From NCBI GenBank assembly GCA_025351745.1, contig JANXVI010000017.1, positions 1-38,795 of the forward strand: a stretch of DNA of 38,795 bases. The letters run 5' to 3'. The stretch's first letter is position 1. Every line of letters starts with the position of its first letter. Origin of the DNA: Rhodoferax sp. GTDB taxonomy: Bacteria; Pseudomonadota; Gammaproteobacteria; Burkholderiales; Burkholderiaceae_C. The notes beneath the pieces are model-generated. The model saw only the letters and a list, made by a program, of their open reading frames with translations, made no database searches and was not told where the DNA came from. Made by a program: the position numbers and the translations under genes. Below are positions 1-38,795 of the stretch, in pieces.

Positions 1-2
1 GC

Positions 3-377
3 GGTATCGCCTATGTCTACGACGAAGACGGCGAATTCACCAGCCGCTGCAACCTGTCGATGGTCACGCTGGAGCCTGTTCTTTCGACGAAGGAGCAGAC
101 CGCCGGCATGAACCGCAACGTGTGGCATCGCGACCAGACCGACGAAGCCATTCTTCGCAAACTGCTGGAAGACCACAACCGTTGGACTGGCAGCAAGCGT
201 GCGCGTGAACTGCTCGACAGCTGGGCGACCTCGCGCGGCAAGTTCGTCAAGGTGTTCCCGACCGAATACAAGCGTGCGCTGGCCGAGATCAACGACCGGA
301 AGGCGCTCGATGCCGCAACCACGACGCCCTCTGCAAGCGCGCCTGTTGCAAAGCACGTTGCCGTTGCGGCCAAGTAA
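3..377 (+). CDS. gltB: Glutamate synthase large subunit, C-terminal end (partial)
   Basis: The reading frame is open from the left edge and ends at TAA 375-377, so only about the last 124 residues are present. They read like the tail of the GltB beta-helix domain ([12 protein letters not shown], then RCNLSMV, then a helical RELLDSW segment and FPTEYKRAL near the end). GltB makes glutamate from glutamine and 2-oxoglutarate together with the small subunit encoded directly downstream. The last 20 or so residues are Ala/Pro/Thr-rich and probably unstructured. An internal ATG at 60 is not the start, since the homologous sequence continues upstream of it. Identification rests on this tail and on the adjacent gltD. 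Confidence 0.85.
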
Positions 378-429
378 TTACGTCGCTGTACGCATCCCCA
401 CGAAATACAAAAATCGATAGGACCAGGTC

Positions 430-1896
430 ATGGGAAAAATCACCGGCTTCATGGAGCATGAGCGCGTCGAGGAGGGCTATCGGCCTGTCGATGAGCGGCT
501 GAAGAACTACAAGGAATTCGTCGTCGGGCTCGACGACACGCAGGCCAAGGTGCAAAGCGCGCGCTGCATGGACTGCGGCACGCCGTTCTGCAACAGCGGC
601 TGCCCGGTCAACAACATCATCCCGGACTTCAACGACATGGTGTACCGCGACGACTGGAAAGCCGCGATCGACACCCTGCACAGCACCAACAACTTCCCCG
701 AGTTCACGGGCCGCATCTGCCCGGCGCCCTGCGAAGCGGCCTGTACGCTGAATGTGAACGATGAGGCCGTGGGCATCAAATCCATTGAACACGCCATCGT
801 CGACCGCGCCTGGGCCGAAGGCTGGGTGTTGGCACAGCCACCCAAGGTCAAGACCGGCAAGACGGTGGCGGTGGTGGGTTCTGGCCCGGCTGGCATGGCG
901 GCGGCGCAGCAACTGGCACGTGCCGGACATGCAGTGACGCTGTTCGAGAAGAATGACCGTGTTGGTGGCCTGCTGCGCTATGGCATTCCCGACTTCAAGA
1001 TGGACAAGCTCCATATCGACCGCCGCGTGGACCAATTGGTCAAGGAAGGAGTCACCATCCGCACGGGTGTGCTGATTGGCGAAATGCCAAAGGACTCTAA
1101 AGTCACCAACTGGGCCAAGGAAACCATCTCCGCAGCCCAATTGCAAAGAGACTTCGACGCCGTGCTATTGACCGGTGGCGCAGAGCAGTCGCGCGACCTG
1201 CCCGTGCCCGGCCGCGACCTCAGCGGCATCCACTTCGCGATGGAGTTCCTGCCCCAGCAGAACAAGGTCAACGCCGGCGACAAATTCAAGGGCCAGTTGC
1301 GGGCCGATGGCAAACACGTCATCGTCATCGGTGGCGGTGACACCGGTTCCGATTGCGTGGGCACCAGCAACCGCCATGGCGCGGCCAGCGTGACCCAGTT
1401 CGAGTTGATGCCCCAGCCGCCCGAAGAAGAAAACCGGCCCATGACCTGGCCCTACTGGCCGATCAAGCTGCGCACCAGTTCTAGCCATGAAGAGGGTTGC
1501 GAACGTGAATTCGCCATATCCACCAAGGAATTCATCGGTGAAAAAGGCAAGGTCACCGGCCTAAAGACCGTGCGCGTGGAGTGGAAAGACGGAAAAATAG
1601 TCGAAGTGGCGGGCAGCGAGCAGTTGCTCAAGGCCGACTTAGTGCTGCTGGCCATGGGTTTTGTCAACCCAGTGGCTAGCATTTTGGAATCTTTCGGCGT
1701 GGAGAAGGATGGCCGCGGCAATGCCAAAGCGAGCACTGACTTCATCGGAGGTTACGCCACCAATGTGCCCAAGGTTTTTGCCGCAGGCGATGTGCGTCGC
1801 GGCCAAAGCTTGGTGGTGTGGGCTATCCGCGAAGGCCGCCAAGCTGCACGTTCCGTGGATGAGTACCTGATGGGGACGAGCGATTTGCCGCGCTGA
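430..1896 (+). CDS. gltD: Glutamate synthase (NADPH) small subunit
   Basis: This 488-residue protein has the full length usual for GltD. It supplies electrons from NADPH through FAD and iron-sulfur clusters to the GltB subunit. The N-terminal domain shows the cysteine pattern for the [4Fe-4S] clusters (CMDCGTPFC, then GCPVNN and CPAPCEAAC, about residues 47-103). An FAD-binding [18 protein letters not shown] motif lies near residue 150 and a second dinucleotide motif [13 protein letters not shown] near residue 300. The C-terminal region has the AMGF motif and the [20 protein letters not shown]-contact motif. The ATG at 430 follows an AGGACCAGG ribosome-binding region and lies 52 bp after gltB, so the two are probably cotranscribed. 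Confidence 0.96.
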
Positions 1897-1905
1897 AGGG
1901 TGACC

Positions 1906-1950
1906 GCACGCGGTTGCGCGGCCCCCCGGGGGGGGCGCAACCAGGCGTGC
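1906..1950. repeat. Strong GC-rich palindrome downstream of gltD
   Basis: GGTTGCGC (1912-1919) pairs perfectly with GCGCAACC (1935-1942) around a C6/G7 core. Outer arms GCACGC (1906-1911) and GCGTGC (1945-1950) can extend the stem across a 2-nt bulge. It starts 9 bp after the gltD stop. It has no U-tract, so it would act as an mRNA-stabilising hairpin or a Rho-dependent boundary rather than a classical terminator. The C-run/G-run core resembles the hairpins at 21317 and 26606. A short GGTCC/CCGGT iteration follows at about 1969-1984. Confidence 0.7.
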
Positions 1951-2020
1951 AGCAGCAATCCCACGCCGGTCCGGTCCGGTCCGGCAACACAGGGTTTACG
2001 CGAATCCCTTATCATCCAAG

Positions 2021-2050
2021 AGCCGGAAACTGCCCGGCTTTTATTTTTTT
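2021..2050 (+). terminator. Intrinsic terminator touching the mlaF start codon
   Basis: AGCCGG (2021-2026) pairs with CCGGCT (2034-2039) around a 7-nt loop, followed directly by TTTTATTTTTTTT. That is the form of a Rho-independent terminator. The T-tract ends one base before the ATG of mlaF (2052), so it lies where a Shine-Dalgarno sequence would be expected. It could end gltBD transcription or attenuate read-through into mlaFEDACB. Whether mlaF has its own promoter or is translated without a leader cannot be seen. Confidence 0.7.
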
Positions 2051-2051
2051 T

Positions 2052-2903
2052 ATGGCTTCCAATCTATCCCATCCGCTGGTCGAGCTGCGCAATCTGAGCT
2101 TTGGCTACGGTGAGCGCGTCATATTGAATGACGTTTCGTTGACCGTGCCGCGTGGCAAGGTTACAGCGCTGATGGGCGCGTCTGGCGGTGGTAAAACCAC
2201 TATTTTGCGGCTTATTGGCGGCCAGAATCGGGCCCAATCGGGCCAAACACTGTTTGATGGCCAGGATGTGACCCGCATGGGGGCTTCAGAGCTCTACGCC
2301 GCACGCCGGCGCATGGGCATGTTGTTCCAATTCGGCGCACTTTTTGCCGACCTCAACGTCTATGACAACGTGGCCTTTCCGCTGCGTGAGCACACCGATT
2401 TGTCAGACGACATGATCCACGACATCGTGCTGATGAAGCTCAATGCGGTGGGTCTGCGGGGTGCCCGTGACATGATGCCCAGCGCGCTGTCGGGCGGCAT
2501 GGCGCGGCGTGTAGCGTTGGCCCGGGCCATTGCGTTGGACCCGGAGTTGGTGATGTACGACGAACCTTTCTCGGGAATCGATCCCATTTCGGTGGGCACC
2601 TCGGCCACGCTGATCCGCCAACTCAATGACTCTATGGGTTTGACCAGCATTTTTGTATCCCATGAGCTGGAGCAGACTTTTTCCATTGCCGACCATGTCA
2701 TCATTCTGGCCAATGGCAAGGTTGCTTCGCAGGGCACACCGCAAGAGGTGCTCAAAAGCACCGATCCACTGGTTTACCAGTATGTCAACGCGCTGTCCGA
2801 TGGGCCAGTTCGTTTCCATTACCCAGCCCTGAGTGTGGAGGCTGATTTTGGCCCTGAAGCAGGTCTGGTACAACAACAAAAGCAAGTCGGAGTGACACGA
2901 TGA
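2052..2903 (+). CDS. mlaF: Phospholipid ABC transporter ATPase MlaF
   Basis: This 283-residue ABC ATPase powers the Mla pathway, which moves phospholipids between the outer and inner membranes. Walker A is GASGGGKTT, the signature [14 protein letters not shown], Walker [14 protein letters not shown], and the switch histidine SHE. The MlaF/Ttg2A character shows in the GIDP following Walker B and in the mlaE neighbour. A longer frame opens at 1914, but it runs through the GC palindrome and the terminator and gives a non-homologous low-complexity leader. The ATG at 2052 ([20 protein letters not shown]) fits the family. No Shine-Dalgarno sequence precedes this start because a terminator T-tract occupies the site. 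Its stop overlaps mlaE by ATGA. Confidence 0.93.
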
Positions 2904-3682
2904 GTTGGTATAAACCTGCCGATGTCGGCTTTGCAACGCGCAGCAAGATGGAGGATCTGGGCTACGGTGCGCGACTTTTTTTGCGCCTGTTGTGGTCAGT
3001 GGGGCCAACGTTTAGACGCTTTGGCCTAGTGCGCGACCAGATCCATTTTTTGGGCAACTACTCGCTGGCTATCATTGCGGTGTCAGGCTTGTTCGTCGGC
3101 TTTGTTTTTGGTTTGCAGGGCTATTACACGCTGCTGCGTTATGGATCGTCCGAGGCCCTCGGCCTGTTAGTGACGCTGACGTTGGTGCGTGAACTGGGGC
3201 CCGTCGTGACTGCGCTGCTGTTTGCGGGCCGCGCAGGAACATCGTTGACGGCCGAGATTGGGCTGATGAAGGCTGGCGAGCAAATCAGTGTCATGGAAAT
3301 GATGGCGGTAGACCCGATCCAACGGGTGCTGGCACCCCGTTTCTGGGCGGGTGTATTGGCCATGCCATTGCTAGCCGCTGTGTTCAGCGCCATGGGGGTC
3401 GTCGGTGGCTGGGCAGTTGGAGTCTTGATGATCGGCGTGGACGCCGGCTCGTTTTGGAGCCAGATTCAGGGGGGTGTCGACGTCTGGAAGGATGTGGGCA
3501 ATGGAGTGATCAAGAGCGTCGTGTTCGGTTTGACGGTGACCTTTATTGCCGTCTACCAGGGTTTTGAGGCCCAGGCCACACCTGAAGGTGTAGCGAGCGC
3601 GACCACGCGAACGGTGGTTACGGCGTCGCTGGCGGTTTTGGGGCTGGATTTCATCCTCACTGCGATGATGTTTACTATTTGA
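2900..3682 (+). CDS. mlaE: Phospholipid ABC transporter permease MlaE
   Basis: This 260-residue inner-membrane permease works with MlaF, MlaD and MlaB. Hydrophobic segments occur at about residues 52-75, 90-115, 150-175, 190-215 and 235-258. The conserved MlaE core ELGPVVTALLFAGRAGTSLTAEIG and the following EQISVMEMMAVDPI-type sequence are present. The start ATG overlaps the mlaF stop (ATGA), implying translational coupling. It is followed by two copies of a palindromic repeat before mlaD. Confidence 0.95.
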   Translation: MSWYKPADVGFATRSKMEDLGYGARLFLRLLWSVGPTFRRFGLVRDQIHFLGNYSLAIIAVSGLFVGFVFGLQGYYTLLRYGSSEALGLLVTLTLVRELGPVVTALLFAGRAGTSLTAEIGLMKAGEQISVMEMMAVDPIQRVLAPRFWAGVLAMPLLAAVFSAMGVVGGWAVGVLMIGVDAGSFWSQIQGGVDVWKDVGNGVIKSVVFGLTVTFIAVYQGFEAQATPEGVASATTRTVVTASLAVLGLDFILTAMMFTI

Positions 3683-3684
3683 TA

Positions 3685-3731
3685 TTTTTGCGGGACAGAC
3701 CGGAGTGAAGCGCAGCCCTGTCCCCAACCGA
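3685..3731. repeat. GGGACAG palindromic repeat, unit 1 (mlaE-mlaD gap)
   Basis: The unit reads TTTTTGCGGGACAGA, a short variable loop, then CCTGTCCCCAACCGAT. GGGACAG and CTGTCCC form an inverted repeat. The same unit occurs again at 3740-3784 and three times at 19941-20068, always in the same orientation relative to the downstream gene. It is not coding. Confidence 0.85.
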
Positions 3732-3739
3732 TCTTGGAT

Positions 3740-3784
3740 GTTTTTGTGGGACAGACTTAAGCGCAGCTCTGCCCCCAACTGATT
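3740..3784. repeat. GGGACAG palindromic repeat, unit 2 (mlaE-mlaD gap)
   Basis: This is the second unit: TTTTTGTGGGACAGA, loop, CTCTGCCCCCAACTGATT. One arm has changed (CTGCCCC instead of CTGTCCC), so the palindrome is imperfect. The unit ends within 17 bp of the mlaD start codon, just before its AGGGAAGA ribosome-binding site. Confidence 0.83.
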
Positions 3785-3800
3785 GAGAAAAAGGGAAGAT

Positions 3801-4286
3801 ATGCAGCGTTCAAAGAATGATGTTTGGGTGGGTTTGTTTGTGCTGATTGGCGCGGTGGCCATTTTGTTTCTCGCGCTCCAGGCGGCGAACTTGCTGTCGC
3901 TGAATTTCCAGTCCGGATACCAGGTTTCTGCCAAGTTTGACAACGTGGGTGGGCTTAAGCCCAAGGCTGCGGTGCGCAGCGGCGGCGTGGTGGTCGGTCG
4001 TGTCGAATCCTTGACATTTGACGACAAAAGCTTCCAGGCCCGCGTGACGCTTGCGCTGGAAAGTCGTTACGCCTTTCCTAAGGACAGCTCACTGAAAATT
4101 CTGACCAGTGGCCTGCTCGGAGAGCAGTACATTGGTATTGAGGCTGGTGCTTCCGACAAGAATCTGGTGGCCGGCGACGTGATTGGCGCGACCCAATCGG
4201 CCGTGGTGTTGGAGAACTTGATCAGCCAATTTTTATACAGCAAGGCGGCCGACGGCCCCAGCACCCCAGCTTCGGAGAAAAAATGA
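3801..4286 (+). CDS. mlaD: Periplasmic lipid-binding MCE protein MlaD
   Basis: This 161-residue protein has one N-terminal membrane anchor (WVGLFVLIGAVAILFLAL) followed by a single MCE domain (VSAKFDNVGGLKPKAAVRSGG), as in MlaD, which forms a hexameric ring on MlaE. The hydrophobic TSGLLGEQYIGIE segment is the conserved end of the MCE domain. The ATG at 3801 has AGGGAAGA at the right distance. An upstream TTG at 3783 in the same frame would only add MRKRED and would absorb the ribosome-binding site, so I reject it. The stop overlaps mlaA by ATGA. Confidence 0.93.
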   Translation: MQRSKNDVWVGLFVLIGAVAILFLALQAANLLSLNFQSGYQVSAKFDNVGGLKPKAAVRSGGVVVGRVESLTFDDKSFQARVTLALESRYAFPKDSSLKILTSGLLGEQYIGIEAGASDKNLVAGDVIGATQSAVVLENLISQFLYSKAADGPSTPASEKK

Positions 4287-5137
4287 AGTTGTCAGACGTT
4301 ACACGGCCCACTGGCCAGCATTTTGTGATGCTTTCGCGGGATCAACTTGTTCGTTGCGGTACGGTGGCCGCATTGGTCCTGTTGCAAGCCTGCGCAGCAG
4401 TGCCCAACAAAGACCCACGCGACCCCATGGAATCTTGGAATCGCGGTGTCTTCAGGTTCAATGACTCTGTGGACCGCGCTTTGGTCAAGCCTGTTGCGAC
4501 GGCGTATGCCCGCGTCACGCCAAGTTGGATGCGCACCGGCATCAATAATTTTTTCACCAACCTCGACGATGTCTGGTCGTTGGTCAATAACGCGTTGCAA
4601 TTGCGCGGCGCAGATACGGCCGACAGCTTTGGTCGCGTGATCGTTAACTCGACCATGGGTCTGGGCGGCCTTTTAGATGTTGCCGGCGAAATGGGCATGG
4701 AGCGCCACTCTGCCAATTTCGGTCTGACTTTGGGGCGTTGGGGCGTTGGTCCCGGTCCTTTTGTTGTACTGCCGCTGCTGGGGTCTTCCACACTGCGTGA
4801 CACTTTGGCCTTGCCTGTCGAGATCAAAGGCAATTTGCTGAACTCCGTGCAGGACGTGCCTACCCGCGATGTGCTGACCGTTTTGAACGCCGTCGATACG
4901 CGCGCCACCTACCTTAAAGCGAGTGACGTGGTGGATGGCGCGGCGCTGGATAAATACAGCTTTACGCGGGATGCCTTCTTGCAGCGTCGACGCAACCAGG
5001 TCTATGACGGCAACCCCCCCGAGGAGGACTTTAGGGTTGGAGAGGCAGGGCCAGCGACAACGGCATCCTCCACTTCACCAACTACGCCAACCGCGCCAAC
5101 TGCGGCACCGGCCGCTCCCGCCTCTGCAGCGCAATAG
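4283..5137 (+). CDS. mlaA: Outer-membrane lipoprotein MlaA (VacJ)
   Basis: This 284-residue precursor belongs to the MlaA/VacJ family, which removes phospholipids from the outer leaflet of the outer membrane together with porins and hands them to MlaC. The lipobox LQAC places the lipidated cysteine at residue 37. The family core is visible as DPMESWNRGVFRFND, INNFFTNLDDVWS, and WGVGPGPFVVLPLLG, with YLKASDVVD near the end of the domain. The first ATG overlaps the mlaD stop, but the signal peptide would be more typical from the second Met (4328, MLSRDQLVRCG). The start is therefore uncertain by 15 codons. The C-terminal 30 residues are a Thr/Pro/Ala-rich tail not expected to fold. Confidence 0.93.
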   Translation: MKLSDVTRPTGQHFVMLSRDQLVRCGTVAALVLLQACAAVPNKDPRDPMESWNRGVFRFNDSVDRALVKPVATAYARVTPSWMRTGINNFFTNLDDVWSLVNNALQLRGADTADSFGRVIVNSTMGLGGLLDVAGEMGMERHSANFGLTLGRWGVGPGPFVVLPLLGSSTLRDTLALPVEIKGNLLNSVQDVPTRDVLTVLNAVDTRATYLKASDVVDGAALDKYSFTRDAFLQRRRNQVYDGNPPEEDFRVGEAGPATTASSTSPTTPTAPTAAPAAPASAAQ

Positions 5138-5223
5138 CTCCATTGCGTCAGCTTGAACCGTGCCAAGCGCGTTGTGTTGATACTCGGGATAATCCAATTT
5201 ATTTACAGGATTTAGGAATCACT

Positions 5224-5868
5224 ATGAAACGAACTTTTTTGCGTCAGATTCTGGCAGCGTCTGTTGTGTTAGCCACGGCCTTTGCAGCCCCCATGGCGTA
5301 CGCTGGGGACGAGGCGCCAGATGCCTTGATCAAACGCCTGTCCACCGAGGTGCTCGATTCGATCAAGAGCGACAACGCGATCCGTGCCGGTGACATGGCC
5401 AAGGTGGTGGCTCTGGTCGATTCACGCATCATGCCCAACGTTAATTTTCAGCGCATGACCTCCTCTGCTGTGGGGCCAGCATGGCGCCAAGCCACACCAG
5501 AGCAACAAAAACGACTGCAAGAGGAGTTCAAAATTCTACTGGTGCGCACCTATGCCGGCGCTCTGGCCCAAGTGTCGGACCAGCTGATCATCATGAAGCC
5601 GCTGCGCGCGGCACCCGAGGACAAAGAAGTGCTGGTGCGCTCGGAAATCAAGGGCAGTGGTGAGTCCATCCAGTTGGACTACCGCTTGGAAAAGACTCCC
5701 GGCCAAGGCGCAGGTTGGCGCATTTACAACCTGAATGTGCTGGGCGTGTGGCTGGTCGAAACCTACCGCAGCCAGTTTGCCAGCGAGATCAACGCCAAAG
5801 GGATCGATGGTTTGATCGCCGCCCTGGCCGAACGCAACAAGGCCAACAGCAGCCCCAAAAAGGCCTGA
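5224..5868 (+). CDS. mlaC: Periplasmic phospholipid shuttle MlaC
   Basis: This 214-residue precursor is the soluble carrier between MlaA and the MlaFEDB complex. It has a clear signal peptide (MKRTFLRQILAASVVLATAF, cleavage after AYA) and the MlaC/Ttg2D pattern: ISTRxMPNVNFQRMTSSAVG-like segment, WRQATPEQQKRLQEEFKILL, and the C-terminal WRIYNLNVLGVWLVETYRSQF. The frame is open from 5143, but the signal peptide and the upstream TAGGAATC ribosome-binding region fix the start at 5224. The mlaB start follows 1 bp after its stop. Confidence 0.94.
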   Translation: MKRTFLRQILAASVVLATAFAAPMAYAGDEAPDALIKRLSTEVLDSIKSDNAIRAGDMAKVVALVDSRIMPNVNFQRMTSSAVGPAWRQATPEQQKRLQEEFKILLVRTYAGALAQVSDQLIIMKPLRAAPEDKEVLVRSEIKGSGESIQLDYRLEKTPGQGAGWRIYNLNVLGVWLVETYRSQFASEINAKGIDGLIAALAERNKANSSPKKA

Positions 5869-5869
5869 T

Positions 5870-6139
5870 GTGCTGAGTTTGCCGGTTGAGCTGACCCACG
5901 ACCAGGCCAAGGCCTGCCTCGCCCAATTGATTGCGGGGCTGGGTGCAGAAACAGCGTCCCCAGTGGTGGTCAATGCCAAGGACCTGGGGCGTTTTGACTC
6001 TTCTGCGTTGGCGGTTTTGCTCGAGTTGCGCCGCGTTTGTCTGCACAGCGGCAAGGCCTTGGTGGTGCAGGGCCAGCCCCAGCACCTCAGCGACTTGGCC
6101 GCCCTGTATGGTATCGATGGGCTGTTGCCCGCTTCCTGA
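5870..6139 (+). CDS. mlaB: STAS-domain protein MlaB
   Basis: This 89-residue STAS domain is the cytoplasmic regulatory partner of MlaF. The sequence has the STAS core (VVVNAKDLGRFDSSALAVLLELRR, with the invariant D-S-S-A loop) and then the GKALVVQGQP strand-helix. The start is GTG at 5870, immediately after the mlaC stop. The overlapping ATG at 5868 is closed by TGA after two codons and cannot be used. It ends the mlaFEDACB cluster, the usual order in Burkholderiales. Confidence 0.9.
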   Translation: MLSLPVELTHDQAKACLAQLIAGLGAETASPVVVNAKDLGRFDSSALAVLLELRRVCLHSGKALVVQGQPQHLSDLAALYGIDGLLPAS

Positions 6140-6180
6140 TCTCTAGTTCCGCCTAGGCCGCTTAAAATGGCGGTTCTCCC

Positions 6181-7206
6181 ATGTCTGCCATTTCCTTTCA
6201 GTCTGTCTCCAAAAGCTATGCAGCGCCGCGTGGGCCTGCGGGCGCCACATTTTTGGCACTCGACCGCGTTCAGCTTGACATCGAAGAGGGTGAGTTTTTC
6301 GGCTTGCTTGGCCCCAACGGAGCCGGCAAAACCACGATGATCAGCATCCTGGCCGGTCTGACGCGAGCCACCAGCGGTCGCGTGACTGTGTTGGGCAGTG
6401 ACGTGCAGAGCGACTATGCAACGGCGCGCCGCAAGCTGGGCGTCGTGCCGCAAGAACTGGTCTTTGACCCGTTTTTCAACGTGCGCGAAGCACTGCGGTT
6501 TCAGTCAGGTTATTTTGGTATCACGCGCAACGATGCCTGGATCGACGAGCTGCTTGACAGCTTGGGCCTGGCCGACAAGGCGGGAGCCAATATGCGCCAA
6601 CTCTCGGGCGGAATGAAGCGCCGCATGCTGGTGGCACAAGCCCTGGTGCACAAGCCCCCCGTCATTGTGCTGGACGAGCCGACCGCCGGCGTGGATGTGG
6701 AGTTGCGCCAGACCCTGTGGCAATTCGTGTCCACGCTCAACAAGCAAGGCCACACGGTGCTGCTGACCACCCATTATCTGGAAGAGGCTGAAGCCTTGTG
6801 CGGGCGTATAGCCATGCTCAAGACTGGCCGCATTGTGGCGCTGGACCGCACCAGCGCGCTGCTCAAGGCTGCGTCGGGCAACGTGTTGCGCTTCAAAACT
6901 TCGGGCGTTTTGCCCCCAGCTTTGGCCGCGCGTGCCCGCGTCACCGGTACCGTGGTGCAACTGCCTGCCCACAATGCTTTGGAGATCGAACAGTATCTGG
7001 CTGCAGTCCGCGAATCGGGCTTGGTAGTGGAAGACGTAGAAATGCGCAAGGCCGATCTGGAAGACGTATTCATCGACATCATGAACAGCCATTCTCCAAG
7101 CCAGTTGAAGGAGCGCTTCAGCGCTCGGCCGCCTCAAGCTGAAACAGCCCCCACGGGGAGCCGCGAGGTACGCGCAGCGACAAGCGTGGGGGCAACAACC
7201 CCATGA
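6181..7206 (+). CDS. ABC-2 exporter ATP-binding protein (YadG-like)
   Basis: This 341-residue ATPase has Walker A GPNGAGKTT, signature LSGGMKRRMLVAQA, Walker B VIVLDEPTAG and switch histidine TTHYLEEAE, the DrrA/CcmA-like pattern of ABC-2 exporters. It pairs with the permease that overlaps its stop; the substrate is not known. The ATG at 6181 lies 13 bp after a TAAAAT hexamer that could be a -10 box, with no good Shine-Dalgarno sequence. The fold ends around FIDIMN; the last 35 or so residues (from SPSQLKERF) are a low-complexity tail. Part of it is encoded by a perfect 9-bp inverted repeat (7147-7155 and 7185-7193), so this tail probably derives from an inserted intergenic hairpin. Confidence 0.88.
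   Translation: MSAISFQSVSKSYAAPRGPAGATFLALDRVQLDIEEGEFFGLLGPNGAGKTTMISILAGLTRATSGRVTVLGSDVQSDYATARRKLGVVPQELVFDPFFNVREALRFQSGYFGITRNDAWIDELLDSLGLADKAGANMRQLSGGMKRRMLVAQALVHKPPVIVLDEPTAGVDVELRQTLWQFVSTLNKQGHTVLLTTHYLEEAEALCGRIAMLKTGRIVALDRTSALLKAASGNVLRFKTSGVLPPALAARARVTGTVVQLPAHNALEIEQYLAAVRESGLVVEDVEMRKADLEDVFIDIMNSHSPSQLKERFSARPPQAETAPTGSREVRAATSVGATTP
7147..7193. repeat. Inverted repeat inside the 3' end of the ABC ATPase gene
   Basis: GCCCCCACG (7147-7155) and CGTGGGGGC (7185-7193) are exact reverse complements separated by 29 bp. They lie in the last codons of the ATPase gene, just before the permease start. The C-run/G-run arms resemble the GC-rich hairpins that are intergenic elsewhere in the window. 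Confidence 0.75.
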
Positions 7207-7958
7207 GCGGGTGGCGCACCCTGCTCTACAAGGAAGTGTTGCGCTTCTGGAAAGTCGGCTTCCAGACGGTCGCCGCACCCGTGTTGACCGCCTTGCTCTA
7301 CCTGGTGATATTCGGCCATGTGCTAGAAGACCACGTCAAGGTCTATGACACCGTCCGCTACACGGCCTTTCTGGTGCCCGGCCTGGTGATGATGAGCGTA
7401 TTGCAAAATGCGTTTGCCAATAGCTCTTCGTCGCTGATTCAGAGCAAGATCATGGGCAACTTGGTGTTCTTGCTACTGACGCCGCTGTCGCATTGGAGCT
7501 GGTTCGTGGCCTATGTGGGTTCGTCCATTATTCGCGGTCTGGCAGTGGGTGCGGGCGTGCTGCTGGCTGGGGCTTGTTTTACGTCCTTGAGTTTTGTGGC
7601 ACCGCTGTGGATCATTGCGTTTGCGGTGCTGGGTGCGGCGCTGATGGGTGCGCTGGGTTTGATCGCCGGTTTGTGGGCCGAGAAGTTTGACCAACTGGCC
7701 ACGTTCCAAAACTTTGTCATTGTGCCCATGACCTTCCTGAGCGGCGTGTTTTATTCCGTCCATTCGTTGCCCGCGGTTTGGCAAAATGCTACTCACTTCA
7801 ACCCATTCTTCTACATGATTGACGGCTTTCGATATGGCTTCTTTGGCGTCAGCGACGCATCGCCTTGGTTGAGCCTGGCCATTGTTGGTGGTGTATTGGT
7901 CATGGTTAGCGTGCTGGCCATTCAATTACTACGTACCGGCTACAAGATACGCAGCTAG
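7203..7958 (+). CDS. ABC-2 exporter permease (YadH-like)
   Basis: This 251-residue membrane protein has six predicted hydrophobic segments and the ABC-2 C-terminal pattern (FVIVPMTFLSGVFYSVHSLP, then THFNPFFYMIDGFRYGFFG). It is the membrane partner of the preceding ATPase; their genes overlap by ATGA, so translation is coupled. In Burkholderiales this pair commonly follows the mla genes, but a direct link to lipid transport is inference only. Confidence 0.88.
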   Translation: MSGWRTLLYKEVLRFWKVGFQTVAAPVLTALLYLVIFGHVLEDHVKVYDTVRYTAFLVPGLVMMSVLQNAFANSSSSLIQSKIMGNLVFLLLTPLSHWSWFVAYVGSSIIRGLAVGAGVLLAGACFTSLSFVAPLWIIAFAVLGAALMGALGLIAGLWAEKFDQLATFQNFVIVPMTFLSGVFYSVHSLPAVWQNATHFNPFFYMIDGFRYGFFGVSDASPWLSLAIVGGVLVMVSVLAIQLLRTGYKIRS

Positions 7959-7982
7959 TTCTATATTTTTCCTAAGACCAAC

Positions 7983-8228
7983 ATGACAGCCGAAGAAATC
8001 CAAAACCTGATCGCCAACAGCATGGCCTGCGAGCTTTGCCGGGTAGAGGGCGACGGCCGCCATTGGTACGCCACGGTGGTCTCCAACACCTTTGAGGGCA
8101 AGCGGCTGATCGCACGCCACCAGCAGGTCTACGCAGCCATGGGCGCGCGGCTTAAAACGGACGAAGTGCATGCGCTGTCGATGAAAACTTTTACGCCCAC
8201 GGAGTGGGCTGCACAAAGCAATGGATGA
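7983..8228 (+). CDS. ibaG: BolA-family protein IbaG
   Basis: This 81-residue protein matches the IbaG/YrbA branch of the BolA family: an alpha-beta fold with VEGDGRHWYATVVSNTFEGKRLIARHQQVY-type core and the conserved KTDEVHALSMKTFTPxEW end. These proteins act with monothiol glutaredoxins in iron-sulfur or acid-stress physiology. The gene sits between the transporter and the murA remnant, the standard mla-ibaG-murA arrangement. Its stop overlaps the start of the remnant by 8 bp. Confidence 0.9.
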   Translation: MTAEEIQNLIANSMACELCRVEGDGRHWYATVVSNTFEGKRLIARHQQVYAAMGARLKTDEVHALSMKTFTPTEWAAQSNG

Positions 8229-8658
8229 GGTGCAGAACTGCGGGGGCGACCTATTGCACGGCGAGGTGCTGGTATCGGGCTCCAAAAACGTCGCTTTTCC
8301 CGAGCTGTGTGCAACCCTGTTGACGGCCGAGCCGCGGCCCCTGCAGGATGTGTCGCGCCTGCAAGACGTATTCACTATGAACAAGCTGATTCGCATCAGG
8401 GTTGTTCGGGCTGAGCAAGACCACGATGGTTCCGTGCGTGTAGACGCCAGCACGAGTAGCGCGCCCAAGACACACTCTGCGCCGGTTAAAACCAGGCGCA
8501 CACATTGCAGAGTGGTGATTGCTGGCCTGGTCGCCAATGGCAAAACTGTGTTGGACCGCATCAACCACCTGGACCGTGGCTGTGGCCAGATGCAAGCCCC
8601 GTTGCGTGGCACCGGTGCCGACCTTGAACAATTCAAAAAATGGCTCCGCCCGCAATGA
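8221..8658 (+). pseudogene. murA: murA remnant with a large internal in-frame deletion
   Basis: The 145-codon frame begins and ends like MurA (UDP-GlcNAc enolpyruvyl transferase), which is normally about 420 residues. The N-terminal part shows LHGEVLVSGSKN (the substrate-binding Lys-Asn pair), PELCATLLTAEP and KLIRIRVVRAEQD. At about residue 100 it jumps to the C-terminal end: [38 protein letters not shown]. Roughly 275 residues are gone, including the catalytic Cys loop and most of both domains, so it cannot be a working enzyme. The join falls near a VKTxRxS-like motif, which in intact MurA resembles the later TDLRAS motif; recombination between those two sites is a plausible cause. The remaining sequence carries further unusual substitutions (for example DRGC instead of DRGY). 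A functional murA must exist elsewhere. Confidence 0.88.
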
Positions 8659-8668
8659 AAGCCCCGAC

Positions 8669-9313
8669 ATGATCACCCTCGCACTCTCCAAAGGTCGCAT
8701 CTTCGAAGACACCTTGCCCCTGCTCAAAGCTGCAGGCATCGAGGTGCTCGACGACCCTGAAAAATCGCGCAAGCTGATTCTGGCCACCAATTTGCCCGAT
8801 GTTCGGGTCTTGGTGGTTCGCGCCACCGATGTGCCCACCTATGTGCAGTACGGAGGGGCCGACATGGGCATCACCGGCAAAGACACCCTGTTGGAGCACG
8901 GTAGCCAAGGCCTGTACCAGCCGCTGGATCTGCAAATTGCCAAATGCCGCATCAGCGTCGCTGCCCGTGCTGACTTTGATTACGCCAACGCCGTGCGCCA
9001 GGGCGCGCGCCTCAAGATAGCGACCAAATACGTGGCAATTTCCCGCGAATTTTTTGCTAACAAAGGCGTCCACGTGGACCTGATCAAGCTCTACGGCAGC
9101 ATGGAAATCGCGCCGCTGGTGGGTATGGCCGACGCTATCGTTGATCTGGTGTCCACCGGCAACACGCTCAGAGCTAACCACCTTGTCGAGGTTGAGCAGA
9201 TCATGGAGATCAGTTCCCGCCTGATCGTCAACCAGGCCGCACTCAAACTCAAGCGAGAGCCGATTCGCAAAATCATCGACGCCTTTGCCTGCGCTTTGGC
9301 CGTACCAGCCTGA
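8669..9313 (+). CDS. hisG: ATP phosphoribosyltransferase, short form
   Basis: This 214-residue enzyme does the first step of histidine synthesis, joining ATP and PRPP. It has the catalytic core but lacks the roughly 80-residue C-terminal regulatory domain of long HisG, so it belongs to the HisG(S) class, which needs the HisZ subunit for activity and feedback control. Recognisable segments are [28 protein letters not shown] and the PRPP-binding [18 protein letters not shown]. The frame is open from 8519, but the upstream part lies over the murA remnant; ATG 8669 gives the family start [10 protein letters not shown]. hisZ is not in this window. Confidence 0.95.
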
Positions 9314-9335
9314 TTGTTTGTTAGCCTACAACGCC

Positions 9336-10661
9336 ATGAACCTGACCGCCCGGCCCCTGCGCCTATCCACTGCTAGCAGCCACTTTGAGGCGGCTTTCCA
9401 GGCACGCCTGCATTGGGCGGCCGAAACTGACGCGGCGATCGAAACCAGCGTGGCTGCCATCCTGCGTGACGTGCAGCATCGCGGCGATGCGGCCGTCTTG
9501 GAATACACCGCACGTTGGGACAATGTGCACGCCACTACCGTCGCCGAACTGGAGCTCACGCAGGCCGAACTCAAAGCCGCCTTCGACAGCATTCCCGCTC
9601 AGCAACGCCAAGCACTCGAAGCCGCCGCCCAGCGGATACGGAGCTACCACGAGGCACAAAAGAAAGCCTGCGGCGAGAGCTGGAGCTACCGCGATGCCGA
9701 TGGCAGCCTGCTGGGCCAAAAGGTCACCCCCCTGGAGCGCGTGGGCATCTATGTGCCCGGCGGCAAGGCAACCTATCCTTCGTCGGTGTTGATGAACGCC
9801 ATTCCCGCCCGCGTGGCCGGTGTCGCCGAAATCATCATGGTCGTGCCCACGCCCCGTGGCGAAAAGAACGCCATGGTGCTGGCTGCCGCCTATGTGGCCG
9901 GCGTCACCCGCGCCTTCACCATTGGCGGCGCCCAGGCCATTGCCGCGCTGGCCTACGGCACAGCCACCATTCCCGCTGTGCACAAGATCACGGGTCCTGG
10001 TAACGCCTACGTCGCCGCGGCCAAACGCAGCGTTTTTGGCAAGGTCGGCATTGACATGATCGCCGGCCCGTCCGAAATTCTGGTGTTGGCCGATGGCACC
10101 ACGCCCCCCGACTGGGTGGCCATGGACCTCTTCAGCCAGGCCGAGCACGACGAACTGGCGCAAAGCATATTGCTGTGCCCTGATGCGGCGTACATCGATG
10201 CTGTGCAAGCGGCAGTCGACCGCCTGCTACCCGAGATGCCGCGCGCCGAGATCATCGCCAAGTCGTTGAACGACCGCGGCGCGCTGATCCACACCCGCAG
10301 CATGGAAGAGGCCTGTGCCATCAGCAACCGCATCGCGCCCGAGCATTTGGAAGTATCCAGCAGCGACCCGCACCGATGGGAGCCACTGCTGATCCATGCC
10401 GGTGCCATCTTCCTGGGCGCGTTCACCAGCGAGTCGTTGGGCGACTACTGCGCAGGCCCCAACCACGTGCTGCCCACCAGCGGCACGGCGCGCTTCTCCA
10501 GCCCGCTGGGCGTCTACGATTTTCAGAAACGCTCCAGCCTGGTTGAGGTCAGCGAGGCCGGTGCACAGGTTCTTGGCCCTCTAGCGGCCGAATTGGCCTA
10601 TGGCGAAGGCCTGCAAGGCCATGCGCGTGCGGCAGAAATGCGGCTCAAAAAACCCGCCTGA
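9336..10661 (+). CDS. hisD: Histidinol dehydrogenase
   Basis: This 441-residue zinc enzyme oxidises histidinol to histidine in two NAD-dependent steps. Visible features are the [18 protein letters not shown] motif, the [15 protein letters not shown] segment and [15 protein letters not shown]. The zinc ligands Gln/His lie in SQAEHDE and the Asp in [15 protein letters not shown] catalytic Glu-His pair lies in APEHLEV and a final His in [13 protein letters not shown] 9336 follows hisG by 22 bp; an upstream in-frame ATG at 9285 overlaps hisG and is not needed. In most relatives hisC follows directly; here a block of accessory genes intervenes. Confidence 0.96.
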
Positions 10662-10715
10662 GTGCTGGTGTGCGGCTGCGGTGTAAGAATGGTCTCCACC
10701 CTACGACTACTTCCC

Positions 10716-11090
10716 ATGCAACCAAAACTACTCGCCTCCTCCTGGGTCCGCGTGGCCTTGATTACCCTCGCCGGCCTCTGTGTCACAGCCGTAGCTTCCG
10801 CTATGTCCCTGCGCGAACTGCGTGGACTGGAAAAGTTCAGCAAACAAGGCATTTACTATGCCAACTACTACCTGGTCGGCGTGATGGAGGGCGTGCTGGA
10901 AGCCCATAACCACGGTGTGCGCAATGGCACCACAGCGACCATCTGCCTGAACGGTCGCCGTCTGGAGCCGCGCATGGCTAAAGGACTGTACGACACGGAA
11001 TTGAAGCGCCATGCCGATGTATACGAAGCAGACATGTCGGCACAGCTGGTCATGGCCAACGCACTGACAACGGTGTACCCGTGTCAGTAG
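10716..11090 (+). CDS. Rap1a/Tai-like secreted protein
   Basis: This is a 124-residue protein with an N-terminal signal segment (WVRVALITLAGLCVTAVASA). The mature part reads GIYYANYYLVGVMEGVLEAH, an ATICLNG segment, and a C-terminal SAQLVMANALTTVYPC with a final Cys. That layout resembles the Rap1a/Tai domain, known from type VI secretion immunity proteins but also widespread in small periplasmic proteins. No effector gene is visible nearby, so function is open. In-frame ATGs at 10662 and 10689 are alternative starts. Its last 50 bases are matched by a degenerate copy at 12473-12520. It is the first gene of the insertion between hisD and hisC. Confidence 0.6.
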   Translation: MQPKLLASSWVRVALITLAGLCVTAVASAMSLRELRGLEKFSKQGIYYANYYLVGVMEGVLEAHNHGVRNGTTATICLNGRRLEPRMAKGLYDTELKRHADVYEADMSAQLVMANALTTVYPCQ

Positions 11091-11120
11091 CCAGCAAGAA
11101 GTGCCGACGATTGATTCCCA

Positions 11121-11180
11121 ATTTGCTATCTAATTGGTAGCAAACTTCGCATATTTCACGGGGACTGGCGGCTGATGTTA
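11121..11180 (+). repeat. Dispersed hairpin repeat, copy A
   Basis: TTTGCTATC and GGTAGCAAA form a hairpin around a short loop. After about 20 bp comes GGGGACTGGCGGCTGATGTT, the degenerate form of the conserved GAGGGCTAGCGGCCGATTT end seen in the other copies. It lies between the Rap1a-like gene and the minus-strand secreted protein. Apart from this element, 11091-11237 holds nothing I can identify. Confidence 0.7.
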
Positions 11181-11237
11181 CCCAAAGTCTTTAGCGCCGC
11201 TCGGCGCTACGGGTGCATTGCGACTTTGTGTGGCGAT

Positions 11238-11633
11238 TCAAAGTCCGACGTCGAGTTGAATGGCCAGCACGGTGCAGGCTGAGCCTGGCAGTTGGGCCAC
11301 GTGAAATTGAACGGCACCGAGTTTCTCAGACTTGGCGTTGATCCAATACCCCAAGTAGTCACCTGATGCCCGACCGACCGCCATACGCCGGTGCTGCTTG
11401 AATCTGGGGCCACTGACCTCTTGAACGTCAGACAGCGCGCCAACTTTCTCAATCATTTCCTTTAGCGCTGGCTGTAAATTTGGCTGGTCCGTAAACATGG
11501 CTGACAACGGCTCAATCTGTTTTTCCAACAAGAGGTGCGCAGCCTTTTCGCCACAAGACTCGGTTGCAACAGCCGCCAAAGGAAGTGTTGCAATAAGGAC
11601 CAAGGTTAGGAATTGATACACGCTGTTACTCAC
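11238..11633 (-). CDS. Small secreted protein of unknown function
   Basis: This 131-residue product has a clear signal peptide (VYQFLTLVLIATLPLAAVA, cleavage before TESCGEK). The mature protein has two cysteines (SCGEK and SACTV), an acidic-basic helical middle (ALKEMIEKVGALSDVQEVSG) and a strand-rich end (YLGYWINAKSEKLGAVQFHV). This loosely recalls DUF3887-like or NTF2-like small periplasmic domains, but I do not recognise the family with confidence. It is antisense to the his operon and starts 2 bp downstream of the truncated nucleotidyltransferase on the same strand. Confidence 0.6.
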   Translation of the reverse strand: MSNSVYQFLTLVLIATLPLAAVATESCGEKAAHLLLEKQIEPLSAMFTDQPNLQPALKEMIEKVGALSDVQEVSGPRFKQHRRMAVGRASGDYLGYWINAKSEKLGAVQFHVAQLPGSACTVLAIQLDVGL

Positions 11634-11635
11634 TT

Positions 11636-11911
11636 TCAGGGGAGGAAAGAATGGTGCCCATTTTGCACCACCACGTCTAACCGAATCGTCGGGTCAGACG
11701 CATCCAATGCGCAGGTCAAGTTGGCTAGCTGTGCCAACGACAGGGGCTGCGGCGCGATGATTGCCAGGTCCAAATCCGAGTAGGGCTTGGCAGTGTGCCG
11801 GGCGCGCGAGCCGAAGGCCCAAACTTCCAGGCCAGGTAATTCGCTAGCCAGAATGCGTCGCACACCTCCCGCCAGTCGGTAAGTCTTCCAAGTGGTCCAG
11901 TCAGATATCAA
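11636..11911 (-). pseudogene. Truncated MNT nucleotidyltransferase fused to a HEPN fragment
   Basis: The 91-codon frame starts with TTG. Residues from about 15 read GGVRRILASELPGLEVWAFG, then SRARHTAKPYSDLDLAII. This is a minimal nucleotidyltransferase with the GS-X10-DxD motif of MntA-type antitoxins. The first 13 residues (ISDWTTWKTYR) instead look like the late part of a HEPN partner, so a deletion seems to have joined HEPN to MNT. The end is also abnormal: after TIRLDVV the expected DWA-type strand is replaced by VQNGHHSFLP and a stop. The active-site motif is intact, but both ends are damaged, so I treat it as a decayed gene. Confidence 0.65.
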
Positions 11912-12174
11912 GAGCCCCCCTCTTCATTGCCGAGGCGAATCAGGCCTTGAAACGTGGCGAGGTCCAAGTCCGCGGGATTGGCCTGCGTGGCCTCCAAATG
12001 TCGCTTGAGCATCTTCCAGCTCACTTCGTAGGTGAACCCAAAGCACTGATTCACCGAGTTGCGCAATTGCTCCTGCAGGCCAGCGTCAGTCAGCGCGGCG
12101 GGCGAGTGGGCTTAGGCCAGGCTCTTTTCCAGCCTGGCTACGGCGTTGGTCAGAGGGGTGTAGTCGAGTGTCAC
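11908..12174 (-). pseudogene. Broken HEPN-domain gene (HepT/HI0074-like)
   Basis: Reading from GTG 12174 gives TLDYTPLTNAVARLEKSLA, a TAA stop at 12112-12114, then the open frame AHSPAALTDAGLQEQLRNSV, NQCFGFTYEVSWKMLKRHLE and FQGLIRLGNEEG. This is the N-terminal two thirds of a nucleotidyltransferase-associated HEPN protein (FTYEVSWKMLK is the family hallmark). The frame then ends at TGA 11908-11910. At a run of six G/C bases (11915-11920) a shift would lead straight into LLISDWTTWKTYR, the natural HEPN continuation, now read as the start of the truncated nucleotidyltransferase. The gene therefore has a nonsense codon, a frameshift in a homopolymer and a deletion that removes the R-X4-H active site. 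Confidence 0.75.
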
Positions 12175-12230
12175 AGACGCAGTCGGTAGATGAAGCATCT
12201 GCGTTAAGAGGACCATCCGTGTTACCACCA

Positions 12231-12290
12231 AATTGCTATGCAATTGATAGCTAGCTAGTCAAATTCTTCGGGGGCTGGTGGCTGATTTGG
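12231..12290 (+). repeat. Dispersed hairpin repeat, copy B
   Basis: TTGCTATGCAATTGATAGC forms the GCTAT/ATAGC hairpin. About 18 bp later comes TTCGGGGGCTGGTGGCTGAT, aligned with the conserved end of the other copies. It lies just upstream (minus strand) of the decayed HEPN gene. The flanking region 12175-12230 holds nothing else that I can identify. Confidence 0.7.
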
Positions 12291-12472
12291 CTAGAGGTCT
12301 TTACCGGTTCAGCCAACTATGCGGAACCCGGTTTTTGATGCAATTGATGGATGGCACAGGCCAAAGGGTTTCCCACCAACCACTGGAAAATCCTCACCGC
12401 CAAATCGGCTGCAGCGAGGCAGGTGAGGACGGCCTGTATTGAAAGCAATGGAACGAAGAGCCTTGGGCCCCC

Positions 12473-12520
12473 CTGGAGCTGCGCATGGCCAACGCGCTGG
12501 CTACGGTGTATCGCTGCTAA
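12473..12520 (+). pseudogene. Fragment of a second Rap1a/Tai-like gene (3' end only)
   Basis: The frame LELRMANALATVYRC ending at TAA 12518-12520 matches the end of the Rap1a-like gene at 11046-11090 (LVMANALTTVYPC), at both the protein and the DNA level (ATGGCCAACGC, then ACGGTGTA shared). No matching start or middle can be found upstream. The sequence 12300-12472 gives no recognisable protein in any frame and is probably degraded. The last codons and stop of the minus-strand HAD gene overlap this fragment. Confidence 0.55.
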
Positions 12521-13160
12521 TGACCCCATGAACGCTTTCAATGCCCCGCAACATCCCCGGCAGCGCGGACATGCGGGAGAAAGTATGGCCTGCGATTGCG
12601 TTCGTACCGTGCGGCGCATAGTGCAAGGCACGCATGCCAGCGGCAGCCGCCGCGTCAAGTCCGACCAGGCTGTCCTCCACGACCACGCAGTGTTTCGGCG
12701 CATACCCCATGGTCGCTGCCGCATGCAGAAACAGGCCGGGCTCAGGCTTCCACGAACCGACTACATAGGCGCTAAAGGTTCGTTCGCCAAAATACGGCGC
12801 TAATCCGGTGACCGCCAAAGCATGCGCCATTTTTTCGGACGGACCGCTGGATGCGATGCAAAACGGATGTTGCAGGGCGCTCAGCATCTCAGGCACCTCT
12901 GGCATGGGCTTAAGGTCGGAGGCGAATAGTTCTGCGACACGTTGGCGGAACAACTGCTCAAAGTTGTCCGACAGTCGAGCGCCAATCCGGAACTCGATGT
13001 CGCGCAGTATGTTTGCCAGCTTCTTGCCACGGTAACGGTTCACCACAACGTCGATGGGGTCAGTGAGCGCGGGTACCAGATCCAGAAGCGCCTGGTTGCA
13101 CAGTGCTTCGCTGTCAACCAGCGTGCCGTCCAGGTCAAAAATAACGAGCAAAGGGGGCAT
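12501..13160 (-). CDS. HAD-superfamily phosphatase (YieH-like)
   Basis: This 219-residue HAD subfamily IA hydrolase has all four motifs: VIFDLDGTLVDSE (motif I with the nucleophile Asp), ASSGPSEKM (motif II), the Lys of WKPEPGLF (motif III) and VVEDSLVGLDAA (motif IV). The cap region RYRGKKLANILRDIE and the FSAYVVGSWKPEP stretch resemble E. coli YieH, a 6-phosphogluconate phosphatase; the substrate here is a guess. The start codon lies 7 bp from copy C of the dispersed repeat, which therefore forms its leader. The C-terminal 15 residues run into the Rap1a-like fragment. Confidence 0.85.
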   Translation of the reverse strand: MPPLLVIFDLDGTLVDSEALCNQALLDLVPALTDPIDVVVNRYRGKKLANILRDIEFRIGARLSDNFEQLFRQRVAELFASDLKPMPEVPEMLSALQHPFCIASSGPSEKMAHALAVTGLAPYFGERTFSAYVVGSWKPEPGLFLHAAATMGYAPKHCVVVEDSLVGLDAAAAAGMRALHYAPHGTNAIAGHTFSRMSALPGMLRGIESVHGVISSDTP

Positions 13161-13166
13161 ACCAAT

Positions 13167-13231
13167 GAGCTATCAAAAACGTAGCAAATTATGTCCAATC
13201 CACGAGGGCTAGCGGATTATTTGGCATAAGC
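13167..13231 (+). repeat. Dispersed hairpin repeat, copy C
   Basis: GAGCTATCAAAAACGTAGC forms the hairpin; CACGAGGGCTAGCGGATTAT is the conserved end, and it finishes with the GCATAAGCC variant of GCTTAAGCC. It lies between the HAD gene start and the end of the DUF1294 gene; the TAG stop of the latter (13209-13211) is inside the CTAG of the element. Confidence 0.8.
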
Positions 13232-13523
13232 CACTGGCCCAGGCATCTGCCTGCGGCGAACACAACAGCACCAAACCCACAAGGTTCAAAACCACTGTCA
13301 CCCAGAACACCGTACGGAAAGATCGCTTTGCAGACTTGTGCCGCAGCCACTGCTGCGCCAACAGCGCACCGGGCCAACCGCCCGCCAGCGCCAGCAGGTG
13401 CAGCGTAGCCTCCGGCGTGCGCCAGCGCCCGGCGCGTGCTGCGGACTTGTCGATGGCATAGATGGTGAAGGTGAGCAGGCTCACGGCAACATAGGTTGCT
13501 GCGATCCAGAAGGGCATGGTCAT
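13209..13523 (-). CDS. DUF1294 small membrane protein
   Basis: This 104-residue protein has three hydrophobic segments (about residues 5-23, 38-58, 70-90). It carries the DUF1294 signature YAIDKSAARAGRWRTPEATL, LALAGGWPGALLAQQWLRHK, and SFRTVFWVTVVLN. The family has no assigned role. The last codons (CQIIR) and the stop lie inside repeat copy C, so the native C-terminus may have been replaced. It is antisense to the his operon. Confidence 0.85.
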   Translation of the reverse strand: MTMPFWIAATYVAVSLLTFTIYAIDKSAARAGRWRTPEATLHLLALAGGWPGALLAQQWLRHKSAKRSFRTVFWVTVVLNLVGLVLLCSPQADAWASGLCQIIR

Positions 13524-13720
13524 CGCGGCGCCGGGGAAAGTGTTACCAAGCCCTCTTGGAATAGGGGTTTATTGCTCATATACAGATAGCAGGCAACGCG
13601 ACTGATGCCACATGTATCGCACCGGTGTAGTGGCCAACAATATTTTCTCTTTTGTAGTTTTGAGCTCGGCAATATAACGCCTAGAAGTCCACGCGATGAC
13701 GTGCTTCGGTCAACATCTTT

Positions 13721-13757
13721 TTTACACGAACTTCGTGCAACACGAATTTCGTGTAAA
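13721..13757. promoter_or_regulatory. 37-bp palindromic operator upstream of the VapBC-type pair
   Basis: TTTACACGAACTTCGTG (13721-13737) and CACGAATTTCGTGTAAA (13741-13757) are reverse complements with a single mismatch, separated by CAA. Each arm itself contains an inverted CACGAA/TTCGTG, giving four half-sites. It ends 12 bp before the antitoxin ATG. This is the form of an autoregulatory operator bound by a ribbon-helix-helix antitoxin. TAAACT at its right edge could be a -10 box, with no clear -35. Confidence 0.75.
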
Positions 13758-13768
13758 CTGCAGCCAAC

Positions 13769-13993
13769 ATGAAAAACGTCACCATCACCGTCGAAGACGC
13801 CACGCTGGAATGGGTGCGCATCGAGGCGGCCAAGCGCAATACCAGTGTGTCGCGGCTGGTGGGGGAAATGTTGACGGACAAGATGCAGCACGATGATGCC
13901 TATGCCCGTGCACAACGCGAGTGGGTAGCGGATACCTCGTCCTTCAGTTCGGGCGGCCAGCCCTATCCTGAGAGGGAGGCCCTGCATGGCTAG
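13769..13993 (+). CDS. Ribbon-helix-helix antitoxin (VapB-type)
   Basis: This 74-residue protein has an N-terminal ribbon-helix-helix DNA-binding domain (KNVTITVEDATLEWVRIEAA, then KRNTSVSRLVGEMLTDKM). The acidic/aromatic tail (AQREWVADTSSF) would wrap the toxin. It overlaps the PIN-domain gene by 8 bp, the standard antitoxin-toxin order. The palindrome 12 bp upstream is its likely binding site. The region 13524-13720 before it shows no gene or RNA that I can support. Confidence 0.85.
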   Translation: MKNVTITVEDATLEWVRIEAAKRNTSVSRLVGEMLTDKMQHDDAYARAQREWVADTSSFSSGGQPYPEREALHG

Positions 13994-14456
13994 CGAAGGA
14001 ATGGCACCCCCCCCCAAGCCCATCGTTTTCGTCGACACGCACGTGCTGCTGTGCGCAGACGACTCTTTTGACGCGCCCAAACAAAGCCAGGCCCGTGCCT
14101 GGCTGAAGGCCCTGTGGCTGCGCCGGGCAGGGCGGATCAGCACCCAGGTGCTGAACGACTACTACGTCACCGCCACACAAAAATTTGCCATGTCCGCCGG
14201 CGACGCACGCGCCAAGCTGCGGCGCTTCCAGCTGTGGCAACCCTGGCAGATCGACCACCAGACGGCGGAAACTGCCTGGGGCGTGGAGGCTCGTTTTTGC
14301 CTGCGTTATTGGGATGCGCTGATGGTGGCCTCGGCCGCGCAATCGGGTGCCAATTACGTGCTGACGCCCAGCCTGTCGCACCAGCAGCACATCGACGGCG
14401 TGACCATCCTGAACCCGTTCCTCGTCACACCCGCCTTGCTGGGATTGGGTGAATAG
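13986..14456 (+). CDS. PIN-domain toxin (VapC-type), possibly inactive
   Basis: This 156-residue PIN-domain protein would be an RNase toxin. FVDTHVLLCADD carries the first Asp (usual form DTNVLVYA), ISTQVLNDYYV has Asp where Glu is usual, and CLRYWDALMVASAA has the third acid. The fourth position, normally an SEDL or TEDL acid pair, reads LTPSLSHQQH and has lost both acids. IDGVTILNPF closes the domain. Loss of a metal-binding acid may mean weakened or absent nuclease activity. An in-frame Met six codons downstream could be the true start, since MASEGMAPPPK contains two. Confidence 0.82.
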   Translation: MASEGMAPPPKPIVFVDTHVLLCADDSFDAPKQSQARAWLKALWLRRAGRISTQVLNDYYVTATQKFAMSAGDARAKLRRFQLWQPWQIDHQTAETAWGVEARFCLRYWDALMVASAAQSGANYVLTPSLSHQQHIDGVTILNPFLVTPALLGLGE

Positions 14457-14521
14457 ACATCGACTGCCTCGAACCGACATCCCTTAGCCATTGCTGACCC
14501 ACTGAAAGGAAGCCCCCACGC

Positions 14522-15670
14522 ATGACCGCCGCATCTGCCGCCAGCACAGCCGCTCCCACCCTTGACGCCTTGATCCAGCGCCGCATCCGCCAGGACGTTC
14601 AATCCATGCACGCCTATGCCATCCAGGATTCGGTTGGCATGGTCAAGCTCGACGCCATGGAGAACCCGCACCGCCTGCCCGCCGATCTGCAGGCGGCATT
14701 GGGCAAGCGTCTGGGCGCACTGGCGCTGAATCGCTACCCCGATGACCGTGTCAATGATCTGCGGCGAGCGTTGGCCACCTATGCAAACATGCCCGAAGGC
14801 TTTGACATCATGCTGGGCAATGGCTCGGACGAGTTGATCTCGCTGTTGGCCATGGCCTGCGACGTGAACGCTGATCCGATAACGGGCAAGAAGCCCGTGA
14901 TCCTGGCACCACTGCCCGGTTTTGTGATGTACGCCATGAGCGCCACGCTGCAGGGGCTCGATTTTGTCGGCGTGCCCTTGACACCCGACTTTGAACTGGA
15001 CGAAACCGCTATGCTGGCCGCGATTGCCCAGCGTCAGCCCGCTATTCTTTACTTGGCCTACCCCAACAACCCTACGGCCAACCTGTGGAACGCCGACAGC
15101 ATGGCCCGTGTCATTGCGGCCGCAGGGGCAGTGGGCAGCCTGGTCGTGCTGGATGAGGCTTACCAGCCGTTCTCCAGCCGCACCTACTTGGACACCATCC
15201 GTGCCCAACCCGAACAGCACACCCACGTGCTGCTGATGCGCACGATGAGCAAGTTCGGCCTGGCAGGCGTGCGCATCGGCTACATGGTCGGCCCCAAGGC
15301 CTTGATCGCCGAGGTTGACAAGGTGCGCCCGCCCTACAACATCAGCGTGCTGAACTACGAATGCGCGCTCTTCGCGCTGGAGCACCGAGAGGTGTTTGCG
15401 GCGCAAGCCCTCGAGATACGGGCGCAGCGCGCTATGCTTTTGGAAGCACTGCGCCAACTGCCAGCCGTCAAGGTATGGAACAGCGATGCCAATATGGTCC
15501 TGATCCGCGTGCCCGATGCGCAAAAGACCTTTGATGGCCTCAAGGCCCGTGGCGTGCTGGTCAAGAACGTTTCTAAAATGCACCCACTGCTGGCCCAATG
15601 TTTGCGTCTCACCGTCGGCACGGCCGAAGAAAATTCCCGCCTCCTATCCGCCCTTAACGAAGCACTATGA
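14522..15670 (+). CDS. hisC: Histidinol-phosphate aminotransferase
   Basis: This 382-residue class I/II PLP aminotransferase converts imidazole-acetol phosphate to histidinol phosphate. It shows [12 protein letters not shown] near the N-terminus, GNGSDELIS, the [12 protein letters not shown] substrate motif, [10 protein letters not shown] (PLP Asp and Tyr), the Schiff-base Lys in [16 protein letters not shown] and the C-terminal Arg in [11 protein letters not shown]. An AAGGA ribosome-binding site precedes ATG 14522. It overlaps hisB by ATGA. It is separated from hisD by the accessory block, so its transcription may need its own promoter. Confidence 0.95.
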
Positions 15671-16299
15671 CCAACCACTCCCTGATGGAACTGCCCCCCA
15701 ACCCGCTGGCGGACCGCGTGGCCGATGTGGCGCGCAACACGGCCGAGACGCGCATCCGCGTCAAAGTCAACTTGGACGGCACCGGCCAAGCCCGGCTTTC
15801 CACGGGCATCGGCTTTTTTGACCACATGCTGGACCAGATCGCGCGCCATGGGCTGATTGACCTGGATATCGAAGCCGAGGGTGACCTGCACATCGACGGC
15901 CACCACACCGTGGAAGATGTCGGCATCACCTTGGGCCAGGCATTCCACAAGGCCATGGGCGATAAAAAAGGCATTCGCCGTTACGGCCACGCCTACGTGC
16001 CGTTGGACGAAGCCTTGTCGCGCGTGGTGGTCGACTTCTCGGGCCGCCCGGGCCTGACGATGGATGTGCCGTTCAAGAGCGGCATGATTGGCGCGTTCGA
16101 CACGCAGTTGACGCACGAATTCTTCCAGGGCTTTGTCAACCATGCGCTGGTGACTTTGCACATCGACAACCTCAAGGGCGACAACGCCCACCACCAGGCC
16201 GAGACCGTGTTCAAGGCGTTTGCCCGCGCGCTGCGTGCCGCGCTGGAACGCGACCCGCGTGCTGCGGGTATGATTCCCTCCACCAAGGGTTCCCTGTAA
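15667..16299 (+). CDS. hisB: Imidazoleglycerol-phosphate dehydratase
   Basis: This 210-residue monofunctional IGPD lacks the histidinol phosphatase domain of enterobacterial HisB. The metal-binding motifs are complete: [25 protein letters not shown], the [10 protein letters not shown] helix and [18 protein letters not shown]. The start overlaps the hisC stop; a second Met at codon 7 (MELPPN) is possible. A histidinol-phosphate phosphatase must come from another locus. Confidence 0.96.
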
Positions 16300-16307
16300 C
16301 CTATTGA

Positions 16308-16363
16308 CGAAATCGGGCTGTAGCCCTCGTAGAGGCTGCTTAGGCAGCTATTAAATTAGTAGC
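16308..16363 (-). repeat. Dispersed hairpin repeat, copy D (adjoins hisH start)
   Basis: In reverse complement it reads GCTACTAATTTAATAGC (hairpin), then CTACGAGGGCTACAGCCCGA. On the plus strand it ends with the bases TAGTAGC immediately before the hisH ATG, leaving no room for a Shine-Dalgarno sequence. It fills the 64-bp hisB-hisH gap almost completely. Confidence 0.85.
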
Positions 16364-17053
16364 ATGGCAAAAACGATTGCGGTGGTGGACTATGGCATGG
16401 GCAATCTGCGTTCGGTCACGCAGGCCGTCATGCATGTGGCGGCAGGTGCCGGTGTAGATGTGGTGTGGGCCCGCACACCGGCCGAAGTAATGGCCGCTGA
16501 GCGCGTGGTCTTGCCTGGCCAAGGCGCCATGCGCGACTGCATGCGCGAGCTGCACGACAGCGGCATGTATGAAGCGGTGATGCACGCCGCCGCGCACAAG
16601 CCGTTGATGGGTGTCTGCGTGGGCATGCAGATGCTGCTGGACCATAGCGATGAACTCAACACACCGTCGCTGGGGCTGATTTCCGGCACGGTGAAAAAGT
16701 TTGACCTGGCAGGCCAGATTCAGCCGGACGGCAGCCGTTACAAGGTGCCGCAAATGGGCTGGAACCAAGTTTGGCAGACGCACCACGGCGTCGCCCTCCA
16801 TCAAGAATCAGGAAATGGTGCACGGCCGCACCCCATGTGGGGCGACGTGCCGGACGGCAGCTACTTCTATTTCGTGCACAGTTACTACGCCCAACCGTCA
16901 GATGCGCGCCACAGCGTGGGCGAAACCGACTACGGACAGCGCTTTTCTGCGGCCATAGCACGCGATAATATTTTTGCGACCCAATTCCACCCTGAAAAAA
17001 GCGCTGACCAAGGTCTCTTGCTGTACCGAAACTTCCTGCACTGGAACCCCTGA
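16364..17053 (+). CDS. hisH: Imidazole glycerol phosphate synthase, glutaminase subunit
   Basis: This 229-residue class I glutamine amidotransferase supplies ammonia to HisF. The nucleophile is Cys85 in MGVCVGMQM (the usual form is GVCLGMQ); the His-Glu pair is in TQFHPEKS. The N-terminus [12 protein letters not shown] and the oxyanion-loop region [11 protein letters not shown] match the family. It is a little longer than the typical 200-215 residues, with extra sequence around [13 protein letters not shown]. The start codon abuts repeat copy D, so its translation signals are unusual. Confidence 0.94.
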
Positions 17054-17126
17054 ACATCCATTCGCCCGGGCGCGCGCTTATCTTCGCCTACCGTTGCTAC
17101 CCCTTTTTCCTCAACTTTGAAGCATC

Positions 17127-17867
17127 ATGCTTTTAATCCCCGCAATTGACTTAAAAGACGGCCACTGTGTTCGCCTCAAACAGGGCGACATGGAACAATC
17201 AACCACCTTTGGCGAGGACCCGGCCGTCATGGCCCGCACCTGGGTCAGTAAGGGCGCTCGGCGCCTGCACTTGGTGGACCTGAACGGAGCCTTTGCGGGG
17301 CACCCCAAGAACGAGATGGCGATCCGCAAGATTTTGAAGGAAGTGGGCAACGAGGTAGATGTGCAACTGGGCGGCGGTATCCGCGACCTGGACACCATCG
17401 AACGCTACCTTGATGCCGGCCTGCGCTACGTCATCATCGGCACGGCGGCCGTCAAGAACCCCGGCTTTTTGCAAGACGCGTGCACCGCGTTTGGCGGCCA
17501 CATCATCGTCGGCCTCGATGCACGCGATGGCAAGGTCGCCACCGACGGCTGGAGCAAGCTGACCCGCCACGACGTCATCGACCTGGGCAAGAAGTTCGAG
17601 GACTACGGCGTCGAATCCATCATCTACACCGACATCGGGCGCGACGGCATGCTCAGCGGCGTCAACGTCGAAGCCACCGTCAAGCTGGCCCAGGCCCTGA
17701 CGATTCCGGTTATCGCATCGGGCGGGTTGTCCAATATGGCGGACATCGAAGCCCTGTGCGCGGTGGAAGACGACGGCGTACAAGGTGTGATTTGTGGGCG
17801 GGCGATCTATAGCGGCGATCTGGATTTCGAGAAGGCACAGGAACGTGCCGACGAATTGAACGGCTGA
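17127..17867 (+). CDS. hisA: Phosphoribosylformimino-AICAR phosphate isomerase
   Basis: This 246-residue TIM barrel performs the Amadori rearrangement of ProFAR. The catalytic Asp residues lie in [10 protein letters not shown] and [11 protein letters not shown]; the phosphate-binding loops are QLGGGIRDL and [23 protein letters not shown] is conserved. The 73-bp hisH-hisA gap has no clear structure. The HEPN gene begins 6 bp after its stop. Confidence 0.96.
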
Positions 17868-17873
17868 TTCGCC

Positions 17874-18317
17874 ATGCCGCAACTCCCGCCCGACGACATC
17901 CGCTGGCACCAGCGGCTGGACAGCTACCAGCGGGCTTTGGCGCAGTTGCAAAAAGCGGTGGAGTTGCAGCAGACCCGAAACTTGAGTGATCTGGAGCGCC
18001 AAGGGTTGATTCAAGCTTTTGAATTCACCCACGAGCTGGCGTGGAATGTCATGAAAGACTACTTTCTCTACCAGGGGGATACCAGCATTACCGGTTCTCG
18101 TGATGCCACCCGCGCCGCGTTTGCCGTGCAACTGGTGGAAGACGGGCAGGGATGGATGGACATGATTAAGAGCCGCAACCAGTCCTCCCACACCTACAAC
18201 CTGGATACGGCTCTGGCCATCGAGGCTGAAGTGGTGGGCAGGTACTATTCGTTGATGCAGGCGTTCTCGCAGCGCATGGGCGCGTTGGTGCAATCGGACA
18301 ACCATGGCGGGCGCTGA
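17874..18317 (+). CDS. HEPN-domain toxin (HepT-like) within the his operon
   Basis: This 147-residue all-helical HEPN protein is of the nucleotidyltransferase substrate-binding type. FEFTHELAWNVMKDYF is the family hallmark helix and RNQSSHTY carries the RX4HXY ribonuclease motif. It overlaps by 14 bp a minimal nucleotidyltransferase, forming a HepT-MntA type pair; in characterised pairs MntA AMPylates the tyrosine next to the HEPN motif and silences the RNase. All these residues are present here, so the pair looks functional. It is inserted between hisA and hisF in the same direction, with gaps of only 6 and 2 bp. Confidence 0.88.
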   Translation: MPQLPPDDIRWHQRLDSYQRALAQLQKAVELQQTRNLSDLERQGLIQAFEFTHELAWNVMKDYFLYQGDTSITGSRDATRAAFAVQLVEDGQGWMDMIKSRNQSSHTYNLDTALAIEAEVVGRYYSLMQAFSQRMGALVQSDNHGGR

Positions 18318-18645
18318 TTTTGGTTTGCCAAGCCATGCCGTGCAGGCGCTGTGCGACACGCTGGCTCAGCATGCCCATGTGCAGCGGGCTGTCGTCTACG
18401 GCTCCCGCGCCAAAGGCAATTACCGCCCAGGCTCAGATATTGACCTTACGCTAGAAGGCTCCGAGCTGACGTTTCCAGAAATGCTGCAAATTGCGTCCGA
18501 GCTGGACGAGCAGATGCTGCCCTACAAAATCGATCTTTCGCTGCGCGCCCACATCGACAACCCTGCCTTGTGCGAACACATTGCACGCGTGGGCAAAGTG
18601 CTGTGGCAAAACCCCGCGCCCACCCCTGAAAACCGTGCCCACTAA
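18304..18645 (+). CDS. MNT nucleotidyltransferase antitoxin (MntA-like)
   Basis: This 113-residue minimal nucleotidyltransferase has an intact GS-X10-DxD motif: [20 protein letters not shown], with a third acid probably in [10 protein letters not shown]. That composition is what MntA antitoxins use to AMPylate HepT. It starts inside the HEPN gene and stops 2 bp before hisF, so the toxin-antitoxin pair and the his genes must share a transcript unless there is an internal promoter. The tail ([11 protein letters not shown]) is probably disordered. Confidence 0.88.
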
Positions 18646-18647
18646 CC

Positions 18648-19427
18648 ATGCTCGCTAAACGCATCATTCCCTGCCTGGATGTGACCGGTGGTCGCGTCGT
18701 CAAAGGCGTTAATTTCGTTGAACTGCGCGATGCTGGGGACCCGGTGGAAATCGCGGCCCGCTACAACGGGCAGGGCGCGGACGAGCTGACCTTTTTGGAC
18801 ATCACCGCCACCAGTGACGGCCGCGATTTGATCCTGCACATCATTGAGGCCGTGGCGTCGCAGGTCTTCATCCCGCTGACCGTGGGTGGGGGCGTGCGCA
18901 CGGTGGAAGACGTGCGCCGCCTGCTCAATGCAGGTGCCGACAAGATCAGTTTCAATTCCGCAGCTCTCTGCAACCCCCAGGTAATCGAAGACGCGTCGTT
19001 GAAATACGGCTCTCAGGCCATCGTGGTCGCCATCGATGCCAAGCGCCGCAGTGGCGATGACGAACAGGCACGCGGCGAGGGCTGGGATGTCTACAGCCAT
19101 GGCGGTCGCAACAACACGGGTCTGGACGCAGTGGCATGGGCCACCGAGATGGCGCGCCGGGGTGCGGGCGAGATCTTGCTGACCAGCATGGACCGCGATG
19201 GCACCAAGTCGGGCTTCGATCTGGCGCTGACCCGTGCAGTCAGTGATGCCATTAACGTGCCGGTGATTGCCTCCGGTGGCGTGGGAACGCTGGAAGACCT
19301 GGCCGATGGCATCACCAAAGGCGGTGCCGATGCCGTGTTGGCCGCCAGTATCTTCCATTACGGCGAGTTCACGGTGGCGCAGGCAAAGGCCTGTATGGCC
19401 GCCCGTGGAATCCCCGTGCGGATCTAA
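18648..19427 (+). CDS. hisF: Imidazole glycerol phosphate synthase, cyclase subunit
   Basis: This 259-residue TIM-barrel cyclase joins PRFAR with ammonia from HisH. The catalytic acids are the Asp in [15 protein letters not shown] and the Asp in [10 protein letters not shown]. Phosphate loops are [11 protein letters not shown] and [28 protein letters not shown] is conserved. ATG follows 2 bp after the antitoxin stop. Its stop is followed by repeat copy E, which leads to hisI. Confidence 0.97.
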
Positions 19428-19435
19428 CGCCTACG

Positions 19436-19509
19436 GCCCGAAAGCCTTAAGCCTTTTAGGGCGCTAGCCCTCGTAGAATAAGCGTTACCAGCTATAAATT
19501 GGATAGCAA
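19436..19509 (-). repeat. Dispersed hairpin repeat, copy E (adjoins hisI start)
   Basis: In reverse complement it reads TTGCTATCCAATTTATAGC (hairpin), then about 20 bp, CTACGAGGGCTAGCGCCCTA, and AGGCTTAAGGCTTTCGGGC. On the plus strand its last bases are GGATAGCAA, directly followed by the hisI ATG. It is the longest copy and fills the hisF-hisI gap. Confidence 0.85.
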
Positions 19510-19935
19510 ATGTCAACCACCGACCCCATATCCACCCCTTCTCCTGTCGGCTGGATCAAACACATCCGCTGGGATTCCAAAGGTCTGGTGCCCGTGATCG
19601 CGCAGGAGCAGGGCACGAATGACGTGCTGATGTTCGCATGGATGAACCGCGAGGCGCTGCAAAGGACGGCCGAGCTGGGCCAGGCTGTGTATTTCAGCCG
19701 TTCGCGCAACAAGCTCTGGTACAAGGGCGAGGAGTCCGGCCACGTGCAAAAGGTGCACGAGATCCGCATGGACTGCGACAACGATGTGATCCTGCTCAAG
19801 GTTACACAACTGGGCCACGAGCCCGGTATCGCCTGCCACACCGGTCGCCACAGCTGTTTTTTCAGCGTTTTGGAGGATGGCGGGTGGAAAGCCGTCGATC
19901 CGGTCTTGAAAGACCCTGAAAGCATCTACAAGTAA
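19510..19935 (+). CDS. hisI: Phosphoribosyl-AMP cyclohydrolase
   Basis: This 141-residue zinc enzyme opens the adenine ring of PR-AMP. It shows [36 protein letters not shown], the metal-binding [12 protein letters not shown] and the zinc cysteines in [12 protein letters not shown]. HisE is a separate gene downstream (not fused as in enterobacteria). The ATG abuts repeat copy E, as hisH does copy D, so no Shine-Dalgarno sequence is present. Residues 1-15 form a Pro/Ser-rich leader. Confidence 0.95.
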
Positions 19936-19940
19936 CATCC

Positions 19941-19980
19941 TTGCGGGACAGGCTTTTGGAGCTGTCCCCAACTAAACCAA
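19941..19980. repeat. GGGACAG palindromic repeat, unit 3
   Basis: The unit is TTGCGGGACAGG, loop, GCTGTCCCCAACTAAACCAA. GGGACAG/CTGTCCC form the stem. It starts just after the hisI stop and is the first of three tandem units with a period near 45 bp. Confidence 0.85.
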
Positions 19981-19985
19981 TATTT

Positions 19986-20025
19986 TTGCGGGACAGATCT
20001 TCAGCTATGTCTCCAACTAAACCAA
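19986..20025. repeat. GGGACAG palindromic repeat, unit 4
   Basis: The unit is TTGCGGGACAGATCTTCAGC, then TATGTCTCCAACTAAACCAA. One substitution weakens the stem (ATGTCTC for CTGTCCC). The inner AGATCTTCAGCT is identical to that of unit 5, so these two units arose by recent tandem duplication. Confidence 0.83.
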
Positions 20026-20030
20026 TAACT

Positions 20031-20068
20031 TTGCGGGACAGATCTTCAGCTCTGTCCCCAACTGATTA
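20031..20068. repeat. GGGACAG palindromic repeat, unit 5
   Basis: The unit is TTGCGGGACAGATCTTCAGC, then TCTGTCCCCAACTGATTA; the stem is perfect. It ends 5 bp before the hisE start codon. The end CCCCCAACTGATT/CCCCAACTGATT is shared with unit 2 in front of mlaD. Confidence 0.85.
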
Positions 20069-20073
20069 GAAAT

Positions 20074-20451
20074 ATGGCCATCCCGAATTCTTCCGACTCC
20101 CTGGCCCGACTGGCCGCCGTCATCGAATCGCGCAAGCCGCGCAACGGCGGCGACCCTGCAGCCAGTTATGTGGCCCGCTTGTTGGCCAAGGGGCCGGATG
20201 CCTTCTTGAAGAAGATCGGCGAGGAGGCCACCGAGGTGGTCATGGCCGCCAAGGACGTTGACCACGGCGCAGATAAGGCCAAACTGGTCGGTGAAGTGGC
20301 CGATTTGTGGTTCCACTGTATGGTGGCATTGGCGCATTACGAGCTGAGCCCGGCCGACGTGCTGGCCGAACTGGAGCGCCGTGAGGGCACCAGCGGCATT
20401 GAAGAAAAAGCGTTACGTAAAGTCATTTCCCGCGAGGACGAACCCACATGA
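20074..20451 (+). CDS. hisE: Phosphoribosyl-ATP pyrophosphatase
   Basis: This 125-residue MazG-like helical protein removes pyrophosphate from PR-ATP. The metal-binding motif [14 protein letters not shown] and the [16 protein letters not shown] helix are present. No Shine-Dalgarno sequence is visible because the GGGACAG repeat runs up to 5 bp from the ATG. It overlaps the next gene by ATGA and is the last his gene. Confidence 0.94.
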
Positions 20452-20834
20452 GCACTGAAATAACCACTGACCTGGAGCGCATGCGTACGCTCAACACCGT
20501 AGGCACCATCAGCTACATCCTGCATCTGATCGTGGCAGTTGGCGCGCTGATTCCAGGCGCCCAGTTCGGCCCGCTGTTATTGCTGGTCGCCCTGGTGCTG
20601 GATATGGTCAAGCGTAGCGATGCAGAGGGCACCTGGCATGCGTCGCACTTTCGCTGGCGCATTCGTTCGGTGTGGATTGCCGGTGGCTTGTATCTGCTGA
20701 CCGCGCCGTTGTGGCTGTTGCTGATCTTGCCGGGCTGGATTGCCTGGCTGTGCATTTCCATTTGGTTTCTCTACCGCATCGCCCGCGGCTTTGTGGCGAT
20801 GAACAAGGGCCAGTCCATGGAGATGCGCGCATGA
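20448..20834 (+). CDS. Small membrane protein (DUF4870-like)
   Basis: This 128-residue protein has three hydrophobic segments (about residues 22-43, 45-62 and 75-110). The layout of an N-terminal helix pair, a soluble [19 protein letters not shown] linker and C-terminal helices resembles DUF4870/TIGR-type small membrane proteins. Function is unknown. It overlaps hisE and hinT by ATGA at both ends, so it belongs to the same transcript. Confidence 0.75.
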
Positions 20835-21205
20835 GCACCCAGAACGTGGCACATGATCCTGACTGCCTTTTTTGCAAAATCGTTGCGCGCAAGATTCCGT
20901 CAAAGTTGGTGCATGACGACGATGAGTTTTATGCCTTCCACGACATCCATCCTTGGGCACCCGTGCACTTTTTAGTCGTTCCCAAACAGCATATTGCGTC
21001 CATGGCGCAGGTTGGTCCCGAACATGCCGGCCTGATGGGGCGCATGATGGCGTTGATACCGAAACTGGCTGCGCAGGAAGGCTGCAATCCGTACCCGGAC
21101 GGAGGCTTTCGGCTGCTGACGAATACCGGTGCCGAGGGTGGCCAAGAGGTGCGCCATCTGCACTTCCATGTGATGGGTGGCCCGCGACCCTGGTTGCGCG
21201 GCTGA
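20831..21205 (+). CDS. hinT: HIT-family purine nucleoside phosphoramidase
   Basis: This 124-residue protein of the Hint branch has the zinc-type N-terminal DCLFCKIVARKIPSKLVHDD and the catalytic HIT motif HLHFHVMGG (His-phi-His-phi-His). AFHDIHPWAPVHFLVVPKQH is the conserved middle. It hydrolyses aminoacyl-AMP and AMP-amidates. The start ATG overlaps the upstream gene; a long frame upstream is a shadow of that gene. Confidence 0.94.
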   Translation: MSTQNVAHDPDCLFCKIVARKIPSKLVHDDDEFYAFHDIHPWAPVHFLVVPKQHIASMAQVGPEHAGLMGRMMALIPKLAAQEGCNPYPDGGFRLLTNTGAEGGQEVRHLHFHVMGGPRPWLRG

Positions 21206-21287
21206 TAGGCCTAAGGGGTTGAAGGCACCCCGTCACCGGCCTGCCACAGCGAAAGCCTAAAATACCGTAACAAACAAGGAGAAAGCT

Positions 21288-21368
21288 ATGTACCCCCAAG
21301 CTCACATTCGTTCACTGCCCCCCGAGGGGGCGCACGCCTCCTTAGAGGCGGCTCGTCAGGAGGCATGA
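21288..21368 (+). CDS. Possible 26-codon leader peptide upstream of tatA
   Basis: A strong ribosome-binding site (AAGGAGAAAG) precedes ATG 21288. The frame [20 protein letters not shown], then AARQEA, ends at TGA 21366-21368, one base before the tatA ATG at 21370. Most of the codons are repeat sequence: hairpins 21317-21331 (GCCCCCCGAGGGGGC) and 21336-21349 (GCCTC/GAGGC). The likely origin is insertion of a repeat after an older start region, with the old Shine-Dalgarno sequence now driving a short peptide. A TAAAAT hexamer at 21258-21263 may be the -10 box. Expression is not shown. Confidence 0.35.
21317..21349. repeat. GC-rich double hairpin in the tatA leader
   Basis: GCCCCCCGAGGGGGC (21317-21331) is a near-perfect palindrome and is followed by GCCTC CTTA GAGGC (21336-21349). 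The C-run/G-run type matches those at 1906-1950 and 26606-26621. It sits between the first strong ribosome-binding site and tatA; AGGAGG at 21358-21363 is the ribosome-binding site used for tatA. Confidence 0.75.
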
Positions 21369-21369
21369 C

Positions 21370-21606
21370 ATGGGCTTTTCTACTACGCATCTGATTATTT
21401 TCCTGGTCATCATCATCGTGATCTTCGGCACCAAGAAACTGCGCAACATTGGCTCTGACCTGGGTGGCGCGGTCAAGGGCTTCAAGGACGGCATGAAGGA
21501 TGGCACTGCAGAGAAGACTGCTGAAACCCCTGCGGCCAATTTGCCGGCTACGGAGAAGGTCGACGGCAAATCTCCTATTGATGTCGAAGTCAAGATAAAA
21601 AGCTGA
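21370..21606 (+). CDS. tatA: Twin-arginine translocase subunit TatA
   Basis: This 78-residue protein forms the size-adaptable pore of the Tat system for folded proteins. It has the N-terminal membrane helix [18 protein letters not shown], the FGTKK hinge and the amphipathic helix [18 protein letters not shown], then a charged unstructured tail. The usual Ser-Phe N-terminus is shortened (MGFSTTHL). AGGAGG lies 6 bp upstream, within sequence that follows an inserted hairpin repeat. Confidence 0.95.
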
Positions 21607-21650
21607 TGGCGCAAACGGTTATGCAGGGTCAAGCTTAAAGGGCCGGGCCA

Positions 21651-22112
21651 ATGTTTGATATTGGCGTTACCAAGATCGCCCTCATAGGCGCGATCGCGCT
21701 GGTGGTGATTGGTCCGGAAAAACTGCCGGGCGTGGCCCGCATGGCCGGCAATTTGCTGGGTCGCGCGCGCAACTACATGGCCGAGGTCAAGGCTGAGGTC
21801 AATCGCTCGATGGAGCTCGATGAGTTGCGCAAGATGAAGGACACGTTCACCGGCGCGGCCCGCGACGTTGAGCAGACCATACAGACCCACGCCAGCGATT
21901 TCGAAAAATCCTGGACTGAGGCAACCGATGCTGCTGCAGTGTCGTCTGATGCAAGCTATGCGCATATCCCGCAATACCGCCACCCGGGCAAGCAGTGGCG
22001 ACTCAAGCGCGGTGCCCTACCCAGCTGGTACAAGGCCCGCACCGGTGTGCGGACCAAGGCTTTGTCTGGCGCGGCGCGGGTTGCACGCTTTCGTCCACCC
22101 AAAATTTCCTGA
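21651..22112 (+). CDS. tatB: Twin-arginine translocase subunit TatB
   Basis: This 153-residue protein with TatC forms the receptor for twin-arginine signal peptides. It begins [33 protein letters not shown], the typical TatB N-terminal helix with the conserved Glu and Pro of the hinge, then a long amphipathic helix ([20 protein letters not shown]). The C-terminal part is basic and Pro-rich and is probably disordered. Its stop shares one base with the tatC start. Confidence 0.94.
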
Positions 22113-22906
22113 TGGCTGACAACAAGACTCCAACCCCCGACGAAATGGCGGGGACCGAACAGCCCTTTGTGCAGCATTTGATGGAGTTGCGCGACCGCTT
22201 GCTGTATTGCGTCTATGGCATTGGTGCTGTCTTCGCGGTGTTGGCGTTCTTCCCTGGTCCGTCGGCGCTCTACGATCTGTTGGCCATGCCCCTGGTCAAG
22301 ACCTTGCCCGAGGGAGCCCGCATGATCGCCACCGGCGTGGTGTCGCCCTTTCTCGTGCCCATCAAGGTGACGGTATTGGCCGCCTTTGGCGTGGCTCTGC
22401 CCTGGGTGCTCTACCAGGTATGGGCATTCGTGGCGCCCGGTTTGTACAAGCATGAAAAAAGGTTGGTGATGCCGTTGGTGGTGGCCAGCACGCTGCTGTT
22501 TTACACCGGTGCGGCGTTTTGCTACTTTTTTGTCTTTGGCCAGGCTTTTCCGGCCATCCAGCGCATGGCACCGGTCTCTGTAGCGGTGAGCCCGGATATT
22601 GAAGCCTACCTGGACTTTGTCATCACCATGTTCATTGCCTTTGGGCTGGCGTTTGAGGTGCCAATTGCAGTTGTCATTTTGGCCCGACTGGGCGTGGTGA
22701 CCGTGGCCCAGCTCAAATCGTTCCGTGCCTATTTTGTGGTCGGCGCTGCGGCCGTGGCGGGCATTGCCACGCCGCCAGATCCTGTGTCCATGCTGGCCCT
22801 GTTGCTGCCCATGTGTGTGTTGTACGAAGTTGGCATCTGGGCTGCCAGGGTGTTCATCAAGCACACGCGTGCTCCCGACAACGATGCGGCCGCTACCACG
22901 CCATGA
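22112..22906 (+). CDS. tatC: Twin-arginine translocase subunit TatC
   Basis: This 264-residue protein has six hydrophobic segments. The signal-peptide-binding N-terminus PFVQHLMELRDRLL is present, as are the conserved FVAPGLYKHEKR loop and ITMFIAFGLAFEVPI. ATG at 22112 fits the family ([11 protein letters not shown]); the longer upstream frame overlaps tatB. The operon ends here; repeat copy F follows. Confidence 0.96.
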   Translation: MADNKTPTPDEMAGTEQPFVQHLMELRDRLLYCVYGIGAVFAVLAFFPGPSALYDLLAMPLVKTLPEGARMIATGVVSPFLVPIKVTVLAAFGVALPWVLYQVWAFVAPGLYKHEKRLVMPLVVASTLLFYTGAAFCYFFVFGQAFPAIQRMAPVSVAVSPDIEAYLDFVITMFIAFGLAFEVPIAVVILARLGVVTVAQLKSFRAYFVVGAAAVAGIATPPDPVSMLALLLPMCVLYEVGIWAARVFIKHTRAPDNDAAATTP

Positions 22907-22916
22907 ACAGCATCAG

Positions 22917-22983
22917 TGGCTTAAGAGAAATCGGCCTCTAGCCCTCGCAAATTGTGGGTTAGTAGCTACTAAATCAATAGCAG
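22917..22983 (-). repeat. Dispersed hairpin repeat, copy F
   Basis: In reverse complement: GCTATTGATTTAGTAGC (hairpin, 4-bp GCTA/TAGC core), then TGCGAGGGCTAGAGGCCGAT and CTCTTAAGCC. It separates the convergent tatC and protease genes; the protease TAG stop is 1 bp outside the element. Confidence 0.85.
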
Positions 22984-22984
22984 T

Positions 22985-24118
22985 CTATCGCTCGGTCGCT
23001 CGCTGCTTGGGGCGCACGCCGGGGGTCACCTCCAACTCCATCGGTTGGTTCTTGCGCTCAATCGCAAAGCGCGCCGCGGTGCCCGGCTTGAGCGCCGCTA
23101 CGGCGGACAGCAGGTGTGCTACGTCCGCCACCGCGGCATCGGCGATTTTCACAATCACATCTCCAGGGCGTATTCCGGCCTTTGCAGCAGGTCCGTTTTG
23201 CAGCACGCCGGTGATGATGACGCCCTGGCGGGTTTTGACATCAAAAGTCTCGGCCAACTCGGTTGACAGGTCATTGGGCTCCACGCCTATCCAACCGCGG
23301 GTGATCTGGCCATCCTTGACGATGCCTTCCAGCACCTGCTTGGCTGTGGACACGGGGATCGCAAAGCCAATGCCCATGTTGCCGCCCGAACGGGAGTAAA
23401 TGGCCGTATTGATGCCCAGCAGGTTGCCATTGGTATCAACCAGTGCGCCCCCTGAGTTACCGGGGTTGATAGCCGCATCGGTCTGTATGAAGTTCTCAAA
23501 AGTGTTGATGCCCAACTGGTTGCGCCCCAGCGCGCTGACGATTCCGCTGGTCACCGTCTGGCCCACGCCAAAGGGGTTGCCGATAGCCAGTACCTGGTCA
23601 CCCACCTGGGCGTTGTCCGAATTGCCCAGCACAATGACGGGCAGTTTGTCGAGTTCGATCTTGAGGATGGCCAGGTCGGTCTCGGGGTCGGTGCCAATGA
23701 CCTTGGCGGGCGCGCTGCGGCTGTCGTTCAGCACCACTTCGATTTCATCGGCACCTTCGACCACGTGGTTGTTGGTGAGGATGTAGCCGCTAGCGCTGAC
23801 GATGACGCCGCTGCCCAGTCCGGTCTGGGCCTCACTGCTTTGGTCGCCATAGAAGAAACGAAACCACGGGTCGTTGGCATTTGGGTTTCTGCGCGCCGCC
23901 TTGCTGGTGTTGATGCTGACCACGGCGGCTGAGGCCTTTTGTGCCGCGCTGCGAAAGCTGCCGGCCGGTGCAGCTCCGGATACCGCAGATGTTGCTTCCA
24001 GCAGGGCCACCGTTCCTGCGCCGTGACCCAGCCATTGCGGTTTGAGCGTGACCACGACGAAGTAGGCCGCCAGCAGGATGGTGGTGGTTTGGGTGAATAG
24101 AAGCCAGAGTCGTTTCAT
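22985..24118 (-). CDS. Trypsin-like periplasmic protease, DegS/DegQ type
   Basis: This 377-residue protein has an N-terminal membrane anchor (LWLLFTQTTTILLAAYFVVV), a trypsin-like domain and a single PDZ domain. The triad is complete: His in ILTNNHVVEGAD, Asp in DPETDLAILK and Ser in INPGNSGGALVD. The PDZ begins near GWIGVEPNDL and contains GVLQNGPAAKAGIRPGDVIV. One PDZ and a membrane anchor fit DegS rather than the two-PDZ DegP; whether it senses misfolded outer-membrane proteins is inference. The frame stays open to 24658, but MKRLWLLF at 24118 begins the anchor. It is the only minus-strand gene between tatC and mscL. Confidence 0.9.
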   Translation of the reverse strand: MKRLWLLFTQTTTILLAAYFVVVTLKPQWLGHGAGTVALLEATSAVSGAAPAGSFRSAAQKASAAVVSINTSKAARRNPNANDPWFRFFYGDQSSEAQTGLGSGVIVSASGYILTNNHVVEGADEIEVVLNDSRSAPAKVIGTDPETDLAILKIELDKLPVIVLGNSDNAQVGDQVLAIGNPFGVGQTVTSGIVSALGRNQLGINTFENFIQTDAAINPGNSGGALVDTNGNLLGINTAIYSRSGGNMGIGFAIPVSTAKQVLEGIVKDGQITRGWIGVEPNDLSTELAETFDVKTRQGVIITGVLQNGPAAKAGIRPGDVIVKIADAAVADVAHLLSAVAALKPGTAARFAIERKNQPMELEVTPGVRPKQRATER

Positions 24119-24247
24119 GGAGTTTTCCGGGGCCTTTGCGGTGCGGGCCGTGATGTGACAAATTGTAGAGCGCATGTCGTTGCGCCATGTACGCCGCCGC
24201 ACATTCCCCTCGGTCCTCTGGACATGGCAGTACATTGCGGGTCTGAT

Positions 24248-24673
24248 ATGGCAAATACCCAGTACAACGAGCACACCGTCCAAATCCATGCGCAGGCCCC
24301 AGCCAAGGTGACCGTGGGCGCTGCGTGCAATGGCTGCGGAGTTTGCTGCCTGTATGCGCCCTGTCCCTTGGGTATGGCACTGTCGCGCCGTCGCAGCGGC
24401 GCCTGCAGCGCGCTGCAGTGGGACCCCGCCCTGGTGCAGTACCGTTGCGGTGCCATTGTTGCGCCGGAGGCCGTGTTGGCGCGCGCGTTGCCGCGCGCAT
24501 TGCGCGGCCTGGCGACCCCATTGGCGCCAGTACTGCTGCGTTTGGGCTTGCGCTGGATTGGGGCGGGCGTGGGCTGCGACAGTAGCCTGGAGCTGGAACC
24601 AACGACAATACCGGTGCCCGAGTTGCACACCACCACACCTGGCAGCACCGCAGTGCATAGCCCCCCACCATGA
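24248..24673 (+). CDS. Cysteine-cluster protein (YkgJ-like N-terminus)
   Basis: This is a protein of about 141 residues whose N-terminal half has CNGCGVCCLYAPCPLG with six cysteines in 20 residues if CSAL is included, the spacing of zinc or iron-sulfur binding YkgJ-family clusters. The C-terminal half is hydrophobic-Arg rich (LARALPRALRGLATPLAPVL) and then Thr/Pro-rich. Function is unknown. In-frame Mets at 24224 and 24155 allow longer forms; ATG 24248 is my choice, with low certainty. The stop overlaps the Nif3 gene by 4 bp. Confidence 0.65.
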   Translation: MANTQYNEHTVQIHAQAPAKVTVGAACNGCGVCCLYAPCPLGMALSRRRSGACSALQWDPALVQYRCGAIVAPEAVLARALPRALRGLATPLAPVLLRLGLRWIGAGVGCDSSLELEPTTIPVPELHTTTPGSTAVHSPPP

Positions 24674-25416
24674 CCGACCGCCAAGAACTCCAAACCGCGC
24701 TGGATGCGTTGCTCCAGCCCGAACGCTTCAAGGACTATTGCCCCAATGGTCTGCAGGTTGAGGGGTGTGGGACCGTCTGTAAAGTCGTTTCAGGCGTGAC
24801 TGCCAGCCTTGCGTTGATAGATGCCGCCATCGCACACGGGGCCGACACCGTTTTTGTCCACCACGGCCTGTTTTGGCGCGGCTACGACGGCCGTGTCACC
24901 GGCTGGATGCGCCAGCGCCTGGGGCGCTTGTTGGAACACAACGTCAACCTTTTTGCCTACCATCTGCCCTTGGACGCCTTGCCCGAACTAGGCAACAACG
25001 CGCAGTTGGGATTGAAGTTGGGTCTTCAGGCAACCGGGCGCTTTGGCGAGCAGCAATTGGCGTGCATCGGCGAGACCGAATTTGCCAGCGCACAGGCCCT
25101 GGCCCGGCGGGTGGAGTCTGTGTTGGGCCGCCCGGTGGTGCTGGTGCCGGGTAAGGACGGTCCGCTGCGCCGCGTGGCTTGGTGCACTGGCGGTGCACAA
25201 AGCTATTTTGAAGCGGCCATCGACGCGGGGGCAGACGCCTTCATCACCGGAGAAATATCGGAACCCCAGGCACACTTGGCTCGCGAAACGGGTGTGGCCT
25301 ATCTGGCCTGCGGCCACCACGCGACGGAACGCTATGGTGCCTCCGCCGTGGCTTCGCATATCGCTGCCCAATTGGGGCTGGAACACATCTTCATCGACAT
25401 CGACAACCCGGCCTAA
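24670..25416 (+). CDS. Nif3-family dinuclear metal protein (YbgI-like)
   Basis: This 248-residue protein has the Nif3/YbgI features: CPNGLQVEG near the N-terminus, the metal-binding FVHHGLFW, the NLFAYHLPLDA segment and the C-terminal ACGHHATERYGASAVA. Homologues form hexameric rings with two metals per subunit; proposed roles include GTP cyclohydrolase-like chemistry, but none is settled. It starts inside the upstream cysteine-cluster gene (ATGA), which suggests coupled translation. Confidence 0.92.
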   Translation: MTDRQELQTALDALLQPERFKDYCPNGLQVEGCGTVCKVVSGVTASLALIDAAIAHGADTVFVHHGLFWRGYDGRVTGWMRQRLGRLLEHNVNLFAYHLPLDALPELGNNAQLGLKLGLQATGRFGEQQLACIGETEFASAQALARRVESVLGRPVVLVPGKDGPLRRVAWCTGGAQSYFEAAIDAGADAFITGEISEPQAHLARETGVAYLACGHHATERYGASAVASHIAAQLGLEHIFIDIDNPA

Positions 25417-25435
25417 GGGGTCGCATCAGCATGCT

Positions 25436-26506
25436 ATGCACACGGCAAACCTTTCTTTGAAACCCTTGGCGATCACCATGGGCGATGCCGCTGGTATTGG
25501 TCCGGAGATCATCGCCAAGTCGTACCGCGATCAACCCGCTCTACTACGCGAATGTTTCGTGGTCGGTGACGTGGCGACGATGCGCCGCGCAACGCAAGTG
25601 GTGGCGCCCGCTGGCGGGCCGATTTTCCCGATAGCTGTCATCACATCGCCAGACCAAGTGGCTGACGTACCACCCCACTGCATACCGATTTTGCAAATGG
25701 GCACGCCCATGGAGCCAGTGCCTTGGGGGGGCGTCAGCAGTGCAGCCGGTGCATTGGCTGGCCGTTGTGCGCAGTGGGCGGCGGATGCAGCCCTGCTTGG
25801 TGACGTGTGTGCCATAGTGACGGCTCCTCTGCACAAGGAAGCGCTGGCCGCTGCCGGTAAGCCGTTTGACCAATATCCCGGCCATACCGAGTTGTTACAG
25901 CACCGTGCTGCATTATTCCTGGGCAAGCCCGAATCTGATGTTCCGGTTCGCATGATGTTGGCCAACGGTGAGTTGCGCACGGTGCTGGTCAGCATCCACA
26001 TGTCCCTGCGGGATGCCATTGCCGCGGTGACCTATGGCAATGTGCTGGACACGCTGAAGATCACACACGCGGCACTGATGCCGATCTTGGGGCGCAAACC
26101 ACGCATTGCGGTGGCGGGGCTCAATCCCCACGCGGGAGAGGGTGGTCTATTCGGCAGAGAGGAGCTGGAGGTGATCCAGCCAGCAATAGTTGCTGCCCGC
26201 GCCCTGGGCATCGACGCCAGCGGACCCTGGGCGCCCGACACCGTGTTTATGCGGGCCCGCAAACGACCGGGCGTTGCGGATGAATTTGATGTGGTGGTGG
26301 CCATGTACCACGACCAGGGTCTCATTCCGGTCAAATACCTGGGGATGGAGCAGGGTGTCAATGTCACGCTGGGCCTGCCGCTGGTGCGCACCAGCCCAGA
26401 CCATGGCACCGCGTTCGACATTGCAGGAACCGGCCGCGCCGACCCTTCGAGCCTATTGGAGGCAGTCCGCATGGCAAAAATGCTGGCGACCAAAGCGGGC
26501 AATTGA
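25436..26506 (+). CDS. PdxA-family dehydrogenase
   Basis: This 356-residue protein is a metal- and NAD-dependent dehydrogenase of the PdxA family, which oxidises 4-hydroxythreonine 4-phosphate in vitamin B6 synthesis. The metal ligands lie in YPGHTELL, SIHMSLRDAI and AMYHDQGLIPVKYL; TAPLHKEAL and SPDHGTAFDIAGTG are conserved. The N-terminus AITMGDAAGIGPEI is closer to PdxA2-type dehydrogenases (4-phosphothreonate/erythronate) than to canonical PdxA. I therefore leave the symbol blank. ATG 25436 is preferred over a longer frame that overlaps the Nif3 gene. Confidence 0.85.
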   Translation: MHTANLSLKPLAITMGDAAGIGPEIIAKSYRDQPALLRECFVVGDVATMRRATQVVAPAGGPIFPIAVITSPDQVADVPPHCIPILQMGTPMEPVPWGGVSSAAGALAGRCAQWAADAALLGDVCAIVTAPLHKEALAAAGKPFDQYPGHTELLQHRAALFLGKPESDVPVRMMLANGELRTVLVSIHMSLRDAIAAVTYGNVLDTLKITHAALMPILGRKPRIAVAGLNPHAGEGGLFGREELEVIQPAIVAARALGIDASGPWAPDTVFMRARKRPGVADEFDVVVAMYHDQGLIPVKYLGMEQGVNVTLGLPLVRTSPDHGTAFDIAGTGRADPSSLLEAVRMAKMLATKAGN

Positions 26507-26605
26507 CGGGGCAGTAGAAGCGGGCACCTTCCCGCCTGACAGTGACCCGCGCAGCGGTGGAGCGTGGGGACACAATTTCCCGCCGGGCCGCCCCAAGGGA
26601 AATTA

Positions 26606-26621
26606 GCCCCCTCGGGGGGGC
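26606..26621. repeat. GC-rich hairpin between pdxA-like gene and mscL
   Basis: GCCCCCTCGGGGGGGC is a self-complementary element of the same type as 21317-21331. It lies 8 bp from the mscL stop, between two convergent genes, and may act as a bidirectional 3' end. The rest of the gap (26507-26605) contains a GCGGG/CCCGC inverted repeat at about 26520-26535 and nothing else that I can identify. Confidence 0.65.
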
Positions 26622-26629
26622 AGCGACCC

Positions 26630-27064
26630 CTACTTCTTCAAACTGTCGCGAATTTCACGCAACAGCAAGACGTCTTCGGGTGTCACCGCTGGTGCGGGTG
26701 CGACAACCGTCGCCGGAGCTTCGCGTTTCAAGCGGTTGATCTGCTTGACCATCAAAAAGATGATGAAAGCTAAAATGGCGAAATTCACAGCCACAGTTAT
26801 GAAGCTGCCATAGGCAAAAACTGGCACGCCGGCCTTTTTCAGTGCATCCAGCGTCATAGCGGTTCCGGGCGGAATGGTGCCCATCACAATGAATAGACTG
26901 GAAAAGTCCAGTTTTCCAAACGCGGCACCGACCAACGGCATGACCAAGTCTCCCACCATGGATTCGACGATCTTGCCAAAAGCCCCGCCGATGATGACAC
27001 CCACGGCCAGGTCAATGACATTGCCTTTGACTGCGAAATCCTTGAATTCTTGGACCATTCCCAT
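26630..27064 (-). CDS. mscL: Large-conductance mechanosensitive channel
   Basis: This 144-residue protein is the pentameric emergency release channel for hypo-osmotic shock. The N-terminal helix [20 protein letters not shown], the first membrane segment [20 protein letters not shown] and the second segment [20 protein letters not shown] are present, as is the C-terminal bundle ([14 protein letters not shown]). The start at 27064 has GGGAG upstream; an in-frame ATG two codons later is equally close to the family start. The longer frame to 27124 lacks homology. Confidence 0.94.
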
Positions 27065-27160
27065 TGCTGCAAGCTCCCAAATTGTCAGAAAACACCAGTA
27101 TTGCGTATAAATCTGCGCTGTCAAGGATGGTCCGGCGGGCGCGCAGGGGCGGGTTTGGCG

Positions 27161-27180
27161 TTGTAGCCGTCAGCTACAAT
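27161..27180 (+). promoter_or_regulatory. Candidate promoter element upstream of petA
   Basis: TTGTAGC CGTCA GCTACAA is a perfect 7-bp inverted repeat whose right arm contains TACAAT, a good -10 hexamer. No convincing -35 box lies 16-18 bp upstream. The position, 42 bp before the petA ATG, is suitable for the petABC promoter, but it may equally be a regulatory palindrome. Confidence 0.35.
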
Positions 27181-27221
27181 CGGAAGTTACCCCTTAGTAG
27201 TCATGTTCATTGAGGATTCTC

Positions 27222-27836
27222 ATGAGTGAAACCCTTGTCGGCAGCCAACAGATCGACTCCAGTAAGCGAACTTGGCTGATTGCCTCCAGTTGCGCTGGTG
27301 CCGTAGGCGTCGGTGCAGTAGCCGTTCCGTTTGTCAGCACTTTTCAACCTTCCGAGCGGGCCAAAGCGGCTGGCGCAGCCGTAGAGGTGGATATAGCCGA
27401 TATCAAACCCGGCGAAAAAAAGACCGTCGAATGGCGCGGCAAACCAGTTTGGATCATACGGCGCACCCCAGAGCAGTTGGCCACGCTGCCGACCCTTGAC
27501 AACCAATTGGCAGATCCCAAATCGGCACGCAAGCCTGCTGAACTGACCCCCGAATACGCCCGCAACGAAGGTCGGTCCATCAAGCCCGAGTTCTTTGTGG
27601 CCGTTGGCATCTGCACCCACTTGGGCTGCTCGCCGTCGGATAAATTCCAGTCCGGCCCTCAGGCCTCTTTGCCCGACGACTGGAAAGGCGGCTTTCTGTG
27701 TCCCTGCCATGGTTCGACCTTTGACTTGGCCGGCCGTGTTTTCAAGAACAAGCCTGCTCCGGACAATCTTGAAATCCCTCCCCATATGTACCTCTCCGAC
27801 AGCCGTCTGCTGATCGGCGAAGACAAAAAAGCCTGA
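27222..27836 (+). CDS. petA: Cytochrome bc1 complex Rieske iron-sulfur subunit
   Basis: This 204-residue protein transfers electrons from ubiquinol to cytochrome c1. It has an N-terminal membrane/Tat-like segment (WLIASSCAGAVGVGAVAVPF) and the two [2Fe-2S] ligand boxes CTHLGC and CPCHGS, with the surrounding GGFLCPCHGSTFDLAGRVF. The segment preceding the helix has SKRTW in place of a twin-arginine pair. ATG at 27222 has GAGGA upstream; the ATG 12 bp earlier is rejected. It heads the petABC operon. Confidence 0.96.
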   Translation: MSETLVGSQQIDSSKRTWLIASSCAGAVGVGAVAVPFVSTFQPSERAKAAGAAVEVDIADIKPGEKKTVEWRGKPVWIIRRTPEQLATLPTLDNQLADPKSARKPAELTPEYARNEGRSIKPEFFVAVGICTHLGCSPSDKFQSGPQASLPDDWKGGFLCPCHGSTFDLAGRVFKNKPAPDNLEIPPHMYLSDSRLLIGEDKKA

Positions 27837-27847
27837 GGAACTGAGAC

Positions 27848-29251
27848 ATGGCTGACTTCAAGGAAATATCCCCTAACGCTTCGGCAGGCGCTAAGCTCAC
27901 CAACTGGTTCGAGAACCGTCTGCCCACCGCGTTTGATGCCTACAAGGTTCACATGTCGGAGTATTACGCTCCGAAGAACTTCAACTTCTGGTACATCTTT
28001 GGCTCGCTGGCCATGCTGGTGTTGGTCATCCAGATCGTTACCGGTATTTTTCTAGTGATGCACTACAAGCCTGATGCCGCCCTGGCTTTTGGCTCGGTGG
28101 AATACATCATGCGCGACGTGCCATGGGGCTGGTTGATACGCTACATGCACTCGACCGGCGCTTCAGCATTCTTTGTCGTCGTTTACCTGCACATGTTCCG
28201 CGGCCTGATGTATGGCAGCTACCGCAAACCGCGTGAGCTGGTGTGGGTGTTCGGCTGCGCTATCTTCCTGTGTCTGATGGCCGAAGCCTTTATGGGTTAC
28301 CTGTTGCCTTGGGGTCAAATGAGCTACTGGGGCGCCCAGGTGATCGTGAATCTGTTTGCCGCGGTTCCTTTTGTCGGCCCTGATCTGGCTTTGCTGATCC
28401 GCGGCGACTATGTGGTTGGAGACGCAACCTTGAACCGCTTCTTCAGCTTCCATGTCATCGCAGTGCCTTTGGTCCTGTTGGGCTTGGTGGTTGCGCATTT
28501 GATGGCGCTGCACGATGTGGGGTCCAACAACCCTGATGGCATCGAAATCAAGGCGACCAAAGATGCCAAGGGCATTCCGTTGGACGGGATTCCTTTCCAC
28601 CCCTACTACACGGTGCATGACATCTTCGCGGTGTGCATGTTTCTGATGGTGTTCTCGGCGGTGATCTTCTTCGCACCCGAGTTCGGTGGCTACTTCCTGG
28701 AATACAACAACTTCATTCCAGCCGACCCGTTGCAAACGCCTCTGCATATTGCGCCGGTGTGGTACTTCACGCCGTACTACTCTATGCTGCGCGCCATCAC
28801 GACCGAGATGGTCTACGTGTTGATTGTGTGCGTGGTGGGTGGTGCGGTGTTGGGCGTTACCAAGTTCAAAATGCCTGCCCTTTTCAAGGGGCTGATCCTG
28901 GTAGTGGCTGCCGTGTTGGCTGTGTTGCTGGTTGCCATCGACGCCAAGTTCTGGGGCGTGGTCGCCATGGGCGGCGCTGTGGTGATCTTGTTCTTCTTGC
29001 CTTGGCTGGATTACTCGCCCGTGAAGTCTATCCGTTACCGCCCGGATTGGCATAAATACCTCTACGGCGTCTTTGTGATCAATTTCTTCATTCTGGCGTA
29101 TTTGGGTACGCAGCCTCCGACTGCGGTGGGCGAACGTATTTCGCAAGTGGGCACCTTGTTTTACTTCGGCTTTTTCCTGCTGATGCCGTGGTGGAGTCGT
29201 TTGGGTAAGGCTAAGCCAGTGCCAACCCGTGTTACTTACGCTGCCCATTGA
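27848..29251 (+). CDS. petB: Cytochrome bc1 complex cytochrome b
   Basis: This 467-residue full-length cytochrome b has eight or more membrane helices. Heme histidines lie in RYMHSTGASAFFVVVYLHMF and in FFSFHVIAVPLVLLGLVVAH. The Qo-site motif reads APVWYFTPYYSML: PVWY instead of the usual PEWY, a replacement known from betaproteobacteria. The N-terminal 30 residues form a soluble lead. It follows petA by 11 bp; petC follows after 16 bp. Confidence 0.96.
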   Translation: MADFKEISPNASAGAKLTNWFENRLPTAFDAYKVHMSEYYAPKNFNFWYIFGSLAMLVLVIQIVTGIFLVMHYKPDAALAFGSVEYIMRDVPWGWLIRYMHSTGASAFFVVVYLHMFRGLMYGSYRKPRELVWVFGCAIFLCLMAEAFMGYLLPWGQMSYWGAQVIVNLFAAVPFVGPDLALLIRGDYVVGDATLNRFFSFHVIAVPLVLLGLVVAHLMALHDVGSNNPDGIEIKATKDAKGIPLDGIPFHPYYTVHDIFAVCMFLMVFSAVIFFAPEFGGYFLEYNNFIPADPLQTPLHIAPVWYFTPYYSMLRAITTEMVYVLIVCVVGGAVLGVTKFKMPALFKGLILVVAAVLAVLLVAIDAKFWGVVAMGGAVVILFFLPWLDYSPVKSIRYRPDWHKYLYGVFVINFFILAYLGTQPPTAVGERISQVGTLFYFGFFLLMPWWSRLGKAKPVPTRVTYAAH

Positions 29252-29267
29252 GTCGGAGATTACGCAA

Positions 29268-30026
29268 ATGAAAAAAGTATTGTTGACTTTGATGGCGGCG
29301 CTGGGCCTGATGTTGGGTGCCCAGGCCAACACGGGCGGTATCGAGTGGGACAAAGCGCCCGATCGCTCCAATGATTTGGCAGCGCTGCAAAATGGCGCCA
29401 AGCTGTTTGTCAATTACTGCCTGAATTGCCATTCCGCGGCTTTCATGCGCTTTAACCGCTTGAAAGATCTTGGCCTAACGGACCAACAGATCAAGGACAA
29501 CCTATTGTTCACGACCGACAAGGTTGGGGACACCATGAAGTCAGCGATTGACCCGCGCCAGGCGAAAGAATGGTTCGGCGGCAATCCGCCCGACCTGACC
29601 GTCATCGCGCGCTCGCGGTCCGCGCAAGGTAAGGGCACGGGGGCAGATTATCTCTACACCTACCTGCGCAACTACTACGTGGATGAATCCAAGCCTACTG
29701 GCTGGAACAATTTGGCTTTCCCCAATGTGGGCATGCCCCATGTCTTGTGGGAACTGCAAGGCAAGCGTGCGCCAGTCTACGAAACCGTGTCTGAGCATGG
29801 CCACGAAGTACACACGCTCAAGGGCTGGGAACAATTGACACCAGGCACCATGGCGCCTGAGCAGTATGACCAGGCCATCGGGGATCTGGTCAGCTACATG
29901 CAATGGATGGCCGAGCCCGCCAAAAACACGCGAATTCGGGTTGGTTTTGGCGTAATGTTGTTCCTGCTCATCATGTCTCTTTTCGCCTGGCGACTAAATG
30001 CCGCGTATTGGAAAGACGTCAAGTAA
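29268..30026 (+). CDS. petC: Cytochrome bc1 complex cytochrome c1
   Basis: This 252-residue precursor has a signal peptide (KKVLLTLMAALGLMLGAQA, cleavage before NTGG), the heme-binding CLNCH in FVNYCLNCHSAAFMRFNRLK, and a C-terminal membrane anchor (IRVGFGVMLFLLIMSLFAWR). The conserved NPPDLTVIARSR and FPNVGMPHVLW motifs are present; the latter's Met is the likely second heme ligand candidate. The start at 29268 follows GGAGAT; a longer frame from 29229 lacks a signal peptide. Confidence 0.95.
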   Translation: MKKVLLTLMAALGLMLGAQANTGGIEWDKAPDRSNDLAALQNGAKLFVNYCLNCHSAAFMRFNRLKDLGLTDQQIKDNLLFTTDKVGDTMKSAIDPRQAKEWFGGNPPDLTVIARSRSAQGKGTGADYLYTYLRNYYVDESKPTGWNNLAFPNVGMPHVLWELQGKRAPVYETVSEHGHEVHTLKGWEQLTPGTMAPEQYDQAIGDLVSYMQWMAEPAKNTRIRVGFGVMLFLLIMSLFAWRLNAAYWKDVK

Positions 30027-30078
30027 TACGTTCTTTTTGCCAGTCGCCTGTCGTCTTCGGATGGTGGGTGATGGTTCC

Positions 30079-30118
30079 AGAGTGGGTTCGCAATGGCAAC
30101 CCACTCTTTTTAATTTTT
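30079..30118 (+). terminator. Intrinsic terminator after petABC
   Basis: AGAGTGGGTT (30079-30088) pairs with AACCCACTCT (30098-30107) around a 9-nt loop, followed by TTTTAATTTTT. This is a strong Rho-independent terminator between petC and sspA. It ends 15 bp before the sspA ATG, so some sspA message may start beyond it or arise by read-through. Confidence 0.88.
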
Positions 30119-30132
30119 AGGAGTCTTTTGCC

Positions 30133-30744
30133 ATGATGGTGCTGTATTCAGGAACAACCTGCCCCTTTTCTCACCGTTGCCGTTTCGTATTGTTCGAAAA
30201 GGGCATGGACTTCGAAATTCGCGACGTGGACTTGTACAACAAGCCTGAAGATATCAGTGTCATGAACCCCTATGGGCAAGTGCCGATTCTGGTGGAGCGT
30301 GACTTGATTTTGTACGAGTCCAACATCATCAATGAGTACATCGACGAGCGCTTCCCACATCCACAATTGATGCCCGGTGACCCTGTGGATCGCGCCCGTG
30401 TCCGCCTGTTCCTGCTCAATTTCGAGAAGGAATTGTTTGCTCATGTGTCGACGTTGGAAGCCCGTAGCTCGAAGGGCAACGATAAGACGCTGGAAAAAGC
30501 GCGTGCGCATATCCGTGACCGCTTGACCCAGTTGGCGCCGGTGTTTTTGAAGAACAAGTACATGTTGGGTGACAACTTCTCCATGCTGGACGTTGCGATC
30601 GCACCTTTGCTTTGGCGTCTGGATTTCTATGGTATCGACCTGAGCAAGAATGCGGCACCGTTGCTCAAATACGCCGAGCGCATCTTCTCGCGCCCCGCAT
30701 ATATTGAAGCATTGACGCCGTCAGAAAAAGTCATGCGCAAGTAA
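30133..30744 (+). CDS. sspA: Stringent starvation protein A (GST fold)
   Basis: This 203-residue protein has the thioredoxin-like N-terminal half (VLYSGTTCPFSHRCRFVLFE, with NPYGQVPILVERDLILYESN) and the all-helical C-terminal half (DNFSMLDVAIAPLLWRLDFY). In E. coli SspA binds RNA polymerase with sigma70; it lacks glutathione transferase activity. An AGGAG lies upstream; the second Met (30136) is equally possible. It is paired with sspB, and in this group the pair follows petABC. Confidence 0.93.
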   Translation: MMVLYSGTTCPFSHRCRFVLFEKGMDFEIRDVDLYNKPEDISVMNPYGQVPILVERDLILYESNIINEYIDERFPHPQLMPGDPVDRARVRLFLLNFEKELFAHVSTLEARSSKGNDKTLEKARAHIRDRLTQLAPVFLKNKYMLGDNFSMLDVAIAPLLWRLDFYGIDLSKNAAPLLKYAERIFSRPAYIEALTPSEKVMRK

Positions 30745-30761
30745 GGCCTGGACGCACCCTC

Positions 30762-31235
30762 ATGCTTGACGCCGCAGACTCCAGCTCTACGCGCCCCTAT
30801 TTGATTCGTGCGCTGTACGAATGGTGCACGGACAATGGCCTGACACCGTTCATTGCTGTTCTGGTCGACGAAACAGTGCGCGTACCCAATGAATACGTCA
30901 AAGATGGCGAGATCGTATTGAACGTCAGCTTTGATGCCACGAGTTCACTGACCATGGGTAATGAGTTCATTGAGTTCAAGGGGCGTTTCGGCGGCGTTGC
31001 ACGGGATATTTTTGTGCCTGTGGATCGTGTAGTGGCGATTTACGCCCGTGAGAACGGGCAAGGCATGGCTTTTCCAATGTTGGCGCGTTCCACAAGCACT
31101 GCACATGCAGAAGTTCCGTCCTCCGAGACCAAGGCCGCAGTGTTGACACGCGTCACAAGTCTGCCGGCCGATGACGGACCCGAACCTCCTCGTCCACCGG
31201 GTGGCGCAAAGCCATCGTTGAAACGCGTTAAATGA
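30762..31235 (+). CDS. sspB: ClpXP adaptor SspB
   Basis: This 157-residue protein tethers ssrA-tagged substrates to ClpXP. The folded domain shows RPYLIRALYEWCTDNGLTPF, VPNEYVKDGEIVLNVSFDAT and RFGGVARDIFVPVDRVVAIY, followed by ARENGQGMAFP. A flexible Pro/Ser-rich linker and a final basic PSLKRVK fit the ClpX-docking tail. It starts 17 bp after sspA. Confidence 0.94.
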   Translation: MLDAADSSSTRPYLIRALYEWCTDNGLTPFIAVLVDETVRVPNEYVKDGEIVLNVSFDATSSLTMGNEFIEFKGRFGGVARDIFVPVDRVVAIYARENGQGMAFPMLARSTSTAHAEVPSSETKAAVLTRVTSLPADDGPEPPRPPGGAKPSLKRVK

Positions 31236-31279
31236 CAACGCGACACAAGCCCGCTATCTTTCAGCGCTTTCAAATAATG

Positions 31280-31285
31280 TAGAAT
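31280..31285 (+). promoter_or_regulatory. Candidate -10 box of the tRNA-Thr promoter
   Basis: TAGAAT lies 9 bp before the mature tRNA 5' end, as expected for a -10 box. A weak -35 candidate is CTTTCA at 31258-31263 with a 16-bp spacer. Confidence is limited by the poor -35. Confidence 0.4.
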
Positions 31286-31294
31286 AAAAGACGT

Positions 31295-31370
31295 GCCGAT
31301 TTAGCTCAGTTGGTAGAGCAACCGCCTTGTAAGCGGTAGGTCATCAGTTCGAATCCGATAATCGGCACCA
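31295..31370 (+). tRNA. tRNA-Thr (anticodon UGU)
   Basis: The 76-nt sequence starts GCCGATT and ends AATCGGCACCA, so the CCA end is encoded and the 7-bp acceptor stem (GCCGATT/AATCGGC) pairs. The D arm is AGCTCAGTTGGTAGAGC, the anticodon stem CCGCC/GGCGG-type with loop TTGTAAG giving TGT, and the T arm contains GTTCGAATCC. It sits between sspB and a minus-strand DUF721 gene. Confidence 0.96.
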
Positions 31371-31388
31371 TTTATTTTCCAAGACTTC

Positions 31389-31703
31389 TCAGGTTTGCGC
31401 GCGTGTTGTTTGCACCTTCAGGCGTATCGCGCTGACATCCCAGCCTTTCGTCCGCAAGTGCGACTCCAGAGAAGGCAGTAGTTGGCGAATTTTCGCGGCA
31501 ATTGCATTGTTGTCAAGAATCAGGCACCAGACGGTGTCCTCGATGGGGCCGGCTCGCACGGCTGAGCGCAGTGGGGCAGGAATCAGTGCTTCAATCGATT
31601 TGAGTCGAGCCGACGATTCCATTGCGAGACCGGTGAGACGCGCCAAGCTAGGCGAGTCTTGCGTGGCCTGTAGCAGTGTGAAGGAATGGTTGCGACGGTT
31701 CAT
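31389..31703 (-). CDS. DUF721/DciA-like protein
   Basis: This 104-residue protein matches the DUF721 family by its short KH-like layout (LKSIEALIPAPLRSAVRAGP, then TVWCLILDNNAIAAKIRQLL, then LPSLESHLRTKGWDVSAIRL). DciA members load the replicative helicase in bacteria lacking DnaC; the present length is near the compact form. In Burkholderiales a gene of this type lies next to the M23 peptidase and secA, as here. Functional assignment is by family only. Confidence 0.75.
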   Translation of the reverse strand: MNRRNHSFTLLQATQDSPSLARLTGLAMESSARLKSIEALIPAPLRSAVRAGPIEDTVWCLILDNNAIAAKIRQLLPSLESHLRTKGWDVSAIRLKVQTTRAQT

Positions 31704-31732
31704 GGCCTAAGTTAAATGCGAAGGGATTCTGG

Positions 31733-32737
31733 ATGCAATTGATTATCACGGATGCATGGCTCGTCAAAAGCCGGGCGTTTCACCTGAGCGGCTCCAAACT
31801 TCTGATGGCCGTCATCGCCTCTTCCTTTGTCTTGATGCTTATTTCCGCGGGACTGTACCACTGGGTATTTTTGAAGGGCGCGCGTGAAGGCTGGCCGATC
31901 ATTGGCACGCTGGTTCGTTTGGTCGTAAAGGATGAAGTCGCACAGCAAGACCGTTTTATGCGCGAAAACATCGAGGTCATGGCCAAGAAACTGGGTGAAA
32001 TGCAGGCAAAAATGTTGCAGCTCGAATCGCTGGGTGAACGCGTATCCGGTTTGGCTGGCGTCAATCCCGCAGAAATCAAAATCAAGCCGGGCCAAGGTGG
32101 GCGGCTGGTTGCCGGGCGCGATCTGTCAATGTTGGAGCTTCAGGCTACCCTGCAAGAGCTCGACAGCATCGCCATTGAGCGGGCGGATTGGATGACCGTG
32201 CTCGAATCCCGCCTGTTTGAGCAAAAAATAAAGAAAATGATGATCCCCACGCAGGCGCCCGTGCCGAATTCAAATCTGGGCTCCATGTTCGGGTGGCGCA
32301 TAGACCCTATCACTGGTCGCTCTGCCTTGCATACTGGGCTTGATTTTCCAGCGACACCCGGCACGCCGATTTTTGCCGCCGCGGGCGGCGTCGTCGTGAC
32401 GCAGGAGTTTCAGTCGGAATACGGCAACATCGTAGAGATCGACCACGGTAACGATTTGATTTCTCGGTACGCCCACACGTCCAAGGTGTTCGTTAAAAAG
32501 GGTGATCTGATCAAGCGGGGCCAAAAGATTGCTGAGGTCGGCAATACTGGCCGTTCGACCGGTCCCCATCTGCATTTTGAGGTCTTGGTTCAGGGCATAC
32601 CGCAAGATCCGCAGAAATTTTTGAATGCCGGACGTAATCTCACATCCTTGCCCATGGCCCGAGACGGTGCAGCTGTAACTTCTGGTGTTTTGGCATCCAA
32701 AGGCAATCTGGCCGGGGCACCGCCCAGTCAACGCTAA
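31733..32737 (+). CDS. M23-family (LytM) metallopeptidase
   Basis: This 334-residue protein has one N-terminal membrane helix (LLMAVIASSFVLMLISAGLY), a periplasmic coiled-coil stretch (about residues 75-165) and a C-terminal LytM domain. Zinc ligands are the His and Asp in ALHTGLDFPA and the final His pair in TGPHLHFEVL; SRYAHTSKVF is also conserved. The complete ligand set suggests an active peptidoglycan endopeptidase, unlike the degenerate EnvC/NlpD activators. The tail after residue 300 is low complexity. Confidence 0.9.
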   Translation: MQLIITDAWLVKSRAFHLSGSKLLMAVIASSFVLMLISAGLYHWVFLKGAREGWPIIGTLVRLVVKDEVAQQDRFMRENIEVMAKKLGEMQAKMLQLESLGERVSGLAGVNPAEIKIKPGQGGRLVAGRDLSMLELQATLQELDSIAIERADWMTVLESRLFEQKIKKMMIPTQAPVPNSNLGSMFGWRIDPITGRSALHTGLDFPATPGTPIFAAAGGVVVTQEFQSEYGNIVEIDHGNDLISRYAHTSKVFVKKGDLIKRGQKIAEVGNTGRSTGPHLHFEVLVQGIPQDPQKFLNAGRNLTSLPMARDGAAVTSGVLASKGNLAGAPPSQR

Positions 32738-32880
32738 AATCAGCGGTTTGGTTTTCAACGGTGCTAGTCTGACCGCATGAGCGGTTGCATTTCGCCAGAA
32801 CATCCCCATTTCACACAGATTAGAAAAAGGACTGCGCTGCGCTGCGAAACCCATAGTGGGTCTAGGCCAGTCTTGCATTC

Positions 32881-35649
32881 ATGGCCACCAATATTCTTAC
32901 CAAAATCTTCGGCAGTCGTAACGACCGCCTACTCAAGCAATACCGTTCGGGTGTGGCGCGCATCAACGCTTTGGAGGCGCAGTACGAGCAATTGAGTGAC
33001 GATGCCCTCAAGGCCAAGACGCAAGAGTTCAAGGAACGCATCCAAAAGGGCGCGACGCTGGACGACTTACTGCCTGAGGCCTTCGCTGTGGTGCGCGAGG
33101 GTTCGAAGCGGATCATGAAGATGCGGCATTTTGACGTACAAATGTTGGGAGGCATGTCGCTGCACTACGGGAAGATTTCCGAAATGGGCACCGGGGAAGG
33201 CAAGACGCTCACCGCTACCTTGCCGGTGTACCTCAATGCTCTGACAGGAAAGGGTGTTCATGTCGTCACCGTGAATGACTACCTGGCCAGCCGCGATGCG
33301 AAGTGGATGGGGCGTCTGTACAACTTCCTGGGTCTGACCGTGGGTATCAACCTGCCGCAAATGCCCCGGGAAGAAAAGCAAGCCGCTTACCGGGCCGATA
33401 TCACTTACGGCACGAACAACGAATACGGCTTTGACTACCTGCGCGACAACATGGTGTATGAAGTAACAGACCGCGTGCAGCGCGGCCTGAACTACGCCAT
33501 CGTCGACGAGGTGGATTCGATCTTGATCGACGAGGCCCGCACGCCGCTGATCATCAGCGGGCAGGCCGAAGACCATACCGACATGTACCTGGCCATCAAC
33601 AAGGCCGCTCCGAAACTGGTGCGCCAAGAAGGTGAAGCCGATCCACGCACGGGTGAGGGCGTCACCAAGCCAGGTGATTTCACACTCGACGAGAAGAGCC
33701 ACCAGGTTTTCCTGACTGAGCAAGGGCACGAGAGCGCCGAGCGAATCTTTGCCGAGATGGGATTGATACCTGCGGGTGCCTCCTTGTATGACCCGGCCAA
33801 TATCACGCTGATGCACCACTTGTATGCAGCGCTGCGGGCCAACAACCTGTACCACCGCGACCAGCACTATGTGGTGCAGCAAGGCGAAATCATCATCGTC
33901 GACGAGTTCACTGGTCGCCTGATGACCGGGCGCCGTTGGAGTGATGGTTTGCACCAGGCGGTGGAGGCCAAAGAAGGCGTAGCCATCCAGGCCGAAAACC
34001 AGACCTTGGCATCGATTACTTTTCAGAACTATTTCCGCCTCTATGGCAAGCTGGCTGGTATGACCGGTACGGCTGATACCGAGGCCTACGAGTTCCAGGA
34101 AATCTATGGCCTGGAAACCATCGTGATTCCGCCCAACCGCGTCAGCCGTCGCGAAGACCAGTTGGACCGCATCTACAAGACAACACGTGAGAAGTACGTG
34201 GCCGCGATCCAGGACATACGGGAATGTTACGAGCGCGGGCAACCGGTTTTGGTGGGTACGACCTCAATCGAGAACTCCGAAATCATTGCGGAATTGCTGG
34301 AGAAGGAAAAATTGCCGCACCAGGTTCTCAATGCCAAGCAGCATGCCCGCGAAGCCGATATCGTGGCGCAAGCCGGGCGCTCCAAGATGATCACCATCGC
34401 TACGAATATGGCTGGTCGGGGTACCGACATCGTGTTGGGGGGCAGCATTGGCAAGACGGTTGAGGCCATCGAAGGCGATGAGACACTGGACGCATCCGCC
34501 AAGCAGCAACAGATCGAAACCGTTCGCAAGCAATGGTCTGTGGACCATGAGCAAGTCAAGGCGCTGGGCGGTTTGCGCATTATTGCTACCGAACGCCATG
34601 AATCCCGTCGTATCGACAACCAGTTGCGTGGTCGTTCGGGCCGCCAAGGCGACCCTGGCTCCTCGCGTTTTTATTTGAGTCTTGACGATTCGTTGATGCG
34701 CATTTTTGCGGGTGATCGCGTCAAGGCCATCATGGATCGTTTGAAGATGCCCGATGGGGAAGCCATCGAAGCGGGCATCGTGACGCGCAGTATTGAGAGC
34801 GCACAGCGCAAGGTCGAGGCCCGCAATTTCGACATGCGCAAGCAGTTGCTGGAATACGATGATGTGTCCAACGACCAGCGCAAAGTAATCTACCAACAGC
34901 GAAACGCCATTCTGGATGCAAAGGACTTAACGGCACAGATCGCGTCGCTGCGCGAAGGTTGTTTCCAGGACTTGGCGCGCCAATTCATTCCCGTTGAATC
35001 AGTCGAAGAACAATGGGATGTGATCGGTCTTCAAAAGGCGCTTTCAGAAGAATGGCAGATGGATTTGGACTTGCAAAAGCAGGTACATGACGCAAGCGCC
35101 ATCGTTGACGAGGATTTGGTCACGACCGTGACATCCGCCGCCGATGCCTTGTTCAAGGCCAAAGTTGAGCGGGTGGGCGCTGATAATTTCACGCAATTCG
35201 AACGCATGGTCTTGTTGCAGAGCATTGACACACACTGGCGTGATCACCTGAGTTCGTTGGACTATTTGCGTCAGGGCATCCATTTGCGCGGCTACGCTCA
35301 AAAGCAGCCCAAGCAAGAATACAAACGCGAAGCCTTTGAGTTGTTTGGGCAGTTGCTGGACTCTGTCAAGAACGACGTCACCAAAGTGCTGATGACTGTC
35401 AAAGTGCAGTCCTCCGAACAACTGGAACAAGCGGCCGACGCGATGGAAACCCGCGGCGAGAGCATTGCGAACGTGACCTACAGTGCCCCGACCGAAACAG
35501 GTGAGGTGCAGACCACGGTTGATCCTGACTCCGTGCGTCCTGCAGGCGCAGCATTGAGTGCCGACGCGCTGATGCGGGTTGGACGCAACGAACCTTGCCC
35601 CTGCGGCAGTGGCAAAAAGTTCAAGCAATGCCATGGGAAACTCGCCTGA
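32881..35649 (+). CDS. secA: Preprotein translocase ATPase SecA
   Basis: This 922-residue motor drives export through SecYEG. Walker A is [13 protein letters not shown], the DEAD-like box [14 protein letters not shown], the second motor domain [13 protein letters not shown], and the conserved [17 protein letters not shown]. The zinc-binding C-terminus [14 protein letters not shown], which binds SecB and lipids, is intact. The 143-bp gap upstream shows no gene; TAAAAT at 32735-32740 might be a -10 box. Confidence 0.98.
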
Positions 35650-35668
35650 AGTGATTTGAAAGATAACG

Positions 35669-36898
35669 ATGCCCGTCAATCTACCTGCACCGGATCCAGA
35701 CACACTTTTTCCTATCGCCGGTGTTCGCATTGGCGTGACCGAAGCGGGCATTCGCAAAGCGGGTCGCAAGGACCTTACGGTTGTATTGCTGGACGAGGGC
35801 GCATCGGTTGCGGGTGTCTTTACGACCAACCGATTTTGTGCCGCGCCGGTTCAAATTTGCCGGCTGCATCTGGAAGGAAAGCTTGGCATTCGGGCCCTGT
35901 TGATCAATACCGGTAATGCCAATGCTGGCACTGGCGATGAAGGGCTCGCCAGAGCGCGCAGCACGTGCGTCGCCATGGCACAGCAACTGGGTGTCGCAGT
36001 GGAGCAGATCCTGCCGTTCTCCACGGGTGTGATCATGGAGCCCCTGCCCAATGATCGCATCGAAGCGGGACTGGCTGCGGCGATCGCTGATGCCAAGCCG
36101 GGCAACTGGTTGCGGGCGGCCGAAGGTATCATGACCACAGATACGGCCCCAAAAGCATTTGGCGCCAAGACCGTCATCGGAGGCAAGCCGGTTCATGTCA
36201 CCGGGGTCAGCAAGGGTGCGGGCATGATCCGTCCCAATATGGCGACCATGCTGGGCTTTATCGCCACCGACGCCTGTGTGAGTCAGGCAGTGATGCACCA
36301 GCTCGCTTTGGAACTTGCAGAATCTTCGTTCAACCGCGTTACGGTGGATGGCGATACCTCGACCAACGACTCCCTGGTGGTCATTGCGACGAACCGGGCG
36401 GGCCATGCGGCGATCGATGCACTGGATAGCGCAGAGGGGCAAGCGCTCAAGCAGGCGATGCTGGAAGTAGCCCGCAATCTGGCCCAAGCCATTGTTCGAG
36501 ATGGCGAAGGGGCCACCAAATTCATCACTGTGCAGGTCGACGGCGGACGCGATGAGGCTGAGTGCCGGATAGCGGCGTATGCCATTGCCCATTCACCCTT
36601 GGTCAAGACCGCTTTTTTTGCCAGTGATCCCAACTTGGGTCGCATTCTGGCGGCGGTCGGCTACGCCGGAATTGATGATCTCGACCAAAGCCTCATTGAA
36701 TTGTTCTTGGACGACGTACATGTGGTGACCCACGGTGGCCGCCATCCACGCTACCGCGAAGAAGATGGCCAGCGGGTCATGCGCCAAAGCGAGATCACGA
36801 TCCAGGTAGGGTTGGGGCGCGGATCCGCGAGCCAAACCGTGTGGACCTGCGATTTGAGCCACGACTACGTGACCATCAACGCCGATTACCGGTCCTGA
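35669..36898 (+). CDS. argJ: Bifunctional ornithine acetyltransferase/N-acetylglutamate synthase
   Basis: This 409-residue enzyme recycles the acetyl group in arginine synthesis. It is self-cleaving: the nucleophile Thr is in [20 protein letters not shown], after the canonical KGAGMI and before the N-terminal Thr of the beta chain. [26 protein letters not shown] and [16 protein letters not shown] are conserved, and the C-terminus [18 protein letters not shown] is intact. It follows secA by 19 bp and overlaps nothing; the next gene begins at once. Confidence 0.96.
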
Positions 36899-36901
36899 GT
36901 G

Positions 36902-37780
36902 ATGGAGGCGCAGTTGACCGCGTTTTTGGCGCGCGCAGAACAACTGATGGTGCGTATCGAGGCAGCCTTGCCGCACGGTCTGCAGCAACCCGATTGGGCG
37001 GCCTCGGTAGCCTTCAAGTACCGCAGGCGCAGTTCCGGACAGGGCGTCATCGCCCCAGTAGCCAACATTGGTGCAATTGCCTTGGCCGATCTCAAGGAAA
37101 TTGACCTCCAGAAGGAAAAAATCCAACGCAATACCGAACAGTTTGTGCGCGGATTGCCTGCGAACAATGTGCTGTTAACGGGTTCGCGTGGTACTGGAAA
37201 GTCTTCGCTCATCCGCGCGTGCCTGCATGCCTACGCCGCCCAGGGTCTGCGTCTAATCGAAGTGGACAAGGCTGAGTTGGTAGACCTGCCAGACCTCGTG
37301 GAACTGGTCGCCCGCAGGCCCGAAAATTTTATTGTCTTTTGTGACGACCTGAGCTTTGACGAGGGTGAGCCCGGGTACAAGGCGTTGAAGTCCGTTTTGG
37401 ACGGATCTGTATCGGCTACGACGCCCAATGTACTGATTTACGCGACAAGCAACCGACGCCACTTGCTGCCTGAATACATGGCTGAGAACCTCACCTATAC
37501 CCATACGGCGGATGGCGAAGTGCACCCCGGCGAGGTGGTGGAAGAAAAAATCTCACTCTCGGAGCGTTTTGGCCTGTGGGTGAGTTTTTATCCTTTCAAC
37601 CAGGAAGAATATCTGCGAATTGTGGCGCAGTGGCTTTGCGCCTTGGGCGTTGGAGATGCGCACATTGCAGGTGCGCGGCCCGAAGCATTGGTCTGGGCGC
37701 TGGAACGGGGTTCGCGCAGCGGCCGCGTGGCCTGGCAGTTTGCGCGAGATTTTGCGGGTCGACACGCCTCTACTGCATGA
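36902..37780 (+). CDS. DUF815 AAA-type ATPase
   Basis: This protein of about 292 residues has Walker A LLTGSRGTGKSSLIRA and Walker B ENFIVFCDDLSFDEGEPG, with an arginine-rich NRRHLLPEYM sensor region. These are the marks of the DUF815 family of predicted ATPases, whose role is unknown. ATG 36902 is one codon after a GTG at 36899 in the same frame. The end overlaps the Nudix gene by ATGA, an association seen widely in betaproteobacteria. Confidence 0.9.
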   Translation: MEAQLTAFLARAEQLMVRIEAALPHGLQQPDWAASVAFKYRRRSSGQGVIAPVANIGAIALADLKEIDLQKEKIQRNTEQFVRGLPANNVLLTGSRGTGKSSLIRACLHAYAAQGLRLIEVDKAELVDLPDLVELVARRPENFIVFCDDLSFDEGEPGYKALKSVLDGSVSATTPNVLIYATSNRRHLLPEYMAENLTYTHTADGEVHPGEVVEEKISLSERFGLWVSFYPFNQEEYLRIVAQWLCALGVGDAHIAGARPEALVWALERGSRSGRVAWQFARDFAGRHASTA

Positions 37781-38268
37781 CTGGCAAGCCACTTGTTGCC
37801 GATCCTGGCGCTGCTCGCCAAGGTGGGGTGGACCGCAAGATCGTGGAGGTCGCCGTTGGTATCTTGTTTCGGCCGGATGGTGCCTTCCTGTTGACATCGC
37901 GCCCCGAAGGCAAGCCCTATGCGGGGTATTGGGAATTCCCAGGCGGCAAGCTGGAAGTCGGTGAGACGGTTGAACAAGCGCTGGGTCGCGAGTTGCAAGA
38001 GGAACTTGGCATTCACGTGGGTGCAGTGGCGCCGTGGAAAGTCGAACTTGTCGATTATCCGCATGCGTTGGTTCGTCTGCATTTTTGCAAGGTGTTCGCG
38101 TGGTCAGGCGTTTTGGACATGCGAGAGGCACAGTCTTTTTCCTGGGAGCGGTTGCCGGTTCAAATGCGTCCGGTTTTGCCAGGAACGGTGCCGGTGTTGC
38201 AGTGGTTGGCGGATGAGCAGCAATTTAAGGGCGCTACACATTTTGTAGCTACGCACCCAATAAGCTAG
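37777..38268 (+). CDS. MutT-type Nudix hydrolase
   Basis: This 163-residue Nudix protein has a complete box in GGKLEVGETVEQALGRELQE then ELGI, the pattern GX5EX7REUXEEXGU. The preceding YWEFPGGK and following CKVFAWSG, WERLPVQMRPVL fit the 8-oxo-dGTPase MutT group. It belongs downstream of the DUF815 ATPase, whose stop overlaps its start. The last 15 residues (QFKGATHFVATHPIS) and the TAG stop are read from dispersed repeat copy G, so its native C-terminus may have been altered. Confidence 0.88.
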   Translation: MTGKPLVADPGAARQGGVDRKIVEVAVGILFRPDGAFLLTSRPEGKPYAGYWEFPGGKLEVGETVEQALGRELQEELGIHVGAVAPWKVELVDYPHALVRLHFCKVFAWSGVLDMREAQSFSWERLPVQMRPVLPGTVPVLQWLADEQQFKGATHFVATHPIS

Positions 38269-38300
38269 AGGGCTAGCGGCCGATTTTGCTTAAGCCTTTG
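38228..38300 (+). repeat. Dispersed hairpin repeat, copy G
   Basis: GCGCTACACATTTTGTAGC forms the hairpin; TAGAGGGCTAGCGGCCGATT and TGCTTAAGCC form the conserved end. It is the best-preserved copy. It overlaps the last codons of the Nudix gene and ends 4 bp before the thiolase stop, separating two convergent genes. Confidence 0.88.
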
Positions 38301-38303
38301 GGC

Positions 38304-38795
38304 TCAGACCGCACCATCCGGGTTCTCCAGCAGCAGGGCAATCCCCTGCCCGCCGCCGATGCAGGCGCTGGACACGCCGTAGCGCACGCCGCTGCGCTGC
38401 ATCTCGCGCGCCAGCGTGAGCGTCAGCCGCACGCCGGTGCAGGCCAGCGGGTGGCCTAGCGCAATGGCGCCGCCATTCACATTCAGTTTGGACAGGTCCA
38501 GCCCCAACTCGCGGCCGACGGCCAGCGTCTGCGCGCCCTGGGCTTCGTTGATCTCCAGGCGACCGATAGCGTCCAGTGTTAACCCGGTTCGCTCCAACAG
38601 CAATCGAATCGCAGGAGCCGGGCCAATGCCCATGATCTCTGGCGGCACACCCACCACGGCGCAAGCGATGATGCGGGCCAACGGCTTCTTGCCGTGGGCT
38701 GTTGCATAGGCGCCCGACGACACCACGGCGGCCGCGGCGCCATCGACGAGCGCCGAGCTGTTACCACCCGTTTGCACGCCACCGGCATGCACGGC
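38304..38795 (-). CDS. Acetyl-CoA acyltransferase/thiolase, C-terminal part (partial)
   Basis: The frame runs off the right edge; only the last 163 or so residues are visible. Motifs are those of a degradative thiolase: VQTGGNSSALVDGAAAAVV, EINEAQGAQ, the catalytic His in NGGAIALGHPLACTGVRLTL, and the C-terminal Cys in SSACIGGGQGIALLLEN. The usual Glu of the NEAFA motif is EAQGA here. The substrate class cannot be told from this part. It is on the strand opposite to the upstream operon. Confidence 0.92.
   Translation of the reverse strand, partial: AVHAGGVQTGGNSSALVDGAAAAVVSSGAYATAHGKKPLARIIACAVVGVPPEIMGIGPAPAIRLLLERTGLTLDAIGRLEINEAQGAQTLAVGRELGLDLSKLNVNGGAIALGHPLACTGVRLTLTLAREMQRSGVRYGVSSACIGGGQGIALLLENPDGAV

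Follow-up and report, generated by a model that had tools for sequence, protein, structure and literature searches.

MurA is an essential cell-wall enzyme that is encoded by a single gene in most Gram-negative bacteria. The window analysed here (the whole stretch of 38,795 bp from a Rhodoferax sp. contig) encoded an open reading frame of only 145 amino acids at the position where relatives keep murA. The locus raises the question of what this short frame is, and which enzyme the lineage could have relied upon when the native gene was broken.

The remains of murA between ibaG and hisG

The short ORF (8221 bp–8658 bp, + strand) was located between ibaG, a BolA family gene (7983 bp–8228 bp, +), and hisG (8669 bp–9313 bp, +). 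Its start overlapped the end of ibaG by 8 bases and its stop codon was 10 bases before hisG. The gene order, ABC permease, ibaG, ORF, hisG and hisD, was that found in relatives, which places the ORF at the orthologous position of a conserved locus. Analysis with the Pfam EPSP_synthase and TIGR01072 (murA) models revealed each of them to match the ORF in two stretches; positions 2–93 of TIGR01072 corresponded to ORF residues 2–93 and positions 372–415 of 416 corresponded to the other end of the ORF. The whole protein scored 74.3 bits against TIGR01072, where the cut-off is 392.7, and so does not qualify as a full-length functional MurA. On the basis of these matches and of comparison with relatives, the ORF was assigned as a relic of the native (Cys-type) murA.

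Genomes of the same genus used for comparison are designated G003, G061 and so on, G000 being the window's own genome. An alignment of the relic with the native murA of G003 and G061 showed an offset of exactly 282 codons (846 bp). The first 279 bases of the relic (8221 bp–8499 bp, +), which encode the N-terminal MurA segment (codons 1–93), aligned with both genes without a gap, and after the deletion approximately 40 C-terminal codons followed in the same frame (8515 bp–8637 bp, +; VIAGLV to FK). The PGGC loop containing Cys115 fell in the missing part, as did the Arg that follows this catalytic Cys/Asp position, which again sets the ORF apart from a functional MurA. The remaining 31 bp before hisG (8638 bp–8668 bp, +) were not present in G003 or G061, whose murA stop codon overlaps the start of hisG. 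These approximately 30 extra bases supply the stop codon and the last six or so residues (KWLRPQ), which are accordingly not MurA sequence. The first-pass annotation had described a murA cut to its two ends by an in-frame internal deletion, with the catalytic Cys loop missing and an intact frame overlapping ibaG, all of which the model matches and the alignment bore out; its estimate of about 275 missing residues was close to the exact figure against G003 and G061, and the MurA C-terminus that it placed at the end of the ORF is there except for the KWLRPQ tail.

The junction (8497 bp–8514 bp, +) joins MRAS to LRAS. In the native murA of both G003 and G061, these motifs occupy codons 92 and 374, respectively, and the two sites share TGCGTGC and TC (9 of 10 bases); in G008 and G056 they are 286 codons apart. 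Recombination at a short repeat, already proposed in the first-pass annotation, is a plausible cause of the deletion, although the junction has mutated since, so that the breakpoint itself cannot be read.

Changes on the branch leading to the relic were counted at positions where G003 and G061 agree. They affected 25 of 121 first, 23 of 125 second and 27 of 92 third codon positions, and comprised 49 nonsynonymous and 26 synonymous changes. Over the same 129 codons, G003 and G061 differed from each other at 8 first, 4 second and 37 third positions. In a 38-codon C-terminal stretch the relic showed 11.5–12.5 nonsynonymous differences to each of six relatives, compared to 0 to 1 in four pairs of intact copies. 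This is strong evidence, from the pattern of substitution, that both remaining ends of MurA have lost constraint and that the ORF is a decaying pseudogene. Third-position changes on the relic branch still exceeded those at first and second positions, and part of the branch therefore appears to have been under constraint, the gene being first constrained and later free. The open frame is not remarkable in itself, as a simulation with the deleted G061 sequence (substitutions only, without indels) left the frame free of stops in 35% of runs after 50 random substitutions and in 21% after 80. This was the only half-deleted native copy met with in the analysis.

Elsewhere in the window, the region between hisD and an aminotransferase gene (14,522 bp–15,670 bp) contained approximately 2.3 kb more DNA than in G003 (11,083 bp–14,456 bp). 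A portion of this DNA, including a HAD hydrolase frame (12,504 bp–13,160 bp, − strand), was common to G061 and the rest was not; a PIN-domain ORF followed at 13,986 bp–14,456 bp. A tRNA-Thr (TGT; 31,295 bp–31,370 bp) was the sole RNA gene found in the window. Two short dispersed repeats were also noted: L148:11335–11425 had 42 match rows in the window's own genome, and L147:10950–11003 had 16, one of them at 19,460 bp–19,507 bp of the window.

Two types of MurA in the genus

The 103 genomes of the genus were searched with a divergent MurA from G012, hereafter the Asp-type. This type was present in 28 genomes, at 83–100% identity to the query; native copies aligned to the same query over their full length at approximately 36–40% identity. 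A further 64 genomes gave only weaker matches (native-like) or fragments, and 11, including that of the window, gave none. The catalytic motif PGGDVIGRRRLDTH, with Asp in place of Cys115, was found in all 28 Asp-type copies and in 6/6 copies from other genera of the family, whereas the native motif PGGCAIGSRPVDQ had Cys in each of the 31 native copies looked at. Along with Asp at position 115, the Asp-type copy of G003 keeps the other MurA motifs SGNKNA, VRTS, ATDQM, DIRAG and ERGYE. A third MurA-like gene (G042:C1:1122156–1123439), with 34% identity to the Asp-type query, was seen in G042, which consists of a single contig and carries native murA as well.

The hisG locus was found in 27 of the 28 Asp-type genomes. 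Native murA was full-length between ibaG and hisG in six of these (G003, G047, G049, G051, G052 and G061) and gone in 20, where 7–52 bp were left between the two genes; the remaining locus was cut by a contig end. The genus thus contains both genomes with the two copies and repeated loss of the native one. In the five native-loss genomes of three contigs or fewer (G001, G007, G045, G046 and G050) the Asp-type gene was always present, and no other MurA above the model cut-off was found in them.

Ten genomes other than the window's gave no match to the query. Four of these (G065, G070, G072 and G097) had lost native murA with no Asp-type gene found, G097 among them being rated 97% complete; four had no hisG found, in G053 hisG was cut, and in G060 the native C-terminus was at a contig end. 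The four native-loss drafts group with Asp-type carriers, three of them nested among the carriers and G097 branching first in its clade, and for this reason the absence of the Asp-type gene from them is likely to reflect missing assembly. In all, native loss was seen at the locus in 25 genomes (20 with the Asp-type gene, G000 and these four drafts). Five of the 25 gave no Asp-type match, somewhat more than the approximately two misses expected from one minus completeness, summed by hand; recently shared genes may assemble badly, which could account for the shortfall. Beyond the genus, six of 80 Burkholderiales records other than genus-identical ones were also without murA between ibaG and hisG (L220, L241, L257, L223, L230 and L248; Mitsuaria, Paucibacter, Roseateles and three uncultured), with a gap of about −3 to 124 bases.

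The window's genome is a draft of 5.1 Mb in 498 contigs, 91.7% complete with 6.85% contamination. A search of it for the EPSP_synthase family returned one 691 aa frame on contig 33 (C33), which we take to be AroA, and no full-length murA; the murA model, run at E 10 over the whole draft, added the relic alone. The Asp-type protein query gave 0 matches, and a search of the draft with the DNA around the Asp-type copies of G003 and G061 recovered no Asp-type gene. The counterpart of the G003 site, on C373, was continuous and empty. At the counterpart of the G061 site, acpS, pdxJ and recO (read by eye) were present on C442, after which the gene order differs, and C442 ends approximately 90 bases into another gene (uvrC, read by eye). 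The translation of the acpS-like gene on this contig (G000:C442:124–531, read by eye) was only about 42–47% alike to that of G061, with adjoining DNA approximately 81% identical, and it is perhaps another replaced gene. The Mur ligase family had six matches in the genome, four of them on contig 72, so the pathway fed by MurA is present. The first-pass annotation had argued that a second murA must exist elsewhere and that a full-length copy should be sought; the Mur ligases and the Asp-type genes carried elsewhere by the nearest relatives in the tree speak for the argument, but the 498-contig assembly yielded no such copy.

Loss of the native gene and probable movement of the Asp-type gene

An organism tree was built from the permease, IbaG, HisG and HisD (1015 columns) for 58 taxa, consisting of 55 of the 103 genomes of the genus and three outgroups; a first tree had 54 taxa, to which four genomes were added for the second. 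The window grouped with G003 with a support of 97 (93 in the first tree). Next to this pair were G061 and a native-loss clade, the order of which differed between the trees with a support of 74 in each, and several deeper nodes had support below 50. Under either order, it is most simply supposed that the ancestor of the window, G003, G061 and the native-loss clade had both genes. By eye, native loss could be placed at five points of the tree, each delimited by a clade with good support: the window; G085-G022-G072-G012-G065-G117-G081; G023-G064-G087 (the G087 locus being cut); G097 with the G059 group; and G112-G092. The relic is one of several native losses in a genus where a divergent MurA occurs as well, a setting that could not be seen from the window.

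The synonymous divergence between G003 and G061 was similar for the two genes (dS 0.76 for the Asp-type and 0.71 for the native copy) and dN/dS was low for both (0.061 and 0.035, respectively). For these reasons, both types of murA appear to have been kept under selection since before G003 and G061 split.

The tree of Asp-type genes departed in places from that of the organisms. The Asp-type proteins of G047 and G052 were nearly identical (93% DNA identity) although the two genomes are apart on the organism tree; G112-G092 lay beside the G085 group, and G012 did not join G117-G081. The 12 Asp-type loci looked at fell into several context groups, with G003, G061, G064 and G089 sharing none with the others, as judged from crude gene calls in which some frames were on the wrong strand and the murA was itself overlooked at some loci. 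As the Asp-type tree conflicts with the organisms and the surroundings differ, the Asp-type gene has probably moved between lineages. Ten neighbours of Asp-type genes were scanned in Pfam and all were ordinary. In G061 (L148:5489–10131) the Asp-type murA is flanked on one side by an ankyrin-repeat protein and on the other by a cyclase that carries a MASE8 domain and gives matches to Pycsar cyclase models.

Relatives of the Asp-type gene were also found outside the genus. In a sample of the family, 8 of 399 genomes matched at E 1e-100 with 83–86% identity, of which two belonged to this genus and six to three others. In a sample of the phylum, 13 of 398 genomes matched at E 1e-80. Nine of these belonged to one genus of another class (50–52% identity) and had the same Asp motif; we guess them to be alphaproteobacteria, perhaps Bradyrhizobium. 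The other four (39–40%) had Cys. The best rows from a plasmid collection were MurA on Bacteroidota records at approximately 46%, the Parabacteroides one of which also has Asp, and those from a phage collection were three phage records from human faeces at 45–46%. Of the relatives located beyond the family, the gene of the nine genomes and the Bacteroidota MurA were the nearest. A search of virus contigs gave three pattern matches, none of them a relative.

Explanations for the relic and comparison with known systems

Taken as a whole, the ORF is very probably a pseudogene of the ancestral Cys-type murA that likely became dispensable as the lineage already held an Asp-type MurA. The ancestral gene at the ibaG–hisG position was cut by the in-frame internal deletion and then drifted. 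A lineage already carrying the second, divergent MurA, as the nearest relatives in the tree do, would have left the native gene free to go; here a short-repeat deletion would have taken its core in frame, and in other lineages it was lost completely. Judging from these relatives, the window's organism itself likely still holds the Asp-type gene. By analogy, the Asp-type enzyme presumably performs the MurA reaction: a review (PMC4790336) gives E. coli MurA with Cys115 changed to Asp as fully active and not inhibited by fosfomycin, and natural Asp-type MurA as occurring in intrinsically resistant bacteria. On that analogy, the second MurA could sustain the pathway by itself, which would free the native gene.

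That the relic frame is still open could be due to chance, to its being young, or to the disturbance of hisG that a stop or frameshift would bring. It is possible, though on balance doubtful, that the last of these is the sole reason, the frame being translated only to avoid polar effects and the peptide being unused, an arrangement compatible with displacement by the Asp-type gene. The overlap of the murA stop with the hisG start in G003 and G061, where translation is probably coupled, and the short distance from the relic stop to hisG favour it; this is a deduction from layout, several relatives (G008, G009 and G047) have no such overlap, and the simulated frames make an open frame likely by chance as well.

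It is improbable that native murA was lost with no Asp-type MurA in place, the function being served by another, unrecognised enzyme or by none. Such a course would fit the window's draft genome, in which no full-length MurA of any type was found, the four other native-loss drafts and the third MurA-like gene of G042. It fits poorly with the Asp-type gene being present in 5/5 native-loss genomes of three contigs or fewer and in the nearest tree relatives, and with the EPSP_synthase family search of the draft, which gave the presumed AroA frame on C33 only.

Still less probable is that the ORF encodes a small protein kept by selection for a new role. The first-pass annotation had entertained a short expressed product, and the open frame, the retained overlap with ibaG and the 279 bases without an indel would suit one. 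Both ends of the relic have relaxed constraint, though, and a search of 40 relatives gave matches to long murA frames only, apart from one frame truncated at the end of its contig; the 7–52 bp left at the 20 native-loss loci are too short for such an ORF, and chance leaves the frame open often enough in the simulation. The suggestion of an expressed product was thus not supported.

An assembly or binning artefact, with an intact murA collapsed or two contigs misjoined, deserves hardly any credence despite the fragmentation and contamination of the draft, as a misjoin would leave ends as conserved as in relatives, whereas both ends carry many nonsynonymous changes where intact copies hardly differ, and the DNA identity of the flanks to G003 and G061 was 76–85%, within the range of other contigs compared (C373 to G003, 71–86% for the main pieces; C442 to G061, 81–82%).

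When a truncated 'murA' is met at its usual position, the assembly is not necessarily at fault. The presence of native-only, both-copy, relic and replaced states in one genus offers a ready comparison for the exchange of an essential enzyme, and lets one ask if, in nature, a sensitive enzyme gives way to one that is presumably insensitive to the drug. Our tentative suggestion, which we would put at somewhat under even odds, is that the genus, one of environmental betaproteobacteria, is midway in replacing an essential antibiotic-target enzyme: a presumably fosfomycin-insensitive Asp-type would spread between species, coexist with the native type for a time and see it lost repeatedly, the window holding a half-decayed native copy, a step that is normally not seen. 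Exposure to natural phosphonate antibiotics as the driver is speculation. Replacement of MurA in this group was not described in the titles and abstract openings among the literature matches listed.

The kinds of event involved, gene displacement and an Asp-type MurA, are already known; their repetition in one genus, together with a fossil intermediate, is the interesting part. Compared to MurA of the Cys115 type (UDP-GlcNAc enolpyruvyl transferase, TIGR01072), the relic is homologous at both ends and occupies the locus where relatives keep the gene, but is without 282 codons and the catalytic loop, and its score is far below the family cut-off. Like known Asp-type MurA, the candidate replacement in the relatives has Asp where native copies have Cys; here, as read from sequence, genomes of one genus carry it either in addition to a Cys-type gene or instead of it. 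Xenologous displacement of an essential gene is a known kind of event, and the same states are seen here, namely a divergent homologue, genomes with both copies and then native loss; what differs is that the losses fall at five places in one genus and that one copy is half decayed.
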